64,000 bases of DNA from Sandaracinaceae bacterium (lineage in GTDB: Bacteria > Myxococcota_A > Polyangia > Polyangiales > Sandaracinaceae). Both the position numbers and the translations under genes were made by a program. The stretch spans positions 62,001 through 126,000 of the forward strand of contig JAVJQK010000035.1 in NCBI GenBank assembly GCA_040218145.1, in the 5' to 3' direction. Each line of letters starts with the position of its first letter. The first letter of the stretch is position 1. Shown here piece after piece: positions 1 through 64,000 of the stretch. The notes under the pieces were generated by a model. That model was not told the origin of the DNA, searched no databases, and was given only the letters and a program-made list of their open reading frames with translations.

Positions 1-262
1 CGTTCAGCTTCGCGAGCAGCGCGAAGAGCGCGTCCTCGCTCGCGTCGGCAGGCAAGCGATGCACCTCGCCGCGGATGCCGGCCTTACCCGCCGCGCGCTC
101 CTTGTTGCGCACGTAGACCTGGGACGCGGCGTCCTCGCCGACGAGCACCACCTCGAGGCCGGGCTGGCGTCCGTGCGTGGCCAGGAATCGCGCCGCGCTC
201 TCGGCGACCTCCTCCCGGACCTGCTTGGCGATGGCTTTGCCGTCGAGCTTCTGTGCGGTCAT
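1..262 (-). CDS. folD: Methylenetetrahydrofolate dehydrogenase/cyclohydrolase, N-terminal part
   Basis: The reverse strand opens at ATG 262 and reads for 87 codons without a stop to the window edge, so only the N-terminus is present. It begins MTAQKLDGKAIAKQVREEV and continues with LEVVLVGEDAASQVYV and then RNKERAAGKAGI. This is the FolD pattern, in which the Tyr and Lys of the SxxYVxxK stretch are the catalytic pair. FolD interconverts methylene-, methenyl- and formyl-tetrahydrofolate in the cytosol using NADP. A strong GAGGAG ribosome site overlaps the ileS stop ten bases upstream, so folD is the next gene of the lspA-lgt-ileS transcript. Confidence 0.93.
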   Translation of the reverse strand, partial: MTAQKLDGKAIAKQVREEVAESAARFLATHGRQPGLEVVLVGEDAASQVYVRNKERAAGKAGIRGEVHRLPADASEDALFALLAKLN

Positions 263-272
263 CGGATCCTCC

Positions 273-3200
273 TCAGACGGGGTGGATGTGCAGGGTCAGC
301 GGGTGGCCCTCGACCTCCGCGTCGACGCGCTCCCCCTGGCCCTCGCCGCTGCGGTCGAAGGAGACGGCCAGGACCTGGTCGCGCACGTAGGCCGCGTGCT
401 CGCCGAGGGCCGTCGCCAGCTCCTCGTCCGCCGTCTCCCAGCGCAGCTCGATCCGCGCCTCGAACGGGAGATCCATGTCCTTGCGCGCGCGCTGCACGCG
501 GTTGACGACCTCGCGGGCCAGGCCGGTGCGCTTGAGCGCGTCGGTCACGCGCGTGTCGAGCACGACGACGCGCCCCTTGAAGCTCGCGGCCGCGAAGTCC
601 TCCTTCGCCTCGAGCCGGATCTCGATCTCGTCGGGGCCCAGCTCGATGGGGCCGTCCGAGAGCTCGAGGCCGATCTTGCCGTCCTGCTCCATCTGCTCGT
701 AGAGCGCGCCGCCGTCCGCGCCCTGCAGCGCCTTCTTGATGAGCGGGACGCGCTTGCCGTGCTTGGGGCCGCAGACCCGGAAGTTCGGCAGGAGCGAGAA
801 CTCGACGTACTTCTGGGGCTCGTCCGTGAAGCTGAGCTCCTGGATGTTGAGCTCGTCGGTGATCGCGTCGGCGAAGCGCTCGAGGGTGTCCCGCTCGTCG
901 TCGTCCGCGACCACCACGATGGCCTCCGCGAGCGGCTGGCGGACCTTGAGCTTGTGCGCCGCGCGGACCCGCTGGCCGAGGGTCACGACGTTGCGCGCCG
1001 CCTCCATCTGCGCGCGGAGCGCGTCGTCCTGACGCGCGTCGTCCGGCTCGGGGAAGGCGTCGAGGTGCACCGACTCCGGGCAGCCGTCGATGCCCTTGCG
1101 CGCGAGGTTCTGGTAGAGCGCCTCGGCCAGGTACGGCGTGAAGGGCGCGAGCACCTTCGAGAGCTCGACCAGCACCTCGTAGAGGGTGGCGAAGGCGGCG
1201 TCCTTGTCCTGCGACTCGCCCTTGGCCCAGAAGCGCGCCCGGCTGCGGCGCACGTACCAGTTGCTCAGGCTGTCGACGAACTCGCCCAGCCGCCGCGCGG
1301 ACGGGTGGGTGCGGTAGGCGTCCATCTCGGCCCGCACCTCGCGGACCGTCGCGTCGAGCTCCGCCAGGATCCAGCGGTCCATGTCGGTCCGCGCCGCGAG
1401 CGGCGGGCGCGACGAGCGCGGGTTCCACTCGTCGATGTTCGCGTAGGTGACGAAGAAGGAGTAGCAGTTCCAGATCTTGAGCAGGAAGTCCTTGATGGCG
1501 TCGTTCGCGCCGCCGTCGAACCACTTGGCGCTCTGGCCCGGGAGCGACTGCGCGTAGAGCGACCAGCGCACGGCGTCGGCGCCGAACTTCTGGAACATCT
1601 CGTCCGGGGGCGAGTAGTTCTTCAGCTGCTTGCTCAGCTTCAGCCCGTCCGCGGCCGTCAACAACCCCAGCACCGTGCAGTTGCGATACGGGTGCGGCAG
1701 CCCCTCGTCCTCGAAGAGCAGCGTGCTGATCATGATCAGCGAGTAGAACCAGCCGCGCGTCTGATCGAGCGCCTCGGTGATGAAGTCCGCCGGGAACTCC
1801 GCCTCGAAGCGCTCCCTGTTCTGATGCGGGTAGCCGTGCTGCGCGAAGGGCATGCAGCCCGAGTCGAACCAGCAGTCGATGACGTCGCCGACCCGGCGGT
1901 AGACGCCCGGCTCGCCCTCGAGCTGGTAGGTCACCTCGTCGATCCACGGCTTGTGGACGCGGAGATCCTCCCGCAGCGACGGGTCCTCCTCCTTGGCCGC
2001 GTCGAAGTGCGCGAAGGCGTCGGGGTTGCGCGCGAGCAGCTCGTCGACCGAGCCGATCGCCTCCATCTTGCCGGTCTCGTCGTTGATCCAGATGGGCAGC
2101 GGCGTGCCCCAGAAGCGCTCGCGCGAGAGCGCCCAGTCGACGTTCGTGCGCAGGAACTCGCCGAAGCGGCCGTCCTTGATGTGCGCCGGCTCCCAGTGGA
2201 CCTGCTGGTTGTTCTCGATGACGCGCTCGATCTCGGCCGTGGTCTTGATGAACCACGAGCGACGCGCGTACTGGATGAGCGGGTCGCTCATCTTGCGCCA
2301 GCAGAAGGGGTAGTCGTGCTTGTAGACCTCCTCGTGGAAGAGGTCGCCGCGCTTCTTCAGCAGCCGGATGATGTCGCGGTCCGCCTCCTTGCAGAAGCGC
2401 CCGGCGAAGTCCGTGACGGACGGAGAGAAGGTCCCGTCCGGCTCGACGAGCTGGAGGAAGCCGAGCCCCTGCGCCTTGGCGACCTGGAAGTCCTCCTCAC
2501 CGAAGGCGGGCGCGATGTGCACGAGGCCCGAGCCGCTGTCGAGGGTGACGAAGTCCGCGGCCACGACCTGGTAGGCCTTGCCGCCCTCGGGCGTGGCGTA
2601 GTCGAATACCGGCTCGTACTCGGTCCCGACCAGGTCCTTGCCGAGCTGGGTCTCGACGACCTCGTGCTCGCGCTCGCCGATGACCTTGCCGACCAGGGCC
2701 TCGGCCAGGATCAGCTCCTCGCCGTCCTCGAGCCGGACCGTCACGTACGTCTGGTCGGCCGCCACCGCGAGCGCGACGTTCGACGGGAGCGTCCAGGGGG
2801 TCGTCGTCCAGGCGAGGAAGCTCTTCTTCTCCTGGCCCTTCAGCCGGAAGCGCACGATGACCGACGGGTCGTCGACCTCCTTGTAGCCCTGACCGACCTC
2901 CCCGCTCGAGAGCGCGGTGCCGCCCTGGGGCCACCACCAGACCACCTTGTAGTCCTGGTAGAGCAGGCCCTTGTCGAAGAGGGTCTTGAGCGCCCACCAC
3001 ACGCTCTGCACGTAGCGGGAGTGGAAGGTCACGTAGGCGTCGTCGAAGTCGACCCAGAAGGCGATGCGCCGGGTCATGACGCGCCACTCCTCGATGTACT
3101 TGAAGACGCTCTCGATGCAGCGCTTGCTGAACGCCTCGACGCCGTACGCCTCGATGCCGTCGTGGCCGTGGATGCCGAGGTCCTTCTCGACCTCCACCTC

Positions 3201-3476
3201 GACCGGGAGCCCATGCGTGTCCCAGCCCGCGCGGCGCGGCACGTGGAAGCCGGTCATCGTGCGGTAGCGCAAGACGACGTCCTTCATCACGCGCGTCAGC
3301 ACGTGGCCGGGGTGCGGCAGGCCGTTCGCGGTGGGCGGGCCCTCGTAGAAGACGAAGCGGGGCCGGTCCTTCGCCGCCTCCACCGACTTCTCGAAGATGC
3401 CCTCCTTCTCCCAGAAGTCGAGGAGCTCTTCTTCCAGCTTCGGAAAGCTGACGCGCTGCGAGACGGGGTCGAACAT
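273..3476 (-). CDS. ileS: Isoleucine-tRNA ligase, eukaryote-like (IleS2) type
   Basis: This class I aminoacyl-tRNA synthetase charges tRNA-Ile and has 1067 aa. The HIGH signature is HPGH at residues 55-58 inside PPTANGLPHPGH, followed by GWDTHGLPVE. The editing (CP1) domain follows, and the second nucleotide loop is KLSKQ at 613-617 instead of KMSKS or KMSKR. No C-terminal CxxC zinc ribbon is visible. The PTANG/HPGH form and missing zinc ribbon fit the eukaryote-like IleS2 branch, which is known for tolerance of mupirocin; that property is inferred here. The gene lies 44 bases after lgt and 10 bases before folD on the same strand. It belongs to the classical ileS-lspA neighbourhood. Confidence 0.96.
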   Translation of the reverse strand: MFDPVSQRVSFPKLEEELLDFWEKEGIFEKSVEAAKDRPRFVFYEGPPTANGLPHPGHVLTRVMKDVVLRYRTMTGFHVPRRAGWDTHGLPVEVEVEKDLGIHGHDGIEAYGVEAFSKRCIESVFKYIEEWRVMTRRIAFWVDFDDAYVTFHSRYVQSVWWALKTLFDKGLLYQDYKVVWWWPQGGTALSSGEVGQGYKEVDDPSVIVRFRLKGQEKKSFLAWTTTPWTLPSNVALAVAADQTYVTVRLEDGEELILAEALVGKVIGEREHEVVETQLGKDLVGTEYEPVFDYATPEGGKAYQVVAADFVTLDSGSGLVHIAPAFGEEDFQVAKAQGLGFLQLVEPDGTFSPSVTDFAGRFCKEADRDIIRLLKKRGDLFHEEVYKHDYPFCWRKMSDPLIQYARRSWFIKTTAEIERVIENNQQVHWEPAHIKDGRFGEFLRTNVDWALSRERFWGTPLPIWINDETGKMEAIGSVDELLARNPDAFAHFDAAKEEDPSLREDLRVHKPWIDEVTYQLEGEPGVYRRVGDVIDCWFDSGCMPFAQHGYPHQNRERFEAEFPADFITEALDQTRGWFYSLIMISTLLFEDEGLPHPYRNCTVLGLLTAADGLKLSKQLKNYSPPDEMFQKFGADAVRWSLYAQSLPGQSAKWFDGGANDAIKDFLLKIWNCYSFFVTYANIDEWNPRSSRPPLAARTDMDRWILAELDATVREVRAEMDAYRTHPSARRLGEFVDSLSNWYVRRSRARFWAKGESQDKDAAFATLYEVLVELSKVLAPFTPYLAEALYQNLARKGIDGCPESVHLDAFPEPDDARQDDALRAQMEAARNVVTLGQRVRAAHKLKVRQPLAEAIVVVADDDERDTLERFADAITDELNIQELSFTDEPQKYVEFSLLPNFRVCGPKHGKRVPLIKKALQGADGGALYEQMEQDGKIGLELSDGPIELGPDEIEIRLEAKEDFAAASFKGRVVVLDTRVTDALKRTGLAREVVNRVQRARKDMDLPFEARIELRWETADEELATALGEHAAYVRDQVLAVSFDRSGEGQGERVDAEVEGHPLTLHIHPV

Positions 3477-3520
3477 GGCCGGCGCGTTCTACCACGCGGC
3501 CCGGCCCACGGCAGCCGGTG

Positions 3521-4621
3521 TCAGGCGGCGGGCAGCGGCTCGGCGAGCTTGGCCTTCGCGCGCTTCTGGAACCGGGCGTAGACGACCCCCATGCCGGCCA
3601 CCACGGCCAGGCCGATCCACTGCGAGGTGGAGATGCCGAGCACGCCGCCGCGATCGTCGGCGCGGATGAACTCGAGGAAGAAGCGCAGGACCGCGTAGAG
3701 CGCCATCGAGACGATGAAGACCTGCCCGTCGAAGCGCTTGCGAGGGTGCAGCCAGATCATGCAGAAGGCCGCGATCGACAGGCAGCCCACGGCCTCGAAG
3801 AGCTGGGCCGGGAGCACGGCCAGCGACTCGTGCCCAGGATGATCCAGGAGGTGCTCGCGGAACTGCTTCTCGCTCGCGGGCGACCAGGCGGGGAAGCGCA
3901 CCGCGAGCCACGAGTCGGACCGCACGCCGAAGCAGCAGCCGCCGAACCAGCAGCCGAGCCGACCGAAGAACACGCCGAGGGGGATGGCGTAGCCGGTCAT
4001 GTCGACCGCCTTGGCCACCGGGAGGCCCTCACGCTTCAGGAACCAGATGCCCGCGATGGACGCGCCGATGAGCCCGCCGTACCAGACGAGCCCGCCGTTC
4101 CAGAACTTGGCCCAGGCGAGGCAGTCGCCCTCGACCGGGCGGCAGACGCTCGCGGCCGCGTCCCACGCGCCGCCGATCTCCGCCGTGCACTGGGCGCGCG
4201 GCAGCGGCCACTCCACCTGCGTGTAGTCCGTGCACAGGTGCACGTAGTCCATGAAGTAGCCGTCGACGAAGACGTGCAGGATGCGCGCGCCGGCCACGCC
4301 CGTGATCAGGCAGACGAGCCCGAGGTCGATGATCGACTCGTGGTCGACGCCCGTGCGCAGCGCCCAGATCACCGCCACCGAGATGGCGACGATGAAGCCC
4401 ATCATCAGCATCGAGAAGTACGCGGGCAGCGGCTCGTCGAGGAGCGGCGCGGCCACGGGGGTCGCGGCGACCACGCCCACCACGACGGCCGCTTCGAACC
4501 ACAGCTTCGGGATCTTCCGCGCCCGGTAGGCGGCGTAGGCGCCGGCCACGATCGAGCCGACGATCACCAGCACGAGGATGGCGACGTCCCGGTCGAGCTC
4601 GAGCGCGAAGTCCGGATTCAT
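3521..4621 (-). CDS. lgt: Prolipoprotein diacylglyceryl transferase
   Basis: Lgt transfers diacylglycerol from phosphatidylglycerol to the lipobox cysteine of prelipoproteins in the inner membrane. The 366-aa protein has about seven hydrophobic segments and the Lgt signature GRLGCWFGGCCFG at 220-232; its Arg is the conserved catalytic-region arginine. Further conserved blocks are GGLVWYGGLIGA (176-187), LPAQLFEA and RFFLEFIRADDRG. It is longer than typical enterobacterial Lgt. An extra loop of about 50 residues (roughly 121-171) carries four cysteines (130, 145, 160, 167) and precedes the GGLVWYGG segment. It sits 39 bases after two tandem lspA genes, so all three membrane steps of lipoprotein maturation except Lnt are adjacent. 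Confidence 0.95.
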   Translation of the reverse strand: MNPDFALELDRDVAILVLVIVGSIVAGAYAAYRARKIPKLWFEAAVVVGVVAATPVAAPLLDEPLPAYFSMLMMGFIVAISVAVIWALRTGVDHESIIDLGLVCLITGVAGARILHVFVDGYFMDYVHLCTDYTQVEWPLPRAQCTAEIGGAWDAAASVCRPVEGDCLAWAKFWNGGLVWYGGLIGASIAGIWFLKREGLPVAKAVDMTGYAIPLGVFFGRLGCWFGGCCFGVRSDSWLAVRFPAWSPASEKQFREHLLDHPGHESLAVLPAQLFEAVGCLSIAAFCMIWLHPRKRFDGQVFIVSMALYAVLRFFLEFIRADDRGGVLGISTSQWIGLAVVAGMGVVYARFQKRAKAKLAEPLPAA

Positions 4622-4660
4622 GGCGGAAGACTCAGACGATGACGCCGCGAGGCGCTCCGA

Positions 4661-5314
4661 TCACGCCGTACGCTTGCGCTTGGGCTTCGGTTTCGACGCG
4701 GAGGCCTCTTCGTCGTCGGCTTCCTCGTCGTCGTCGCCCGCCTCGTCGTCCGCGCCCTCTTCCTTGCGGAAGCCGTCGAGCAGCAGGAGGACCACGCCTA
4801 TCGTGATCGTGATGTCGGCGACGTTGAAGGTCGGATAGGTCCACTGGTCTTGCCAGTGGAAGTCGATGAAGTCGACCACGTAGCCGAAGCGCACCCGATC
4901 GACGAGGTTCCCGACCGCGCCGCTGACGATGAGCGGCACGCTGTAGGGGAAGAGCGGCCCGCCCTTCCCTTGCGCGAACATCCAGAACAGCGCGATGGCG
5001 GCGGCGAGCGCGGCGAGGCCGAAGACCGAGCGTCGGACCCAGTCCGGCGAGTCGTTCAGGAGCCCGAAGGCCGCGCCGCAGTTCTCGGCGTAGCTGAAGC
5101 CGAGGTAGCCCTCGATGAGCGAGATCTCCTCCGAGCGCACCCGCTGCATCGGGATGCCGCCGCTCGAGGTGGGCTCGCACACGGGGGGCGGCTCGCCGAT
5201 CCGCTCGCTGGAGAGCGCGTCGACGGCCCAGCCCTTGGTGCCGAGGTCGGCGGCGACGAGCACCGCGGTGGCAGCCACCGCGATGGCGATGGCCTTGGAG
5301 CTGCGTCGGGTCAC
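4661..5314 (-). CDS. lspA: Lipoprotein signal peptidase, downstream tandem copy
   Basis: This is the second of two adjacent LspA proteins (217 aa), the aspartyl protease that cleaves lipidated prolipoproteins. The start is GTG 5314, which overlaps the stop of the upstream copy as GTGA and implies coupled translation. Both catalytic aspartates are present: D139 in GNLVDR and D167 in FNVAD. The YxENxGAAF block is also present (YAENCGAAF). It differs from its neighbour in having DLGTK instead of DQxTK near residue 23. It also carries an insertion of about 25 residues containing Cys46 before the substrate-facing motif, and an acidic-then-basic cytosolic tail after residue 185. It looks active, with possibly different substrate preference (inference). 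Confidence 0.92.
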   Translation of the reverse strand: MTRRSSKAIAIAVAATAVLVAADLGTKGWAVDALSSERIGEPPPVCEPTSSGGIPMQRVRSEEISLIEGYLGFSYAENCGAAFGLLNDSPDWVRRSVFGLAALAAAIALFWMFAQGKGGPLFPYSVPLIVSGAVGNLVDRVRFGYVVDFIDFHWQDQWTYPTFNVADITITIGVVLLLLDGFRKEEGADDEAGDDDEEADDEEASASKPKPKRKRTA

Positions 5315-5856
5315 GTGCTTCCTTCGGTGGTCGGCTCGGTCGGGGTCGCGGCGCCGTTCCCCTCGCGTGAGCGGAAGAGATCGACGACGAGCAGCCCGAG
5401 CCCGGCCACGATGAGGGCGTCGGCGACGTTGAAGGTCGCCCAGTCGAAGACGCCTCGCCAGTACATGTGGACGAAGTCGATGACCTCGCCCCAGAGGACG
5501 CGGTCGACGAGGTTCCCGAGCGCGCCCGCGAGCAGCAGCATGAGCGCCCAGCGGAGCGCCACCTGGCCGCGCTCGGCCTTGGCGTAGAGCCGGCCGATCA
5601 ACACCGTCGCGGCGAGGCTCGCCGCCACGAAGACCACGCGGCGGATGCTCGGGTCGAGGTCGGCGCCGAGGCTGAAGAAGGCGCCCGGGTTGCGCGCGTA
5701 TCGAAGCTCGAAGAAGCCATCGACCACGCTCACGAGGCCACGGCCCCGCAGATGGAGCTCCGCGAGCTGCTTGGTGATCTGGTCGACGGCGACGCCGACC
5801 ACGACGACGGCCGCCAGCAGCCCCCACCTACGCCTGGGATCGATCGCTTCGCTCAT
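5311..5856 (-). CDS. lspA: Lipoprotein signal peptidase, upstream tandem copy
   Basis: A canonical type II signal peptidase of 181 aa with four predicted membrane helices. Motifs in order are VDQITK (24-29), YARNPGAFFSL (53-63), GNLVDR with D118, and FNVAD with D146. These aspartates form the active dyad in the family. GAGGAG just before ATG 5856 is a strong ribosome site and overlaps the end of a 36-residue lipoprotein gene. Its stop overlaps the GTG of a second lspA. Ortholog-level motif conservation makes this copy the likely housekeeping enzyme. Confidence 0.95.
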   Translation of the reverse strand: MSEAIDPRRRWGLLAAVVVVGVAVDQITKQLAELHLRGRGLVSVVDGFFELRYARNPGAFFSLGADLDPSIRRVVFVAASLAATVLIGRLYAKAERGQVALRWALMLLLAGALGNLVDRVLWGEVIDFVHMYWRGVFDWATFNVADALIVAGLGLLVVDLFRSREGNGAATPTEPTTEGST

Positions 5857-5862
5857 GCTCGG

Positions 5863-5973
5863 TCACTCCTCGGCGGCCGCCGGGCGCTCGTCTCCGCCAC
5901 GGGTGAAGACGGGGCAACCGCTCAGGGCACACGCGAGGGCGAACAGCACGAAGGCGACGATGATTCTGCGCAT
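5863..5973 (-). CDS. Tiny predicted lipoprotein at head of lspA-lspA-lgt cluster
   Basis: A 36-codon gene starts at ATG 5973, preceded by a GGAG ribosome site eight bases upstream. It encodes a two-Arg n-region (MRR), a hydrophobic stretch, and the lipobox LSGC at about residues 17-20. Only some 16 polar residues remain after the cysteine. It stops six bases before lspA and so should be translated from the same message. The product would itself be a substrate of the Lgt and LspA enzymes encoded downstream. It could be a leader peptide, a sensor of maturation flux, or a small envelope lipoprotein; no family was recognised. Confidence 0.7.
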   Translation of the reverse strand: MRRIIVAFVLFALACALSGCPVFTRGGDERPAAAEE

Positions 5974-6043
5974 GAAAAGCTCCGTGGAATCGGCGGGCGA
6001 CCATACCGGGAAACCCCCGCCCGCGCACGCCGCGACGCGCGAA

Positions 6044-6110
6044 TCACGTCGTGACACAAAACAGTTGACAGGTCACACGATGTGACACATACCTCTGGCG
6101 TGTCACACGA
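6044..6110. promoter_or_regulatory. Cluster of inverted-repeat operator-like sites in divergent region
   Basis: Three related dyads lie in the 100-base divergent space. They are TCACGTCGTGA (6044-6054), GTCACACGATGTGAC (6072-6086, perfect 6-bp arms) and GTGTCACAC (6100-6108). All contain TCAC/GTGA half-sites. The middle one sits between a TTGACA -35 and a CATACC -10 of the following gene. That gene encodes a ribbon-helix-helix protein, so autorepression is a natural inference. The tiny-lipoprotein/lspA operon reads away from the same region. Confidence 0.6.
6065..6093 (+). promoter_or_regulatory. Promoter for RHH/zinc-finger regulator
   Basis: A perfect TTGACA at 6065-6070 is followed after 17 bases by CATACC (6088-6093). 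The GTG at 6100 lies six bases beyond this, at the expected transcription start. This indicates a leaderless message and favours 6100 over the GTG at 6082, which would lie inside the promoter. Confidence 0.6.
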
Positions 6111-6633
6111 CGACGAAGACGACCGGAAGAAGCGGCGCGAGGCTCCCAAGGAGAAGGTGCTCCATACCCGGGTGCCGGCCGTGCTCGACCAGGAGCTGAA
6201 GCGCCTCGCGAAGAACCTGCGGGTGCCCGTCTCGAACGTGGTGCGCGCCATCCTCGAGGACGCGGTGGACGCCGTGGACACCGTGGGCGAGCGGACCGAG
6301 AGCGAGCTGATGGGCTTCGTCGACCGGCTGCAGCGCCAGCGGGACGAGCTGCGCTCGCGCATGAAGAAGGCGCCCGAGCCAGCGACCGAAGACGAGGACG
6401 ACGAAGAGAGCCCCGCGGCGGACGCGCTCGCGTGCCCCGACGCGGCGCCCGACGTGCTCGACGGTGTCTTCGGCTACCAGCCGCTGGTCCTCGCGACCGA
6501 CGCGGAGTGCACCGTGTGCGGGCGAACGCTGCCAGCCGGCAGCGCCGCCCATCGAGGCTTGTTCGACGAGCCGGGGAAGAGAGTCTTCCTCGGCCCAGGA
6601 TGCCGGCTTCTGCCGGAAGGGAGCGCGACATGA
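6100..6633 (+). CDS. Ribbon-helix-helix regulator with C-terminal zinc-binding motif
   Basis: A 177-aa protein. After a charged N-terminus, residues 20-56 (VLHTRVPAVLDQELKRLAKN and onward to AILEDAV) match the strand-helix-helix pattern of MetJ/Arc-type DNA-binding proteins. An acidic linker (about 95-105) leads to a C-terminal module with CTVC at 137-140, His151 and Cys168. This may be a zinc site or a FLAP-like knuckle. GTG 6100 was chosen because the promoter elements end at 6093. The GTG at 6082 is possible but would overlap the operator. The stop overlaps the start of the next gene as ATGA. Operator-like dyads upstream suggest self-regulation. Confidence 0.65.
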   Translation: MSHDDEDDRKKRREAPKEKVLHTRVPAVLDQELKRLAKNLRVPVSNVVRAILEDAVDAVDTVGERTESELMGFVDRLQRQRDELRSRMKKAPEPATEDEDDEESPAADALACPDAAPDVLDGVFGYQPLVLATDAECTVCGRTLPAGSAAHRGLFDEPGKRVFLGPGCRLLPEGSAT

Positions 6634-6866
6634 GCGACGAGACCACCCCCAACGACCCCAGCACCCACGACTCCGCGGAGATCGCCGAGACCGTCGAGCG
6701 CGCCATCGACACGCTCTTCGACATCGGCCGGCTCTGGGCCTCGCACGGCCTGAGCGTCGGACGAGGCGCGCTCGAGACGAGCGCCCAGACCTTGCGCACG
6801 ACGGCGGAGCTCCTCGGCGAGCTGTCGGAGAAGGTCTCCGACCCGCGCGCTCCGAGCGACGGCTGA
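6630..6866 (+). CDS. Small helical protein coupled to RHH regulator
   Basis: A 78-aa protein from ATG 6630, overlapping the regulator's stop by four bases, with GGAAGGGAG upstream as ribosome site. It has an acidic N-terminus and then one or two amphipathic helices (IAETVERAIDTLFDIGRLWA and ALETSAQTLRTTAELLGEL) ending in a Pro-rich tail. It has no cysteines or signal peptide. The coupling suggests a partner of the ribbon-helix-helix protein. The layout resembles a toxin-antitoxin pair, but no toxin fold is evident. Confidence 0.55.
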   Translation: MSDETTPNDPSTHDSAEIAETVERAIDTLFDIGRLWASHGLSVGRGALETSAQTLRTTAELLGELSEKVSDPRAPSDG

Positions 6867-7397
6867 TCAGAGGCGCGCGAGCCAGAGCCGCGCGCGGAGG
6901 CCCCACCCGGTCGTGTAGCCGACCTCGGTCGAGCGGATCTGTCCGTCGCCATCGACCACGAACGTGGTGGGGAACGCGTGCACGCCCCAGCGATGCGTGA
7001 TCTCGGAGCCCGGATCGTTCACGACCGGGAAATCGAGGCCGCGCTCTTCGAGATAGGCGGCCACCTGGGACGGCGGCCCCGACTGCGCCGCGATCGTGAT
7101 CACGCGGTGATCGTCGGCCAGCGCGTCGATGGTGCCGTTCTCGGCCTCACAGACGCCGCACCAGGTGGCCCAGAAGTGCACCACGACCGGCTCGTCGGAC
7201 GCCCCGAGCTCCACCGGCGCGCCGCTCAGATCGTAGGCGGAGAGCGCGGGCGCGGGACCGGTCGGGGCGTCTCGCTGCTGCCACGCGCGGATGCCGAAGA
7301 ACACGAGCGCGATCACCGCGACCTCGATCGCGATGCGCTTCCACGAGCGCTTCTTCTTCTTCGGCGCGCCCTCGGGCTCGGCGTCGGCTTGGTCCAC
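6867..7397 (-). CDS. Membrane-anchored TlpA/ResA-like thioredoxin
   Basis: A 176-aa thioredoxin-fold protein. A Lys-rich cytosolic head (to about 21) is followed by one membrane helix (22-38), then an extracytoplasmic domain. The redox motif WCGVC has C80 and C83, and the cis-proline is in HAFPTTF (P143). This resembles TlpA/ResA/ScsD proteins that reduce or isomerise periplasmic thiols, for instance in cytochrome c assembly. The start GTG 7397 has no ribosome site but has TAGAAC six bases upstream. Its stop directly abuts the stop of the convergent 78-aa gene (TGATCA). Confidence 0.85.
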   Translation of the reverse strand: MDQADAEPEGAPKKKKRSWKRIAIEVAVIALVFFGIRAWQQRDAPTGPAPALSAYDLSGAPVELGASDEPVVVHFWATWCGVCEAENGTIDALADDHRVITIAAQSGPPSQVAAYLEERGLDFPVVNDPGSEITHRWGVHAFPTTFVVDGDGQIRSTEVGYTTGWGLRARLWLARL

Positions 7398-7403
7398 GGG
7401 CGA

Positions 7404-7409
7404 GTTCTA
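7404..7409 (-). promoter_or_regulatory. -10-like element of thioredoxin gene
   Basis: TAGAAC on the reverse strand lies exactly six bases before GTG 7397. No Shine-Dalgarno is present, which fits a leaderless transcript. Confidence 0.4.
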
Positions 7410-7526
7410 ACAGCGCCGAGGTCGGCGCGCCTGTGGTCTGGACGCGCCGTCGGGACGCGCGGGCTCGACAGCGCTCGCGCGCGGGCGCAGCCTGCCCCCG
7501 TGGGACGGGGGATCCGGACGCGGTAC

Positions 7527-8123
7527 GTGGAACACAGCCCGCGGGCGCGCAGGGTCGCGTGGATCGCCCTGGTGGCCTGTGCGGTGGTCGGGCTCCTCTT
7601 CGGCCTCGGTGGCCCGGGGCGCGTCCAGCTGACCTTCTGGATCCCGTGGCTCGTGATCCTGGCCGCGGTGCTCTGGGAGATCGCCTCGCCGTCAGCGCTG
7701 CTGCCCCACCCGGAGGCGTGCGAGCTCGGCGCGGACGGAGTCCAGACGGCGCGCACCTTCATCCCCTGGTCCGACGTGACCTACGTCGTGCACGAGGGGC
7801 ACCTGGTGGAGATCGGTCGGAGCGCGGGGCGCAGCAATCATCTGCACCTGGCTCAGCCGCAGAGCTTGGTGCGGGACGCCCGGGGGCGGCTCGAGCGAGC
7901 GCGCCTCCCGGTGGACGACGCGACCCCTACGCGTCGTGGCTACCGGGTCGCCGCGCAGGACACCGAGCGCGCTCTGGTCCGGGTCGTGCTGGACGGCGAG
8001 GCGCACCTCGACGAGCGCGAGAGCGCCTTCGCGCGCCTCCCGCGCGAGGACCGCGAGCTGCTGCTCGAGTCGGTCGCGGACCGACGGCTCCGCGATCGGC
8101 TCGGATCCGCCAGCCGCGGCTGA
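7527..8123 (+). CDS. Membrane protein with PH-like domain
   Basis: About 198 aa from GTG 7527, with an alternative GTG at 7500. Two hydrophobic helices (about 12-30 and 38-55) are followed by a soluble domain. This begins with the segment ADGVQTARTFIPWSDVTYVV and resembles bacterial PH-like domains (YcxB/YdbT style), which place a short beta-barrel after two membrane helices. No catalytic motif is visible. It converges on the antiporter gene with six bases between stops. The start is uncertain because neither GTG has a convincing ribosome site. Confidence 0.6.
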   Translation: MEHSPRARRVAWIALVACAVVGLLFGLGGPGRVQLTFWIPWLVILAAVLWEIASPSALLPHPEACELGADGVQTARTFIPWSDVTYVVHEGHLVEIGRSAGRSNHLHLAQPQSLVRDARGRLERARLPVDDATPTRRGYRVAAQDTERALVRVVLDGEAHLDERESAFARLPREDRELLLESVADRRLRDRLGSASRG

Positions 8124-8129
8124 CTGCCC

Positions 8130-10193
8130 TCACCCCTCGTCGTCGGCCCGGTCCGGGAGGGCGCCGTCGCGCAAGATGGACTGAGCGCTGTCGACCGCGG
8201 CCTGCGTGCCCGTGAGCGCGAGCAGGTCACCGGGCTCGAGGGACTGATCCCCGGCCGGCAGCGTCGCGCTGTGCTCGCCGCGCCGAACCGCGATCACGGT
8301 GGCCCCCGTGCGAGCGCGCAGATCGAGCTGCGCGAGGGTCTTGCCCGCGGCCGCGCTCTTTTCGGAGACCGTGAACGTGACCACGTCGTCCAGCCCCGAG
8401 ATCAGCCCCGGCGTCGAGAGGTGGGCGCTCGGGGGGCTCTCGTACGGGTGGGTCGACAGCGCGTCGCCGATGCGGAGCACGGCCGTCCCGAATTCGGTGT
8501 CGACGCGACCGGCCGTGCGCCAGAGGTGGATGGAGACGACGATGATGCCGACCCCGAACCCGAGGGCCGCGTAGCCCACGCCGACCACGAACCCGAGCGC
8601 GGCGGTGAAGGGCACGCCGAGGGCGAGCACGATCAGCGCGAGGATCATGCCGCCGAGCGCCCGCGAGCCCACCTCCGCCGAGGGCGTCGACGCGTTGGCG
8701 CGCCCCAGCAGGCGCCCGGAGCGCAGCCGCGCGTAGCGAACGGCGTTGCGGGCCACGCCGACCAGGAAGGGCACGGCCACCAGCAGCGCGGCGAGGGTCA
8801 CCGCGATCCGCGCCGCCTCTTCGCTCATCCCCGACCAGCCGGCGACCCGCGCGGGCGCGGCCGGGGCGAGCACCGCCGCGAGGACCAGCAGCAGCAGCAG
8901 GGCCACGCTGTCGACGACGAGGTTCCGCATCGCCCGCCGGGTCGGCGCGGCGACCGCGCTGCCGCCGGCGCGGAGCCGCTCCAGCCACTCCTCGTGAAGC
9001 GAGATCAGGCTCTGCAGCCGGCGCGGCATCGCGGCGTCGAGGGCGTGCACGACCCGGCTCGACACGCCGATCGCGAGCGGGGTCGTGAACGCGGTCAGGA
9101 CCGCGACGGTCACGAGGATGGGCTGCAGGCTCTCCGGGACGACGTCCGCCCCGATGCCGATCGCGGCGAGGATGAACGCGAACTCCCCGATCTGCCCGAG
9201 CGAGAGGCCGGCCGTGACCGAGCGGCGCAGGCCGTTGCCCGCGAGCAAGCCCGAGAAGCCGACCGACAGGAGCTGGCCGACGACCACGACGGCGAAGACG
9301 AGGAGCGCGAGGGGCAGGTTCGCCCACGCCTCGAGCGGATCGACCGTCATGCCGATCGAGACGAAGAAGATGGCTGCGAACATGTCGCGCACCGGCTGGA
9401 TCAGGTGCTCGATCCGCTCCCCGAGCCCCGACTCGGCGACCAGGATGCCCCCGATGAACGCGCCGAGCGCGACCGAGTAGCCGAGCGACTCCGCCAGGAG
9501 CGCGAGCGCGAAGCAGAGCCCGATGGCCACCACCGCGTCCAGCTCCACGCTCTCGAAGCGCGCGATGCGCTTCATCAGCCGCGGCACGACGAGCATGCCT
9601 CCGCCCAGCATCGCGATGAGCACGCCGGCGAGCTTCGCGAGGGTGAGCGCCAGCGCCGCGGGCGCCATCCCACCCCCGGCCGCGACGCCGGTCATGGCCG
9701 CGATCAGCACGATGGCGATCACGTCCTGGATGACCAGGATCCCCAGCACGAGCTCCCGCACGTCCGCGGGCACCTTCTTCTGCGCGAAGACCTTGCTCAC
9801 CACCATCGTGCTCGAGATGCAGACGCACGCGCCGAGGAAGAGCGAGGCGACGAGGTCCCAGCCGAGCAGGCGCCCGACCGAGAACCCGGCGAAGATGAGG
9901 AAGCTGACCTGGATCAGCCCGGTCAGCCCCGCGGTGGGCAGCACCCGGAAGAGCTTGGCGATCCGGAACTCGAGCCCCACCGCGAACATCACGAGCACCA
10001 CGCCGAACTCGGCCAGGGCCGTGGTCCGCTCCACGTCGGCGAAGATCGGGACGGGCAGGTACGGCCCGACGATCAGCCCCGCGAACAGGTACCCGAGGAT
10101 GGTCGGCTGCCCGAGCCGGCGCGCCAGCACCGCGATGACGGCGCCGACCCCGAGCACGATCGCGATGTCCGCGACGAAGTGTGCCTCGTGCAT
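8130..10193 (-). CDS. CPA2-type cation:proton antiporter with TrkA-C domain
   Basis: A 687-aa protein of the monovalent cation:proton antiporter-2 family (KefB/YbaL-like), exchanging K+ or Na+ for H+ across the inner membrane. About a dozen helices (residues 5-390) contain the family blocks GYLFAGLIVGP and GILVIQDVIAI; the Gln-Asp there is the ion-binding region. ALGAFIGGILVAES follows. A second membrane block (about 425-560) comes next. A C-terminal TrkA-C domain (about 600-680, ending ALTGTQAAVDSAQSIL) could bind a nucleotide-type ligand. The full NAD-binding RCK-N domain of KefB is not visible. It has no Shine-Dalgarno; a TTGACA promoter lies just upstream. Confidence 0.9.
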   Translation of the reverse strand: MHEAHFVADIAIVLGVGAVIAVLARRLGQPTILGYLFAGLIVGPYLPVPIFADVERTTALAEFGVVLVMFAVGLEFRIAKLFRVLPTAGLTGLIQVSFLIFAGFSVGRLLGWDLVASLFLGACVCISSTMVVSKVFAQKKVPADVRELVLGILVIQDVIAIVLIAAMTGVAAGGGMAPAALALTLAKLAGVLIAMLGGGMLVVPRLMKRIARFESVELDAVVAIGLCFALALLAESLGYSVALGAFIGGILVAESGLGERIEHLIQPVRDMFAAIFFVSIGMTVDPLEAWANLPLALLVFAVVVVGQLLSVGFSGLLAGNGLRRSVTAGLSLGQIGEFAFILAAIGIGADVVPESLQPILVTVAVLTAFTTPLAIGVSSRVVHALDAAMPRRLQSLISLHEEWLERLRAGGSAVAAPTRRAMRNLVVDSVALLLLLVLAAVLAPAAPARVAGWSGMSEEAARIAVTLAALLVAVPFLVGVARNAVRYARLRSGRLLGRANASTPSAEVGSRALGGMILALIVLALGVPFTAALGFVVGVGYAALGFGVGIIVVSIHLWRTAGRVDTEFGTAVLRIGDALSTHPYESPPSAHLSTPGLISGLDDVVTFTVSEKSAAAGKTLAQLDLRARTGATVIAVRRGEHSATLPAGDQSLEPGDLLALTGTQAAVDSAQSILRDGALPDRADDEG

Positions 10194-10202
10194 GCAAGCG
10201 CT

Positions 10203-10230
10203 GGAGTAATGACCCCGGGGTCGATGTCAA
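10203..10230 (-). promoter_or_regulatory. Promoter of antiporter gene with palindrome in spacer
   Basis: On the reverse strand TTGACA (10230-10225), a 16-base spacer, and TACTCC (10208-10203) precede ATG 10193 by nine bases. The spacer contains the perfect 12-bp palindrome GACCCCGGGGTC (10211-10222). That is a plausible repressor site, in the same place as the dyad of the 6065 promoter. Confidence 0.55.
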
Positions 10231-10261
10231 TCAGGGTCCGCGGCGGTCGCGGCGAGGCGCG

Positions 10262-11995
10262 CTATTCGCGGCTGTCGGCCTGGTCCGCGTCGGGGTCGTC
10301 GCCCTGGCCGCCGTGAGGCCCTTCGGGGCGGTCGAACCCAGGGTAGAAGCCGTGGCTGATCTGGGGGCCGGTCGGCCGCGCGAGGGCGCCCGCGGGACCG
10401 AACGCGAGGACCGCGGCGCCGAGCGCCTCTTCGTCCGGGCGCTTCGGGTCGGGCAGCTCCTTCTCCTTGGCGCGCGTCGTCACGTGCACGGTGCGGGTCG
10501 GGAAGGCGAAGCCGACGCCGAGCGCGTCCGCGAGCCTGAGCACCTCCAGGAAGATGAGGTGGCGCTGGCGCAGCTCGTCCGCCCAGGAGTCCACGACGAA
10601 GAAGAAGTACAGCATGATCTCGAGGGCCGAGTCGCCGAAGCCCGTGAAGTAGACGTGGTAGCCGTCCTTCTTCACCGCGGGGTTGTTGGCGAGGATGGCG
10701 CGGATCCCGTCACAGAAGGCCTCGATCTGCTCGGGCGTGGTGTCGTACTGCACGCCGAGCTTCAGGAACGTGCGCCGCGACTCGCGCGCGCCGTAGTTGT
10801 CGATGACCCCGTCGGCGACCTTCGAGTTCGGGATGCTGACGAGCGAGCGGTAGAACGTGCGGACGCGGGTCGAGCGCATGCCGACCTCCTCCACCACGCC
10901 CTCGACGCCCTGCATGACGACCCAGTCGCCCACCTGGAAGGGCTGGTCGGAGAAGATGCTCACCGAGCCGAAGAGGTTCGCCACGGTGTCGCGCGCGGCC
11001 AGGGTGAAGGCGAGGCCGCCGAGAGAGACGCCGGCGATGAGGGAGGCGACGTCGACCTCCATGTTCTGGAGCACGAAGATCACGCCGAGCACGACGGTCA
11101 CGACCTTCAGCGACTTGCGCACCAGGGGGACGAGCTGGTCGTCGAGCTTGGTCTCGGTGTCGTCGGCCCGCTTCGCCATCACGTCGGCGAACACGTCGAC
11201 GAGGCGGTAGACGATCACCACCGCGCTGACCGCGGCCGCCACGCTCAGCCCGAAGATGATCACGCGGTTGACGTCGACGCTGAACCGCAGCATCGGGAAC
11301 GCGTAGATGAGCAAGAGCACCATCACGACGGTGCCGATGGGCTTCGCCGCCCGGTCGAGCAGCCGCCGGTCGAGCGTCTTGACGATGGTCGTCAAGAGCC
11401 GCGAGCCCTGCGCGACGGCAACCCAGGTCACCACCCAGCGCACGAAGAAGGCGACGGCGAGCAGCAGCAACAACGCCATGAGCTGCCACCAGGTCACGCC
11501 GAAGACCCGCTCGGTCAGCCAGCTCGGGGCGCCCTCCAGGTAGGTGTCCACGTCGAAGGCGAAGGTCTCGTCGTACCAGGCCGGCACGTGCCGGATGGTC
11601 TCGGCGCTGATCACCCACTGGCTGCCCTTCCGCACGAGATAGAACTGCGGGAGGGTGTTGGAAAACGGCACGACCCGCAGCGTGTCGGCGGGGTCCTCTT
11701 CGTCCGGGATGTCGTCCATCTGGACGTAGAGACCGCGCGCGTCGAGCACGTGCTTGAAGCGCTGCGCGACCTGACGCTGGCGGTCGTGGTCGCCGATGCG
11801 CACGGCGCCCCAGTCGAAGCAGCGCGTGGCCTGCTCGGGGTGCGCGTCACCCTCCTGGAGATTGGCAAGGAACGTCAACAGCGCCCGGCGCGGGGTGGAG
11901 CAGTCGGCCTCTCCGGCTTCGACCACGTGCTGGGCCGAGGCCGAGGCGGCCGTGGAGAGTGCGAGCAGGAGTGCGGCGAGTCCGAGACGCTTCAT
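10262..11995 (-). CDS. MscS-family mechanosensitive channel with N-terminal periplasmic domain
   Basis: 577 aa from ATG 11995. A Sec signal peptide (MKRLGLAALLLALSTAASAS) is followed by a soluble domain (about 25-165) not found in small MscS proteins. A hydrophobic helix near 175 and two or three further helices come next. The MscS core reads GVSLGGLAFTLAARDTVANL and FQVGDWV, then the beta domain (GVVEEVGMRSTRVRTF, VSIPNSKVADGVI). MscS channels release solutes on osmotic downshock. A cytosolic tail rich in Pro/Asp/Gly ends the protein. The neighbouring antiporter suggests a shared theme of ion and turgor control. TACCCT lies eight bases before the start. Confidence 0.9.
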   Translation of the reverse strand: MKRLGLAALLLALSTAASASAQHVVEAGEADCSTPRRALLTFLANLQEGDAHPEQATRCFDWGAVRIGDHDRQRQVAQRFKHVLDARGLYVQMDDIPDEEDPADTLRVVPFSNTLPQFYLVRKGSQWVISAETIRHVPAWYDETFAFDVDTYLEGAPSWLTERVFGVTWWQLMALLLLLAVAFFVRWVVTWVAVAQGSRLLTTIVKTLDRRLLDRAAKPIGTVVMVLLLIYAFPMLRFSVDVNRVIIFGLSVAAAVSAVVIVYRLVDVFADVMAKRADDTETKLDDQLVPLVRKSLKVVTVVLGVIFVLQNMEVDVASLIAGVSLGGLAFTLAARDTVANLFGSVSIFSDQPFQVGDWVVMQGVEGVVEEVGMRSTRVRTFYRSLVSIPNSKVADGVIDNYGARESRRTFLKLGVQYDTTPEQIEAFCDGIRAILANNPAVKKDGYHVYFTGFGDSALEIMLYFFFVVDSWADELRQRHLIFLEVLRLADALGVGFAFPTRTVHVTTRAKEKELPDPKRPDEEALGAAVLAFGPAGALARPTGPQISHGFYPGFDRPEGPHGGQGDDPDADQADSRE

Positions 11996-12003
11996 GGGCG
12001 CGG

Positions 12004-12035
12004 AGGGTACACGACCGAGGGGGCAGGTGTAGGCT
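12004..12035. promoter_or_regulatory. Divergent -10-like elements for MscS and crotonase genes
   Basis: In a 46-base intergenic gap the reverse strand carries TACCCT (12009-12004), eight bases before the channel ATG. The forward strand carries TAGGCT (12030-12035), six bases before crotonase ATG 12042. Neither gene has a convincing ribosome site. Confidence 0.45.
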
Positions 12036-12041
12036 CGCGCC

Positions 12042-12806
12042 ATGACGATCCGGGTGGAGAGAGCCGGCGCGATCACCACGGTGATCCTCGATCGGGAGGC
12101 GCGACGGAACGCGGTGGACCGCGCCACGGCCGAGGCGCTCGCGGACGCCTTCCGCGCCTTCGACGCCGATCCCACGCAGAAGGTCGCGGTGCTCCACGGA
12201 GACCACGGGACGTTCTGCGCGGGGGCCGACCTCAAGGCCATCAGCGAAGGCACGCCGAACCGCCTGGAGCCCGACGGCGACGGTCCGATGGGGCCGAGCC
12301 GCATGCTGCTCGACAAGCCCGTCATCGCCTCGATCGCGGGTCACGCGGTGGCGGGCGGGCTGGAGCTGGCGCTCTGGTGCGACCTGCGTGTGGCGGAGCA
12401 GAGCGCGGTGCTCGGCGTGTTCTGCCGCCGCTGGGGCGTGCCCCTGATCGACGGGGGCACGGTGCGCCTCCCTCGCCTGATCGGGCTGAGCCGGGCGCTG
12501 GACCTCATCCTGACGGGGCGCCCCGTGGAGAGCGCCGAGGCGCTGTCGATCGGGCTCGTCAACCGCGTGGTGCCCGACGGCGAGGGCCTCGCGGCGGCGC
12601 AGGCGCTGGCGGCCGAGCTCGCGGCGCTGCCCCAGACCTGCATGCGGAGCGACCGACGCGCGGCGTACGAGTCCTTCGGGCTGCCTCTGCCGGAGGCGCT
12701 CGCGCACGAGTTCCGGCTCGGCCTCGAGACGGTCCGCGATCCCGGGATGGTCGAAGGCGCGACCCGCTTCGCGAAGGGCGCGGGCCGCCACGGCGCGCCC
12801 GAGTGA
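12042..12806 (+). CDS. Crotonase/enoyl-CoA hydratase family protein
   Basis: 254 aa, crotonase fold. The CoA/oxyanion-hole blocks are present: GTFCAGADLKA (about 57-67) and AGHAVAGGLELALWCD, whose Glu corresponds to the first catalytic glutamate of enoyl-CoA hydratase. At the place of the second glutamate the sequence reads CRRWGVPLIDGGTVRL, so that residue is not conserved. Classical hydratase activity on beta-oxidation intermediates is therefore uncertain. The substrate is unknown and no other beta-oxidation genes adjoin. A TAGGCT box six bases before ATG suggests a leaderless message. It converges with a lipoprotein gene at a one-base distance. Confidence 0.88.
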   Translation: MTIRVERAGAITTVILDREARRNAVDRATAEALADAFRAFDADPTQKVAVLHGDHGTFCAGADLKAISEGTPNRLEPDGDGPMGPSRMLLDKPVIASIAGHAVAGGLELALWCDLRVAEQSAVLGVFCRRWGVPLIDGGTVRLPRLIGLSRALDLILTGRPVESAEALSIGLVNRVVPDGEGLAAAQALAAELAALPQTCMRSDRRAAYESFGLPLPEALAHEFRLGLETVRDPGMVEGATRFAKGAGRHGAPE

Positions 12807-12807
12807 C

Positions 12808-13830
12808 TCAGGGCGCGCAGGCCTCGAGCCGGGCCACCCGCATGTCGTCGAACTGCATCCCACACGCCACGCCGCCCCGGTCCTCGGCCCGCGTCGTGTT
12901 GCTCGAGCTGGAGTACGAGGTCGAGTAGCGCGTGACGCGATACTCGGGTGGGAGCGCGAACCATCCGTCGGGCGCGTTCCCGCCGGTGGCCGGCGCGCCG
13001 TCGACCCGGATCTGCGCGAGGTGGTGATCGCCCCCGGCCATGAAGCGCACCTCGAGCTCGAAGCGATGCCAGCGGCCGTCGGCGCCGAACGGGACGCCGG
13101 TGGACATGTAGCTCAGCGCGGTGGGCGAGCCGCCCCCGTTTCGCCAGCCGTACGCCCGCTCGGTCCAGCCGGCCCACGGGATGCCGGGCCGGTCGCCGCC
13201 GTTGTCCCCGAGGTTCACCGCGCCGTCCTCGCCGCCGTGGAAGGCCACGTAGAAGCTGGTCTCGGTCCACGGCACGCCGTCGACCTTCATGCCGTAGTAG
13301 CCGCCCTTGAGGTTGACGCGGATCGAGTCCGGGTCGGGGTTGTCGAAGGTGTCTCCCTGCCAGTGCGCGTCATCGAAGCGAAAGTCGTGGGAGATGATCA
13401 GTCCCAGCGCCTCGGGTCCGTCCAGCGGCAGCCCGCTCACCTCGACCGTCGCGCGACCCGTCCCCTCGGCGGCGATGAGCGGGTCGTCCTTCCCCGCCAT
13501 CAGGTTCACCCGCGCGCACCGAGCGCCCTGATTGCACGAGGCGTCGTCGATGACCTCGGCCGACGAGAGCGTCAGGTCCGGCTCGCCCTCGAAGTCCTCG
13601 GACCACACGAGGCGCGCCGCGACCCCCTCGCATCGGCCACCGTCTGCGACCTGTCCGTCCGCGCGGGCCCCCGCGTCGAACGCGACGTCGGACGCGGCGT
13701 CGCTCGGAGCGGCGTCCCGCGAGCCGGCGTCGGAGCGCCCACCATCGCCCGGGGGCACCGCCATCGCTGGCCCCTCGCAGGCCGGGAGCAGGAGCAGGAG
13801 CGAGGTCAGCGCGAGCGTGGAGGTCGACAT
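12808..13830 (-). CDS. Lipoprotein with jelly-roll/lectin-like domain
   Basis: 340 aa. A signal peptide ends in the lipobox LPAC (Cys18). A low-complexity Asp/Ala/Gly/Ser tether (about 25-65) follows. The C-terminal domain (about 68-340) begins with LVWSEDFEGE and is rich in aromatic and Gly residues (HDFRFDDAHWQGDTF, WHRFELEV). This is the kind of beta-sandwich seen in concanavalin-like or polysaccharide-lyase-like proteins; that fold is inferred. Four to six cysteines could form disulfides. TACGGT lies six bases before ATG 13830. It is likely anchored in the envelope and may bind or cleave glycans. Confidence 0.7.
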   Translation of the reverse strand: MSTSTLALTSLLLLLPACEGPAMAVPPGDGGRSDAGSRDAAPSDAASDVAFDAGARADGQVADGGRCEGVAARLVWSEDFEGEPDLTLSSAEVIDDASCNQGARCARVNLMAGKDDPLIAAEGTGRATVEVSGLPLDGPEALGLIISHDFRFDDAHWQGDTFDNPDPDSIRVNLKGGYYGMKVDGVPWTETSFYVAFHGGEDGAVNLGDNGGDRPGIPWAGWTERAYGWRNGGGSPTALSYMSTGVPFGADGRWHRFELEVRFMAGGDHHLAQIRVDGAPATGGNAPDGWFALPPEYRVTRYSTSYSSSSNTTRAEDRGGVACGMQFDDMRVARLEACAP

Positions 13831-13836
13831 GAGGAG

Positions 13837-13842
13837 ACCGTA
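13837..13842 (-). promoter_or_regulatory. -10-like element of lipoprotein gene
   Basis: TACGGT on the reverse strand ends six bases before ATG 13830 with no Shine-Dalgarno between, consistent with leaderless transcription. Confidence 0.42.
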
Positions 13843-13903
13843 GAGAGCGTGACGCCCCCGCGACGACGGACCTCACCTTGCGCTGGCTGTCCCCCGAGAT
13901 CTC

Positions 13904-14416
13904 TCAGCCGAGCCCGCGCGCCCGCCGGTAGACGCGCACGCCCCAGAGGGTGATCGGGTAGAACACCAGGCCCAGACCGACGCCGACCACCAGGCCGCCG
14001 AGCCAGAGCTCCGCGCCGAGCTCCCAGAGGGTGTGGCCGACCTCCTCCCAGAACTCGGCCGAGACGAGCCGGTCCCAGGTGAAGCTGGTCTCCGCGCCGA
14101 CGAGCCGGCCGATGATCTGTTCGCCCCGCTCCGGGTCGCCGTCGGTGCCGAGGAAGAACGCGCCGATGCGCCAGCACGCGTAGTAGATGGGCACCACGGT
14201 CAGCGGGTTGGTGATCCAGACGATCGGCAGCCCGCTGATCTTGTTGGCGCGCATCACGGTGGCCACCGCGACGAAGATCATCATCTGCAGGCCGACCGTG
14301 GGCGTGAACGCCACCACGAAGCCGAGCAGGACGCCCCAGGCGATACGGTGAGGCGTATCGTTGAGGCCCAGGATGCGGTTGACGACCACATTCCGGAGGC
14401 GGGACCACCAGCGCAT
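13904..14416 (-). CDS. DUF2062 membrane protein
   Basis: 170 aa. The DUF2062 pattern is clear: HRIAWGVLLGFVVAFTP, then TVGLQMMIFVAVATVMRANK, then WITNPLTVVPIYYA. Three to four membrane helices are predicted. The family is often found beside glycosyltransferase or lipid-modification genes, but its molecular role is unknown. Its ATG 14416 shares one base with the stop of the oxoprolinase-like gene (TGATG), so translation is coupled. The functional link between the two is not obvious. Confidence 0.85.
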   Translation of the reverse strand: MRWWSRLRNVVVNRILGLNDTPHRIAWGVLLGFVVAFTPTVGLQMMIFVAVATVMRANKISGLPIVWITNPLTVVPIYYACWRIGAFFLGTDGDPERGEQIIGRLVGAETSFTWDRLVSAEFWEEVGHTLWELGAELWLGGLVVGVGLGLVFYPITLWGVRVYRRARGLG

Positions 14417-17400
14417 CAGGTGGACTCTCCGTAACCCCCGCCGCCCGGTGTCTCCAGTCGAATGCGCTGTCCGGGCGAGAGCTCGACCACCGCCCGCCCA
14501 CCCAGCGGCTCCTCACCGGCCAGGTTGCGTCCCTTCGCGCCGTCCTCGCCGCCCGCCAGCCCGAACGGCGCCCGCGCCCGGCGCTCGCTGAGGATCGAGA
14601 ACGAGAGCGGCGCCAGCGCCTCGATCTCCCGGATCACGCCGTCCCCGCCCTCCCAGCGCCCTCCCCCGCCCGAGCCGTGGCGGCGCGCGAAGCGGACGAG
14701 GCGGACCGGGAAGCGGTCCTCGAGGATCTCCGGGTCGGTGATGCGCGAGTTGGTCATGTGGGTGTGCACGCAGCTCGCGCCGTCGAAGCCCGGGCCCGCG
14801 CCCGCGCCGCCCGCGACGGTCTCGTAATACCCGAAGTGCGCGTCGCCGAAGGTCACGTTGTTCATCGTCCCCTGGCTCGCCGCGGCCAGCCCGAGCGCGC
14901 CGAGGAGCACGTCGACCACCCGCTGGCTGGTCTCGACGTTGCCGCCCGCGACCGCGCGCTCCGGGGACGGATCGAGCAAGCTGCCCGGGGGGATCGTCAA
15001 CGAGACGGGGCGCAGGCAGCCGCCGTTGAGCGGGATCGGCGCCCCCACCATGCTGCGCAAGACGTAGAGCAGCGCCGCGACGGTGACGGCGCGTGGCGCG
15101 TTGAGGTTGGCTTCGGTCAGCTCGGGCGCGCTCCCGGTGAAGTCGACCCGCATGCGGCGCCCGTCGACCTCGATCCTCACGGCGACGCGCGCGCCGTCGT
15201 CGAGCGCGTCCTCGAAGGCGTGCGCGCCGTCCGGCAGCGCCTCGATGGCGTCGGCGACCTTCTCGGCCGCGTCCGTCTGCACGTGCTCCATGTAGGCGGT
15301 GACCACGTCGGGCCCGTGCCGCGCCACCAGCGCCCCGAGCAGCTGCGCGCCCTTGTGGTTCGCGGCGAGCATCGCCTCGAGATCCGCGACGTTCTCCTCC
15401 GGCCTCCGTGCGGGGTGCGGGCCGCCTCGCAGGATCTCGAGCACGCGGTCCCGGTCGAAGGCCCCCTCGTGGACCACGCGCTCCGCGCGGAAGACGACGC
15501 CCTCCTCTTCCAGCGTCTTCGAGAACGGCGGCATCGACCCCGGCGTGATGCCGCCCACGTCGGCCTGGTGACCGCGCGACGCGACGAAGAACCGCAGCTC
15601 GCCGTCCATGTGCACGGGGCTGACCACGGTCACGTCCGGGAGATGGGAGCCGCCCGCAGCCGGATCGTTGCTCACGAACACGTCGCCCTCGGCCGGCTCG
15701 GGGTGCGCGGCCACGACCGCGCGCACCGTCTCGCCCATCGCGCCGAGGTGGACCGGGATGTGAGGCGCGTTGGCCACCAGGGAGCCGCTCCCGTCGAAGA
15801 GCGCGCACGAGAAGTCGAGGCGCTCCCGGATGTTCGTCGACACCGCGGTGCGCTGGAGCACCGCCCCCATCTGCTCGGCGATCGACATGAAGGCGTTCGC
15901 GAAGATCTCGAGCTCCACCGGATCGCACGCGGTGGTCGCGGTGGCGCGTTGCGGGCCCTCGCGATCGACGAGCCGCAGCGTTCCGTCCGCCTCGCGGGAG
16001 AGCGACCAGCCGGGCTCGAGCACGAGAGCGCCGGTGTCCTCGAGCACGATGGCGGGCCCCTCGAGCGCCTCGCCCACGTCCTCGCGGGCGATCACCGGGA
16101 TGTCGTCGACGAAGCGGCCCGTCATCCAGGCGCGCACCGTGCGCAGCGCCTCGCCGGAGCCGGGGGCGGAGCGAGGGAGGGCCGGCGCCGCGGAGTGACG
16201 CACGAGCTCGACCCGCGCCGTGGTCGCGACCACCGGATGGCCGTGGCGGGCGTAGCCGTACTCGGCGCGGTGGCGCTCCGCGAACGCCTCGAGCAGCGCC
16301 GCGTCGTCTCGCCCCTGGACCTCGATCGCGATCGAGCGCTCGGTGCCCGCGTAGCGCACGTCGAGGCGCCGGATGGTCTGCGTGTCGCCCGCCAAGGCCG
16401 CTCGCCCCTGGGCCTCGAGCGCCCTGAAGCGCGCCTCGAGCCCGGCGAGCGTGCCCGGCTCCACCGTGACCCCGCGCGCGTCGACCTCGCCGTGCCAGCC
16501 CTCGTCGGCCACGCCCATGCCGAACGCGCTGAGCACGCCCGCGAGCGGGTGGGAGAGCACGGTGCGGATCCCGAGCCGACGCGCGACCGCGCACGCGTGC
16601 TGCCCGCCGGCGCCGCCGAAGACCACGAGCGCGTGATCCCGGGCGTCGTGCCCGCGCGCGACCGTCACGCGCCGCACCGCCTCGGCCATGTTCTCGACGC
16701 CGATGCGGAAGAAGCCCGCCGCGACCTCGTCCCACGGGATGCCCACGCGCGCGGCGAGCGCCTCGAGCGACGCGCGCGGCTTCGCCTCGTCCAGCGGGAA
16801 CGGGAAGCGATCCGCGGGCAGTCGTCCGAGCGCCACGTTGACGTCGGTCAGCGTCGGCTCCGTCGCCTCGGGCCGGCCGTAGCAGAGCGGCCCCGGCTCG
16901 GCGCCCGCGCTCTCGGGCCCGACGGAGAGGCGGCGCCCGTCGAACCGACAGAGCGAGCCGCCGCCGGCCGCGACGGTGTGGATGGCCATCATCGGCGCGC
17001 GGAGCCGGACCCCCGCGACGCGCGTCTCGTAGGTCTTGTCGAGCTGACCGTCCCAGCGACACACGTCGGTCGAGGTGCCGCCCATGTCGAAGCCGATCGC
17101 GCGATCGACGCCGTGGCGGGCCGCGATCCAGCCGAGCGCCACCACGCCCCCCGCGGGCCCGCTGAGCACCGCGTTCCGGCCGCGAAAGGCATGGGCGTCC
17201 GTGAGCGAGCCGCTCGACTGCATGATCGAGAGCGCGCTGCCCGGGAGCGCGTCTTCGAGGCGGCCGACGTAGGCGCTGAGGAGCGGCGTGAGGTAGGCGT
17301 CGGCCACCGTCGTGTCGGCGCGCGCAAGGAGCCCCTGCTCGGCGTCGACCTCGTGCGAGAGGGACACGTGCTCGGCCCCGGCCGCCCGGGCGAGCGCCCC

Positions 17401-17877
17401 CAGCTCCCGCTCCAGCTCGGGCGCGCGCGGCCCGTGGAGCACCGTGACGGCCACGCTGCGGATCCCCTCGAGCGACAGGAAGCCGCCCCGGGCCAGGATC
17501 TCGCCCGTCGGCGTGGCCCGGGCGGGCACGCCGATGCGCTTGGCCGCGAGCGGCGGGGGCTTGACCACGTTCAGCGCGAAGAGCTCCGGCCGGGTCTGGT
17601 CCCCGATCTCCGGCAGGTCCTCGAACCCCTCCGTGATCACCAGCGCGCACGGCTCCCCGCGCCGCTCGAGGAGCGCGTTCGTGGCCAGCGTGGTGCCCAT
17701 GCGCACGGCGCAGGGAGGGATCGCTGCGTCGTCCTCGAGCCCGAGCAGCCGCCGGATGCCGATCAGCGGCGCCTCGTCGCTCGAGAGCACCTTGGTGACG
17801 CGGAGCTCGCCCTCCGGAGAGAGGCCGATGCAGTCGGTGAAGGTCCCGCCGCGATCGATCCAGAAGCGCCACCGCAC
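14416..17877 (-). CDS. Fused hydantoinase A/B (5-oxoprolinase-type) enzyme
   Basis: 1153 aa from GTG 17877, where the family start [17 protein letters not shown] lies. The first half (to about 690) is the HyuA/ASKHA-type ATPase domain, with [19 protein letters not shown] and [10 protein letters not shown]. The second half (about 710-1153) is HyuB, with [30 protein letters not shown] and [16 protein letters not shown]. Fused proteins of this kind hydrolyse 5-oxoproline or hydantoins with ATP. The substrate here is not provable. Only a weak CACAAC lies six bases before the start and no ribosome site is visible. The stop overlaps the DUF2062 start. Confidence 0.93.
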
Positions 17878-18028
17878 GGCGGGGTTGTGCCACCGCGTCG
17901 CCCCGGAGCAAGCGGCGCGCCCCGTCTTCCTGTGTCCGTCCGCCCACGGCGCCGTGGCGCCTCCGAGACGCCGCCCGCCCGAGACCCCCGTCGAAGCACC
18001 TCGCACGGGACTTGCGAAGGCCCCTCGC

Positions 18029-18673
18029 ATGCACCGCCTCCTCTTCGTCGCCCTCCTCGCCCTCGCCGCCGTTCTCCCGGCGCCCGCCTCCGCTTGCTGG
18101 GACGGAACGCTCGTCTCCACGCCGCACCTCTTCTGGCAGGACGACGGCGAGGTCTGGCGGCCCGCCCGGGCGAGGGAGGTCGCCAAGTGGGCCCCTCGGA
18201 TCGAGGCCCTGCTCGCCCCTCGCGACCTCCGGGTCGACGCCCACTGGGGCCAGGTCGATCTCTCCGACGGAACGTCGCTGCAGATTCGGCACCACCGCCT
18301 CGAGCGCCTCTTCATCGAGCTGGCGCGACACCTCGGCGTCTCCCGCGAGGAGCGGCTGCGCGCGCTCGCCGCGCCCATCGGCTACAGCGTGCAGATCGCG
18401 GCGGTCCGTGACCGCGCGCGGGCCGACGCCCTCGCCGACCGATTGAACGACCTGGGCCGCCCCGACGGCCCGCTCGGCGCGGCCGGCATGTACGACGCGG
18501 GCGGCTTCCCGGCCGCGAACCCCACCGTGCACGTGGTCAGCGAAGAGGACGCGAACGGTCGTCCGGTCTACCGGCTCGTCACCGGGACCTTCCTGACCCG
18601 CGCCGAGGCAGACGAGGTCGCGCGCGAGGCGAGCGCGGAGCTCGGCACGACCGCCTTCGTGCGACGCCTCTGA
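18029..18673 (+). CDS. Secreted SPOR-domain protein
   Basis: 214 aa. A signal peptide ends at about ASA-C (residues 20-23). The middle region carries a [17 protein letters not shown] segment of unknown fold. The C-terminal part (about 112-214) begins [20 protein letters not shown] and ends in [20 protein letters not shown], a typical SPOR repeat. SPOR domains bind peptidoglycan stripped of stem peptides at division sites. It is likely periplasmic or attached at the outer membrane. It is divergent from the oxoprolinase gene and converges with a lipoprotein three bases away. Confidence 0.8.
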
Positions 18674-18676
18674 CGG

Positions 18677-19528
18677 TCAGGGCTCGCTGCGGAAGAGGAT
18701 CAGCGTGACGTCTTCGCCGACCGTGGGGACGGGGATCACGCCGAAGCCGTACCAGCGCCCGTACTGCTGGACCTCCCCCGTGAACCCGCCCGCGCTCCGC
18801 TCGAGCCCCGCGCGACGCGCCGGCGGGCCCGGGATCAGCTCTCGCAGGTCGGGCGGGAAGCCGGCGTGGAAGTGCTGCGTGTCGCCCTCGAGCAAGAGCG
18901 CCCAGACGATCTCGCCGTTCCGCACCTCCTCGGCGTCCTCGAGCTGGAGCTGGCGGCTGAGCTGCTGCGTCATGCGCCAGAGCGGCAGCCCGGCGACGAG
19001 GGCACCGACCACCTGCCCCTCGTGCCGCACCGGGGCCGCGAAGAGCACCGTGACCGACGGCGGGTCGTCCTCGAGCAGGCTCGGGATGCGGCTGAGCGCG
19101 TGCCCCGCGCTTCCGTCGAGGGCGGCCTGCACGACGGGCGCGATCTCCGCGAGGTCGAAGCCGCGCATGCGGTCCTCGGTCGCGTCGCGCGCGATCACCT
19201 TCCCGTCCATGCCGACCGCGGCGAGGAACGTGATCGGCAGGGTCATCAGCTCGGGCACACGCTGCCGGGTCGGCCGCTGCACGAGCCGCAGACCGGCCCG
19301 CAGATCCGCCTCGCGGCGCGCGGGATCCTCGACCGCGAAGCCCGGCGCGAGCCGCTCCGCCGCGGCGCGCACGCCGGTCATCCCGTCGTCGAGGTCCTGG
19401 CGGATCACCGCGAGGGCGCGCGGCGCGTCCGTCGCGAGGATCTCCCGCTGCTCGTTGTGCCCCTTCTCCTCGTCACAGGCGACGAGGGCGAGGGCGACGG
19501 CGAGGCTCGTGAGGCATCGGGTCCACAT
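18677..19528 (-). CDS. Lipoprotein with cache-like sensor domain
   Basis: 283 aa. The signal peptide ends in lipobox LVAC (Cys18). The mature part has helical segments (40-75), then LPITFLAAVGMDGKVIARDA and SVTVLFAAPVRHEGQVVGAL. The pattern AxxxGxVxAR...PV...GxVVGxLVAG is like the PAS-shaped dCache/sCache extracellular sensor domains of kinases and chemoreceptors. Here it is a free lipoprotein without a signalling domain. TACTCT lies six bases before ATG 19528. The role could be ligand binding for a partner receptor (inference). Confidence 0.6.
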   Translation of the reverse strand: MWTRCLTSLAVALALVACDEEKGHNEQREILATDAPRALAVIRQDLDDGMTGVRAAAERLAPGFAVEDPARREADLRAGLRLVQRPTRQRVPELMTLPITFLAAVGMDGKVIARDATEDRMRGFDLAEIAPVVQAALDGSAGHALSRIPSLLEDDPPSVTVLFAAPVRHEGQVVGALVAGLPLWRMTQQLSRQLQLEDAEEVRNGEIVWALLLEGDTQHFHAGFPPDLRELIPGPPARRAGLERSAGGFTGEVQQYGRWYGFGVIPVPTVGEDVTLILFRSEP

Positions 19529-19534
19529 GGCGCG

Positions 19535-19540
19535 AGAGTA
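19535..19540 (-). promoter_or_regulatory. -10-like element of cache-like lipoprotein gene
   Basis: TACTCT on the reverse strand is followed by exactly six bases and then ATG 19528. No ribosome site is visible. Confidence 0.42.
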
Positions 19541-19593
19541 CTCCCTTCGGTCGGAGCACGTGACACCGGCCCGCGGGGTGAGTTCCCGTCGCG

Positions 19594-20757
19594 TCAGCGC
19601 GCGCAGAACTCGTTGTAGTCGATGTACTCGGTGATGGTCGGCTCGTCGCCGCAGACCGGGCAGCTCGGGTCCTTGCGGAGCTTCAGCGTGCGGAACTGCA
19701 TCTTGAGCGACTCGTAGGTGAGCAGCCGACCGACGAGCGGCTCGCCCTGGCCGAGCACGATCTTGATCGCCTCGGTCGCCTGGATGGTGCCGATCACGCC
19801 CGGGAGGATGCCGAGCACGCCCGCCTCCGCGCAGCTCGGCGCGAGGTGCGCGGGCGGCGGCTCGGGGTAGAGGCAGCGGTAGCAGGGCCCCTGCTTCGGC
19901 CAGAACGTCGTCACCTGCCCATCGAAGCGGAAGATGCTCCCGTGCACGACGGGGATGTCCTTCCAGACGCTCGCGTCGTTGACGAGGTAGCGCGTGGGGA
20001 AGTTGTCGAGCCCGTCGACGATGACGTCCCAGCCCTGGTCGAAGATGCGGTCGACGTTCTCGCTCGTCAGCCGCTCGTCGAAGGGGATCACGTTCACGTC
20101 GGGGTTGAGGTCCGCGATGCGCTTGGCGCCGCTCTCGACCTTGGAGACGCCGACCGTGCTCGTCCCGTGGAGGACCTGCCGCTGCAGGTTGGAGGCGTCG
20201 ACGACGTCGTTGTCGATCACGCCGAGGGTGCCCACGCCGGCCGCGGCGAGGTAGAGCGCGGCCGGAGAGCCGAGCCCGCCTGCGCCGAGCAGGAGGACGC
20301 GCGCCTTCAGCAGCTTCTCTTGCCCCTTCTCACCGACCTCGGGCAAGAGCAGGTGGCGGGAGTAGCGCTCGAGCTGCGCGGGGGTCAGCTCCGGGGGCTT
20401 CTCGACGGGGAAGCCCGAGTCCTTCCAGCGGACGAACCCCGGGTTCGCGCTCTCCACGTGCGCGTAGCCCAGGTCCTGCAGGCTCTTGGCCGCGAACGCC
20501 GAGCGGACCCCGCCCGCGCAGTACACGACGACCTTGGCGTCCTTGTCCGGGATCTTCGACTCGGCCTGCATCTCGAGGAAGCCGCGCGGCACGTGCACCG
20601 CCCCCGGGATGAAGCCCTGCCGGACCTCGTCCTTCTCGCGCACGTCGACGAGGACCAGGTCCTCCTTCTGCTCGAGGCGCGCCTTCAGGTCCTCGAGGGA
20701 GACCTGCTTCACCTCGCTCTTCACGTCCTGGAGGAGGTCGGAGTACGTCTTGCTCAT
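19594..20757 (-). CDS. moeB: Rhodanese-MoeB/ThiF fusion (sulfur-carrier adenylyltransferase)
   Basis: 387 aa from ATG 20757, preceded by GGGAG. Residues 1-118 form a rhodanese domain with the active cysteine C80 in VVYCAGGVRSAFAA. Residues 126-387 form the E1-like adenylyltransferase. This has RYSRHLLLPEVG, the nucleotide loop GAGGLGS (158-164), DNFPTRYLVND, CxxC pairs at 292/295 and 366/369 for zinc, and C309 as the likely catalytic cysteine. It should activate the C-terminal Gly-Gly of MoaD, ThiS or CysO-type carriers and supply sulfur. Most fusions (Uba4/MOCS3) have the rhodanese at the C-terminus; here it comes first. No sulfur-carrier gene adjoins. Confidence 0.92.
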   Translation of the reverse strand: MSKTYSDLLQDVKSEVKQVSLEDLKARLEQKEDLVLVDVREKDEVRQGFIPGAVHVPRGFLEMQAESKIPDKDAKVVVYCAGGVRSAFAAKSLQDLGYAHVESANPGFVRWKDSGFPVEKPPELTPAQLERYSRHLLLPEVGEKGQEKLLKARVLLLGAGGLGSPAALYLAAAGVGTLGVIDNDVVDASNLQRQVLHGTSTVGVSKVESGAKRIADLNPDVNVIPFDERLTSENVDRIFDQGWDVIVDGLDNFPTRYLVNDASVWKDIPVVHGSIFRFDGQVTTFWPKQGPCYRCLYPEPPPAHLAPSCAEAGVLGILPGVIGTIQATEAIKIVLGQGEPLVGRLLTYESLKMQFRTLKLRKDPSCPVCGDEPTITEYIDYNEFCAR

Positions 20758-20788
20758 GGCTCTTCTCCCGCCCGTGGAGGGCCGCAGG

Positions 20789-20817
20789 AGTATGGGGAGA
20801 GCCCCCGTGATCGTCAA
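20789..20817 (-). promoter_or_regulatory. Promoter of rhodanese-MoeB gene
   Basis: Reverse strand TTGACG (20817-20812), a 17-base spacer and CATACT (20794-20789) give a good housekeeping promoter. The predicted transcription start is about 25 bases before ATG 20757. Unlike many neighbours this gene has a leader with a GGGAG ribosome site. Confidence 0.6.
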
Positions 20818-20927
20818 TGCATCCGGGATCTTGGACCCGTTTCACGCGTTTCCCGGGCGGAATCATCGGAGAAACTCGGCCGAGGCGAGGCTCGCGCCGC
20901 GGTCGCGCCTCGGACATCATTCGAACG

Positions 20928-21500
20928 ATGGCCGAAGCCGCCGAGCGTGTGAGCTACCCGCGCTACCTCGAGCGCGAGCGCGAGAGCGGCGAGCGCCTGG
21001 AGTACGTCGATGGCTTCGTCTACGCGATGGCGGGCGGCACTCCCACCCACTCCCGGCTCTGCACCAACGTGGTCTCGCTGCTGCGTGAGGCGCTCGCTGG
21101 CCAGCGCTGTGTCGCGCACGGAACCGAGCTGAAGCTGCGGGTCGAGGCGACGAACCGGACCACCTACGCCGACGCCTCCGTGTTCTGCGACACGCTCGCG
21201 CTCTCCGAGGTCGACCCGAACGCGGCCACCAACCCCAAGCTCATCGTCGAGGTCCTCTCACCGTCCACCGAGGCGTCTGATCGCGGCGAGAAGTTCGCGC
21301 ACTACCAGCGGCTGGCCTCGTTCGAGGAGTACGTGCTGGTCAATCAGGACCGCGCGCGGGTCGAGGTCTTCACCCGCAGCCCGGACGGAGACGGCAAGGT
21401 GTGGCGGATGACCATCTTCGGCCCCGGCGAGCGCGTGACCCTGTCGTCCCTCGACGTCGAGCTGGCGGTGGACGACATCTACCACGACCCGCTCGCGTGA
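20928..21500 (+). CDS. Uma2-family (DUF820) PD-(D/E)XK protein, copy 1
   Basis: 190 aa. The Uma2 pattern is present: YLERERESGERLEYVDGFVY, MAGGTPTHSRL, TYADASVFC and IVEVLSPSTEASDRGEKFAHY. The Asp of ADASV and the Glu of VEVLS are the usual metal-binding residues of the restriction-endonuclease-like fold. The family is strongly expanded in cyanobacteria and myxobacteria and its biological role is unsettled. A paralogue of similar length lies at 60741-61307. ATG 20928 starts at the conserved N-terminus; CATCAT lies seven bases before it and no ribosome site is seen. Confidence 0.88.
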   Translation: MAEAAERVSYPRYLERERESGERLEYVDGFVYAMAGGTPTHSRLCTNVVSLLREALAGQRCVAHGTELKLRVEATNRTTYADASVFCDTLALSEVDPNAATNPKLIVEVLSPSTEASDRGEKFAHYQRLASFEEYVLVNQDRARVEVFTRSPDGDGKVWRMTIFGPGERVTLSSLDVELAVDDIYHDPLA

Positions 21501-21535
21501 CGCCGAGAGGCTGAGCGCGCGAGCGGCGGGCGGCG

Positions 21536-21541
21536 TATGCT
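21536..21541 (+). promoter_or_regulatory. -10-like element of hydrolase lipoprotein gene
   Basis: TATGCT is followed by six bases and then GTG 21548; there is no Shine-Dalgarno. The same hexamer and spacing recur at the second Uma2 gene. Confidence 0.45.
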
Positions 21542-21547
21542 CGGCCC

Positions 21548-23581
21548 GTGCGCTTCCCTCGCTTTCTTCTCGGCGCCGCGGCGCTGCTCCTGGTCCCGCC
21601 CGCCTGCGACGGCGTCGTCGCGGTCGACTCCGGCCCGCGCCCGATGGACGCGGGGCGCGACGCGGGGCCGCCGCCCGACAGCGGGCCCGTCGTCTGTACG
21701 CCGGAGCCGACCGGTCCGGTCGAGGCGGTGTTCGTCCTGCCCACGGGCGCCGAGGGAGAGGGCTTCTTCGATCTGCCGTGGCCGAGCGACGTCCGCCGCA
21801 CGGCGGAGGGCACGATCGACATGACCGGGTTCCCGACGCGCCGGAACCCCTTCGTGCAGCGCTACCTCGACGCGATGACCGAGCGCCTCGACGGCTTCGG
21901 CACGAACGGCGCCGTCTACTTCCGTTTCTCGCGCACGATCGACGCGGGCGCCCTCCCCGAGCGCCCCGAGCAGAGCCTCGAGGACGGCGCCGCGGTGTTC
22001 CTCGTGGACGTCGACCCGGACAGCCCCGACGTGGGCACGCGCCACCCGATCGTCCTGCACTTCCAGGACTGCCCGACGCGCTTCTGGTCGGCCCACACCC
22101 TCGCCATCCGCCCCGTGTACGGGCTCCCCCTCGCGAGCGACCGCACCTACGCCGCGGTGGTCACCACCGGGCTGAACAGCGCGGACGGCGAGCCCTTCGC
22201 GCGGAGCGCGGACTTCGAGGCCGTGCTGGCGGGCGAGAGCGACGCCGCCGTCGACGCCATCTACGGGCCCGCGCTCGACGCGCTCGAGGCGGCCGGGGTG
22301 ACGCGCGACGAGATCCTGTCGCTCGCCGTCTTCACCACGCAGGACGCGACGGGGGAGACGATCGCGATCCGGGACTGGATGCACGCGGAGTACCCCGCGC
22401 CGAGCGTGGTGACGGTGGAGACCGATCGGGTCGCGCCGCGCTACGAGCGCGTGGCCGGCACGTATGGACCGGTGCCGATCTTCCAGGCGGGGGAGCTGCC
22501 CTACGCGAACGCAGAGGACGGCGGCGACATCACCCTCGACGCCACCGGCGCGCCGACCGTGCACGGCGAGTACGACGCGCGCTTCAGCCTCACCATCCCC
22601 ACCTCGCCCATGCCGGCCGGCGGCTACCCGATCGTGCTCTACGCGCACGGCACGGGCGGCGACTTCGAGACGGTCGTCCGGAACGACACGGCCGAGAAGC
22701 TCGCCGCGCTGGGCATCGCGTCGATGGGCGTCGACCAGATCCACCACGCCGCGCGCAACCCCACCGCGACCGACCCCTCGATCCTCTTCTTCAACATCCC
22801 GAACCCACTCGCCGCCCGCGACAACAACCGCCAGAGCGCGCTCGACATCGTGCAGCAGGCGCGCCTCGTGCCGGGGCTGACCTTCGACACGGGGCTCGTG
22901 GAGCGCGACGGGATGCCCGTCCGCTTCGACCCCGCGCAGACCTGGTTCATGGGGCACTCCCAGGGCGGGCTGAACGGGCCCATCTTCCTCGCGATCGACG
23001 ACGGGGCCCGGGCCGGCGTCCTCAGCGCGGCGTCGTCCGTGATCACCCCCTCGCTCATCGAGAAGGTGGAGCCCCTGGTGATCCCCGACATCGTCGTGGC
23101 GCTGCTCAACCTGCCGGGCGGTGACTACATGCAGGCCTTCGCGCTCGAGGGCTTCACGGTGGAGCACCCCGTCGCCACCCTGCTGCAGACGTGGCTGGAG
23201 GCGAGCGACGCGAGCAACTACGCGCACCTCGTCTTCTCGAGCCCGCGCGAGGGCTTCGCGCCGAAGAGCGTGCTGATGACGGAAGGGTTGCGAGACGCGT
23301 TCAGCCCGCCCACCTCCATCGAGGCGCTCGCGGGCGCGATGCGCACGCCGGTCGTTCAGCCCGTGGGGAGCCCGCTCGTCTCCTTGCGCCTGGCCGGCGT
23401 CGACCCCGTCGCGCCGCCCGTCACGGGCAACGTCGCGGGAGGCGCCGCCACCGCCGGTCTGCTCCAGTTCCCGGACGACGGCCACTTCGCCATCTTCGAC
23501 AACGAGACCGCCGAGGCGCAGTACCTCGGCTTCTTCGAGTCCCTCCTCGAAGGCGGCCCCGGGACCATCCCGTCGCCATAG
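21548..23581 (+). CDS. Alpha/beta-hydrolase lipoprotein (lipase-like)
   Basis: 677 aa from GTG 21548. The signal peptide ends in lipobox PPAC (Cys20), followed by an Asp/Gly/Pro tether. The N-terminal domain (about 55-330) starts FFDLPWPSDVRRTAEGTIDM, similar to the N-terminal region of bacterial virulence-type lipases. A hydrolase domain follows, with YAHGTGGDFETVV as a possible oxyanion segment, S471 in the nucleophile elbow GHSQGG, and H646 in DDGHFAIF. It is probably an envelope-attached esterase or lipase; the substrate is unknown. The stop codon's last base begins a perfect hairpin. Confidence 0.78.
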   Translation: MRFPRFLLGAAALLLVPPACDGVVAVDSGPRPMDAGRDAGPPPDSGPVVCTPEPTGPVEAVFVLPTGAEGEGFFDLPWPSDVRRTAEGTIDMTGFPTRRNPFVQRYLDAMTERLDGFGTNGAVYFRFSRTIDAGALPERPEQSLEDGAAVFLVDVDPDSPDVGTRHPIVLHFQDCPTRFWSAHTLAIRPVYGLPLASDRTYAAVVTTGLNSADGEPFARSADFEAVLAGESDAAVDAIYGPALDALEAAGVTRDEILSLAVFTTQDATGETIAIRDWMHAEYPAPSVVTVETDRVAPRYERVAGTYGPVPIFQAGELPYANAEDGGDITLDATGAPTVHGEYDARFSLTIPTSPMPAGGYPIVLYAHGTGGDFETVVRNDTAEKLAALGIASMGVDQIHHAARNPTATDPSILFFNIPNPLAARDNNRQSALDIVQQARLVPGLTFDTGLVERDGMPVRFDPAQTWFMGHSQGGLNGPIFLAIDDGARAGVLSAASSVITPSLIEKVEPLVIPDIVVALLNLPGGDYMQAFALEGFTVEHPVATLLQTWLEASDASNYAHLVFSSPREGFAPKSVLMTEGLRDAFSPPTSIEALAGAMRTPVVQPVGSPLVSLRLAGVDPVAPPVTGNVAGGAATAGLLQFPDDGHFAIFDNETAEAQYLGFFESLLEGGPGTIPSP

Positions 23582-23620
23582 CAGGCAGGTGAAGAACGCG
23601 AGCGTTCTTCACCTGCCTGC
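23581..23620. terminator. Perfect 18-bp stem hairpin between convergent genes
   Basis: Bases 23581-23598 are exactly complementary to 23603-23620 with a CGAG tetraloop. It starts in the stop codon of the hydrolase gene. No T-tract follows (CCCCTTGCCC), so if it terminates it does so by stem stability, possibly in both directions. The remaining bases to 23732 hold nothing recognised. Confidence 0.7.
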
Positions 23621-23732
23621 CCCTTGCCCTTGCCCGTGCCCACGACTCAATAGCTCCCGGGGAGCGCGCCTCTGCAGAAGAAGCTCGGCTACTTCTCCGC
23701 CGCGGCGGTGATCTCGAGCCAACGAGCCGCGG

Positions 23733-24788
23733 TCACGGCGCGCAGACCAGCGCGACCGAGGCCACGCCGCCCTGGTTGGAGTACACGAGCGCGTCTTCGA
23801 GGAAGAAGAGGCTCGCGCGGTCGCCGGTGCCCTGGTCCAGCCGATGCGTCACCTCCAGCGAGTCGGGGTCGAGCAGCGCGAGCTCGCTCCCGCCGATGGC
23901 GAGCTGAGCGCCGCGCCGCGTGATGGCCGAGGCGTAGAACGGGAGCTCGATCCGCCGCCGCTCCTCGGGCGCGCCGACCACGTCGAGCTCGAGCAGCGTG
24001 TGGTCGAAGACGGCGAGCAGCCTGTCCGCCTCCAGCCACGCGTCGACGAGCGGCGCCGCGCTGTCGTGCACGCGCTGCTCCGCGAGCACCTCGCCGGACC
24101 CGGCGTCGAGCGTGACCAGCCAGAGCTCGTGGGGCGGGAAGCGGCCCGCGAACACGAACACGCGATCGGCGTCCGCGAAGAGGCCGACGATCGAGTCGCC
24201 CACCGAGGCCCGCCAGCGCTCGGTCAAGACGTCCGCCTCGAGGTCCAGCGCCGCCACCTCGACCACGCCCGCCTCCTCGAGGGCCACGGCCACCCGCGCG
24301 CCCGCGACCGCCGCGTCGCTCACGCGCCGCTCGCCGAGCGAGAGCTCGTGCAGGAGCGTCGGCGACGCCGGGTCCGCGAGCCCGTAGAGCCGCACCCCGG
24401 GCGGAAAGCTCGTCGCGCTGATGAGCCGGTCCCCGACGACCGCGACGCCGCCCTGCGTCCCCGTGTCTCCCTCGATGTTGCCGGCGAGGACCGGCGCGGA
24501 CGCGTCGCGCACGTCCCAGATCTCCACCCCCACCGTCTGCCGGTAGAGGTACCCGCTCCCCAGCGCGGCGTCGCCGTAGCAGAAACAGGGCTCTCCCCCG
24601 AACCTCTCCGCGGAGCCGAACGCGCATCGGAGCGAGCCGGCGTCGGGCGGCACGAACACGGGGTCCGCGTCGGGCACGGCCCCGTCGGCGAGGGCCGCGT
24701 CGGGCACGGCCGCGTCTTCGACGCCGTGAACCGAGCTACACCCGAGCGAGAACATGGACGAGAGAGCAAGCAAGAAGAATGAGCGCAT
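23733..24788 (-). CDS. Lipoprotein with beta-propeller-like repeats
   Basis: 351 aa. Of two adjacent ATGs, 24788 is best placed behind GGGAGG. The signal peptide ends in lipobox SLGC (Cys17), then an Asp/Ala/Pro tether to about residue 50. The remainder shows repeated short beta-strand units of the type VGDRLISATSFPPGVRLYGL, ADRVFVFAGRFPPHELWLV and GAQLAIGGSELALLDPDSLE. These resemble LVIVD/WD-like propeller blades, with SAPVLAGNIEGDTGTQGGVA at the start. It is probably a surface propeller for binding; there is no catalytic motif. Confidence 0.6.
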   Translation of the reverse strand: MRSFFLLALSSMFSLGCSSVHGVEDAAVPDAALADGAVPDADPVFVPPDAGSLRCAFGSAERFGGEPCFCYGDAALGSGYLYRQTVGVEIWDVRDASAPVLAGNIEGDTGTQGGVAVVGDRLISATSFPPGVRLYGLADPASPTLLHELSLGERRVSDAAVAGARVAVALEEAGVVEVAALDLEADVLTERWRASVGDSIVGLFADADRVFVFAGRFPPHELWLVTLDAGSGEVLAEQRVHDSAAPLVDAWLEADRLLAVFDHTLLELDVVGAPEERRRIELPFYASAITRRGAQLAIGGSELALLDPDSLEVTHRLDQGTGDRASLFFLEDALVYSNQGGVASVALVCAP

Positions 24789-24868
24789 CATCGACCTCCC
24801 GTGCCCAGCATGCGGCGCTCGACCCATAGCCTCAACGACGCATCTCCTATCCAAGAGATAGACCGCGA

Positions 24869-25831
24869 CTATGAGGCGAACATCAAGCCCTCGAGCCGCG
24901 CGGGATCGACGTTGCCGCCGCTCACCACGGCGACGAGCGGGGTCTCCAGCGCAGGCTGCTTCCGGATCCACGCGAGCGTGACCGCCGCGCTGCCCTCGAT
25001 CGCGAGGTCGAGCTCCCGCTTCGCGAACCGCATCGCGTCCGCGATGGAGGCCTCGCTCACCGCCTCCATGCGATGGAGGGCGTCACGCGCGATGGCGTAG
25101 GTGGTCTCCGAGACGCCCCCCTCCAGGCCCTCGGCGAGGGTCTCTTCGCCCTCGTACGCGAGCAGGGCCTCGCCCCGATCGAGGCTCTCGACCATGGCGG
25201 GGCACGCCTCGCTCTGCACGCCGACGATCCGGAAGGACGCCCCGCGCTGGGCGCGCGCCGCGGCGATCCCCGCCACCAGGCCGCCGCCGCCGACGGGGGC
25301 CACCACCGTGCGAACGTCGGGCAGCGCGTCGAGGATCTCCAGGCCCACCGTGCCGCCGTTGCCCGCCGCGACCCACGGGTCGTCGAAGGGGCTCACGAAG
25401 CGCATGCCCGCCTCCTCGGCCGCGGCCTTCGCGCGCGCCTCGACCGCGTCGTAGCTCCGCCCCTCGACGAGCTCGAGCGTCGCGCCGTAGCCCGCGATGC
25501 CCTCGCGCTTCACGGCCGGGGTCGAGCTCGCGCAGAAGACGGTGACGGGCACGCCCAGCCGCTTGCCGGCGCGCGCGATGCCGTAGCCGTGGTTTCCGGC
25601 CGAGGCCGTCACCACTCCGCGCGCGCGCGTCGCGTCGTCGAGGCTCGCCAGCGCGGCGAGGGCGCCACGGAGCTTGAACGAGCCCGTGTCCTGCGCGCAC
25701 TCCAGCTTCAGGTGGACGCCCTCCCCCAGCGCCGGCGCGGCGACGAGCGGGGTGCGCGCCGCGTGGGCCGCGACCACCTCTCGGGCGCGCGCGAGCTGCC
25801 AGCCTTCGATCTCCCAGCGCGAGTCGGTCAT
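24869..25831 (-). CDS. Threonine/serine dehydratase-type PLP enzyme
   Basis: 320 aa, fold-type II PLP enzyme. The Schiff-base lysine is K53 in GSFKLRGA and the phosphate-binding loop is GGGG at 181-184 in APVGGGGLVAG. ASAGNHGYGIARAGKRLG matches threonine dehydratases and serine racemases. It lacks the C-terminal ACT-like regulatory domain of biosynthetic IlvA. A catabolic threonine/serine deaminase or an amino-acid racemase is therefore more likely. TACGTT lies eight bases before ATG 25831. The gene is divergent from a lipoprotein gene. Confidence 0.88.
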   Translation of the reverse strand: MTDSRWEIEGWQLARAREVVAAHAARTPLVAAPALGEGVHLKLECAQDTGSFKLRGALAALASLDDATRARGVVTASAGNHGYGIARAGKRLGVPVTVFCASSTPAVKREGIAGYGATLELVEGRSYDAVEARAKAAAEEAGMRFVSPFDDPWVAAGNGGTVGLEILDALPDVRTVVAPVGGGGLVAGIAAARAQRGASFRIVGVQSEACPAMVESLDRGEALLAYEGEETLAEGLEGGVSETTYAIARDALHRMEAVSEASIADAMRFAKRELDLAIEGSAAVTLAWIRKQPALETPLVAVVSGGNVDPARLEGLMFAS

Positions 25832-25839
25832 GCGGCTCG

Positions 25840-25879
25840 AACGTAGCAAAGCGAAGCCGGCGGGGCGGGCTGCTATATT
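25840..25879. promoter_or_regulatory. Divergent -10-like elements
   Basis: The 55-base gap holds TACGTT on the reverse strand (25845-25840), eight bases before the dehydratase ATG. On the forward strand it holds TATATT (25874-25879), seven bases before ATG 25887. The AT-rich hexamer stands out in very GC-rich surroundings. Confidence 0.5.
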
Positions 25880-25886
25880 CCGCGCG

Positions 25887-26720
25887 ATGCTTCGCTTCCT
25901 GGCAACGTCCCTCGTGGCCGCGCTCTCCCTCGGGTGCGCGGTCCTCTTCGCCGGCTGCGCGCAGGGCGGCTTCGCCGACGCCGGCGCCCGGCCGGACGCT
26001 CGCCCCCGGCTCGACGCGGGCCCCACCGACTCCGGCGTCGTCACGGACAGCGGCCTCCGCCCGGACACCGGCGTGGTGCGGGACTCGGGCGTGACGCCGA
26101 CCGACTCCGGCCTTGCGGACGCCGGCCGCGACTCCGGACCCGCCGACAGCGGCGTCGTGCGCGACAGCGGCACGGGGGGCACCTTCTGCATGCCCTCGCC
26201 CACGAACATGGCGATCGTCGAGGTGATGGTCGCCTCCCAGAGCGGCAGCGGCGACCGCGGCGAGTGGTTCGAGGTGCAGAACCTCGGCGCGTGCCCCATC
26301 GACATGACGGGGCTGATCGTCGAGAGCCCGACCGGCAGCGGCTCCCCTCGCACCCACGAGGTCACGCGCGGCGTGCTGACGGCCGGCGGCTTCTTCGTCT
26401 TCGGCCAGTCGGGTGACCCGGCCGATCACCACGGCCTGCCGGTCGACTACGTCTACGGGAGCGGCACCACGGGCGTCGTGCTCAACAACAGCACCGACTC
26501 GCTGATCCTGAGCTTCGGCGGGACCGAGATCGACCGCGTGGCGTGGGGCTCGACCGACCACCGCACCGGCGCGTCGCGGCAGCTCTCACGGGGCGCGGAG
26601 TCGGGCGACAACTCCAACCTCGGCGCGACGAGCTACTGCGACTCGACCGACATCTACTCGAGCGCGACCGGCGGGCCTTTCCTCGGCACCCCGGGCGCCC
26701 GCAACCGAGCTTGCCCCTGA
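25887..26720 (+). CDS. Lipoprotein with lamin-tail (LTD) domain
   Basis: 277 aa. The signal peptide ends in lipobox FAGC (about residue 24), with an earlier Cys17. A Ser/Asp/Gly/Thr/Pro tether (to about 95) follows. The tether contains repeated DSG units: TDSGVVTDSGLRPDTGVV and similar. The C-terminal domain has NMAIVEVMVASQSGSGDRGE, WFEVQNLGACPIDMTGLIVE and DSLILSFGGTEIDRVAWGS. That is the bacterial lamin-tail Ig-like fold found in secreted proteins and nucleases. It is probably surface-exposed; there is no enzyme domain. Confidence 0.78.
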   Translation: MLRFLATSLVAALSLGCAVLFAGCAQGGFADAGARPDARPRLDAGPTDSGVVTDSGLRPDTGVVRDSGVTPTDSGLADAGRDSGPADSGVVRDSGTGGTFCMPSPTNMAIVEVMVASQSGSGDRGEWFEVQNLGACPIDMTGLIVESPTGSGSPRTHEVTRGVLTAGGFFVFGQSGDPADHHGLPVDYVYGSGTTGVVLNNSTDSLILSFGGTEIDRVAWGSTDHRTGASRQLSRGAESGDNSNLGATSYCDSTDIYSSATGGPFLGTPGARNRACP

Positions 26721-26726
26721 GGGGGC

Positions 26727-27269
26727 TCAGGCCGCCTGGGCCGTCACGTAGCCCTCGGCCACGGCGTACTCGCTCAGCTCGCGCTTCATCTGGCGACGCG
26801 CGCGGTGCAGCCGGCTCATGACGGTCCCGATCGGGCAGCCGATCTGGGCCGCGGCGTCCTTGTAGGACTGGCCGCCGAGGTCGACGATGATCAGCACCTC
26901 GCGGAACTCCTGCGGGAGCGTGGCGAGCGCGGCGGTGACCTCGTCTCCGAGGGCCTCCCCCGGCACGGCGCGCGGCCCGTTGGTCGGCGGCTCGCGGCGC
27001 TCGAGCTTGATCTCGCTGAGGATCTCGCGCTCCCGGCGCCGGCGGCGGTAGCCGTTGATGAAGGTGTTCACCAGGATGCGGTGCATCCACGCGCGGCCAT
27101 TCGTGCCGGGCTGGAACCGATGCCAGAAGGTCCACGCCCGGAGGACGGCCTCCTGGACCAGGTCCTCCGCCTCGGCGCGGCTCCCGGTCATTCGGAGCGC
27201 GGAGCCGAAGAGCTCCCCCCGGTGCTTCAGGACTTCCTGATCGAACTCTGCGCGGTCGTGGTGGGTCAT
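26727..27269 (-). CDS. ECF-type RNA polymerase sigma factor
   Basis: 180 aa from ATG 27269 with GGAGGT four bases upstream; a longer reading frame exists but lacks a ribosome site. Region sigma-2 (about 14-78) has AEDLVQEAVLRAWTFWHRF and WMHRILVNTFINGYRRR. Region sigma-4 (about 112-163) has LPQEFREVLIIVDLGGQSYK and GTVMSRLHRARRQMK. It redirects RNA polymerase to a dedicated regulon. No anti-sigma gene is adjacent: downstream is a convergent lipoprotein, upstream is nnrD. Control may therefore be through its short C-terminal tail or a distant partner (inference). Confidence 0.92.
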   Translation of the reverse strand: MTHHDRAEFDQEVLKHRGELFGSALRMTGSRAEAEDLVQEAVLRAWTFWHRFQPGTNGRAWMHRILVNTFINGYRRRRREREILSEIKLERREPPTNGPRAVPGEALGDEVTAALATLPQEFREVLIIVDLGGQSYKDAAAQIGCPIGTVMSRLHRARRQMKRELSEYAVAEGYVTAQAA

Positions 27270-27363
27270 GGCACCTCCAGTCGTCGAGAGGCTGTGCAAC
27301 GCACGGGCCATGGCGGCGCGAGACCCGAAAAAGCGGGAAATCACGACCGATCGCGTCTGGATG

Positions 27364-27376
27364 GACACGCCGTGTC
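27364..27376. promoter_or_regulatory. Palindrome upstream of ECF sigma gene
   Basis: GACACGCCGTGTC has perfect 6-bp arms around one base, 95 bases before the sigma start. It is a possible regulator site. No clear -35/-10 pair was assigned in the 149-base gap. Confidence 0.3.
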
Positions 27377-27418
27377 TGCCAGGTTGTCGACTGAGGGACG
27401 CGGTGTCGTGTCAGCTTG

Positions 27419-28918
27419 TCAGCGACGCTCGCCCGCCGCGCGCGCCTCTTCGAGCGCAGCCGGGAGCGCGTCCGCCACCTCTCGCGCGAAGAGCCCGCGG
27501 TCGGAGAGGCTCGCCCGCTCGCCCGCGCGGGCGTGGAGGAGCACCATCGCGCACGCGGCCTCGAAGGGCTCGACCCCGCCGGCCAGGGCCGCGCCGATCG
27601 CCCCCGCCAGCACGTCGCCGGTGCCGGCCACGCCCAGGGCCGGGGTGCCGAAGGGGCAGACGACGAGCTTGCCGGGCGCGGCGACGAGGGTGCCGGCGCC
27701 CTTGAGGACCACCACCTGCCCCGTGAGCGAGACCAGCTTCTTCGCGGCCGCGTAGCGGTCGGCCTGGACGTCGGCGCTCTTGCAGCCGAGGAGCCGCGCC
27801 GCCTCTCCGGGGTGCGGGGTGAGCACGCGCGGCGGCGAGGACCGCAGGACGGACGCCCCCTCCTCCGCGAGCGCGGTCAGCGCGTCGGCGTCGAGCACGG
27901 CCGGGATCGACAGGCCGGTCGCGAGCTGTACGGCCAGCGCCTTGCCCGCGTCGTCCAGGCCGAGCCCGGGGCCGACCACGGCCGCGTCTTTGCCGTCCGA
28001 GAGATCGAGCGGCTCGTCGGGCAGCGCCATCGTCATCAGCTCGTGGACCCGGAGCTCCAGCGCGTCGCGCGCCTCTCCGCGCGGCGCCAGGGTGACGAGG
28101 CCCGCCCCCGCGCGCATCGCGCCGTGACCACAGAGGAGCGCCGCCCCGCTCTTGCCCGGCGAGCCCGCCACGACCACCAGGTGCCCCGCCGTGCCCTTGT
28201 GCGCCGCGAGGGCGCGCGGCGGCAGCCAGCGGGCGGCGTCCGACAGCTCGAGCAAGCCATCCTCGACCCGCGGGCCGGGCACCCCGATGTCGACGCACAC
28301 GGTCTCCCCCGCGTGCGCGCGGCCCGGCGTCTGCCAGAGCCCTCGCTTGTGGCCGGCGAAGGTCGCGGTCAGCTCCGCGTGCAACGCTACCCCGAGCACG
28401 CGCCCCGTGTCGGCGTCGATCCCGCTCGGCAGGTCCAGCGCGAAGATCGGCGCCGACGCCGCGTCCAGACGCTCCACGAGCGCGCGCCGCCAGCCCTCGA
28501 TGGGTCGGTCGAGCCCGGTGCCGAAGAGCCCCTCGACGATGGCGGTGGCGCTCGCGAGCGCGCCCTCGAGCGCCGACAGGTCGTCTCCCGTCAGCTCGGT
28601 GACGCGCAGGTCCAGCGCGTCGAGCGCCTCCAGGTTCACCTTCGCGTCGCCGCCGACCTTCTCCCGCGAGCCCGCGAGGAACACCTCGGGGCGAACCCCG
28701 TGCGTCAGCAGCCGCCGGGCGACGACCCACGCGTCGCCGCCGTTCTGCCCCGTCCCGCCCACGACCACGACGCGCCCGAGCCGGCCGGAGAAGCGTCGCA
28801 AGAAGAGCTCCGCCGCGCCGCGCCCCGCGTTCTCCATCAGCAGGAGGCCCGGGACCCCGGCGTCGACGATGCGCCCGTCGAAGCGCCGCGCCGCGTCCCG
28901 GGTCAGGAGCGGCTTCAA
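27419..28918 (-). CDS. nnrD: Bifunctional NAD(P)HX epimerase/dehydratase
   Basis: 499 aa. The start is TTG 28918, overlapping the pdxJ stop (TTGA), so translation is coupled. The N-terminal YjeF-N/epimerase domain (1-about 210) has [19 protein letters not shown] and [17 protein letters not shown]. The C-terminal ribokinase-like dehydratase domain has [46 protein letters not shown] and [17 protein letters not shown]. It repairs hydrated NADH and NADPH using ATP or ADP. Genes for metabolite repair and PLP synthesis together suggest a cofactor-maintenance role for the operon's end. It is the last gene of the series starting near 33577. Confidence 0.94.
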
Positions 28919-29658
28919 CGCTCGGCCTCGCCCAGCTCGATCGCCTCGAGGTAGGCCTCCACCGCGCCCTTGATCCCGAGGAAGACCGCGTCCGCGATCA
29001 GCGCGTGCCCGATGTTGAGCTCCTCGAGCTGCGGGATGCTCGCGACCAGCTCGCCGAGGTTGCGGCTCGTCAGCCCGTGGCCCGCCGCGACCGTCATCTC
29101 CGGTGAGAGCTGCTCGGCGAGGGCGGCGGCGGCGGTCAGCCGAAGCAGCTCGTGCTCGAGCGCGTCCTCGTCCTTGGCCGCGCAGTAGTCGCCCGTGTGC
29201 AGCTCGATCGAGTCGGCGCCCAGCTCGACCGCGGCGCGGACCTGCGCCTCGTCCGGATCGATGAAGAGGCTGACCGGGATCGAGGCGTCGTCGAAGCGCG
29301 CCTTCACCTGGGCCATGCGCTCCACCTGCCCGGCCACGTCGAGCCCGCCCTCGGTCGTCTGCTCCTCCCGCTTCTCCGGCACGAGCGTCACGAGGTCGGG
29401 CTTGACGTCCAGCGCGAAGCCCACCATCGCGTCGGTCGCGGCCATCTCGAGGTTGAGCGTCGTCTTGACGAGCTGGCGCAGCAGGTGGACGTCGCGCTCC
29501 TGGATGTGCCGGCGGTCCTCGCGGAGGTGCACGGTGATCCCGTCGGCGCCCGCGTGCTCGCAGAACACGGCCGCTTCGACGGGGTCCGGGTATGCAGTGC
29601 CGCGGGCCTGGCGCAGGGTCGCGACGTGGTCGACGTTGACGTGGAGACGGACGGACAT
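28915..29658 (-). CDS. pdxJ: Pyridoxine 5'-phosphate synthase
   Basis: 247 aa TIM-barrel enzyme condensing 3-amino-2-oxopropyl phosphate with deoxyxylulose 5-phosphate in the DXP-dependent vitamin B6 route. Family blocks are [62 protein letters not shown] and [12 protein letters not shown]. It begins 12 bases after the MBL-hydrolase stop and overlaps nnrD at its end. acpS, its usual partner, is not here. Confidence 0.97.
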
Positions 29659-29670
29659 GCTTTTCAGCTA

Positions 29671-30426
29671 TCACACCTGAAGCACGTCGCCATCTTCTGC
29701 GAGGTGGAGCGCGCCCTCGAAGCCGGCCGCGCGCACCTCGGCCGCGACGTCCACCGCGTCGCACGCCGGATAGAAGTGCGTGAGCACGAGGCGCGAGACG
29801 CCCGCCGCGCGCGCCACCTCGGCCGCGGTCCGTGAGGTCAGGTGGCCTCGCGCCTCGCGCGCCGCGGGGTAGCTGCACTCGAGCAGCGCGAGGTCTGCGC
29901 CCCGACAGAGCTCGACCAGCGCGTCGCAAGGTGCGCTGTCGCCGCTGAAGGCGAGCGTGCGCCCGCCCGCGCTGACCCGCACGCCGAGCGCGCCGGGCGA
30001 GTGCCGCATCACGCGCGCGTCCACCCGGAAGGGCCCCGCCTCGAAGTGGTCGCCGTCTGTCATGGAGACCACCTCGCGCGCGCCGTGCGCGTCCTCGACC
30101 CACCGGCCGTACATCGCCTCGATGGCCGCGAGGTGCGCGCCATGGCTCACCGGCCCGAGCAGCGCGAGCGGCGTCGAGACCGACGGGTCGGGCACGTTCC
30201 GACCGAAGAGCACGGCCGGCAGATCACAGCAGTGATCCACGTGGTGGTGCGTGGTCACGATGATCCGGGCGTTCTCGAACGTGATCCCCGCGCTCGGCCA
30301 GCGACGCGTGGAGCCCGGGCCGCACTCGAGCAGACACGCCACGCCGTCCTCGACGAGCGCGTAGCCGCTCGCCCCGCGCGAGGGATGCGGGATGGCGGTG
30401 CCCGAGCCGAGGACGTGCAGCTCCAC
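29671..30426 (-). CDS. RNase Z/arylsulfatase-like MBL-fold hydrolase
   Basis: 251 aa metallo-beta-lactamase fold. It starts MELHVLGSGTAIPHPSRGAS, the layout of RNase Z and ElaC-like enzymes. The metal motif is HHHVDH, followed by a downstream Asp in LAFSGDSAPCD, His in ARVMRHSPG and a final His in LVLTHFYP. The long exosite arm of true tRNase Z is not seen. A small-substrate phosphodiesterase or other hydrolase is therefore equally possible. It lies 14 bases after a 107-aa gene in the PrkA-like operon. Confidence 0.85.
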   Translation of the reverse strand: MELHVLGSGTAIPHPSRGASGYALVEDGVACLLECGPGSTRRWPSAGITFENARIIVTTHHHVDHCCDLPAVLFGRNVPDPSVSTPLALLGPVSHGAHLAAIEAMYGRWVEDAHGAREVVSMTDGDHFEAGPFRVDARVMRHSPGALGVRVSAGGRTLAFSGDSAPCDALVELCRGADLALLECSYPAAREARGHLTSRTAAEVARAAGVSRLVLTHFYPACDAVDVAAEVRAAGFEGALHLAEDGDVLQV

Positions 30427-30439
30427 GCCGGCCTCCCGG

Positions 30440-30763
30440 TCAGACGAAGTCGGCCCCGACCTTCACCAGCGTGTGGTGCTCGTGGCTCCGGCCGAGCACG
30501 ACGTCGACGGTGTCGGTGGGACAGGGGGCGTGCCAGACGAGCAAGCGCGCCACGAGCCGGAGGAGATCGTGGTCCTCGAGGCCGGGCGCGCGGTCGTGCA
30601 CGCGCACCCCCCACTGCTCGGTGCCCTCGTAGATCTCGGCCCGCGCGAAGACCTGCCCCTCGCGGCTGGCGAAGTCCCAGTGCTGCTGCGCGCGCCGCGC
30701 GACCGCGTCCACCTTGGGTGGCACGACGCGCCGGAAGGCCACGCTGTCGGGGTCGAAGATCAT
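30440..30763 (-). CDS. Conserved-looking small protein coupled to PrkA-like kinase
   Basis: 107 aa, unrecognised. ATG 30763 overlaps the kinase stop by four bases (ATGA). It is soluble, mixed alpha/beta, with MIFDPDSVAFRRVVPPKVDA at the start and TDTVDVVLGRSHEHHTLVKV near the end. It has no signal peptide and only one Cys. Its coupling to the kinase suggests a partner, adaptor or substrate. Confidence 0.65.
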   Translation of the reverse strand: MIFDPDSVAFRRVVPPKVDAVARRAQQHWDFASREGQVFARAEIYEGTEQWGVRVHDRAPGLEDHDLLRLVARLLVWHAPCPTDTVDVVLGRSHEHHTLVKVGADFV

Positions 30764-33024
30764 GGCTCGTACCGACGCCGGAGCAGCTCACCCACCGCGT
30801 CGCGCACGGAGGACTCGGCGTAGCCGTGATCGGCGACCATGCGCTCGAGGGTCTCGCGCGCCGCCCTCTCCCGCTCGGCGCCCATTTGCCGGATCGCGCG
30901 CTCGTCGTCCGCGAGGATCACGAGCGCGTCCTGGGCGATCTCCCCGAGCTGCTTGCGGCGCTTGCCGTAGGTGGCCTCCCGGAGCTTTCCGAGGAAGCGC
31001 GGGAAGACCTTGGTGTAGCTGACGCTCACGCCCGGGTTGTCGATGGCGTGACCCGCCACCGTGCTGATCAGGTCCTTGCGGAAGTTGTCGGCCTTGGCCG
31101 GGTCGACGTCGAGCATCTCCTCGACGTTCTTCATCAGGCCCTCGTCGGGCTCCTCGTACTCGCCGGTCATCGGGTTCTGCACGCGCTCGCCCTTCGTCCA
31201 GAAGGACACGTGCGTCACGTAGCGCTCGAAGAGGTCGACATATTGCGTCTCCTCCACGAGCCCCGTCGAGGTGCGGAACTCCTCGTCCACGAAGTCCAGC
31301 CAGCGCTCGCGGACCACTTCGACGAAGCCGCGGTGGTCGTGGTAGCCGCTCTCGGGCTTCTCCTTCAGGAAGTCGTAGTCGTCCGACTCGCAGAAGACGG
31401 CCACGTGCTCGAGCACCGCGATCGGCGAGAGGCAGCCGTAGCGCGGGTCCTGGGCCGCATCGAGCAGCAGGTTGCGGATCTCGCGCGGCGACGCCCCGTG
31501 CAGGCCCTCGTACTTGGGCCAGGTGTCCGACTCGTGCCGGATCGCCTCGAGGCCCGCGCGGAGCTCCTTCGCCTCCTCGCTGGCGAAGCGCTCGGGGATG
31601 CGGCCGTCCGCGTAGAGCTCCGCCTTCTCCAGCGGGGAGAGCGTCGTGGCGAGGCGACCGACGGTGGCGTTGTCGTATTCGTCCCCCTGCGGGCGCATCA
31701 AGCGCGTGAGCACCGCCCAGAGCGCCGCGACGTAGGTCGCGTGCGGCGCCACGTGCGTGCGGACCTGCGGGACGATCTGCGCGTCGTAGATCCCCTGCTC
31801 GCGCCGGTAGTCGAGCAGGTAGGGCACGCGCACCATCTGCAGCCGCCCACGGAACGAGCGGTACTCGTGGTGCTCCTTGAAGGCGTTGAGGTGCAGCTCG
31901 TTGCTCGTCGCCACCAGCACGCTGTTGAGCGGCAGCATCGAGAAGTTGAGGGAGACCTCGCCCGTCTCGATCGCGAGCAGCAGGTAGCGCCACGCGTCGA
32001 GCGGCCGCTTCAGGAGATCGCTGAACTCGAGCAGCCCCCCCGAGGCGTCGACGAGCTCCCCCATGGTCTCGAAGAGCGAGAGCGCGCTGAGCGACGCGGG
32101 CAACACCCCGAGCGAGCGGTCCACGCTGATCTGGCGCTCCTGCGCGTCGACCGCCATCTCCGGGCCGATGGTCACCACGCCGAGCCGGTAGCGGCGCGAG
32201 TGGTAGAAGCGCTCCACGCGCACGTGCGCGAGCACCTTCGTCAGCTCTCCCCGGTACGCCGTGAGCAGCGCGTCGAAGATCTGCCGGTTCTTGGCGCCGA
32301 GCTGCCCGTTCGCGATCACGTGCGGGGGCGACTCGTCGACCGAGCTCCCCTCGTAGGCCTCGGTGAGCAGCCGGCGGCGCTCCGCGCGGGGCAGCAGGAG
32401 GAGGGGGTTCTCGCGCAGCTCGCTCGTGAGCTTGACGTCGATCCGGCTGTCCGGGAGGTGCGCGAAGCTCTCCCCGGGCTCGAAGGAGTCGTCCCGGGAT
32501 CCGAAGCCGACGGTCTTGCCGTCCTTGCCGCGCGGGAAGATCCAGCTGAACCGGTAGAGCGCGCCCTCGTCCTGGTAGGAGTAGTGCTCGAGCGCGCGCA
32601 TGAGGCAGCCGACGAAGGTGCTCTTCGCCGAGCCGTTCGGGCCATGGAGCAGCACGAGGCGGTTGATCCGCCCCTCCCGCACGAAGTTGCTGAGGATGCG
32701 GTAGAAGTCGTGCTGCAGGCGCTCCTGACCGACGAGGAAGTCGTGACCGTCCCCCGACTCGTCCGCGCTGAGATCGTCGCTCTGCTCGAACTCGAGGTCG
32801 AACAGGCGCCACCGCTTCACGCTCGCGCCGGGCCGCTCCAGCTCGTAGGTGCCGAAGTAGTCGAGGCAGTCGCGCACGTAGCGCGCCGCGTCCCGGCTGT
32901 GTCGCCAGGGGTGCTTCGCGAACAGATCGAGGTACTCGTCGAACGAGAGCACGCGCTTCTGGGAGTCGAAGCGGTCTCGGACGACGGCGCCGATCTGAGT
33001 CAGCCGGGAGCGGGGGTCGAACAT
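30760..33024 (-). CDS. PrkA-type serine kinase/AAA+ protein
   Basis: 754 aa. The N-terminal AAA+ region has Walker A GPNGSAKST (128-136), a variant of the GPVGGGKSS loop in PrkA. The motor continues with LLEFSDLLKRPLDAWRYLL and LNSVLVATSNELHLNAFKEH. The C-terminal half (about 480-754) corresponds to the PrkA kinase-like domain. PrkA/YeaG proteins act in stationary phase, sporulation or nitrogen stress; ATPase-dependent protease activity has also been reported. The usual partners YeaH and SpoVR are absent here. Instead a lipoprotein gene ends five bases before its ATG and a 107-aa gene overlaps its stop. It is longer than typical PrkA (about 640). Confidence 0.88.
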   Translation of the reverse strand: MFDPRSRLTQIGAVVRDRFDSQKRVLSFDEYLDLFAKHPWRHSRDAARYVRDCLDYFGTYELERPGASVKRWRLFDLEFEQSDDLSADESGDGHDFLVGQERLQHDFYRILSNFVREGRINRLVLLHGPNGSAKSTFVGCLMRALEHYSYQDEGALYRFSWIFPRGKDGKTVGFGSRDDSFEPGESFAHLPDSRIDVKLTSELRENPLLLLPRAERRRLLTEAYEGSSVDESPPHVIANGQLGAKNRQIFDALLTAYRGELTKVLAHVRVERFYHSRRYRLGVVTIGPEMAVDAQERQISVDRSLGVLPASLSALSLFETMGELVDASGGLLEFSDLLKRPLDAWRYLLLAIETGEVSLNFSMLPLNSVLVATSNELHLNAFKEHHEYRSFRGRLQMVRVPYLLDYRREQGIYDAQIVPQVRTHVAPHATYVAALWAVLTRLMRPQGDEYDNATVGRLATTLSPLEKAELYADGRIPERFASEEAKELRAGLEAIRHESDTWPKYEGLHGASPREIRNLLLDAAQDPRYGCLSPIAVLEHVAVFCESDDYDFLKEKPESGYHDHRGFVEVVRERWLDFVDEEFRTSTGLVEETQYVDLFERYVTHVSFWTKGERVQNPMTGEYEEPDEGLMKNVEEMLDVDPAKADNFRKDLISTVAGHAIDNPGVSVSYTKVFPRFLGKLREATYGKRRKQLGEIAQDALVILADDERAIRQMGAERERAARETLERMVADHGYAESSVRDAVGELLRRRYEP

Positions 33025-33028
33025 GTCC

Positions 33029-33577
33029 CTACTGTACCGGCAGGACGAGGGCGAGCGTGCGGCGATCCGGCATGCAGGCCTCGGGGGTGCACACCGCGAA
33101 GTCCACGACCGCGGTCACGGTGTGCTCTCCGGCCGCGCTCGGGGTGACCGGCACGTCGAAGCGCGCCACCTCCTCGGTGAACTCCTCCGCGTCGTCGTTG
33201 CCGAGCGGGGCCGCGGGCGCCTGGACACCCTCCGGCGCGGTCACGGCGATGGTCATCGGGAAGTCCTGGTTGACGTGGTAGCGACCGCGGGGCGTCAGGC
33301 GCACCTCGAAGCTGGCCTCCTGCCCGGGCTGGTACGGCCCCGCGGCGCTCGCGCGCAGCTCGAACGTGGGGTCCTCCACCACGGGCCCCGCCTCTTCGTC
33401 GGCCGCCTCGTCACCTTCGGGGGCCGCCTCGGGCTCGCGCTCGGCCTGCGCGGTCTCGTCCGCGCTGGACGTCGTCTCCTCGCCGCAGCCCGTGAGCCAG
33501 CCCGTGAGCGAGGCCGAGAGCAGCAGCGCGCCGAGCAGGGTCTCCATCCGCGCCGTCCGGATCAGCGTCTTCCTCAT
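33029..33577 (-). CDS. Lipoprotein heading the PrkA-like operon
   Basis: 182 aa from ATG 33577, behind GGAG at good spacing; ATG 33592 and ATG 33547 are possible too. The signal peptide ends in lipobox LTGC. An acidic Glu/Ala tether follows, then a beta-rich domain (about 65-182) with GQEASFEVRLTPRGRYHVN and FAVCTPEACMPDRRTLALV. The paired cysteines in VCTPEACMP recall the redox segment of the N-terminal DsbD-type domain; this likeness is weak. Its stop lies five bases before the kinase start. It may link the cytosolic kinase operon with the envelope state. Confidence 0.65.
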   Translation of the reverse strand: MRKTLIRTARMETLLGALLLSASLTGWLTGCGEETTSSADETAQAEREPEAAPEGDEAADEEAGPVVEDPTFELRASAAGPYQPGQEASFEVRLTPRGRYHVNQDFPMTIAVTAPEGVQAPAAPLGNDDAEEFTEEVARFDVPVTPSAAGEHTVTAVVDFAVCTPEACMPDRRTLALVLPVQ

Positions 33578-33606
33578 CTGGTCGATCTCCATTCTTTCGC
33601 GTGCAG

Positions 33607-33612
33607 TATGGT
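33607..33612 (+). promoter_or_regulatory. -10-like element of 33619 lipoprotein gene
   Basis: TATGGT is followed by six bases and GTG 33619. This favours 33619 over GTG 33601, which would precede the promoter. Confidence 0.45.
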
Positions 33613-33618
33613 CCACGC

Positions 33619-34260
33619 GTGCGGGTTTCGACACCCATCTACCTCGCCCTGCTCCTGGCCGCTTGCGGCGCGCCGCCGCCCTGCGCCCGCTCGACCGAGT
33701 GTGCGTCGGGCCGCGTCTGCGGCCTCGACGGTCGCTGCGTGCGCCTCGGCTCGCCGGCCGGGGCGCGCTTCGCCGGCTCGCGGTGGCTCTCGCCGGTGGA
33801 CTGGGGCGTCGCGGGCCGCCGCCGCGCGCTGGGAGACGGGATGCCGCTGGGAGGTCGCGCGGCCACCGAGGGCCTCGTCGCGTTCGGGCCCATGCCCGCC
33901 TCGAGCGAGATCTTGCGCGCGCTGCTCGTCGTCCAGCCCCTGGATCCGCACACCCGGATCGACGCGCGCCACGAGGTGGTCGTCGAGCACGTCGAGCCGT
34001 TCCGAGGCGGCGCCCTCCCCGCTCGACCCGGCGCGGGGCCGCTCCGCTTCGCGGCCGGCCGTCACGCGCTCGCGCCCGGCCCGGTCCTGCCCCTCCGCAT
34101 CGACGTGACCGAGGCCGCGCGCGCCGCGGCGGATCGCGCGGACCGGCGCTTCCACCTGCTCCTGCGGCTCCGGGAGGGCAGCGCGCGTCCGCTCGTGCTC
34201 GCTTCCCCGTGGGCGATCGATCCCCAGCTTCGGCCCCGCGTCGAGCTGATGCTGCACTGA
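33619..34260 (+). CDS. Predicted lipoprotein of unknown function
   Basis: 213 aa from GTG 33619. A very short signal peptide ends in lipobox LAAC (Cys15). A small Cys-rich segment (CARSTECASGRVCGLDGRC) resembles a compact disulfide or EGF-like knot. The remainder is a beta-rich domain with HEVVVEHVEPFRGG and FHLLLRLREG. No family was recognised. It is divergent from the PrkA-operon lipoprotein. Eight bases after its stop a long palindrome begins. Confidence 0.6.
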   Translation: MRVSTPIYLALLLAACGAPPPCARSTECASGRVCGLDGRCVRLGSPAGARFAGSRWLSPVDWGVAGRRRALGDGMPLGGRAATEGLVAFGPMPASSEILRALLVVQPLDPHTRIDARHEVVVEHVEPFRGGALPARPGAGPLRFAAGRHALAPGPVLPLRIDVTEAARAAADRADRRFHLLLRLREGSARPLVLASPWAIDPQLRPRVELMLH

Positions 34261-34268
34261 CCGCTTCC

Positions 34269-34431
34269 AGCAGTCCGTTGAAGAACCTCGCTCCTCGTCT
34301 CTCGGGCGGGACGACCCGCCTCTCGGCCCGTGTCTCCTCGGCAATGCTGAAGCATTCCCTCGTCGCCCCGAACCGAGAATCGGGCCGTCGCGCCGCGAGA
34401 TCCTTCGGGCTCGGTACTTCAACGGCCTGCT
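34269..34431. repeat. 163-bp imperfect palindrome (MITE- or attenuator-like)
   Basis: The outer 19-bp arms 34269-34287 and 34413-34431 are complementary at 17 positions. The symmetry continues inward around position 34350, where AATGCT-GA-AGCATT forms the tip. Intermediate stretches also pair, for example TCTCGG (34321-34326) with CCGAGA (34373-34378), and ACGACCCG with CGGGCCGT allowing one mismatch. Transcribed, it would fold into one long interrupted hairpin. It fills most of the 230-base gap before serA and encodes nothing obvious. It could be a non-autonomous mobile element, a REP-type repeat or a leader structure. Confidence 0.65.
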
Positions 34432-34490
34432 AACGCATTGCGTCACGCCTGCACTTGCCTTACCTCGCAGGCCTGACTCGGAGGGTCACC

Positions 34491-35696
34491 GTGAGCAAAG
34501 GTCGCATTCTACTTCTCGAGAACATCCATCCCGGAGCGATGGAGAACCTGGAGTCCGCCGGCTACGAGGTGGACCTGCTGTCCAAGGCGCTCGGCGAAGA
34601 GGACCTCGCCAGGGAGCTGAAGGACTGCGTCGCGGTGGGCATCCGCTCCAAGACCCACGTCACGCCGGCCGTGCTCGAGGCGGCCGAGGGCCTGCGCGCG
34701 GTCGGCGCCTTCTGCATCGGGACCAACCAGATCGCGCTCGACGACGCGAACCGACGTGGCGTCCCCGCCTTCAACGCGCCCTTCTCGAACACGCGCTCGG
34801 TGGCCGAGATGGTCATGGCCGACATCGTCTTCCTCGCGCGGCGGCTCGGTGACCGGAACAACCAGATGCACCGTGGCGTGTGGAAGAAGTCCGCGACGGG
34901 CAGCCACGAGGTGCGGGGCAAGACGCTCGGCATCATCGGCTACGGGCACATCGGGCGGCAGGTCGGCGTGCTCGCGGAGGCCTTCGGCCTTCAGGTGCTC
35001 TTCCACGACATCTCGAACCAGCTCCCCATGGGCAACAACCGCCCGTCGGTGGGGCTCGAGGACCTGCTCGAGGCGAGCGACTTCGTCTCGCTGCACGTCC
35101 CGGCCACCTCGCTCACCGAGAACATGATCGGCGAGGCGCAGATCCGGCGCATGAAGAAGGGCGGCTACCTGCTGAACCTCAGCCGCGGCAACGTCGTCGT
35201 CATCGAGGCGCTCGCGGCCGCGCTGAAGGACGGCCACCTCGCGGGCGCCGCGGTGGACGTGTACCCGAAGGAGCCGAAGACGAACGACGAGCCCTTCGAG
35301 AGCGAGTTGCAGGGCCTGTCGAACGTGATCCTCAGCCCCCACGTCGGCGGCTCGACCCAGGAGGCGCAGGTGTCGATCGGCCAGGAGGTCTCGACCGCCC
35401 TCATCCGCTACCTCGACTTCGGGATCACCGCGGGCGCGGTCAACGTGCCCACCGCCGACCTCGCCCCGCGGGAGGGCACGCACCGGATCCAGCACTTCCA
35501 TCGCAACGTGCCCGGCGTGCTCGGGGACGTGCACCGCATCGTCGCCAACCACGGCGCCAACGTGGTCGGTCAGGTCCTCGCGACCGATCCGCAGGTCGGC
35601 TACCTGGTGATGGACGTCGCGGGCGGCGAAGGCGCGGCCATCGTGCAGGACGTCGCCGCGCTGAAGACCACGGTGCGCGCGCGCCTGCTCTACTGA
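34491..35696 (+). CDS. serA: D-3-phosphoglycerate dehydrogenase
   Basis: 401 aa from GTG 34491, with CGGAGGG as ribosome site. It oxidises 3-phosphoglycerate with NAD, the first step of serine synthesis. The nucleotide-binding block is GIIGYGHIGRQVG. Catalytic surroundings are LNLSRGNVVV (Arg), AVDVYPKEP (Glu) and ILSPHVGGST (His). The C-terminal ACT domain (about 330-401, FHRNVPGVLGDVHRIV) indicates allosteric serine feedback, as in the E. coli-type enzyme without the large inserted domain. A long palindrome precedes it and could act in its leader. Confidence 0.95.
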   Translation: MSKGRILLLENIHPGAMENLESAGYEVDLLSKALGEEDLARELKDCVAVGIRSKTHVTPAVLEAAEGLRAVGAFCIGTNQIALDDANRRGVPAFNAPFSNTRSVAEMVMADIVFLARRLGDRNNQMHRGVWKKSATGSHEVRGKTLGIIGYGHIGRQVGVLAEAFGLQVLFHDISNQLPMGNNRPSVGLEDLLEASDFVSLHVPATSLTENMIGEAQIRRMKKGGYLLNLSRGNVVVIEALAAALKDGHLAGAAVDVYPKEPKTNDEPFESELQGLSNVILSPHVGGSTQEAQVSIGQEVSTALIRYLDFGITAGAVNVPTADLAPREGTHRIQHFHRNVPGVLGDVHRIVANHGANVVGQVLATDPQVGYLVMDVAGGEGAAIVQDVAALKTTVRARLLY

Positions 35697-35747
35697 GGCG
35701 CGGGACGGCGTACGTGTGTTAGCGTCGCGCGGCGAGGAGGTGGGGAG

Positions 35748-37088
35748 ATGCAGTGGTACCTGAACCGCTCGGGCACCGCGGAGGGCCCGCTCGAGGAGGG
35801 CGCTCTCCTCGGCATGATCAGCGCCGGGCAGGTGCCGCGCGACGCGCAGGTCTGCCCGGTCGGTGGCAACGAGTGGAAGACGCTGACGAGCCACCCCGCG
35901 TTCGCCCAGGCGTCGAACGCGGCGTCGAAGGCGACGAGCAGCCCGGGCTCGGCCCCCGGATCGGCGCCCGGCGCGCCGCAGGGCCCGTCGCCCGGCTCTT
36001 CGCCGGGACAGGGCTCTTCGCCGGGACAGGGCTCGTCCCCTGGACAGGGCCCCATCGCGGCGACGATGGCCCTCGACAGCGCGCAGATCCAGAAGATGGC
36101 CCAGTCACACGGCGGGTTTCCCCCGCCGGGAGGCTTCCCGAGCCAGCCGGGCAGCGCGCCCGGCGGCTTCGCGAGCCAGCCCGGCAGCGCGCCCGGCAGC
36201 TTCCCCGGGCACGCGGGCAGCGCGCCCGGCTACGGCGCCGCGGCCGCGAACGCGCCCGGGCCCATGATGGGCGCGGCCGGCGCCGCCGCGCAGCCCAAGA
36301 AGAGCAAGCTCCCGCTCCTGATCGGCGGCGGCTGCGGGCTGCTGCTCCTGCTCACCCTCTGCGTGGGGGGCGGCATCTTCGCCGCCACCTCGTTCGGCGG
36401 CTCCGACGCGTTCGCCGAGGAGGTCAACGCGGCGGCCGACGACGTGCTCGCGGCCGCGCAGGTGCGACCGGGTGACGTGCGCGGGGTCTGGAACGGCTCG
36501 GGCGGCGGCGGCGAGACCCTCGCCAACACCAACGCCAGCGTCGCGCAGGAGCTCGGTCAGCTCGGCGCGAGCCCCGAGATCCAGCTCAGCGCGGTGATGT
36601 TCCGCGCCGTCTCCGGGCAGCGGCAGATCCGGGCCGTCGCCGTGGTCTTCCCCGACGGGCGCGTCCGCTACACCAACCTCGAGGCGAGCGACTGGACGCT
36701 CGGCGACATCCTCACGCCGACCAACTTCCCGCGCTCCAACGAGTCGCAGGAGGCGCTCGTGGGCGGGCTCGACCACCTGCTCGACACGGCGGCCGACGAC
36801 TGCGAGGAGATCGAGCTGATCCGCGCGAGCGAGCTCGAGGGCCTCCCGGGGCGCCTGGTCGGCGACATCCTCGAGCACGCCTCGGAGAGCGATCGCCGTC
36901 AGGTCTGCAACGAGGTCAACACCCACGGGCGGGAGGCCTTCACGATGCAGTCGGTCAACGCCATCGTGGTGGTGGTCAAGGGCAGCGGCGGCAGGACGGC
37001 GGCGCTCAACGCGAGCTTCGAGATCGCGCCCGGCAACCCCAACCTCGCCTTCCTCGGCCCGGTCCGCAGCCGCGTCTACGACCTGTAG
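35748..37088 (+). CDS. GYF_2-domain membrane protein with repeat linker
   Basis: 446 aa from ATG 35748 behind AGGAGG. Residues 1-55 form a GYF_2 domain (MQWYLNRSGTAEGPLEEGAL, then GNEWKTLTSHPAFAQ), a proline-peptide-binding module. A Pro/Gly/Ser linker (60-170) contains tandem SSPGQG units and QPGSAPG units. One membrane helix follows (about 187-205, LPLLIGGGCGLLLLLTLCVG). The outer domain (about 210-446) has RQIRAVAVVFPDGRVRYTNL and four or so cysteines. The topology puts the GYF module in the cytosol. Function unknown; it may connect a Pro-rich cytosolic partner to the envelope. Confidence 0.72.
   Translation: MQWYLNRSGTAEGPLEEGALLGMISAGQVPRDAQVCPVGGNEWKTLTSHPAFAQASNAASKATSSPGSAPGSAPGAPQGPSPGSSPGQGSSPGQGSSPGQGPIAATMALDSAQIQKMAQSHGGFPPPGGFPSQPGSAPGGFASQPGSAPGSFPGHAGSAPGYGAAAANAPGPMMGAAGAAAQPKKSKLPLLIGGGCGLLLLLTLCVGGGIFAATSFGGSDAFAEEVNAAADDVLAAAQVRPGDVRGVWNGSGGGGETLANTNASVAQELGQLGASPEIQLSAVMFRAVSGQRQIRAVAVVFPDGRVRYTNLEASDWTLGDILTPTNFPRSNESQEALVGGLDHLLDTAADDCEEIELIRASELEGLPGRLVGDILEHASESDRRQVCNEVNTHGREAFTMQSVNAIVVVVKGSGGRTAALNASFEIAPGNPNLAFLGPVRSRVYDL
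35994..36047 (+). repeat. Three 18-bp tandem units in GYF-protein linker
   Basis: Units at 35994-36011, 36012-36029 and 36030-36047 (consensus GGCTCTTCGCCGGGACAG) encode SSPGQG three times. The first two are identical. Looser Gly/Pro/Ser repeats continue to about 36230. Confidence 0.8.
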
Positions 37089-37092
37089 GCGC

Positions 37093-38484
37093 TCAGCCGA
37101 AGACCTTGCCGGGGTTCAGGATCCCTTTGGGGTCGAGGACCGCCTTCATCTGGCGCATCAGCGCGATCTCCGCCTCGCTCCGGGTGTAGCCGAGCCACTT
37201 CTTCTTCAGCAGCCCGATGCCGTGCTCCGCGCTGATCGAGCCGCGGTGCGCCCGCACGAGCTCGAACAGGGCCGCGTCGGCCTCGGACACGCGCGACAGG
37301 AACACCGCCTTGTCCATCTCGTCCGGCTTCATGACGTTCACGTGCAGGTTGCCGTCGCCGATGTGGCCGAAGAGGCAGACCTCGAAGTCGGGGTAGCGCT
37401 CCTCGAAGGCCCGCTCGAGCTCGGCGCAGAAGGCGGGGAGCGCGTCGATGGGGAGCGCGATGTCGTTCTTGTGAGGCAGCCCGGTCGCGCTGAGGCTCTC
37501 GCTGATCCCCTCGCGCAGCTCCCACAGCTTTCGCGCCTGCTCGAGCCCGGCCGCGAGCGTGCCGTCCAGCACCAGCTCCTGCTCGATGACGCCCTCCAGC
37601 CAGGCGTCGAGCGCCGCGCGGTCGTGCGACTCGACCTCGAGCAAGACGTAGTGACTCGCGTCGGTCTCGAGCGGCGAGCTCAGCCCGCGATGGCGATGGA
37701 GACGCGCGAGGCAGCGATCGGTGAGCATCTCGAAGGCGCTCACCTCGAACGGGCCCTTGCGCGCCGCCTCGAAGACCCGGAGCACCGCGGCGAGGTCCTC
37801 GACCGCGAAGAAGAAGACGTCGAGGTGCCCCGGCTCGCGGGCGAGCTTGAGCGTGGCCTCGGTGACGATGCCGAGCGTGCCCTCGGTGCCGATGAAGAGC
37901 TGGCGCAGATCGACGCCGGTGTTGTTCTTCTCGAGCGCGCCGCCCAGCTCCAGCACCTCCCCCGTCCCGGTCACGACCGTGAGCCCGAGCACCCACTGCC
38001 GGGTCAGCCCGTAGCGGATCACCTTCACCCCGCCCGCGTTGGTCGCGATGTTGCCGCCGACCTGCGAGCTGCCCTTGCTGGCGAAGTCGACCGGCCAGGT
38101 AAGCCCGTGCTCGGACGCCTTCTGGTGCACCGCCTCGGTGATCGCGCCCGCCTCCACGTGGAGGGTCAGCGCGACGGGGCTCACCTCGCCGATCGCGCGC
38201 ATGCGCTCGAGCGACAGCACCAGCTCCCCGTCCTTGGCCACCGCGCCGGCCGCGAGCCCGGTCCGGCCTCCGGACGGGACGACGGCGACCTCGTGGTCGC
38301 AGCAGAGCTTCACCACGGCGGCCACCTGCTCGGTGCTCCGCGGAAAGGCGATGGCCGAAGGCGCCGGCTCGTGCACGCGCGTCCAGTCGCGCCCGTACTC
38401 GACGAGATCGTCGGGCGCGGTGCTCAGGCCGTCCGCCCCGAGGATCTCGAGGAGCGCGTCCGTGACCGTGGCAGAGAGAGACAT
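37093..38484 (-). CDS. FAD-linked oxidase (GlcD/D-lactate dehydrogenase-like)
   Basis: 463 aa from ATG 38484, chosen because a TATGCA box ends seven bases upstream; ATG 38496 is possible. PCMH-type FAD domain blocks are VVPSGGRTGLAAGAV and VGGNIATNAGGVKVIRYGLT. The C-terminal oxidase domain has EVCLFGHIGDGNLHVNV and SISAEHGIGLLKKKWLGYT. These are hallmarks of the GlcD/Dld2 group oxidising D-2-hydroxyacids (glycolate, D-lactate, D-2-hydroxyglutarate). No GlcE/GlcF partner is present, which favours a single-subunit D-2-hydroxyacid dehydrogenase. A nearby serA, which can make D-2-hydroxyglutarate as a side product, is suggestive only. Confidence 0.92.
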   Translation of the reverse strand: MSLSATVTDALLEILGADGLSTAPDDLVEYGRDWTRVHEPAPSAIAFPRSTEQVAAVVKLCCDHEVAVVPSGGRTGLAAGAVAKDGELVLSLERMRAIGEVSPVALTLHVEAGAITEAVHQKASEHGLTWPVDFASKGSSQVGGNIATNAGGVKVIRYGLTRQWVLGLTVVTGTGEVLELGGALEKNNTGVDLRQLFIGTEGTLGIVTEATLKLAREPGHLDVFFFAVEDLAAVLRVFEAARKGPFEVSAFEMLTDRCLARLHRHRGLSSPLETDASHYVLLEVESHDRAALDAWLEGVIEQELVLDGTLAAGLEQARKLWELREGISESLSATGLPHKNDIALPIDALPAFCAELERAFEERYPDFEVCLFGHIGDGNLHVNVMKPDEMDKAVFLSRVSEADAALFELVRAHRGSISAEHGIGLLKKKWLGYTRSEAEIALMRQMKAVLDPKGILNPGKVFG

Positions 38485-38491
38485 CGACGGA

Positions 38492-38497
38492 TGCATA
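38492..38497 (-). promoter_or_regulatory. -10-like element of FAD oxidase gene
   Basis: TATGCA on the reverse strand ends seven bases before ATG 38484; no ribosome site is seen. Confidence 0.35.
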
Positions 38498-38592
38498 GTC
38501 CCGATGACGCCTCCATGCAGCCGGGAGAATGGTCTCCCGGCGCCATCCCCGGTTGCGGCCATCGGGGGGGCTGAGGCACTCTGGGCTCGACG

Positions 38593-39837
38593 ATGCGCCG
38601 CACCAAACGGCTCGGCCGCTATCACCTCACGGAGCGGATCGCCTTCGGCGGGATGGCAGAGCTATTCCGCGCGTTCACGTTCGACGCGGACGGCTTCAAG
38701 CGCGACGTGGCCATCAAGCGGCTCCTCCCGCACTACCTCGAGGACCAGCAGTTCCTCACGATGCTGGTCGACGAGTTCAAGCTCGTCAGCCACCTGAAGC
38801 ACCCGAACATCGCCGAGGTCTTCGAGCTGGTCGAGGTCGACGAGAACCTCCTCATCGCGATGGAGTACGTCGACGGCAAGGACCTGCGCTCCACCGTCGA
38901 GAAGGCGCGCGGTCGGCGCATGACGCTCGCGCTCGACGACATCGCGTACGTGCTCGCGCGGGCGCTCGACGGGCTGCACCACGCCCACGTCGCGCGGGAC
39001 GAGAACGATGAGCCGCTGAAGATCGTGCACCGCGACTTCAGCCCCTCGAACCTGCTCGTCGGCTACGACGGGACCGTCAAGCTCTGCGACTTCGGGATCG
39101 CGAAGGCGACGCACAACCGGATCCAGACCAAGACCGGCATCATCAAGGGCAAGGTCAAGTACATGAGCCCGGAGCAGGCCTTCGGCCGGAAGCTCGACTG
39201 GCGCTCGGACCTCTTCAGCGCGGGCAGCGTGCTGTACGAGCTGGCCACGGGCGCGGCGCCGTTCCACGCGGCCAACGAGATCGATCTGATCTTCGCGGTG
39301 CGCGACGCGAACCCCACGCCCGCGCGCGACATCAACCCGGACATCCCCGAGCAGCTCTCACGCATCATCGAGAAGGCGATGAGCCGCTCGCGCTCGGCGC
39401 GCTATCAGACCGCGCTCGAGTTCCGGGACGCGCTCCTGCGGTTCCTGCGCAACTACAACCCGAAGTACCGCCGCACCAAGCTCTCGCGCTTCATGAAGCG
39501 GGTCTGGAGCGAGGAGATCGAGCGAGACCTCCGCGCGATGGAAGACTTCGTGCTCGACCAGAAGGCGTTCGACGAAGGCGCGGCCCTCGGCAAGAACCTC
39601 ATCGCCGACGCGCTCGGGCCGGGCGCGAGCTACAGCCAGTTCTCTCCCCAGCCCACGTCGAGCGCCGAGGACGCCCCGGACGAGGTGCATCAGGTGAAGA
39701 CCGAGATCATCGACACCGCGCGGGCCAAGGCGGGCGGCGAGGACCTCAAGGCCGAGGCGACGGTGAAGGCGCCCTCCCCGTACGACCCCATTCACGACGA
39801 GAAGACGGTCGTGACCGGGCAGCACGGCAAGAAGTGA
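38593..39837 (+). CDS. Cytosolic Ser/Thr protein kinase
   Basis: 414 aa Hanks-type kinase. Domain residues: glycine loop IAFGGMAELF (16-25), ATP lysine K42 in DVAIKRLLP, HRD catalytic loop with D148 and N153 (VHRDFSPSNLLV), metal D166 in CDFGIA, and activation end MSPEQA. The kinase ends near 300. The rest is a basic then acidic disordered tail with Thr/Ser that may be autophosphorylated. There is no membrane helix or sensor domain. Its stop shares one base with the next ATG (TGATG), so it is translated together with a 5'-3' exonuclease. Confidence 0.94.
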   Translation: MRRTKRLGRYHLTERIAFGGMAELFRAFTFDADGFKRDVAIKRLLPHYLEDQQFLTMLVDEFKLVSHLKHPNIAEVFELVEVDENLLIAMEYVDGKDLRSTVEKARGRRMTLALDDIAYVLARALDGLHHAHVARDENDEPLKIVHRDFSPSNLLVGYDGTVKLCDFGIAKATHNRIQTKTGIIKGKVKYMSPEQAFGRKLDWRSDLFSAGSVLYELATGAAPFHAANEIDLIFAVRDANPTPARDINPDIPEQLSRIIEKAMSRSRSARYQTALEFRDALLRFLRNYNPKYRRTKLSRFMKRVWSEEIERDLRAMEDFVLDQKAFDEGAALGKNLIADALGPGASYSQFSPQPTSSAEDAPDEVHQVKTEIIDTARAKAGGEDLKAEATVKAPSPYDPIHDEKTVVTGQHGKK

Positions 39838-40706
39838 TGAAGCTCCACCTCCTGGACGGCACGTACGAGCTGTTCCGCATGTTCTACGGGGCGCCGCCGT
39901 CCCAGAACGACGCCGGGCTCGAGGTCGGCGCGACCCGGGCCATCCTCCGGAGCTTCGCGATGCTCCTCGAGCGCGAAGACGTGACGCACGTGGGTGTCGC
40001 GTTCGATCACGTCATCGAGAGCTTCCGGAACGATCTCTTCGACGGGTACAAGACCGGCGCGGGCATCGACGAGGCGCTCTGGGCGCAGTTCCCGCTCGCC
40101 GAGCAGGCGGCGGCCGCCCTGGGCTTGGTGGTCTGGCCGATGGTCGAGTTCGAGGCGGACGACGCCCTCGCCGCGGCGACCGCCCGCTTCGCCGACGAGG
40201 TCGACCAGGTGGTCATCGCCTCGCCCGACAAGGACCTCTGCCAGTGCGTGCGCGACGAGCGGGTGGTGCTCTGGGATCGCCGACGAGACATCGTGCTCGA
40301 CGAGCCCGCGGTGATCGAGAAGCACGGCGTCCCGCCCGCGGCCATCCCCGATCTCCTCGCGCTCATCGGTGACAGCGCCGACGGCATCCCGGGGATCCCG
40401 CGCTGGGGCGCCAAGAGCACCGCGCAGGTCCTGACCCGGTACGGCGCCATCGAGCAGATCCCCGACGACGAAGGCGCCTGGGACATCAAGGTGCGCGGAG
40501 CCAAGACCCTGGCTCAGAACCTCGCCGCCCAGCGCGAGGACGCCATGCTCTACAAGCGGCTCGCCACCCTGCGCACCGACGTGCCCATGCCGCAGACCGC
40601 CCTCGCCGATCTCGAGTGGCGCGGCGCCGATCGCGAAGCGCTCGAGGCCCTCTGCGCCACCCTCGGCGAGACCAGCCTGCTCGAGCGCGTCCGCTTCGCC
40701 GACTGA
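39837..40706 (+). CDS. 5'-3' exonuclease (Pol I N-domain/flap endonuclease family)
   Basis: 289 aa, stand-alone 5'-3' exonuclease. It starts MKLHLLDGTYELFRMFYGAP, with the first metal Asp in LLDG. Further acidic motifs are VAFDHVIESFRNDLF, FEADDALAAA and IASPDKDLCQCV. The helix-hairpin-helix DNA-binding region is IGDSADGIPGIPRWGAKSTA. It could process flaps or RNA primers as Xni or the Pol I domain does. ATG 39837 overlaps the kinase stop. Pairing a kinase with a flap nuclease suggests that phosphorylation may control repair (inference). Confidence 0.92.
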   Translation: MKLHLLDGTYELFRMFYGAPPSQNDAGLEVGATRAILRSFAMLLEREDVTHVGVAFDHVIESFRNDLFDGYKTGAGIDEALWAQFPLAEQAAAALGLVVWPMVEFEADDALAAATARFADEVDQVVIASPDKDLCQCVRDERVVLWDRRRDIVLDEPAVIEKHGVPPAAIPDLLALIGDSADGIPGIPRWGAKSTAQVLTRYGAIEQIPDDEGAWDIKVRGAKTLAQNLAAQREDAMLYKRLATLRTDVPMPQTALADLEWRGADREALEALCATLGETSLLERVRFAD

Positions 40707-40716
40707 AGCGGGGCGG

Positions 40717-41316
40717 TCAGTTACGGTGCACGATCACCCGGCGGCGGGTGCCGTCGTCTTCGACCACGTCGCGGCGGGTCCGGAGCAGGTCGCGGACGCG
40801 GCGCGCCACGGGCTCGCTGGCCGGGGACAGGTGCCAGCGCGGGCGGACGGTGCCGTCGGCCGACTCCTGGAACTTGATGAAGGCGATGAACTGCGTATCG
40901 AGGATGCGCCGCTCGTTGTCGCTGATGGTCCCGAAGCCCGCCTCGCTCGCGCTGACGGAGAGCACGACCTCGTCCTCGAGCTCGCCGAGGTACTCGCGAT
41001 CGACCTGCGTCACGAGCCGATAGGTCTCGTTGCGCTCCAGGTCGACGTCGGTCCGGAAGGTCTTCACCGTCACGAGCGCGACGACGTCGGCCAGGCTGAC
41101 GCGGCGATCGATCTCGTCTTCCCACGTCCGCAGCCACGCCCCGCCGAGCGCCTCCGGGTCGCGGACCATGTCGAGGCCGTTCTCGAACGCCGGCTCGTGC
41201 TCGGCGGTGAACGGGGTCACGTCGCGGACGATGGGCCCTCCACCGCCGCACCCGGCGAACGCGGCGAGGCAGAGGCAGAGCGCGAGTCGGGACAGCGTGG
41301 ATCGAAAGGGCGTCAT
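40717..41316 (-). CDS. Predicted lipoprotein, unknown function
   Basis: 199 aa from ATG 41316; lipobox FAGC (Cys22) followed by a Gly run. The mature domain has SLADVVALVTVKTFRTDVDL and YRLVTQVDREYLGELEDEVV, then a basic C-terminus. It is predicted alpha/beta with no known family. It starts 13 bases after an RluA-type gene. TAAGGT lies ten bases before the ATG. Confidence 0.65.
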   Translation of the reverse strand: MTPFRSTLSRLALCLCLAAFAGCGGGGPIVRDVTPFTAEHEPAFENGLDMVRDPEALGGAWLRTWEDEIDRRVSLADVVALVTVKTFRTDVDLERNETYRLVTQVDREYLGELEDEVVLSVSASEAGFGTISDNERRILDTQFIAFIKFQESADGTVRPRWHLSPASEPVARRVRDLLRTRRDVVEDDGTRRRVIVHRN

Positions 41317-41329
41317 CGGCGCCCGGACC

Positions 41330-42346
41330 TTAACAACCAGCGGGGCCATCCGCCACGCGGGAAGCGGCCCCGGTGAGGGACGCCCACAGCGAGGCCAGGT
41401 CGGGGGCGAGCGGCGCCTCGAGCTCGAGCGGCTGCCCCGTGCGCGGGTGGGCGATGCAGAGGCGGTGCGCGTGCAGCGCCTGGCGAGGGTGGCCGAGGCG
41501 CGCCTCGAGCTCCTCGTTCATGCCGCCCGCGTCGACGTAGTCGAGGAAGGGCTGCGGCCCCTCGGGTCCGTAGAGCTTGTCGCCGACGATCGGGTGGCCG
41601 AGCGCGGACACGTGAACCCGCAGCTGATGCTGTCGCCCCGTCTCGGGATGGAGCGCGACCAGGGTGTGACCGGCTGCGCGCGCCTGCACCTCGAAGCGGG
41701 TCCGGGCCGGCGAGCCGTCCTCGCGCACCTCCATCAACAGATGCAGCCCCTCGTCCGGCCGCCCCATCGGCAGATCGATGCGGCCGCGGTCCTCGGACAA
41801 CTCTCCTTCGAGGATCGCGAGATAAGTCTTCGAGACCTCACGGTTTTCGAACTGCGCCTTCAGCGCGCGCTCATCGTCGAGGGTCCGCGCGCAGACCAGC
41901 ACGCCGCTCGTCTCACGGTCCAGCCGATGGGCCAGGTGCGGCGTGTCGTCGGGCCAGCGCTGCCGCATGAGGTACGTCAGCGTGTTCTTGTGGTAGGTGG
42001 CGGACGGGTGCACGGGCAGCCCGGCCGGCTTGTCCACGACCACCATCGCCTCGTCCTCGTAGATCACCCCGAACTCCTGGGGCGTCTCCGGCTCCTCGAA
42101 GCTCGGACGGACGAGGATCACCACCTCGCCCTCCCGCACGCGCTCGCTCGGACGTCGCCGCCGCCCGTCCGCGCGATAGGCGCAGCGGCGCACGATCGCG
42201 TTCGCGCGAGTCCGGCTCAGGCGCGGGATCCGGGACTGGATGAACCGGTCCAGGCGCACCCCGTCGAGCTCCCGCGGGACGGGAAACGTCAGGACGATCG
42301 AGTCCGGCGAGCAGCCGGGAGGGGGCTTGCGCGGTCGGCGCTGCAC
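41330..42346 (-). CDS. RluA-family 23S/tRNA pseudouridine synthase
   Basis: 338 aa from GTG 42346. An N-terminal S4-like RNA-binding segment (about 28-80: RLDRFIQSRIPRLSRTRANA) precedes the catalytic domain. The active aspartate is D143 in HRLDRETSG. Other motifs are VVDKPAGLPVHP, KTYLAILEG and ETGRQHQLRVH. It isomerises uridine in rRNA or tRNA; RluC/RluD-type targets are likely but not provable. TAGGCT sits exactly six bases before the GTG with no ribosome site. Confidence 0.93.
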   Translation of the reverse strand: MQRRPRKPPPGCSPDSIVLTFPVPRELDGVRLDRFIQSRIPRLSRTRANAIVRRCAYRADGRRRRPSERVREGEVVILVRPSFEEPETPQEFGVIYEDEAMVVVDKPAGLPVHPSATYHKNTLTYLMRQRWPDDTPHLAHRLDRETSGVLVCARTLDDERALKAQFENREVSKTYLAILEGELSEDRGRIDLPMGRPDEGLHLLMEVREDGSPARTRFEVQARAAGHTLVALHPETGRQHQLRVHVSALGHPIVGDKLYGPEGPQPFLDYVDAGGMNEELEARLGHPRQALHAHRLCIAHPRTGQPLELEAPLAPDLASLWASLTGAASRVADGPAGC

Positions 42347-42352
42347 CCGAGG

Positions 42353-42358
42353 AGCCTA
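42353..42358 (-). promoter_or_regulatory. -10-like element of pseudouridine synthase gene
   Basis: TAGGCT on the reverse strand, then six bases, then GTG 42346. The same hexamer and spacing precede the crotonase gene at 12042. Confidence 0.42.
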
Positions 42359-42378
42359 GCTCAGCTCAGGCTGACGAC

Positions 42379-42570
42379 TCACGCAGCCTTGATGACCTTG
42401 CCCGTGCGGATGCACCGGGTGCAGGCCTGGATACGCTGAGTACGGCCCTCGACCACTGCGCGCACCGACTGCAGGTTCGGCTTCTGCCACTTGCGCGACT
42501 TACGGTTCGAGTGGCTGACGTTGTGGGCGGCTTGCGCGCCCTTGCCGCAAATGCTGCAACGGTATGCCAT
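42379..42570 (-). CDS. rpmB: 50S ribosomal protein L28
   Basis: 63 aa from ATG 42570 behind GGAGGA at seven-base spacing; an upstream in-frame ATG (42576) is less well placed. The sequence MAYRCSICGKGAQAAHNVSH and SNRKSRKWQKPNLQ is L28. Cysteine pairs C5/C8 and C50/C53 make this the zinc-binding (C+) form. Many bacteria keep a cysteine-free paralogue for zinc shortage. It is a structural protein of the large ribosomal subunit. Confidence 0.96.
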   Translation of the reverse strand: MAYRCSICGKGAQAAHNVSHSNRKSRKWQKPNLQSVRAVVEGRTQRIQACTRCIRTGKVIKAA

Positions 42571-42622
42571 GATCATTCCTCCGAAGGGGTGCGCTTGTTA
42601 GCACCCGTCCTCTGCGGCCGCA

Positions 42623-45610
42623 ATGAACGGTCGACGGAATGTCCCGATGGGACGACGACGTTCAACCGCCAGCTTGCCCAGTGAGCGCGTCGACGATGCC
42701 GCTCGCCCGATCCCCTGGCCCTGGCGGATCGGTGTGGCCGCCCTGTGTCTGGCCACCCTGCCCATCGGCGCGCGTCCCAGCCCCGACGCCTCCGCTCCCG
42801 AGTCCGTCGCCGCGCCGGTCTTCGACGAGCCGGCCACCCTGACCCTGTCCTTCTCGGGGGACTCGGGGGATGAGGCGCCCCCGCCCGTCGTCGTCTGGGC
42901 CACCCTCGAGGGAGAGCGCGTGGCCGAGGTGTCGGGCCCGCTCCCGCTCTCGCTGTCCTTGCCGCGCGAGGTGCCCGTCACCGTCGTGGCGGAGGCCCCC
43001 GGGCGCGCCCGCTTCGCCCAGTCCATCGTCCTGCAGGGCGATCGCGAGCTCCGCGTCCCGCTCCCGGAGGGGGCGACGGTGCGCGGCGTCGTCGTCGACG
43101 ATCTCGGCGCGGCGGTCGAGGGCGCGCAGATCCAGCTCGAGCGCGAGGACGGCGCCGCCCCGCTCCCCTGGACCGCCACCAGCGACGGTGAGGGACGGTT
43201 CGCGATCGATACACTCTGGACCGGCGCCCACCGGCTGGCGGTGCGGGCGTCCGGACACGCCCGGATCGCGCGCGCCGGCGTGGACCCGTCGGACGAGGCG
43301 CTGCGGCTCACGCTCGAGCGGGTCGGCCTCGTCGCGGGCCGCGTGATGCGCCCCGACGGAGATCCCGCGCGGGGGGCCGAGGTGGTGATCGCCGGCAGCG
43401 GCCTCTGGCCCGCGCGCCGCGCCCAGACGGACGCCGACGGGCGCTTCCGCTTCCCCGAGGTGCCCCCGGGCGTGTACGAGGTCCGCGCGTTCGCGGGCGA
43501 GCAGGTGGCGGAGCCCCGGCGCGGGCTGCTCGTCGAGGCCGGCGGCCGCTCGCTGCTGACCTTCGCCCTCCAGGACGGGGTGCGGCTGAGCGGGATCGTG
43601 CGTGACGCCGACACGCGCGAGGGTGTCGAGGGGGCCGAGATCACGGTCGCGACCGAGGCGCTCGACGCGGCGCCCCGGGTAGCCACGAGCGGCGAAGGCG
43701 GCCGCTTCCTCGTCAGCGGGCTGCCGGCCGGGGTCGTCCAGACCGTCTCCGTGTTCGCCGAGGGATACGTGCCCGTGACCGCGGTCGAGCACGGGCCGGG
43801 CGAGCCGCTCGAGGTGAGCCTGGTGCGCGGCGCGGTGCTGGCGGGCGTGGTGCTCGACGCCGATCGACGCCCGGTCCCGAACGCGACGGTCGAGGTGCTG
43901 GGCGAAGACGAAGCGCGTCAGCCGATCAGCCTCGGGGCGGGCCGCGGCTTCCGCTCCGCCGTCTTCGGCGCGCACGAGGCCCAGACGACGCAAACGCAAG
44001 CGGGTCCGGCCCCGATGGCCCTCGAGGTGACCGGGGGGCCCGTGCCGCCGATCCCCGTCGCGCCGATGGGCGCGTCCGGCGCGACGGAGCTCGCCTTCGC
44101 CCCGCTCCCCGAGACGGCGCTCGAGCATCGCTACGCGGACGCCCACCGCACCGACGAGTACGGCCGGTTCCGCATCACCGGCGTGCCGCCCGGGCACGTG
44201 CAGGTGCTGGCGCGGCGCCAGGATCTCGCCCCCGCGTCGACCCCGCGCCTCTTCGTCGCCGCGGGCGGCGAGCGGGACGACATCGAGCTGATCCTGCCCC
44301 CGGCGGGCCGGCTCGTGGGGCGCGTGCTCGACGACCGCGGCCGCGGCCTCGACGGCATCCTCGTCGAGGTGCGGAGCGACGCGCTGCCCCACCCGCGCGT
44401 GACGTTCTCGGACGCGCGCGGGCGCTTCGAGCTGGACGGGGTCGTCGGGGAGCTGACCGTGACCGCCCTCCCCCACGGCCGGCCCGCGGCCCGCGCGCGC
44501 GCCGAGGTGATCTCGGGCGAGGAGACCGAGGTCGAGCTGGCCCTCGAGGAGGCGCTGCACACGCTCGCGGGGCGCGCCGTGGACGCCGGTGGGTTCCCGC
44601 TCGCGGGCGTCCAGCTCACGGTGTCTTCGCTGCGCGCCGACGCGCCGCACCGGCGCACGCTCTGGAGCGGGGACGACGGCACCTTCTCGCTCCCCGGCCT
44701 GCCCGCGCCGCCGTGGCGGCTCGAGGCGCTCCAGCCGGGCTTCGCGCCCGCGCGCCTGGATCTCTTCGAGCCGGCGGACGACGTGCGCGTGACGCTCGAC
44801 CGCGGGGCCGAGATCACGGGCAGCCTCCTCGACGACCGCAGCGGCGAGCCGGTCCAGGCGCGGGTCGAGCTCCTGCGGGACGATCTGCCGCCCGAGCGGC
44901 TCGCGACCCGGACCGACGCCGACGGCGCGTTCCGCTTCGAGCGCGCGCGGGCCGGGCTCTGGACCCTGCGCGTGACGAGCGAGGACCACCTGCCGCACGA
45001 GGCCGACTTCCGGCTCGAGGCGCGCGGCGGTCAGCCTCGCGATCGCGCGCTCCGCCCCATCCGCCTCACGCCTGGCAGCCGCCTCGAGGGCACCGTGGTC
45101 GACGCGCTCGGCGCGCCGGTGGCGCGGGCCACGGTCCGCGTCGACGATCACACCGCGACCACCGACGGCGAGGGGCACTACGTCTTGCGCGGCCTGAGCC
45201 CGGGCGAGGTCGTCGCCGTGGCGAGCCACCCCGCGGCGGGCGAGGCGGAGACCGACGCGACCCGCCTCTACGAGGGCCGCGAGACGCTGGGCGTCGTCAT
45301 CCACCTGCCCGAGCGCTTCGACGCCGCGCGGGCGGCGGAGATGCCGGGGCGGCGGCGCGGGGTGGCGATCGAGGTGCGGCGCGTCGACGGCGAGATCCGG
45401 GTGCGCGAGGTGCGCGAGGGCAGCGGGGCCGCGCGCGCGGGGCTCCGCGCCGGCGACGTGCTCCTCGAGATCGACGGCGACGCCCCGCGTACCGCGCTCC
45501 AGGCGCTCCGTCTCCTGGCGGGATCGCCGAGCGTGCCGGCCGTGATCTGGGTCCGGCGCGGCGAGCGCGAGGCGACGCTGGTCGTCGAGCGCGAGGTGTG
45601 GCTCCCGTGA
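42623..45610 (+). CDS. Multi-repeat carboxypeptidase-regulatory-domain protein with PDZ end
   Basis: 995 aa. An N-terminal hydrophobic helix (about 33-51, WPWRIGVAALCLATLPIGA) may anchor or export it. At least seven CarboxypepD_reg-like beta-sandwich repeats follow. They can be counted from the recurrent pattern G(R/I)V.D..G.P..GA.V.....TD.DGRF....: near 155, 238, 325, 410, 565, 650, 735 and 815. Residues about 910-990 form a PDZ domain (VAIEVRRVDGEIRVREVREG and LRAGDVLLEIDGDAP). Repeats of this type build stalks or bind peptides. No protease domain is present, so it may be a scaffold. ATG 42647 is an alternative start. Confidence 0.78.
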   Translation: MNGRRNVPMGRRRSTASLPSERVDDAARPIPWPWRIGVAALCLATLPIGARPSPDASAPESVAAPVFDEPATLTLSFSGDSGDEAPPPVVVWATLEGERVAEVSGPLPLSLSLPREVPVTVVAEAPGRARFAQSIVLQGDRELRVPLPEGATVRGVVVDDLGAAVEGAQIQLEREDGAAPLPWTATSDGEGRFAIDTLWTGAHRLAVRASGHARIARAGVDPSDEALRLTLERVGLVAGRVMRPDGDPARGAEVVIAGSGLWPARRAQTDADGRFRFPEVPPGVYEVRAFAGEQVAEPRRGLLVEAGGRSLLTFALQDGVRLSGIVRDADTREGVEGAEITVATEALDAAPRVATSGEGGRFLVSGLPAGVVQTVSVFAEGYVPVTAVEHGPGEPLEVSLVRGAVLAGVVLDADRRPVPNATVEVLGEDEARQPISLGAGRGFRSAVFGAHEAQTTQTQAGPAPMALEVTGGPVPPIPVAPMGASGATELAFAPLPETALEHRYADAHRTDEYGRFRITGVPPGHVQVLARRQDLAPASTPRLFVAAGGERDDIELILPPAGRLVGRVLDDRGRGLDGILVEVRSDALPHPRVTFSDARGRFELDGVVGELTVTALPHGRPAARARAEVISGEETEVELALEEALHTLAGRAVDAGGFPLAGVQLTVSSLRADAPHRRTLWSGDDGTFSLPGLPAPPWRLEALQPGFAPARLDLFEPADDVRVTLDRGAEITGSLLDDRSGEPVQARVELLRDDLPPERLATRTDADGAFRFERARAGLWTLRVTSEDHLPHEADFRLEARGGQPRDRALRPIRLTPGSRLEGTVVDALGAPVARATVRVDDHTATTDGEGHYVLRGLSPGEVVAVASHPAAGEAETDATRLYEGRETLGVVIHLPERFDAARAAEMPGRRRGVAIEVRRVDGEIRVREVREGSGAARAGLRAGDVLLEIDGDAPRTALQALRLLAGSPSVPAVIWVRRGEREATLVVEREVWLP

Positions 45611-45613
45611 CGC

Positions 45614-48600
45614 TCAGAGCCGCCGCACCGCGGTGATGCGGCTCGGGACGTGGGTCGGGCAGATGGCCGGGCCGACGGTCCGCCCCTGGTAGACGTCGCC
45701 GATGGCCGAGAAGCGGCCCTCGAAGCGCTGCCCCACGTGCGGGGCGAAGCACCCCGCGTCCCCGCTCTCGACGAAGCCGAACTTCGGGTCCGCGGGGTTG
45801 GTGTAGAGCTCGAACCGGGCTGGACAGTACAGGACGCCAGGGCCGGTGAAGCGGATGGGCGAGACCGTGAACGCGTCCCCGCGCGCGCTCACCGCGTCCA
45901 CCATCGTGGCGATCTCGTAGCGCACCTGCCACTCCTCCCAGTGACACTGGTCGCAGCTGATGGGGCGACACGAGTGGTGGCGGTAGGTCACGTCCCAGGT
46001 GCCGATCAGCGAGGGGAATTGCACGTTGAAGAGGCGGGGCTCGGAAGACACGCGGCCGCCGGGCGGGCCGACGTCGACGATGACGTCCCAGCCCGTGTCG
46101 GCCTCGATCCGCGCGGGCGTCAGCACGAGCAGCTCCGTGCGCGACGCCGAGAGCACGGGGGCCTCGAAGCTCCGCGGATCGGTGCCGAGCACTCCGGACT
46201 CCACGAAGCGCACCCGCAGCAGGCGCCGGTCCTCGGTGAACCCTCGCCCACGGATCCAGACGGCCTGGTTGGGCCCGCCCATCGGGGGGTCGAGCGCGTC
46301 GATCCGGACGCCGTTCTCGACCTGCACGTTCATCGGGACGTCGCCCCGGTCGTCACCCGCCCGGACCTCGAGGCGGATGGGACCGATGGCGCGCGCGAGG
46401 CTCGCGGCGGGCAGCACGGCGTGGAGCGAGGTCCCGTCGGGCGCGACGCGCGTGGGGGTCACCGTGACCGGATCGAAGCCGCCCCCTTCGTCGTGGAAGG
46501 TCACCTCCGTGGGCCCCGCGTCGGACGCGAGCCCGGCGCCGATCACCCGGAAGAGCGTATCGCGGTGGGCCTTCTCCACGTCCAGCGGGCGCACCGCGGT
46601 GGCCTCGAAGCCGAAGTCGACGTCGAACTCCAGCACCCCGGGCGTGTCGCTCAGGTCCGCGAGGACCTTGCCGAGGTTGACGGCGTTCGAGATCGCGCCC
46701 GCCGCGGACAGCAGCGCGTCGAGCTGCCCGAGCACGGGCACCGCCTTGGCGGCGATCCGCCCCGCGATCTGGGAGACCACCGCCGCCGCCGCGCCCACGG
46801 CGAGCGCGCGCGCGAAGAGCTGGGTGATCGGCCCCGCGCTGTCGAGGTCGCGCAGAAAGAGGCTCACCAGGATCCCGATGGCCCGCCGGGGCTCGCCCGC
46901 GTCCATCGCCGTGCGGAACTCGGTGATGGTGTCGAGGCTCTGCTGGAGGAGGAGCGTGATGAGCGCGCGGCGGAAGGCGCGGGACTGAAGCGCGCGGCTG
47001 TGACCGACGAGGTCGGCGAGCGTGGGCAAGAGCACCCGATCGAGCACGGTGCGCAACCGCACGAGGTCCTGCGCACGGCGGGCGCGCGCCCCGGTGGGCT
47101 GCGGCGCGAACACGCCCGGGGTGACGATCTCGACCGTCGCGCTCCGGTACCCGGGCGCGTTCAGGGCCGCGGTCGAGGCGTCGAAGAGCAAGAGCGCGCC
47201 TCGCTGCGCCCCGATGATGTTCGTGTCGAACGGCCCGTCGATGTGTCGCTGGAGCGGGCGGTCCGCGAGGTCGCGCACCTCGGCGCTCAGGAGGAACGCC
47301 GTGTCGTTCTCGACGTCCACGTGCCCCGTCCCGGCGCGCTGCCGGACGCTGACGTCGAACTGCTCGGCCGGGGTGATCTCGGCGCGCTGACCGGCGAGGG
47401 GCGTGAGGCTGGCGTCGCCGAGCCCGGCGCGGATCTCCGCCTCGGCCGCGGCCAGCGCGCGCTCGAAGTCCGCGGCGTACGCCGGCCCGGGGTCCCGGAA
47501 GAAGCTCGCGCTCGCGGCGAGCCCCGCCTCGATGCGCGAGGCGAGCGCCGCGATCTCGGGGAGCGCCTCGACGCGCCCGAGCAGGTCCGCCATGGACGCG
47601 AGCGCCACGCGATCGAGCGCCTGGTTGGCCAGCAGCACCTGCGCCACCGCGGTCGAGGTCGGGCCCATCGGACGCGCGCTCGAGTCGCCCTCGAAGGTCA
47701 CCCACTGGAACACGAGCGCGGGCCGGCCGTCGCCCGGGTCGGGGTGCAGCGCGCACACCACGTCCACCTCGCGGGTCGACACCGGGATCAGGCTCGAGTG
47801 CGGGAGCAGGTCGCGCGAGTCGGCGGAGAGGCGCAGATCGAACGCGTCGAAGGGCGCCCCCGCCGGGACCTGGATCGAGGTCGACACCCCGCGCGTGAAG
47901 CGCAGCGCGACGGGGTTGCTCGCGAGGTCACCCGCGAACGCGCGGAGCACGCCGTCCTCCATCCAGTCGGCGCCCCAGAAGTCGAGGCGGTCCGCGGCCG
48001 GCGGGTGGTTGAAGTCGATCCGCACCCCGTCCAGCTCCACGTGGGTGATGCCCGCGGTGCGGAGGCCCGGGACGCTGACCCCCGCGTTCGTCATCGCGCG
48101 GTCGCTCGTGGGCAGCAGCAGCGGCGCGTCCGGGTGCACGACGGCGACGGGGACCTGGTTGGAGGTCAGGTCGGAGGTCGGCCCCGCTTGCACGCTGATC
48201 TCGCCCTCCCCCGCGCGCGTGAACGTGGCCTGCAGCACGCCGTCCGCGATCCGCGTGGCCGGCACCCGCTCGATGGATCCGTCCCCGCGTCGGAGGAGCG
48301 CCAGGTTGCCCGAGGCCGCGACCCCCTCGCCGCGGATCGTCAGCACCTCCCCCGCCACGACCAGCCCTGGCGTGGACGGCGCGCCGGGCAGGTCGCCCTC
48401 GACGCCCGTGACCAGGACGCGCGTCGCGTCGGAGAACGGATCGGCCTCCACGAGCGGCGCGCCGGGCTCGGCGTCGTCGAGATCGGGCACCCCGTCGCCG
48501 TCGTCGTCCACGTCCCGGTAGTCCGGCGCGCCGTCGAGGTCGAGATCGGGCGGCGCCCGCCCCGCGGAGAACGCGTCCGCGTCGGGGGCTCCGTCTCCGT

Positions 48601-49573
48601 CCGCGTCGAGGTCGGCGAAGTCCGGGGCGCCGTCTCGATCGGGATCCGCGGCGCCCTCCGCGCCGTCCGCGAAGCCGTCGCCGTCCGCGTCGTCGTCGTA
48701 CCAGCCGGGGAGCCCATCTGCGTCGAGGTCGAAGGGGTCGCGGGAGGCGGACAGCTCCACCCCGTCGGGCACCCCGTCGCGGTCCGGGTCGGCGTCCCCC
48801 GCGCGCATGCCGAGCGCCTCCTCGAGCGCGTCGCGCGCGCCGTCGAGATCGGCGTCCGGCGCGACCGTCAGCCGATACGTGCCCGCGCCGACGCGCGACT
48901 CGACCAGGACCTCGTAGGTGGCGGCGCGATCGATCCGAAACGCGGCCACGGCCACGACGTCCGGCGCGAGGAGCTCGGGCGCGGGCAGGAGCGCGACGGG
49001 GATCGGATCATCACCGACGAGCTCGGCGACCGAGAGCGTGGCCGCCCCGTCCGCCTCGCCGTCTGCCTCCAGGACCGCGGTGACGAGCTGCCCCTCGACG
49101 CCCGTGAAGCGGAAGGCGTCGAGGTCGCGATCGCGGTCGAGGCTCGACGCGACCTGGAACGGGAGCGGGCCGACGTCGACGGGCTCGGGGTACAGCCCGC
49201 CGCTCTCGATGACGCTCACCGTCGGCCAGGCGGAGCGCGCCGCGTCGAAGGGGAAGGCGTCCTCTTCGTCGGGGACGCCGTCGCCGTCCTCGTCGAGGTC
49301 GGCGAAGTTGCCGACGCCGTCGCCGTCCCGGTCGAGCCACTCCGCGGGGTCGTCCGGGAACGCGTCTTCGGCGTCGTCCACCCCGTCGCCGTCCCGGTCC
49401 GTGATCGGCGCGGGCGGGCCGCCGTCGACTCTCGGGACGCGACCGTCGAGCGCGGCGTCTGTGGCCCCGTCGGGCGCGTCGGCGTCGGCGCCCGCGTCGA
49501 GGGGAGATGGGCCTCCGCACGCGAGGCAGCACGCGAGGCAGAAGGTGATGAGGACCGGCAGAACGAAGCGCAT
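45614..49573 (-). CDS. Giant lipoprotein with Ca-binding (TSP3-like) repeats and IPT domains
   Basis: 1319 aa from ATG 49573, behind GGGGGGAG. The lipobox is LAC at about Cys19 and an Asp/Ala tether follows. Residues about 55-110 and 265-390 contain many DxDxDGxxD motifs (DRDGDGVDDAEDAFPDDPAE, DLDADGDGAPD) like thrombospondin type-3/EF-hand-like calcium repeats. Between them a PPC-like beta domain is likely. Around 415-500 and 1120-1210 are IPT/TIG-like segments (GEVLTIRGEGVAASGNLALL, GPNQAVWIRGRGFTEDRRLL). A long helical middle (about 690-980) and a Cys-rich C-terminus (SCRPISCDQCHW) complete it. It is probably a surface adhesin or scaffold; there is no enzyme motif. Confidence 0.75.
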   Translation of the reverse strand: MRFVLPVLITFCLACCLACGGPSPLDAGADADAPDGATDAALDGRVPRVDGGPPAPITDRDGDGVDDAEDAFPDDPAEWLDRDGDGVGNFADLDEDGDGVPDEEDAFPFDAARSAWPTVSVIESGGLYPEPVDVGPLPFQVASSLDRDRDLDAFRFTGVEGQLVTAVLEADGEADGAATLSVAELVGDDPIPVALLPAPELLAPDVVAVAAFRIDRAATYEVLVESRVGAGTYRLTVAPDADLDGARDALEEALGMRAGDADPDRDGVPDGVELSASRDPFDLDADGLPGWYDDDADGDGFADGAEGAADPDRDGAPDFADLDADGDGAPDADAFSAGRAPPDLDLDGAPDYRDVDDDGDGVPDLDDAEPGAPLVEADPFSDATRVLVTGVEGDLPGAPSTPGLVVAGEVLTIRGEGVAASGNLALLRRGDGSIERVPATRIADGVLQATFTRAGEGEISVQAGPTSDLTSNQVPVAVVHPDAPLLLPTSDRAMTNAGVSVPGLRTAGITHVELDGVRIDFNHPPAADRLDFWGADWMEDGVLRAFAGDLASNPVALRFTRGVSTSIQVPAGAPFDAFDLRLSADSRDLLPHSSLIPVSTREVDVVCALHPDPGDGRPALVFQWVTFEGDSSARPMGPTSTAVAQVLLANQALDRVALASMADLLGRVEALPEIAALASRIEAGLAASASFFRDPGPAYAADFERALAAAEAEIRAGLGDASLTPLAGQRAEITPAEQFDVSVRQRAGTGHVDVENDTAFLLSAEVRDLADRPLQRHIDGPFDTNIIGAQRGALLLFDASTAALNAPGYRSATVEIVTPGVFAPQPTGARARRAQDLVRLRTVLDRVLLPTLADLVGHSRALQSRAFRRALITLLLQQSLDTITEFRTAMDAGEPRRAIGILVSLFLRDLDSAGPITQLFARALAVGAAAAVVSQIAGRIAAKAVPVLGQLDALLSAAGAISNAVNLGKVLADLSDTPGVLEFDVDFGFEATAVRPLDVEKAHRDTLFRVIGAGLASDAGPTEVTFHDEGGGFDPVTVTPTRVAPDGTSLHAVLPAASLARAIGPIRLEVRAGDDRGDVPMNVQVENGVRIDALDPPMGGPNQAVWIRGRGFTEDRRLLRVRFVESGVLGTDPRSFEAPVLSASRTELLVLTPARIEADTGWDVIVDVGPPGGRVSSEPRLFNVQFPSLIGTWDVTYRHHSCRPISCDQCHWEEWQVRYEIATMVDAVSARGDAFTVSPIRFTGPGVLYCPARFELYTNPADPKFGFVESGDAGCFAPHVGQRFEGRFSAIGDVYQGRTVGPAICPTHVPSRITAVRRL

Positions 49574-49743
49574 GAGAAGACTCCCCCCTCGACGACGTGC
49601 GCCCCATCTCGAGCTGTTCCGCGGCGCGCGGCGAGCGGGCGAGCCCACGCCCACCCCGAGGAGACGATAGCCCGCGCCCCGCCGCGGTTCGCGTCCGCGG
49701 TCGCGCGTCTTCGAATGGAAACGCCTACCGCCGCGCATCCAGG

Positions 49744-49775
49744 CGTGCGCGTCGCGGCGCCGTCCTCGGCGAGCT
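49744..49775 (+). repeat. Left copy of 32-bp direct repeat flanking minisatellite
   Basis: Bases 49744-49775 match 50302-50333 with three mismatches. The right copy is the last part of the NUDIX-MBL gene, coding AEDGAATRAPG; the left copy would read AEDGAATRTPG in the same sense. It suggests that the 3' end of that gene was duplicated or split by growth of the array. Confidence 0.75.
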
Positions 49776-49992
49776 CCCCGTGATGCTCCCCCTGCTCCCC
49801 GCGATGCTCCCCCAGCTCCCCGCGATGCTCCCCCGGCTCCCCGCGATACTCCCCCGGCTCCCCGCGATACTCCCCCGGCTCCCCGTGATGCTCCCCCCGG
49901 CTCCCCGCGATACTCCCCCGGCTCCCCGCGATACTCCCCCAGCTCCCCGCGATGCTCCCCCTGCTCCCCGTGATGCTCCCCCCGCTCCCCCC
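49773..49992 (+). repeat. 21-bp C-rich minisatellite, ten units
   Basis: Consensus GCTCCCCGCGATACTCCCCCG. Units begin at 49773, 49794, 49815, 49836, 49857, 49878 (22 bases), 49900, 49921, 49942 and 49963, then a partial unit. Variation is confined to G/A at the ATGCT/ATACT position, CG/TG in the CGCGAT/CGTGAT position, and the last base. Nine of ten units keep the 21-bp length. The reverse strand is G-rich with runs of four or five Gs and could form quadruplexes. Confidence 0.9.
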
Positions 49993-50215
49993 GGCGTCGC
50001 CGAGCCGGGGGAGACGGTCGAGGAGCCGGGGGACGTCTCTCGCGGGCCGGGGGACGAGCTCGGGGAGGCTGGGGGGGCGACTCTCCGAGCCGGGGGCGCG
50101 AGTCCCGGGAGCCGGGGGACCCCGCTCTGGAGGCTGGGGGGCGCGTCCTGGGAGCTGGGGGGACGCTGGGCGGGCCCGGGGGACGCCGCTCGGAGGCCGG
50201 GGGGCGTCTCCGAGG
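49993..50215 (+). repeat. Degenerate G-rich repeats next to minisatellite
   Basis: Blocks of the kind GAGCCGGGGGACG recur at irregular 20-30 base distances, with at least eight G5 or longer runs on the forward strand. The strand asymmetry switches from C-rich to G-rich at about 49995. Units are too diverged for a clear consensus. Confidence 0.6.
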
Positions 50216-50268
50216 GGCCGAAGAGACGGCGCGCGACGCACGCGACCGAGGAGCCGGTGCGCCGCACG

Positions 50269-51756
50269 CTACCCGCGGGGCGCGGGCATCCAGCCGCCGG
50301 GCGCGCGGGTCGCGGCGCCGTCCTCCGCGAGCTTGATCAGATGCGCCTCCGTGGACTGGGCCGCGAGGGGCCAGACGACCTTGGGCGCGTCTCCGTAGCA
50401 GTCGGGGACGAGGTCCATCGCGCTGGCCGGGCCGCCGTGCCGCTCGAGCGCCGCGCGCACCTTCTCCTCTCGCGCCAGGCGGTGCTCGATGTAGTGCGAC
50501 AAGAGCGCCTGCGCGTCGTGGATGGGCATGCCGTGGGCCGGGAGCAGCATCGACGGGCGCTCGGCCGCCATGCGCGCGAGGGACTCCAGATACAGGCGCA
50601 TGTCGCCGTCGTGCGGCTCGACCAGGATGGTGCCGACGCTCGCCACCATGTCGCCCGCGAGCATCGCGCCGCTCGCCTCCTCGACGAAGCAGAGGTGCCC
50701 CGGCGCGTGCCCCGGCGTGTGAACGGCGCGCACGGTGACCGGCGTCGGCCCGTCGAGGTGGATGCGCTCGCCGTCCTCGAGCAGCCGCTCGAAGACGAGC
50801 TCCCCTCGCAGGCGCTCGGCCGTCATCGCGTGCGCCCAGAGCGGCAGCCCCAGCCGCTCGCTCAGGGCCTTCGCTCCCCCGACGTGATCGGGGTGATGAT
50901 GCGTGGCCACGATCGCCTTCGGGTGGATGCCGTCGCGCCGCGCCTCCTCGATCCAGCGCACCGCCCGGTCCAGCTCCTCCGCGTGCGGCGTCGCCGGCTC
51001 GACCAGGATCGCCTCCCCGGATCCCACGAGATACGCGTTGGTGTGGGTCGCGGGCGGGAGCGTCGGCGTCAGGAGCGGCATCATCTGCAGCCACGGGACG
51101 ACCTCCCACCGCAAGCACTCTTGCCCGTCCGCGCCGTGGACCTGGCAGAGCTCGTCCGGCATCAGGCGCCCGTGGCGGTCGAGCGAGCGCAGCAGCGCCG
51201 CGAGCGGCGGGGCCAGCATCACCTCGCCCCGCGCCCAGCGCGCCCACGCGTGGTCGGCCCGGATCCACTCCGCGTGATCCAGCTCGAAGAGGTCCGCGTC
51301 GACGGGGAGCGGCCCCTCGACGCTCAGCCCGAAGAAGCGGGTGTCGAAGCGGCGGCGCGCGTAGCGGGGCGTGACCCAGCGGCCGGCGGGCGCGAGCGAG
51401 GCCGTCTGCCAGACGAGGCCGTGCGCCCGGAAGCGAGCGCGCCCCTCGGCCGGCGTGTCCCCCCGCAGCGCGTCGCGGAGCGCCTCGATCTCCGGCTCGC
51501 GCAGGCGCTCGGCCCCGTGGGCGAAGAGCACCCCGACCTCCTCGAAGGTCTCCCGGAGCGCGCTCACCCGCGCGGCCACGTCGCTCCCGCCGTCGTTCGG
51601 CATGTCGCCGTCCGAGGCCTCCACGAGCCCGCCCGGGCAGACGTGGAAGCGGGCGAGCGCGGGGGCGTCGTCGGGGCGCCGCGCCCAGAGGAGCGAGGGC
51701 ACCTCCTCGCCGTGGTGCACGAGGGTCAGGCAGGCGGCGTCGAGACAGTCGGCCAC
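50269..51756 (-). CDS. NUDIX hydrolase-MBL hydrolase fusion
   Basis: 495 aa from GTG 51756, placed six bases after TATGGT. The N-terminal NUDIX domain (1-about 190) keeps the box core RETFEEVG (69-76) after CPGGLVEASDGD, but with about a 15-residue insertion between the Gly and Glu halves. The MBL domain (about 225-440) has HHHPDH at 286-291, HTPGHAPGHLCF and LLPAHGMPIHD. A C-terminal helical region (HRLAREEKVRAALERHG) resembles the winged-helix of LACTB2-like MBL proteins. LACTB2-like enzymes cut RNA or hydrolyse thioesters. The fused NUDIX suggests a nucleotide- or CoA-derived substrate (inference). The last codons are duplicated beyond a minisatellite. Confidence 0.85.
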   Translation of the reverse strand: MADCLDAACLTLVHHGEEVPSLLWARRPDDAPALARFHVCPGGLVEASDGDMPNDGGSDVAARVSALRETFEEVGVLFAHGAERLREPEIEALRDALRGDTPAEGRARFRAHGLVWQTASLAPAGRWVTPRYARRRFDTRFFGLSVEGPLPVDADLFELDHAEWIRADHAWARWARGEVMLAPPLAALLRSLDRHGRLMPDELCQVHGADGQECLRWEVVPWLQMMPLLTPTLPPATHTNAYLVGSGEAILVEPATPHAEELDRAVRWIEEARRDGIHPKAIVATHHHPDHVGGAKALSERLGLPLWAHAMTAERLRGELVFERLLEDGERIHLDGPTPVTVRAVHTPGHAPGHLCFVEEASGAMLAGDMVASVGTILVEPHDGDMRLYLESLARMAAERPSMLLPAHGMPIHDAQALLSHYIEHRLAREEKVRAALERHGGPASAMDLVPDCYGDAPKVVWPLAAQSTEAHLIKLAEDGAATRAPGGWMPAPRG

Positions 51757-51762
51757 GCGTTC

Positions 51763-51768
51763 ACCATA
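51763..51768 (-). promoter_or_regulatory. -10-like element of NUDIX-MBL gene
   Basis: TATGGT on the reverse strand, six bases, then GTG 51756, without a ribosome site. Confidence 0.45.
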
Positions 51769-51787
51769 GTCGGCGCGCTCCGGCCGG

Positions 51788-52537
51788 CTACTCGTCGGAG
51801 CCGAGGTTCGGCGTGCCCGCGGGCGGAGGCAGCGGCACGTCCCCCACGAGATCGCGGCGCACCCCGCTCGAGGGCGTGCCGGGCGCCATGGGGAACATCG
51901 ACGCGCGCTGCCCCGGCAGGATCGACGGCGAGCGCCCCTCGCGCGCGGTCTCCGGGTCGCCGATGATCTTCAGGCACAGCTTGAGGATCGTCTTGACCGT
52001 CTCGAACACGCCGCGGCCGTCGACCGCGATCGCCTCGAGCTCGGGCACCCCGGCCGGCACGGCCAGCGCCTGCCGCAGCTCCGCCACGTCGAGCACGTCC
52101 GGCAGATCGCGCTTGTTGTACTGGACGACCAGGGGCAGCTCGTCAGGATCGTCGCCCTGGAGCCGCAGGTTGCTCGCCAGGTTGTGGATGCTCTCGATGT
52201 TGTCCGCCAGCCGCGCGGGCTGGGAGTCGACCACGAAGACGATGCCGTCCACGTGCCGCAGGACCAGGCGCCGCGTGCGGTCGTGGGCGATCTGCCCGGG
52301 CACCGTGCAGAGGTGCAGCCGGACCTGATAGCCCTTGAAGGTCCCGAGCTCGACCGGCAGGAGATCGAAGAAGAGGGTCCGCTCCGCCTCGGTGGCCAGC
52401 GAGATGAGCTTGCCCCGCCGCTCGGGCTTGGTGCGCCCGTGGATGAGCTCCAGGTTGGTGGTTTTCCCACCGAGCCCGGGCCCGTAGTAGACCACCTTCA
52501 GGTGAATCTCTCTGTGGGCGTGATTGACGAGGGGCAT
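51788..52537 (-). CDS. MglA-family small GTPase with C-terminal extension
   Basis: 249 aa. The Ras-like domain has P-loop GPGLGGKTT (19-27), switch region with TVPGQ (78-82), and base-specificity motif NKRD (141-144). It is the MglA type found in gliding and polarity control. After about residue 195 a 50-residue Pro/Gly/Ser-rich tail extends beyond the usual MglA length. The activating partner MglB (roadblock domain) is not adjacent. It could set polarity for motility, secretion or transport; the tail may be a partner-binding site. Confidence 0.92.
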   Translation of the reverse strand: MPLVNHAHREIHLKVVYYGPGLGGKTTNLELIHGRTKPERRGKLISLATEAERTLFFDLLPVELGTFKGYQVRLHLCTVPGQIAHDRTRRLVLRHVDGIVFVVDSQPARLADNIESIHNLASNLRLQGDDPDELPLVVQYNKRDLPDVLDVAELRQALAVPAGVPELEAIAVDGRGVFETVKTILKLCLKIIGDPETAREGRSPSILPGQRASMFPMAPGTPSSGVRRDLVGDVPLPPPAGTPNLGSDE

Positions 52538-52606
52538 TGGAACCGCTTGCCGCCGGCAGCGTCAGACAGTACCGGTACCCCGGCCCCGAGGGAATGTCGA
52601 CCTCTG

Positions 52607-52891
52607 ATGAAGCGCGCTGCCACGCCGATCTCGCTCGTTTTCCTGCTCGTCACCGGCTGTGGGGCGGCGACCCCGCCCGACGCAGACGCCGCGTTCCGGG
52701 AGATCCAGGTCCACGAAGCCACCATCGCCCACAACAGCGGGGAGGCGGAGCGCTGCGAGCCGGACGCGCCCTGCCCGGCCCGGGACGCCCTGTGTGAGGC
52801 CGCCGACGCCCTCTGCGCCGTGGCCGAGACCCTCGAGGACGCCGACGCGGACGCGCGCTGCGCCCTGGCGCGCAGGAGGTGCGCGCGATGA
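52607..52891 (+). CDS. Small Cys-rich lipoprotein
   Basis: 94 aa from ATG 52607. The signal peptide ends in lipobox VTGC (about Cys18). The mature part is short, with seven further cysteines (CEPDAPCPARDALCEAADAL, then C at AVAETL-flanking and RCALARRRC). This suggests a disulfide-bonded helical bundle. Its stop overlaps the next start (ATGA), which has AGGAGGT upstream. Unknown function; translational coupling suggests it works with the following membrane protein. Confidence 0.7.
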   Translation: MKRAATPISLVFLLVTGCGAATPPDADAAFREIQVHEATIAHNSGEAERCEPDAPCPARDALCEAADALCAVAETLEDADADARCALARRRCAR

Positions 52892-54018
52892 GCTGGGTGA
52901 CCGACCTCGAGGCGGCGCTCGCGCGCGGCCGCTCCGACGACGACTCGGTGCGGGTGCTCTCGCCGCAGCGCCCTCCGATCCTGGACGCGGACGGCATCAA
53001 GGCGGTCGTGGCGCCGCTCTTCGCGGCCATCTTCTGGGGCGCGGCCATCTTCCGCGAGATGATCGGTGGGACCCCGCTGGATCCGATCGCCGTGGTGCTC
53101 CGCCTGCTCGCGCTGGGCATGACCCTGCGGGTGCTCTTCCTCGGCGCGGAGCTCCTGCGGCGGATCGGGGTCTGGATCCAGGCCCGGTCCTACGGCCTCG
53201 CGCTCAGCGACGGGGGCCTGCTCTTCCGCACCCCCGAGGCCGACTACGCGGTGGCCAAGGCCGACGTGATCGGCATCTCGGAGCGCGGGCGCTGGCAGGA
53301 GCGCTCGGCCGGGCGCCGCTACGGGGACGTCTACGTGGTGCTCGATCCCGAGGCCTCCGGCGGGCGCACGCACCTGGCGCTCCCGCCGGTGTTCGAGGAC
53401 ACCCCCGGCCTGCTCGCGGAGCGGCTGATGCGGTGGCGCGGCGCCCCGCCCGAGGCCGAGCCGAAGGAAGCCGCGCCGGCGGAGCTGGCGAGCCGCCTCT
53501 ACGACGACGCGGTGAAGGGGGACGTGCCGGCCGGTGTGATCGCGATCCGCCACGATCGGCAGTGGCTTCGCAAGGCGCCCTACGCGCCCGTGCTCGCCGG
53601 GGTGGTGGCCGTCGAGGCGCTGCTGCGCGCGGGCAGCGGGGTGTGGCAGGCGATCGAGCCCTGGATGGGCGGCCTGCTCGTGCTCGCGCTCATGGCGATC
53701 CCGGCGCGCTGGCTCTGGCAGACCCGACGCGAGGTGAAGCCCCGCAAGGGCCTCGCGCTGGTGATGACCCCGGCCGAGGTCCTGATCCGGACCCGCGCCG
53801 GCATGCTGCGCGTCCGGTGGAAGGACCTGGCGCAGGTGACGCTGGACGCGAAGAAGAAGTGGTCGGTGCTCGAGGGCGCCCACCGCGCGCGTCAGCTCGT
53901 GCTGCTGCGCGCCACCGCGCCCGCGATCCGCTACGACGAGCCCTATCTCGGCCTGCCGGTGGAGGTCGCCAAGCTCCTGCTCGACGCCTACCGCGCCGGG
54001 CAGCTGCCGCGCGGTTGA
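52888..54018 (+). CDS. Membrane protein of unknown function coupled to lipoprotein
   Basis: 376 aa from ATG 52888 with a strong ribosome site. Two hydrophobic segments near 39-60 and 68-90, then a PH-like soluble stretch (LALSDGGLLFRTPEADYAVA, KADVIGISERGRW). Two more helices lie near 232-250 and 255-272, followed by a second PH-like stretch (LALVMTPAEVLIRTRAGMLR, VRWKDLAQVTL). Internal duplication of helix pair plus PH-like domain is suggested. It may form an envelope complex with the coupled Cys-rich lipoprotein. Confidence 0.65.
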   Translation: MSWVTDLEAALARGRSDDDSVRVLSPQRPPILDADGIKAVVAPLFAAIFWGAAIFREMIGGTPLDPIAVVLRLLALGMTLRVLFLGAELLRRIGVWIQARSYGLALSDGGLLFRTPEADYAVAKADVIGISERGRWQERSAGRRYGDVYVVLDPEASGGRTHLALPPVFEDTPGLLAERLMRWRGAPPEAEPKEAAPAELASRLYDDAVKGDVPAGVIAIRHDRQWLRKAPYAPVLAGVVAVEALLRAGSGVWQAIEPWMGGLLVLALMAIPARWLWQTRREVKPRKGLALVMTPAEVLIRTRAGMLRVRWKDLAQVTLDAKKKWSVLEGAHRARQLVLLRATAPAIRYDEPYLGLPVEVAKLLLDAYRAGQLPRG

Positions 54019-54033
54019 GGCCTGGCGGTCCTG

Positions 54034-54474
54034 CTACGCCGCGGCGGCGGCCAGCTGCGCGCGCAGGTTGCTGAGCCCCGCGCGGAGCTGCGGCTCGAGG
54101 CCGGCCGCGATGGCGCGGGCGACGCCGGGCAGGCGCGCGTCGAGCAGGATGTCCCACGTGAGCCGGGACCCCGTCTCCCCCCAGGGCTCGACCAGGATCT
54201 CGCCCCGGTGGAAGCGCACCAGCGGCACGCCTCGCACGATGCGGTAGACCATCCGGCGCGGCGGATCGAAGTAGGTGACCTCTTCGTCGAAGCTGAGGCC
54301 GCGCGCGTGCACGCGACGCAGGGTGCCGACGCCGCCGTCGGCCGGGCCGGCGACCACGCTGACGCGGGCGCCCATCCACGCGCTCATGCCCTCGTGGTCG
54401 GCGAGCGCGGCGAAGAGCACCTCCGGCGGCACGCCGAAGCTCTCCTCGAGCAGGATGTGCGCCTGCGTCTTCAC
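54034..54474 (-). CDS. SRPBCC (START/cyclase-like) family protein
   Basis: 146 aa from GTG 54474, overlapping the greA stop (GTGA). Pattern LLEESFGVPPEVLFAALADH and MSAWMGARVSVV is the helix-grip fold. It continues with DEEVTYFDPPRRMVYRIVRG and GSRLTWDILLDARLPGVARA. Members bind hydrophobic ligands in a deep cavity; the ligand is unknown. Coupling to greA is probably only operonic. Confidence 0.82.
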   Translation of the reverse strand: MKTQAHILLEESFGVPPEVLFAALADHEGMSAWMGARVSVVAGPADGGVGTLRRVHARGLSFDEEVTYFDPPRRMVYRIVRGVPLVRFHRGEILVEPWGETGSRLTWDILLDARLPGVARAIAAGLEPQLRAGLSNLRAQLAAAAA

Positions 54475-54953
54475 TTCTCGTCGACCTTCCAGCGGATCTG
54501 GACGACCTCGTAGGTGCGCAGCCCGCCCGGGGCCTTGACCTTCACCTCGTCGCCCTCCTCGCGGTTGATCATGGCGCGGGCCATGGGCGAGGTGACGCTG
54601 ATGGTGCCCTGGTCGATGTTGGCCTCGTCGGTGCCGACGATGCGGTAGGTGACCTCTTCGCCGTTGTCGATGTCCTCGAGCGTGACCCACGCCCCGAACG
54701 CGACGCGGCTGCCGCCGAGGTTCTCGGTGTCGATGACCTCGGCGCGCGCGAGCTTGTCCTCGATGTCGTCGACGTGCGCCTTGACGATGCCCTGGCGCTC
54801 CCGGCACGCGTGATACTCGGCGTTCTCCTTGAGGTCGCCCTCCTCGGCCGCCTCGCCGATCTGCTTGGCGAGCCGGTGGATCTCGGCCTGCTTCTCCTTG
54901 AGGTCGGCCTTGAGGGCCTCGTAGCCCTCGCGCGTCATCGGTACCCTGTCCAT
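54471..54953 (-). CDS. greA: Transcript cleavage factor GreA
   Basis: 160 aa. The N-terminal coiled coil carries the tip acidic residues D40 and E43 in EEGDLKENAEYHACRERQG, which reach the RNA polymerase active site and stimulate cleavage of backtracked RNA. The C-terminal FKBP-like domain ends ISVTSPMARAMINREEGDEV. The length is normal. It follows the esterase gene on the same strand after a 112-base gap, which presumably contains its own promoter; no clear -10 was assigned. Confidence 0.96.
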   Translation of the reverse strand: MDRVPMTREGYEALKADLKEKQAEIHRLAKQIGEAAEEGDLKENAEYHACRERQGIVKAHVDDIEDKLARAEVIDTENLGGSRVAFGAWVTLEDIDNGEEVTYRIVGTDEANIDQGTISVTSPMARAMINREEGDEVKVKAPGGLRTYEVVQIRWKVDEK

Positions 54954-55065
54954 CTGTTCGTCCCGTTCGTGCGGTCAGTCCACATGTCGCGGCCGCCGCC
55001 CCTTCAGCGGGGCTGGCCGGTCTCGCCGCGGCTCCCCCCCAGAGCCAGCGCGCGGTGCGTCGGGT

Positions 55066-56040
55066 CTACTCCGGCAGCGGCTCCCGCGCCAGGGCCCGAT
55101 CATAGAAGTACAGCATCTCCAGACCGGCCGGGCCGCGGTTGAAGCTGTAGTCGTGCGGCCCCGGCACGACGGTGAGGCGATGGGGCACGCGGCGCTCGCG
55201 GAGCTGCTCGCTCAGCGTCCGCGTCGCGCGCAAGAAGGGGTCCTCCTCGCTCGAGAGCAGGCGGATCCGCTGGGGGCTCGCCGCGGCGGCCTCGAGCGCG
55301 CGCGCGGCCAGCGCCTCCTCGTCCCCCCGGATGGCCGGCTGCATGCCGCCCACCGCGCCGAAGACCTCCGGGTGGGCGAAGCCGACGGTCAGGGCGACGC
55401 GGCCGCCGAGCGAGATGCCGTCGATGGCCGTGCCCTCGCGCGTCCGGGCCGCGCCGTCGAAGCGCTCGCGGACCGAGGCCAGGAGCGGCCCGGCGATCCA
55501 GTCTCCGATCTCGCGGATCCGCGCGCTCCCCACCCCGTCTCGGCCCACGTCCGGGATGTACGGCGTGACCACCATGACGCCGCGGAAGGGCTGCGCGCGC
55601 AGGCTCTCGTTGACGGCGTCGAGGTGGGCCTGGCGCACGTAGCCGCGGTAGTCCGAGGCGTAGAGGCGCCCGCGCATCATCGCGCCGAAGTGGTCGGGCA
55701 GGCCGTAGCGCGTGGCCCAGCCGAGGTAGCCGCGCTCGGGCCCCTGCTGCGCCTCGCCGCGCCCATGGAGCGCGACCACGAGCGGGTAGCGCTCGCCCGG
55801 CGGGTGCTCGCGGTGTCCTCCGAGCCTGGGCAGCGTGACGAGCACGCGCTGCGGGCCCCAGGGGGTCTCGAGGTCGAGGCGGCGGTAGTGGACCCACTCG
55901 CTGTAGGGCTGCGCCGTGGCGAGCCCCGCGCAGAGCAGGCACGCGACCGCGCCGACGACCGCGAGCCACGTCCGCCACGGCGCCATCGAGAGCGGCGCGG
56001 GCGGCCTGGGCGGAGGCGTCGCGGAGTCAGGCAGAGGCAT
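55066..56040 (-). CDS. Exported alpha/beta-hydrolase (esterase-like)
   Basis: 324 aa. A Pro-rich head is followed by a signal-type helix (about 22-44, MAPWRTWLAVVGAVACLLCA). ATG at residue 19 is an alternative start, matching a normal signal peptide. The hydrolase has HGRG as oxyanion segment, the nucleophile in GTAIDGISLGGRVALTVGFA, Asp in SSEEDPFL and His in VPGPHDYSFNRG. This is like feruloyl-esterase/esterase D-type secreted enzymes. It starts 15 bases after carB and is probably co-transcribed. Confidence 0.8.
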   Translation of the reverse strand: MPLPDSATPPPRPPAPLSMAPWRTWLAVVGAVACLLCAGLATAQPYSEWVHYRRLDLETPWGPQRVLVTLPRLGGHREHPPGERYPLVVALHGRGEAQQGPERGYLGWATRYGLPDHFGAMMRGRLYASDYRGYVRQAHLDAVNESLRAQPFRGVMVVTPYIPDVGRDGVGSARIREIGDWIAGPLLASVRERFDGAARTREGTAIDGISLGGRVALTVGFAHPEVFGAVGGMQPAIRGDEEALAARALEAAAASPQRIRLLSSEEDPFLRATRTLSEQLRERRVPHRLTVVPGPHDYSFNRGPAGLEMLYFYDRALAREPLPE

Positions 56041-56055
56041 GGGCAGTCAGGCGGG

Positions 56056-59397
<3,342 letters not shown>

Positions 59398-59411
59398 CGG
59401 GGGTCGGGATT

Positions 59412-59417
59412 ACCGTA
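59412..59417 (-). promoter_or_regulatory. -10-like element of carB
   Basis: TACGGT on the reverse strand lies 14 bases before ATG 59397, so the message would start about seven bases before the codon. It is the same hexamer as at 13837 and 61897. Confidence 0.35.
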
Positions 59418-59446
59418 GGGCCCAGAGCGGCGCAAGCCCGGGCGCC

Positions 59447-59947
59447 CTACCCCTCGCCCCGCGCGGCGGGTGAGCGCGGCCACGCGTCGCGGAGCCGCGC
59501 CACGAGCGCCTCACCCCGCGGATCGAGGCCCTCGATCACCGCGTCGCGCCCGCGCTCCTCGCCCGCTCGCCGCGACAGGGTCAGCGCCACCCCCCGCGCC
59601 CCGATCCCCTCCCGAAAGCGCGCCCCCCACTCGATCACCGTCACGCTCCGCTCCATCACCTCGAACAGCCCGAGCTCCACCAGCTCGTCCACGCTCGAGA
59701 GCCGATAGAGGTCCAGGTGCGCGAGCGGCACCCTCCCCTCGTGCTCGTGGAGGAGCGCGAAGGTGGGGCTCGTCACCGGCACCGCCTCGGGCACGCCGAG
59801 GGCGCGGAAGAGGCCGCGCGTGAAGAACGTCTTGCCGGCCCCGAGCGCGCCCTCGAGCCACACCACGTCGCCCACCTCGAGGAGGGAGGCGAGCGCGGCG
59901 CCCAGCTTCCGGGTCGCGCGGCGGCTATCGAGCTCGAGGCGAAGCAC
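59447..59947 (-). CDS. tsaE: tRNA threonylcarbamoyladenosine biosynthesis ATPase TsaE
   Basis: 166 aa from GTG 59947. Walker A is GALGAGKT in VVWLEGALGAGKTFFTRGLF. TsaE signature segments follow: PVTSPTFALLHEHEG, LAHLDLYRLSSVDELVELGL and TVIEWGARF. It helps TsaB/TsaD place threonylcarbamoyl on A37 of tRNAs. TACACC lies seven bases before the GTG; no ribosome site is visible, so the start is moderately sure. It is divergent from the crotonase gene by 36 bases. Confidence 0.93.
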   Translation of the reverse strand: MLRLELDSRRATRKLGAALASLLEVGDVVWLEGALGAGKTFFTRGLFRALGVPEAVPVTSPTFALLHEHEGRVPLAHLDLYRLSSVDELVELGLFEVMERSVTVIEWGARFREGIGARGVALTLSRRAGEERGRDAVIEGLDPRGEALVARLRDAWPRSPAARGEG

Positions 59948-59954
59948 GCGGGCA

Positions 59955-59960
59955 GGTGTA
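59955..59960 (-). promoter_or_regulatory. -10-like element of tsaE
   Basis: TACACC on the reverse strand, seven bases before GTG 59947. The divergent crotonase GTG 59984 has a weaker TAAGCC six bases upstream (59972-59977). Confidence 0.32.
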
Positions 59961-59983
59961 GCACCTCGTGGTAAGCCCGCCGG

Positions 59984-60736
59984 GTGACCGTGCGACACGA
60001 GGAGCGGGGCAGGACGGCGGTGCTGACCGTCGACCGCCCGGAGACCAAGAACGCCATCGACCCGTCCGTGCACGCGGCGCTGTCGGCGGCGCTCGACGCC
60101 GTGATGGCCAGCGACGCGCGCGCCATCGTGCTGACGGGCGCCAACGGCACCTTCGTCAGCGGCGGTGACCTCAAGCTCATCCGGGAGCGCCCCTTCGAAG
60201 AGACCCTGACGCTGAGCCAGCAGATGACCGCGCTCCTCGACCGGCTCGAGGCGCTCCCCGTCCCGGTCTTCGCGGCCATCGAGGGCTACGCCTTCGGCGG
60301 CGGGGTCGAGATCGCGCTCGCGTGCGACTACCGCGTGGCGGCGCCTGGCGCGAAGCTGAGCTTCCGCCAGGCCGCGATGGGGCTGAGCACGGGCTGGGGC
60401 GCGGCCACCCGCCTCGCCCGGGTGGTTCCGCGCGGCGTCGCGGCCCGCCTCCTCATGACGGCCGAGGTGCTCGACGCGGAGGCCGCCGCGGGCCTGGGCC
60501 TCGTCGAGGAGGTCGACGATACGCCGCTCGTGCGCTGCCTGGCGCTCGCCGACGCCGTGGCGTCCCAGTCTCCGCGCGCCGTCGCGGCCTTCAAGGCGCT
60601 CCTGCCCGAGGTCTACGGCGCCCCCGCCGCCAGCTCGCGCGCGAAGGAGTGGGAGGTCTTCCAGACCCTCTGGGGCGCCGCGGATCACGCCGAGGCCCTC
60701 GACGCCTTCTTCGGCCGCCGCGCGCCGCGCTGGTGA
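59984..60736 (+). CDS. Crotonase-family protein, second copy
   Basis: 250 aa from GTG 59984. It has RPETKNAIDPSVHAAL, oxyanion block GTFVSGGDLKLI and EGYAFGGGVEIALACDYRVA with the first catalytic glutamate. At the second glutamate position it reads SFRQAAMGLSTGWGAATRL, so the acid is replaced by a small residue. This pattern is found in hydrolase, isomerase or decarboxylase members rather than hydratases; the activity is unknown. It shares only the fold with the copy at 12042. It converges with a Uma2 gene four bases away. Confidence 0.87.
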   Translation: MTVRHEERGRTAVLTVDRPETKNAIDPSVHAALSAALDAVMASDARAIVLTGANGTFVSGGDLKLIRERPFEETLTLSQQMTALLDRLEALPVPVFAAIEGYAFGGGVEIALACDYRVAAPGAKLSFRQAAMGLSTGWGAATRLARVVPRGVAARLLMTAEVLDAEAAAGLGLVEEVDDTPLVRCLALADAVASQSPRAVAAFKALLPEVYGAPAASSRAKEWEVFQTLWGAADHAEALDAFFGRRAPRW

Positions 60737-60740
60737 CGCC

Positions 60741-61307
60741 TCAGCCCTCGAGCGGGTTGTCGTAGAGGGCGTCGACCGGGAACGCGGCGTCGACCGAGGC
60801 CAGCCGGACGTCCTCTCCGGGGCCGTGCTCGACCGGGCGCCAGAGATCGCCCTCGCGTCGCCACACCTCGACGAGGGGCTCGCGCTGGCTGACGAGGACG
60901 TACTCGCGGAGGCTCTCGAGCCGGCGGTAGTGCCGGAACTTCTCGCCGCGGTCGTAGCCCTCGGTCGAGTCGGACAGCACCTCCACGAGGACCACGGGGT
61001 TCACGATCGCCTCGGCGTCGATCTCCACCGTCTCCACCCGACCGCAGACCACCGTGGCGTCCGGGTAGGTGCTCCGGTTGGAGGCGGCCACGTAGACCTT
61101 CACGTCGGAGCTGAAGACCTCGCAGCTCCGTCCGGTGAGAGCAGCTCCGACGAGCCAGATGACGCGCGCCGACAGCCGGCCGTGCTCGATGGTCCCCCCG
61201 GCCATCGCGCGCACCACCCCGTCGAGGTACTCGTGCTTGACCTCCGCGCGCGCCTCGAGCGCGAGGTATTCGACGTAGGAGACGCGAGAGCGTGCGGGCT
61301 CGGGCAC
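60741..61307 (-). CDS. Uma2-family (DUF820) PD-(D/E)XK protein, copy 2
   Basis: 188 aa from GTG 61307. Motifs parallel the first copy: YLALEARAEVKHEYLDGVVR, MAGGTIEHGRL, TYPDATVVCG and VLVEVLSDSTEGYDRGEKFR. The metal-binding Asp and Glu are conserved, so a nuclease-like site is intact. TATGCT is six bases before the start, with no ribosome site. The two copies are about 40 kb apart and clearly related, yet diverged. Confidence 0.88.
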   Translation of the reverse strand: MPEPARSRVSYVEYLALEARAEVKHEYLDGVVRAMAGGTIEHGRLSARVIWLVGAALTGRSCEVFSSDVKVYVAASNRSTYPDATVVCGRVETVEIDAEAIVNPVVLVEVLSDSTEGYDRGEKFRHYRRLESLREYVLVSQREPLVEVWRREGDLWRPVEHGPGEDVRLASVDAAFPVDALYDNPLEG

Positions 61308-61313
61308 GCCACG

Positions 61314-61319
61314 AGCATA
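61314..61319 (-). promoter_or_regulatory. -10-like element of second Uma2 gene
   Basis: TATGCT on the reverse strand, six bases, then GTG 61307. Confidence 0.45.
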
Positions 61320-61359
61320 GCAGCGCGCTCGGGCGCGCGAGACCGCGAGCGGTGGACGC

Positions 61360-61890
61360 TCAGAGCGTCCGGTACCAGAGCACGAGCCCCAGCATCCCCG
61401 TCCCGAAGGCCGCCATCCACAGATCTCGCTCGACCTGCAGCAGCATCGAGAGCACGCAGCCGCCGGTCCCGAGGGCCATCATGCCGTAGCCGATCCAGGC
61501 GCGCTTCCTCTTGTCCGGCACGACGTGCTCGAGCAGCGCGCCTTCGATCGGCATGCCCTCCTGGACGCTCTTCAGAGGGGAGCTTTGCCGTGGATCGGCG
61601 ACTTCATCGAGAGCGCCGCCTCGGTCCGCGCGGCCGCGCGAAGGCGCCTCCGCGCCGCGCTCGAACAGCTCCGCCCAGCGCCCCATGACGAGCCGGATCG
61701 CGAAGACCGGGAACGCGAACGCGGCCCCGCCGACCGCGGTGATCCCGAGGCCCCAGGCCAGGGGCTCCCCGCTCCCTCCCGTCGACATCGCCCACCCGCC
61801 GAGGCCGCTGACGAGCGCGCCGAGGCTCAGGATGAGCCACGCGACTTGTCGGCCCCCCTCGCGGTCGTTGCGCTCCTTCTCCGCTGACAC
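61360..61890 (-). CDS. Four-helix membrane protein, unknown
   Basis: 176 aa from GTG 61890. Two hydrophobic segments (about 16-36 and 44-68) precede a polar cytosolic-type loop (70-125). Two further helices (about 130-150 and 156-172) follow. The loop is rich in Arg/Glu and has no recognisable motif. TACGGT lies six bases before the start, and TGGACG lies 17 bases further upstream as a possible -35. Confidence 0.6.
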   Translation of the reverse strand: MSAEKERNDREGGRQVAWLILSLGALVSGLGGWAMSTGGSGEPLAWGLGITAVGGAAFAFPVFAIRLVMGRWAELFERGAEAPSRGRADRGGALDEVADPRQSSPLKSVQEGMPIEGALLEHVVPDKRKRAWIGYGMMALGTGGCVLSMLLQVERDLWMAAFGTGMLGLVLWYRTL

Positions 61891-61896
61891 GCGCAG

Positions 61897-61902
61897 ACCG
61901 TA
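61897..61902 (-). promoter_or_regulatory. -10-like element of membrane-protein gene
   Basis: TACGGT, six bases, GTG 61890; upstream TGGACG at 17-base spacing resembles TTGACG. Confidence 0.48.
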
Positions 61903-61975
61903 TCGAGCAAACCCTGCTCCGTCCAGCCGAGCCCGCGAGCTCGGCTACTCCGAGGGCACGTGTCCTGAGGGCAGG

Positions 61976-62071
61976 CCGCCCCCAGGACACGGCGCCCCCA
62001 GGACACGGCGCCCCCAGGGCACGGCGCCCCCAGGACACAGCGCCCCCAGGACACGGCGCCTCCAGGACACG
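61976..62071 (+). repeat. Six 16-bp tandem units
   Basis: Consensus GCGCCCCCAGGACACG, units at 61976, 61992, 62008, 62024, 62040 and 62056, each differing by at most one base from consensus. CGTGTCCTG just upstream (about 61959-61967) is the reverse complement of the unit's CAGGACACG, so the transcript can fold back onto any unit. The array ends 15 bases before the TPR gene's stop and fills most of the 196-base gap. Confidence 0.9.
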
Positions 62072-62086
62072 GGCCGAGCGGCCTCC

Positions 62087-64000
62087 TCACGCGAGCGGGA
62101 TGCGGATCCCGAGCTGCTCGCGCAGCCGGAAGTACTCCTCGCTCACGCTGAAGAGGACGAGCTCCTTGACCTTCTCCTTCGGCGGGAGGTCGACCGGGCC
62201 GGCCGCGCCGAGCTGGGTGACCATGCGCGCGGCGGTCTCGAGGTCGTTGCAGACCAGGAGCCCGGCGCGGCACGACGTCAGCTCGACCGCCTGGAGCCAC
62301 TTCTTGATGTCGGTGCGCGCGCCCGCGTCCACGAAGCGCTTGGCCAGGCTCCGCAGGGCGTCGCGCTGGGCCGGCTGCATCTTCGTCGCGATCTGCTGCG
62401 CCGCCTGCTCGGCCGCGGGCTCGACCTGCGGCACCACGCCGCTGAGCCGGAGCCCCGCCATGAGCACCGTCTTCAGCTCGGTGTTCGACTTGAGCATGGT
62501 GCGGATGTAGTGCTCGGGCCGGTAGTCGCTGAGGTGACGCCCGGCGACGAACATCAGGTCCGAGGGCTGGAAGCCGCTGAGCAGCGTCGCGCCGCTGAGC
62601 GAGGCGAGCGGGTAGACCGGCATGTGCGTCAGGCCGCCCTGCACGTCGGTGCGCAGGAAGAGCCGCGGCGCGGGCATGCCGAGCACGTTCGCCACGAAGC
62701 CGAAGGTCCGCGCGAAGGTCACCGTGCTGTTCGCCGGATCGACCTCGTGCTTCTTGTTCAGCCCGGCGTCCTTGTCGTTCTGGATGCGCAGCGAGAGCAC
62801 CGCGGGCCAGATCTGCTCGAAGATCTTCGAGACCAGCAGGTCCTGCTCCGACGACGCCAGATCCTTCAGCCAGCGCTCGTCGTTGAGCCGGTTCGTCGGG
62901 CGGATGGGCCCGCTCGGCCGGTTGTCCGCGAAGAACTGCTGCTGCTCGGCGTCCGCCTTGTTGAGGAACGTGAGCGTCCGCGCCAAGCACCACGCCTTGT
63001 CGTACGCGCGCGCGTCGAAGTAGAGCTTGTAGAGCTTCTGGTAGCTGTCGACGCGGTAGGGATCGCGCCGGAGCAGCCACTGGTGCTCGCTGATGGCCTC
63101 GTCGAGCTTGCCGAGCAGCGTGTAGAGCTCCGCCAGGATGACGTGCTCGGTGTCCTGCTCCCGGATGGTGCTCGCGACCCGGAAGGCCTCGGCCGCGTTC
63201 TCGTACTGCTTCAGGCGGTCTCGGTAGATGACGCCGAGGTTGTGCCAGAGGTTGTACTCGAGGTCCTGGTCCCGATCGTCCTTGCCGCTGATGCGGTGGA
63301 GCATCTTGCGGAAGGCGCGCTCGAGCTGCTTCCAGTCCTTCTTCTGGTTGAGGATCTTGTTGATCGCCTCGAAGGCCTTCAGCTGCTTCTCGTCGAGGTC
63401 GAGCGCCTCGTTGAACTTCTCGACCGCGCGGTCGGTGTCCTTGACCTCGTCGCGCAAGATGACCGCCACCGTGTAGGCGTACTTCGCCTTGGCGGCCTTG
63501 CGATCGTCGAGGTCGCTGACGCGCTGGATGATCTCGATGGCCTCATCCCACTGCCGCGTCGTCTGGTAGAGCATCAGCAGCTTGTGCAGCAGGCGGTGGT
63601 TGTCCGGCTCGAGGGCCGCCGCCTCCACGTAGGCCTCGATCGCCTTCTGCGAGTTCTTGACCTTCTCGTGCCAGAGGTCGCCGATCTCGTCGAGGAGGCC
63701 GAAGCGCTCCTCGATGTCCGCGATGTCGAGGACCTGCTTCTTGTAGTGGATGACCTGCTCGAAGTCGTTCGCCGCCTCGTAGACGCTCACCATCGCCTCG
63801 AGCGTGGGGCGGTGATGCGGGTCCTCTTCGAGGGCCTTGTCGAACATGTTGAGCGCCTTGCGGCGGTCCCCCTGCTCGCGCTTGACGATGCCCAGCTTGA
63901 AGAAGACGTCCGTGATCTCGTCGCGCCCGAGCGAGTCCCGGTGGTGCACGAGGAGCATCTGGTAGTACTTGAACGCCTTCTCCCAGTCCTTCGCCTGGTA
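62087..64000 (-). CDS. TPR-repeat protein, C-terminal part
   Basis: At least 637 codons; the frame stays open to the window edge. The Met at 63958 lies inside a TPR helix (YQAKDWEKAFKYYQ precedes it), so the start is outside the window. Residues before about 330 are tandem tetratricopeptide units (DRRKALNMFDKALEEDPHHR, NSQKAIEAYVEAAALEPDNH, NAAEAFRVASTIREQDTEHV). The last 300 residues are a distinct alpha/beta region (VTFARTFGFVANVLGMPAPR, LASLSGATLLSGFQPSDLMF) without a recognised family. Such proteins act as scaffolds; large relatives occur in myxobacteria. Confidence 0.82.
   Translation of the reverse strand, partial: YQAKDWEKAFKYYQMLLVHHRDSLGRDEITDVFFKLGIVKREQGDRRKALNMFDKALEEDPHHRPTLEAMVSVYEAANDFEQVIHYKKQVLDIADIEERFGLLDEIGDLWHEKVKNSQKAIEAYVEAAALEPDNHRLLHKLLMLYQTTRQWDEAIEIIQRVSDLDDRKAAKAKYAYTVAVILRDEVKDTDRAVEKFNEALDLDEKQLKAFEAINKILNQKKDWKQLERAFRKMLHRISGKDDRDQDLEYNLWHNLGVIYRDRLKQYENAAEAFRVASTIREQDTEHVILAELYTLLGKLDEAISEHQWLLRRDPYRVDSYQKLYKLYFDARAYDKAWCLARTLTFLNKADAEQQQFFADNRPSGPIRPTNRLNDERWLKDLASSEQDLLVSKIFEQIWPAVLSLRIQNDKDAGLNKKHEVDPANSTVTFARTFGFVANVLGMPAPRLFLRTDVQGGLTHMPVYPLASLSGATLLSGFQPSDLMFVAGRHLSDYRPEHYIRTMLKSNTELKTVLMAGLRLSGVVPQVEPAAEQAAQQIATKMQPAQRDALRSLAKRFVDAGARTDIKKWLQAVELTSCRAGLLVCNDLETAARMVTQLGAAGPVDLPPKEKVKELVLFSVSEEYFRLREQLGIRIPLA

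Follow-up and report, generated by a model that had tools for sequence, protein, structure and literature searches.

The 163-bp palindrome that stands in front of serA in a 64,000-nucleotide stretch of the genome of a Sandaracinaceae bacterium (hereafter the window) is very probably a copy of a non-autonomous, MITE-like transposable element of ~163 bp that is moved in trans at TA. The element is present in many copies with fixed ends, differs in its insertion sites between the two genomes of the species, prefers a particular target and lands in stop codons; it has homologues across the order in which pairing is conserved, and the core and the ends of the element are decoupled from one another. 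At serA it is a neighbour by insertion and not a regulator built for that gene.

The earlier note, made from the letters alone, had described an imperfect palindrome with 19-bp termini that is symmetric about 34350, and this description proved accurate throughout: the palindrome ahead of serA is real, the interval 34269-34431 is exact, the centre lies at 34350, 17 of the 19 terminal positions match (the mismatches are at positions 6 and 16), and the tip, AATGCT-GA-AGCATT, is a perfect 6-bp stem (Table 1). Folded as RNA, the plus strand reaches -81.3 kcal/mol (mean of the shuffles -59.6, z -4.9) and the minus strand -103 kcal/mol (z -8.3); none of 200 shuffles was as good in either case. This strand difference persists with DNA folding parameters (-52.3 vs -43.6), and the covariance model described below scores the serA copy at 161.9 bits on the minus strand and 78.8 bits on the plus strand. 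An ORF at 33366-34433 is open in one frame through the element and was not scored as a gene by a codon-usage gene finder. The element has no coding capacity, and this, together with its 163 bp and its many dispersed copies, agrees with what is expected of a MITE; MITEs are described as short, 70-300 bp (PMC3733652).

Table 1. Coordinates of the element, its parts and its neighbours (positions in the window; E+ is the better-folding strand).
Feature	Position	Strand	Remarks
Complete mobile palindromic element, 163 bp	34269..34431	-	Better-folding strand (E+) is the minus strand
Terminal inverted repeat, window-left arm	34269..34287	+	17/19 match with right arm
Terminal inverted repeat, window-right arm	34413..34431	-	From arm comparison and genome arm places
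Left junction dinucleotide CA	34268..34269	.	TA in 31/43 left ends of the genome's copies
Right junction dinucleotide TA	34431..34432	.	TA in 25/36 right ends of the genome's copies
Hairpin tip AATGCT-GA-AGCATT	34343..34356	.	G006 stem AATCC/GGATT is a compensated change
Tandem G.A motif 1, 5' half	34411..34412	-	Partner 34288-34289
Tandem G.A motif 1, 3' half	34288..34289	-	Partner 34411-34412
Tandem G.A motif 2, 5' half	34401..34402	-	Partner 34298-34299; G.A/G.G in G006
Tandem G.A motif 2, 3' half	34298..34299	-	Partner 34401-34402
Tandem G.A motifs 3 and 4, 5' halves	34360..34364	-	GA-C-GA on minus strand
Tandem G.A motifs 3 and 4, 3' halves	34335..34339	-	GA-G-GA on minus strand
Upstream gene, function not assigned	33739..34260	+	Longest ORF from 33601; TGA stop 8 bp before element; no NCBIfam match
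serA, phosphoglycerate dehydrogenase	34491..35696	+	NCBIfam PRK11790.1, 573.2 bits, cut-off 404
Site empty in G000, occupied in G001	61812..61834	-	L075 vs L168; junction not clean

In the source genome (G000), at least 40 matches to the element were scored (40 of 144 candidates scored), and 59 stretches fetched from it hold 57 places at E ≤ 1e-15. Contig ends cut 28 of these places, which can be paired halves of one copy, as L031 and L032 are, so the copy number is 43-57; such cuts are expected of a repeat that breaks assemblies, and breaks between contigs in these assemblies are explained by the family. In the second genome of the species (G001) there were 41 matches (40 of 113 candidates scored), and its copy at serA is identical to that in the source genome. 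The earlier note had suggested searching with the terminal arms, where many copies with similar centres would mean a mobile repeat. A 15-base arm pattern at ≤2 mismatches occurs at 112 places in the source genome, whereas its reversed control occurs at 5; the centres of many copies are similar. The boundaries agree in 26 near-complete copies from the two genomes, apart from L018, which runs into a contig end, and L028, which has different terminal bases. Since these boundaries coincide with those of the palindrome, the interval at serA is itself the mobile unit. Those 26 copies are ~92-96% identical to the serA copy, save for its identical counterpart; older copies are 79-89% identical, and some copies are degenerate or carry an internal deletion. 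Copies adjoin many different genes, their flanks are unlike, and their inverted repeats terminate at fixed ends as in a MITE. One exact apical-core pattern had no match in viral contigs, and blastn at E ≤ 1e-3 found no match in plasmids.

The bases at the junctions reveal the target preference. Of the ends in the source genome, 31 of 43 on the left and 25 of 36 on the right have TA, with C preceding it in 23 of the 31 and G following it in 17 of the 25; both junctions have TA in 11 of the 23 copies with both ends, and the serA copy has CA at the left. CTAG, within which IS630 reportedly prefers the TA, occurs once in the window, compared with ~41 occurrences expected from trinucleotides and 161 from base composition, and 37 of the 85 CTAG in the 59 stretches are element junctions. 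A 4-bp duplication of CTAG in the source genome was considered and is disfavoured because left ends with NTAG (N not C) coexist with right ends with CTAG. A coding frame enters 20 of 76 ends (codon-usage score >25), 16 times in the frame of the TAG, four times in the second frame and never in the third, and the excess of the TAG frame is significant against one third (16/20, p 3e-5). Insertion into a TAG or TAA stop codon leaves the stop rebuilt. Copies often land in such codons because TA(G/A) in frame can only be a stop codon, and because CTAG is scarce in the window. A transposase acting in trans would recognise the terminal inverted repeats (~18-20 bp) and insert the element at TA, preferably within CTAG, duplicating the TA, and an insertion into a stop codon would rebuild it (TA plus the element's G giving TAG) and would thus be harmless.

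Comparison of the two genomes showed occupied and empty sites. Flank matching paired 23 of the 57 places in the source genome with a locus in the second genome. Seventeen sites at which no shared copy had been seen (11 from the source genome and 6 from the second) were picked and tested by looking for their joined flanks in the other genome; seven were empty there (2 of 11 and 5 of 6, respectively), and the rest were occupied or not judgeable, in part because the second genome is only 84% complete. At the cleanest site, L083/L167, the empty site is a single CTAG and the occupied site holds the element between two CTAG ends. The other six have unclean junctions: L077 and L025 show a difference of one or two bases next to the TA, degeneration is seen at L075, L080, and L020, and the right end is missing from L086. 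Clean duplication is thus seen directly in the species at one site only. At L019/L155 the other genome has an internally deleted copy at the same site. Seven polymorphic sites, one of them with a clean junction, are what would be expected of a MITE that duplicates its target; we infer the movement from two draft genomes.

Several further repeats and partial copies were noted along the way. Two copies at unrelated sites (L058:2959-3041 and L056:2874-2956) both end at position 85, which is the hairpin tip, and the L056 site is common to both genomes; this shared endpoint suggests loss or copying that terminates at the tip. In L012 (contig C93 of the source genome), the ~70 bp adjoining the copy at 7776-7938 (GCTAGTGCGAGATCCATCCCGGTAGAAGG...) also occur, over 66-72 bases, at nine places in the second genome; the element in L012 thus has a second repeat as its direct neighbour. 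Another repeat of the source genome, which is CTAG-rich and reads GGGGCTAG..GCGCCGCAGGC .. CTGACTAGAATTGCTAGGCCC, is found at L013:6-150, L019:1362-1590, and L031:3091-3250. In the window, positions 23580-23621 form a 42-bp near-perfect hairpin, AGCAGGCAGGTGAAGAACGC and its complement, that follows CAT and matches the model at E 1e-4; it is perhaps a deletion derivative of the element or a relative with other ends.

One or more transposases probably move the element in trans. In the places followed, neither an autonomous relative nor a transposase with matching ends was found: there was no autonomous element with such ends in the source genome among the 100 of 112 arm places listed, and none, judged by the ends, in the 20 stretches of G035 and 15 of G042 around unpaired arms. 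The arms followed in these two genomes were truncated copies, contig-end copies or bare arms, and the ORFs near the isolated arms L250 and L233 are not transposase-like by inspection. For many bacterial repeats a matching autonomous partner was not sought or not found (PMC2229807). DDE_3 (IS630-type) matches number one in the source genome, two in the second genome and none in G006, a genome of another genus with 40 scored copies; a DDE_3 gene, which would be expected in carriers of a MITE mobilised by IS630/Tc1-mariner, was thus not found in G006. The sole DDE_3 match in the source genome, L071 (C35:594-1031), lies near the contig start, on the same contig as the window, and is without element ends.

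Two candidate parents were examined and rejected. DDE_3 is present in 7 of 10 family genomes, at 21 loci, and at none of them does an arm pair flank the gene; five arm-like stretches with 3 substitutions were seen, in 3 of the 21 loci. A parent in C93, where two inverted copies lie 7.5 kb apart, was set aside as well, the ORFs listed there looking like ordinary chromosomal genes. TA and the preference for CTAG would fit IS630/Tc1-mariner, but one end type of G029 has 3-bp TTA/TAA repeats, which point to another type of transposase; IS5-like families may be candidates for these. DDE-type transposases acting in trans, different ones in different lineages and for the two end types of G029, would presumably account for the movement.

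The two strands of the element differ in how well they fold. On the plus strand, the mismatches of the source-genome consensus comprise 15 pyrimidine-pyrimidine (13 of them C.T), 3 purine-purine, 5 A.C, and 1 G.T; in G006, whose copies are ~72% identical and of the same length, they comprise 15 pyrimidine-pyrimidine, 2 purine-purine, 4 A.C, and 2 G.T. On the minus strand the mismatches are therefore mostly purine-purine, several of them tandem G.A, and this strand folds better: it was the more stable in 26/26 and 18/18 copies, respectively, and E+ was the more stable strand in 17/17 genomes (one copy each). Between the source genome and G006, 21 of 26 unpaired inner columns are identical compared with 61 of 98 paired columns (Fisher p 0.10); without the four loop columns, 20 of 22 unpaired columns are identical (p 0.011). 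In an alignment of 46 copies (A1), chosen from among those with both ends, 25 of 69 pairs have changed on both sides, compared with 2-9 when the partners are slid, and 88.9% of cells are paired, compared with 36-44%. Counted by eye in 33 aligned rows, the apical pair of G.A motifs takes the form GACGAG facing GAGGAG in 13 and the form GAACCGAG (once GAATCGAG) facing CGAGCGTGAG in 11; hand pairing of the latter variant places two G.A motifs three pairs apart, and the remaining 9 rows fit neither pattern exactly. No part of the element is better kept than the inner hairpin, which probably has a role in the life cycle of the element itself, either as folded RNA or as a single DNA strand.

The family extends well beyond the species. 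A covariance model (R1), trained on copies from the two genomes of the species and G006, so that homologues found elsewhere are biased to its fold and its E-values are rough, gave matches in 21 of the order's 144 sampled genomes, representing 18 of 70 genera and 7 family labels. Single matches (G017, G039, G097, G128, G133, G142, and G143) may be partly chance, so this breadth rests on the ten genomes besides the training genomes that have at least three matches. Lengths of the best matches read range from 153 to 171 bp, with 36 of 37 at 157-171. Among 33 copies whose genera did not contribute to the training, paired cells amount to 89.4% and both partners have changed in 66 of 68 pairs, compared with 37.6-41.3% and 32-42, respectively, when slid; because the alignment was fitted to the model, the slid versions are the relevant control. 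The threshold for this alignment (A4), E ≤ 1e-9, excluded the second match at L199 as well as minus-strand matches; L208 and L209, both weak, were also omitted. The L199 locus (G053) has model matches at 1340-1503 and 1501-1667 that lie back to back on opposite strands and have different arms, perhaps because one element was inserted at the edge of another.

The ends of the element do not travel with its core. Arm identity was measured over 18 bases with shifts of up to 3, for which the background mean is 0.40 and the 99th percentile 0.61. In 17 genomes (one copy each) the two arms are complementary at 14-18 of 18 positions within the genome, whereas the arms of the 16 genomes other than the source genome match the source arm at only 4-16 positions. 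The best evidence for separable ends and core comes from pairwise identities among three genomes: between G035 and G042, which belong to different families, core identity is 73-76% and arm identity stays at background level in each of the 20 pairs compared (0.33-0.50), whereas G035 and G039, also from different families, share an arm (0.94) and have cores that are 63-64% identical in the two pairs listed, against a core background of 0.53, G039 being a single-match genome and its match possibly in part chance. In G029, of which 15 of 16 matches were read, two end types are attached to cores that are 85-88% identical. Of the 11 copies read of type A (GAGCGTGTTTAATAAGG), seven carry TTA or TAA on both sides; of the four read of type B (GAGCCCGTCTCATAAAT), two have matching dinucleotides at their ends (TA and CA), both tallies made by eye. 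The two types share 11 of their first 15 bases (arm identity 0.61) and so are diverged relatives, not a foreign pair, and do not prove different transposases in G029, although their duplications differ (3 bp in type A, 2 bp in type B). The arms of G042 resemble type B, and TA is present at both ends in 5 of 5 copies read.

Other explanations of the palindrome account for parts of these results. The earlier note had considered an attenuator or processing site in the serA leader. With the upstream gene ending 8 bp before the element and the probable GTG start of serA following 59 bp after it, read-through RNA would carry a hairpin of -81 kcal/mol, and both genomes of the species have a copy there; nevertheless, a cis-regulatory RNA of serA (attenuator, riboswitch, or processing site) is refuted as the palindrome's explanation, and we give it hardly any weight. 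There are 57 places in the genome, beside many different genes, the sites differ between strains, and the better-folding strand is antisense to serA. No copy was found in 7 of 10 family genomes by DNA search, or in 6 of 10 by the covariance model, some of these genomes being incomplete; judged by this absence in the genome-wide search for the element, its occurrence is not tied to serA homologues. Rfam gave no gathering-score match in the window and none at E ≤ 1 for two copies, and a consensus scan of 34200-34540 found no terminator-like or sigma-70-like site, although myxobacterial promoters may differ. The size and ends had also been likened to a MITE or a REP-type element, of which the MITE-type mobile repeat stands, with its 112 arm places and many similar centres, and the REP type does not. 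That the element is of REP/BIME or PATE type and moves as single-stranded DNA by a Y1 (HUH, RAYT/IS200-IS605) transposase is improbable, even if such a transposase would explain both the strand-specific hairpin, seen with RNA and DNA parameters, and the TAG ends, and even if GTAG-REPs likewise give stop codons to flanking genes (PMC3733652). Two Y1_Tnp matches are present in each genome of the species, but there are none in the carriers G006 and G080 and 11 in G003, where no copy was found; the presence of the element thus does not follow Y1_Tnp (RAYT-type) genes. To our knowledge, insertion of the IS200/IS605 type makes no target duplication, whereas the element has inverted ends of ~18-20 bp, beside which target bases are duplicated (TA in all 5 copies read in G042 and TTA/TAA in 7 of 11 type A copies in G029). 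At 163 bp, it is also not the 20-40-bp palindrome with a GTAG/CGTC tag and a link to Y1_Tnp that characterises REPs and RAYTs.

An old, immobile repeat that spreads by recombination or segment duplication would be compatible with the degenerate and internally deleted copies and with the unclean junctions at most empty sites. We disfavour this reading and consider it very unlikely, as the flanks of copies are unlike, L083/L167 joins its flanks precisely, and TTA is matched by TTA and TAA by TAA in 7 of 11 type A copies in G029. It is conceivable, and we put it forward tentatively, that selection acts on the inner hairpin, as a module of structured RNA or single-stranded DNA that would be of use to the element or to the host and that different transposon ends have carried. 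The decoupling of core and ends, the identity of the unpaired inner columns between genera, the compensated pair changes and the greater stability of E+ in every genome compared speak for it. The orientation of the element relative to neighbour genes, however, shows no significant bias toward transcription of E+: among the 26 sites with both neighbouring genes there were 11 (-,-), 7 (-,+), 4 (+,+), and 4 (+,-), that is, 11 tandem sites against and 4 with (p 0.12). Copying from arm to arm, a mechanism by which palindromes are altered, could also yield paired changes without selection, though not the G.A mismatches that are kept, and the type A and B ends of G029 are still related. As a possibility we hold with reserve, the element may owe its heritable identity to the inner hairpin, with a single functional strand built on tandem G.A pairs, and not to its transposon ends, and may persist across the order by taking up different terminal repeats time and again, and with them different transposases and target duplications; the folded strand, as RNA or single-stranded DNA, might then benefit its copies, for example, by recruiting a protein or by entry at the replication fork.

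ERIC sequences are imperfect palindromes over their whole length, and the ends of Correia/NEMIS elements are of one type. ERIC (also IRU or RU-1; enterobacteria, 127 bp) resembles our element in being short, with terminal inverted repeats, a target site duplication and terminal TA, in its many intergenic copies, and in its transcripts with long stem-loops (PMC2229807). Compared by description only, our element is unlike ERIC in being 163 bp long and GC-rich, with terminal inverted repeats of ~18-20 bp instead of 7 bp, in its preference for CTAG, and in ends that vary between lineages while the core is kept. RUP of Streptococcus pneumoniae, moved in trans by IS630-Spn1, is likewise small and non-autonomous with a TA target (PMC2229807), and the CTAG preference of our element matches that of IS630 as given in the title of Tenzen and Ohtsubo (1991), cited in PMC2170065. 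RUP, however, has a resident IS630 with similar ends, whereas no such insertion sequence was found for our element in the places followed and G006 is without DDE_3. GTAG-REPs and REPINs with their RAYTs are similar in being extragenic palindromes whose ends supply TAG stops, but REPs are 20-40 bp long (PMC3733652) and linked to RAYTs, unlike a 163-bp element with inverted ends, duplicated target bases and no link to Y1_Tnp. Correia/NEMIS of Neisseria shares terminal inverted repeats, terminal TA and hairpin transcripts with our element and differs from it in its sizes (107 and 155 bp), its host, its 24-bp terminal inverted repeats, and the IHF motif of the 155-bp form (PMC2229807). In the open-licence literature, titles and abstract beginnings on myxobacterial, Sandaracinaceae, and Sorangium repeats or MITEs described no such repeat; this is a MITE-like palindrome family spread over an order that was not found described in the open-licence literature searched.

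What makes this family interesting is a strand-specific core that outlasts its ends; the location at serA is incidental. Bacterial MITEs are usually regarded as remnants of insertion sequences that are defined by their ends. In this element the interior is better kept and folds better on one strand across the order, while the ends and target duplications change. The role of a MITE interior thereby becomes testable, with compensatory mutants and mutants of the G.A mismatches. The family also reveals a harmless landing niche for such elements, stop codons and rare CTAG sites, and the covariance model allows repeats of this kind to be annotated as such rather than being mistaken for regulatory RNAs.
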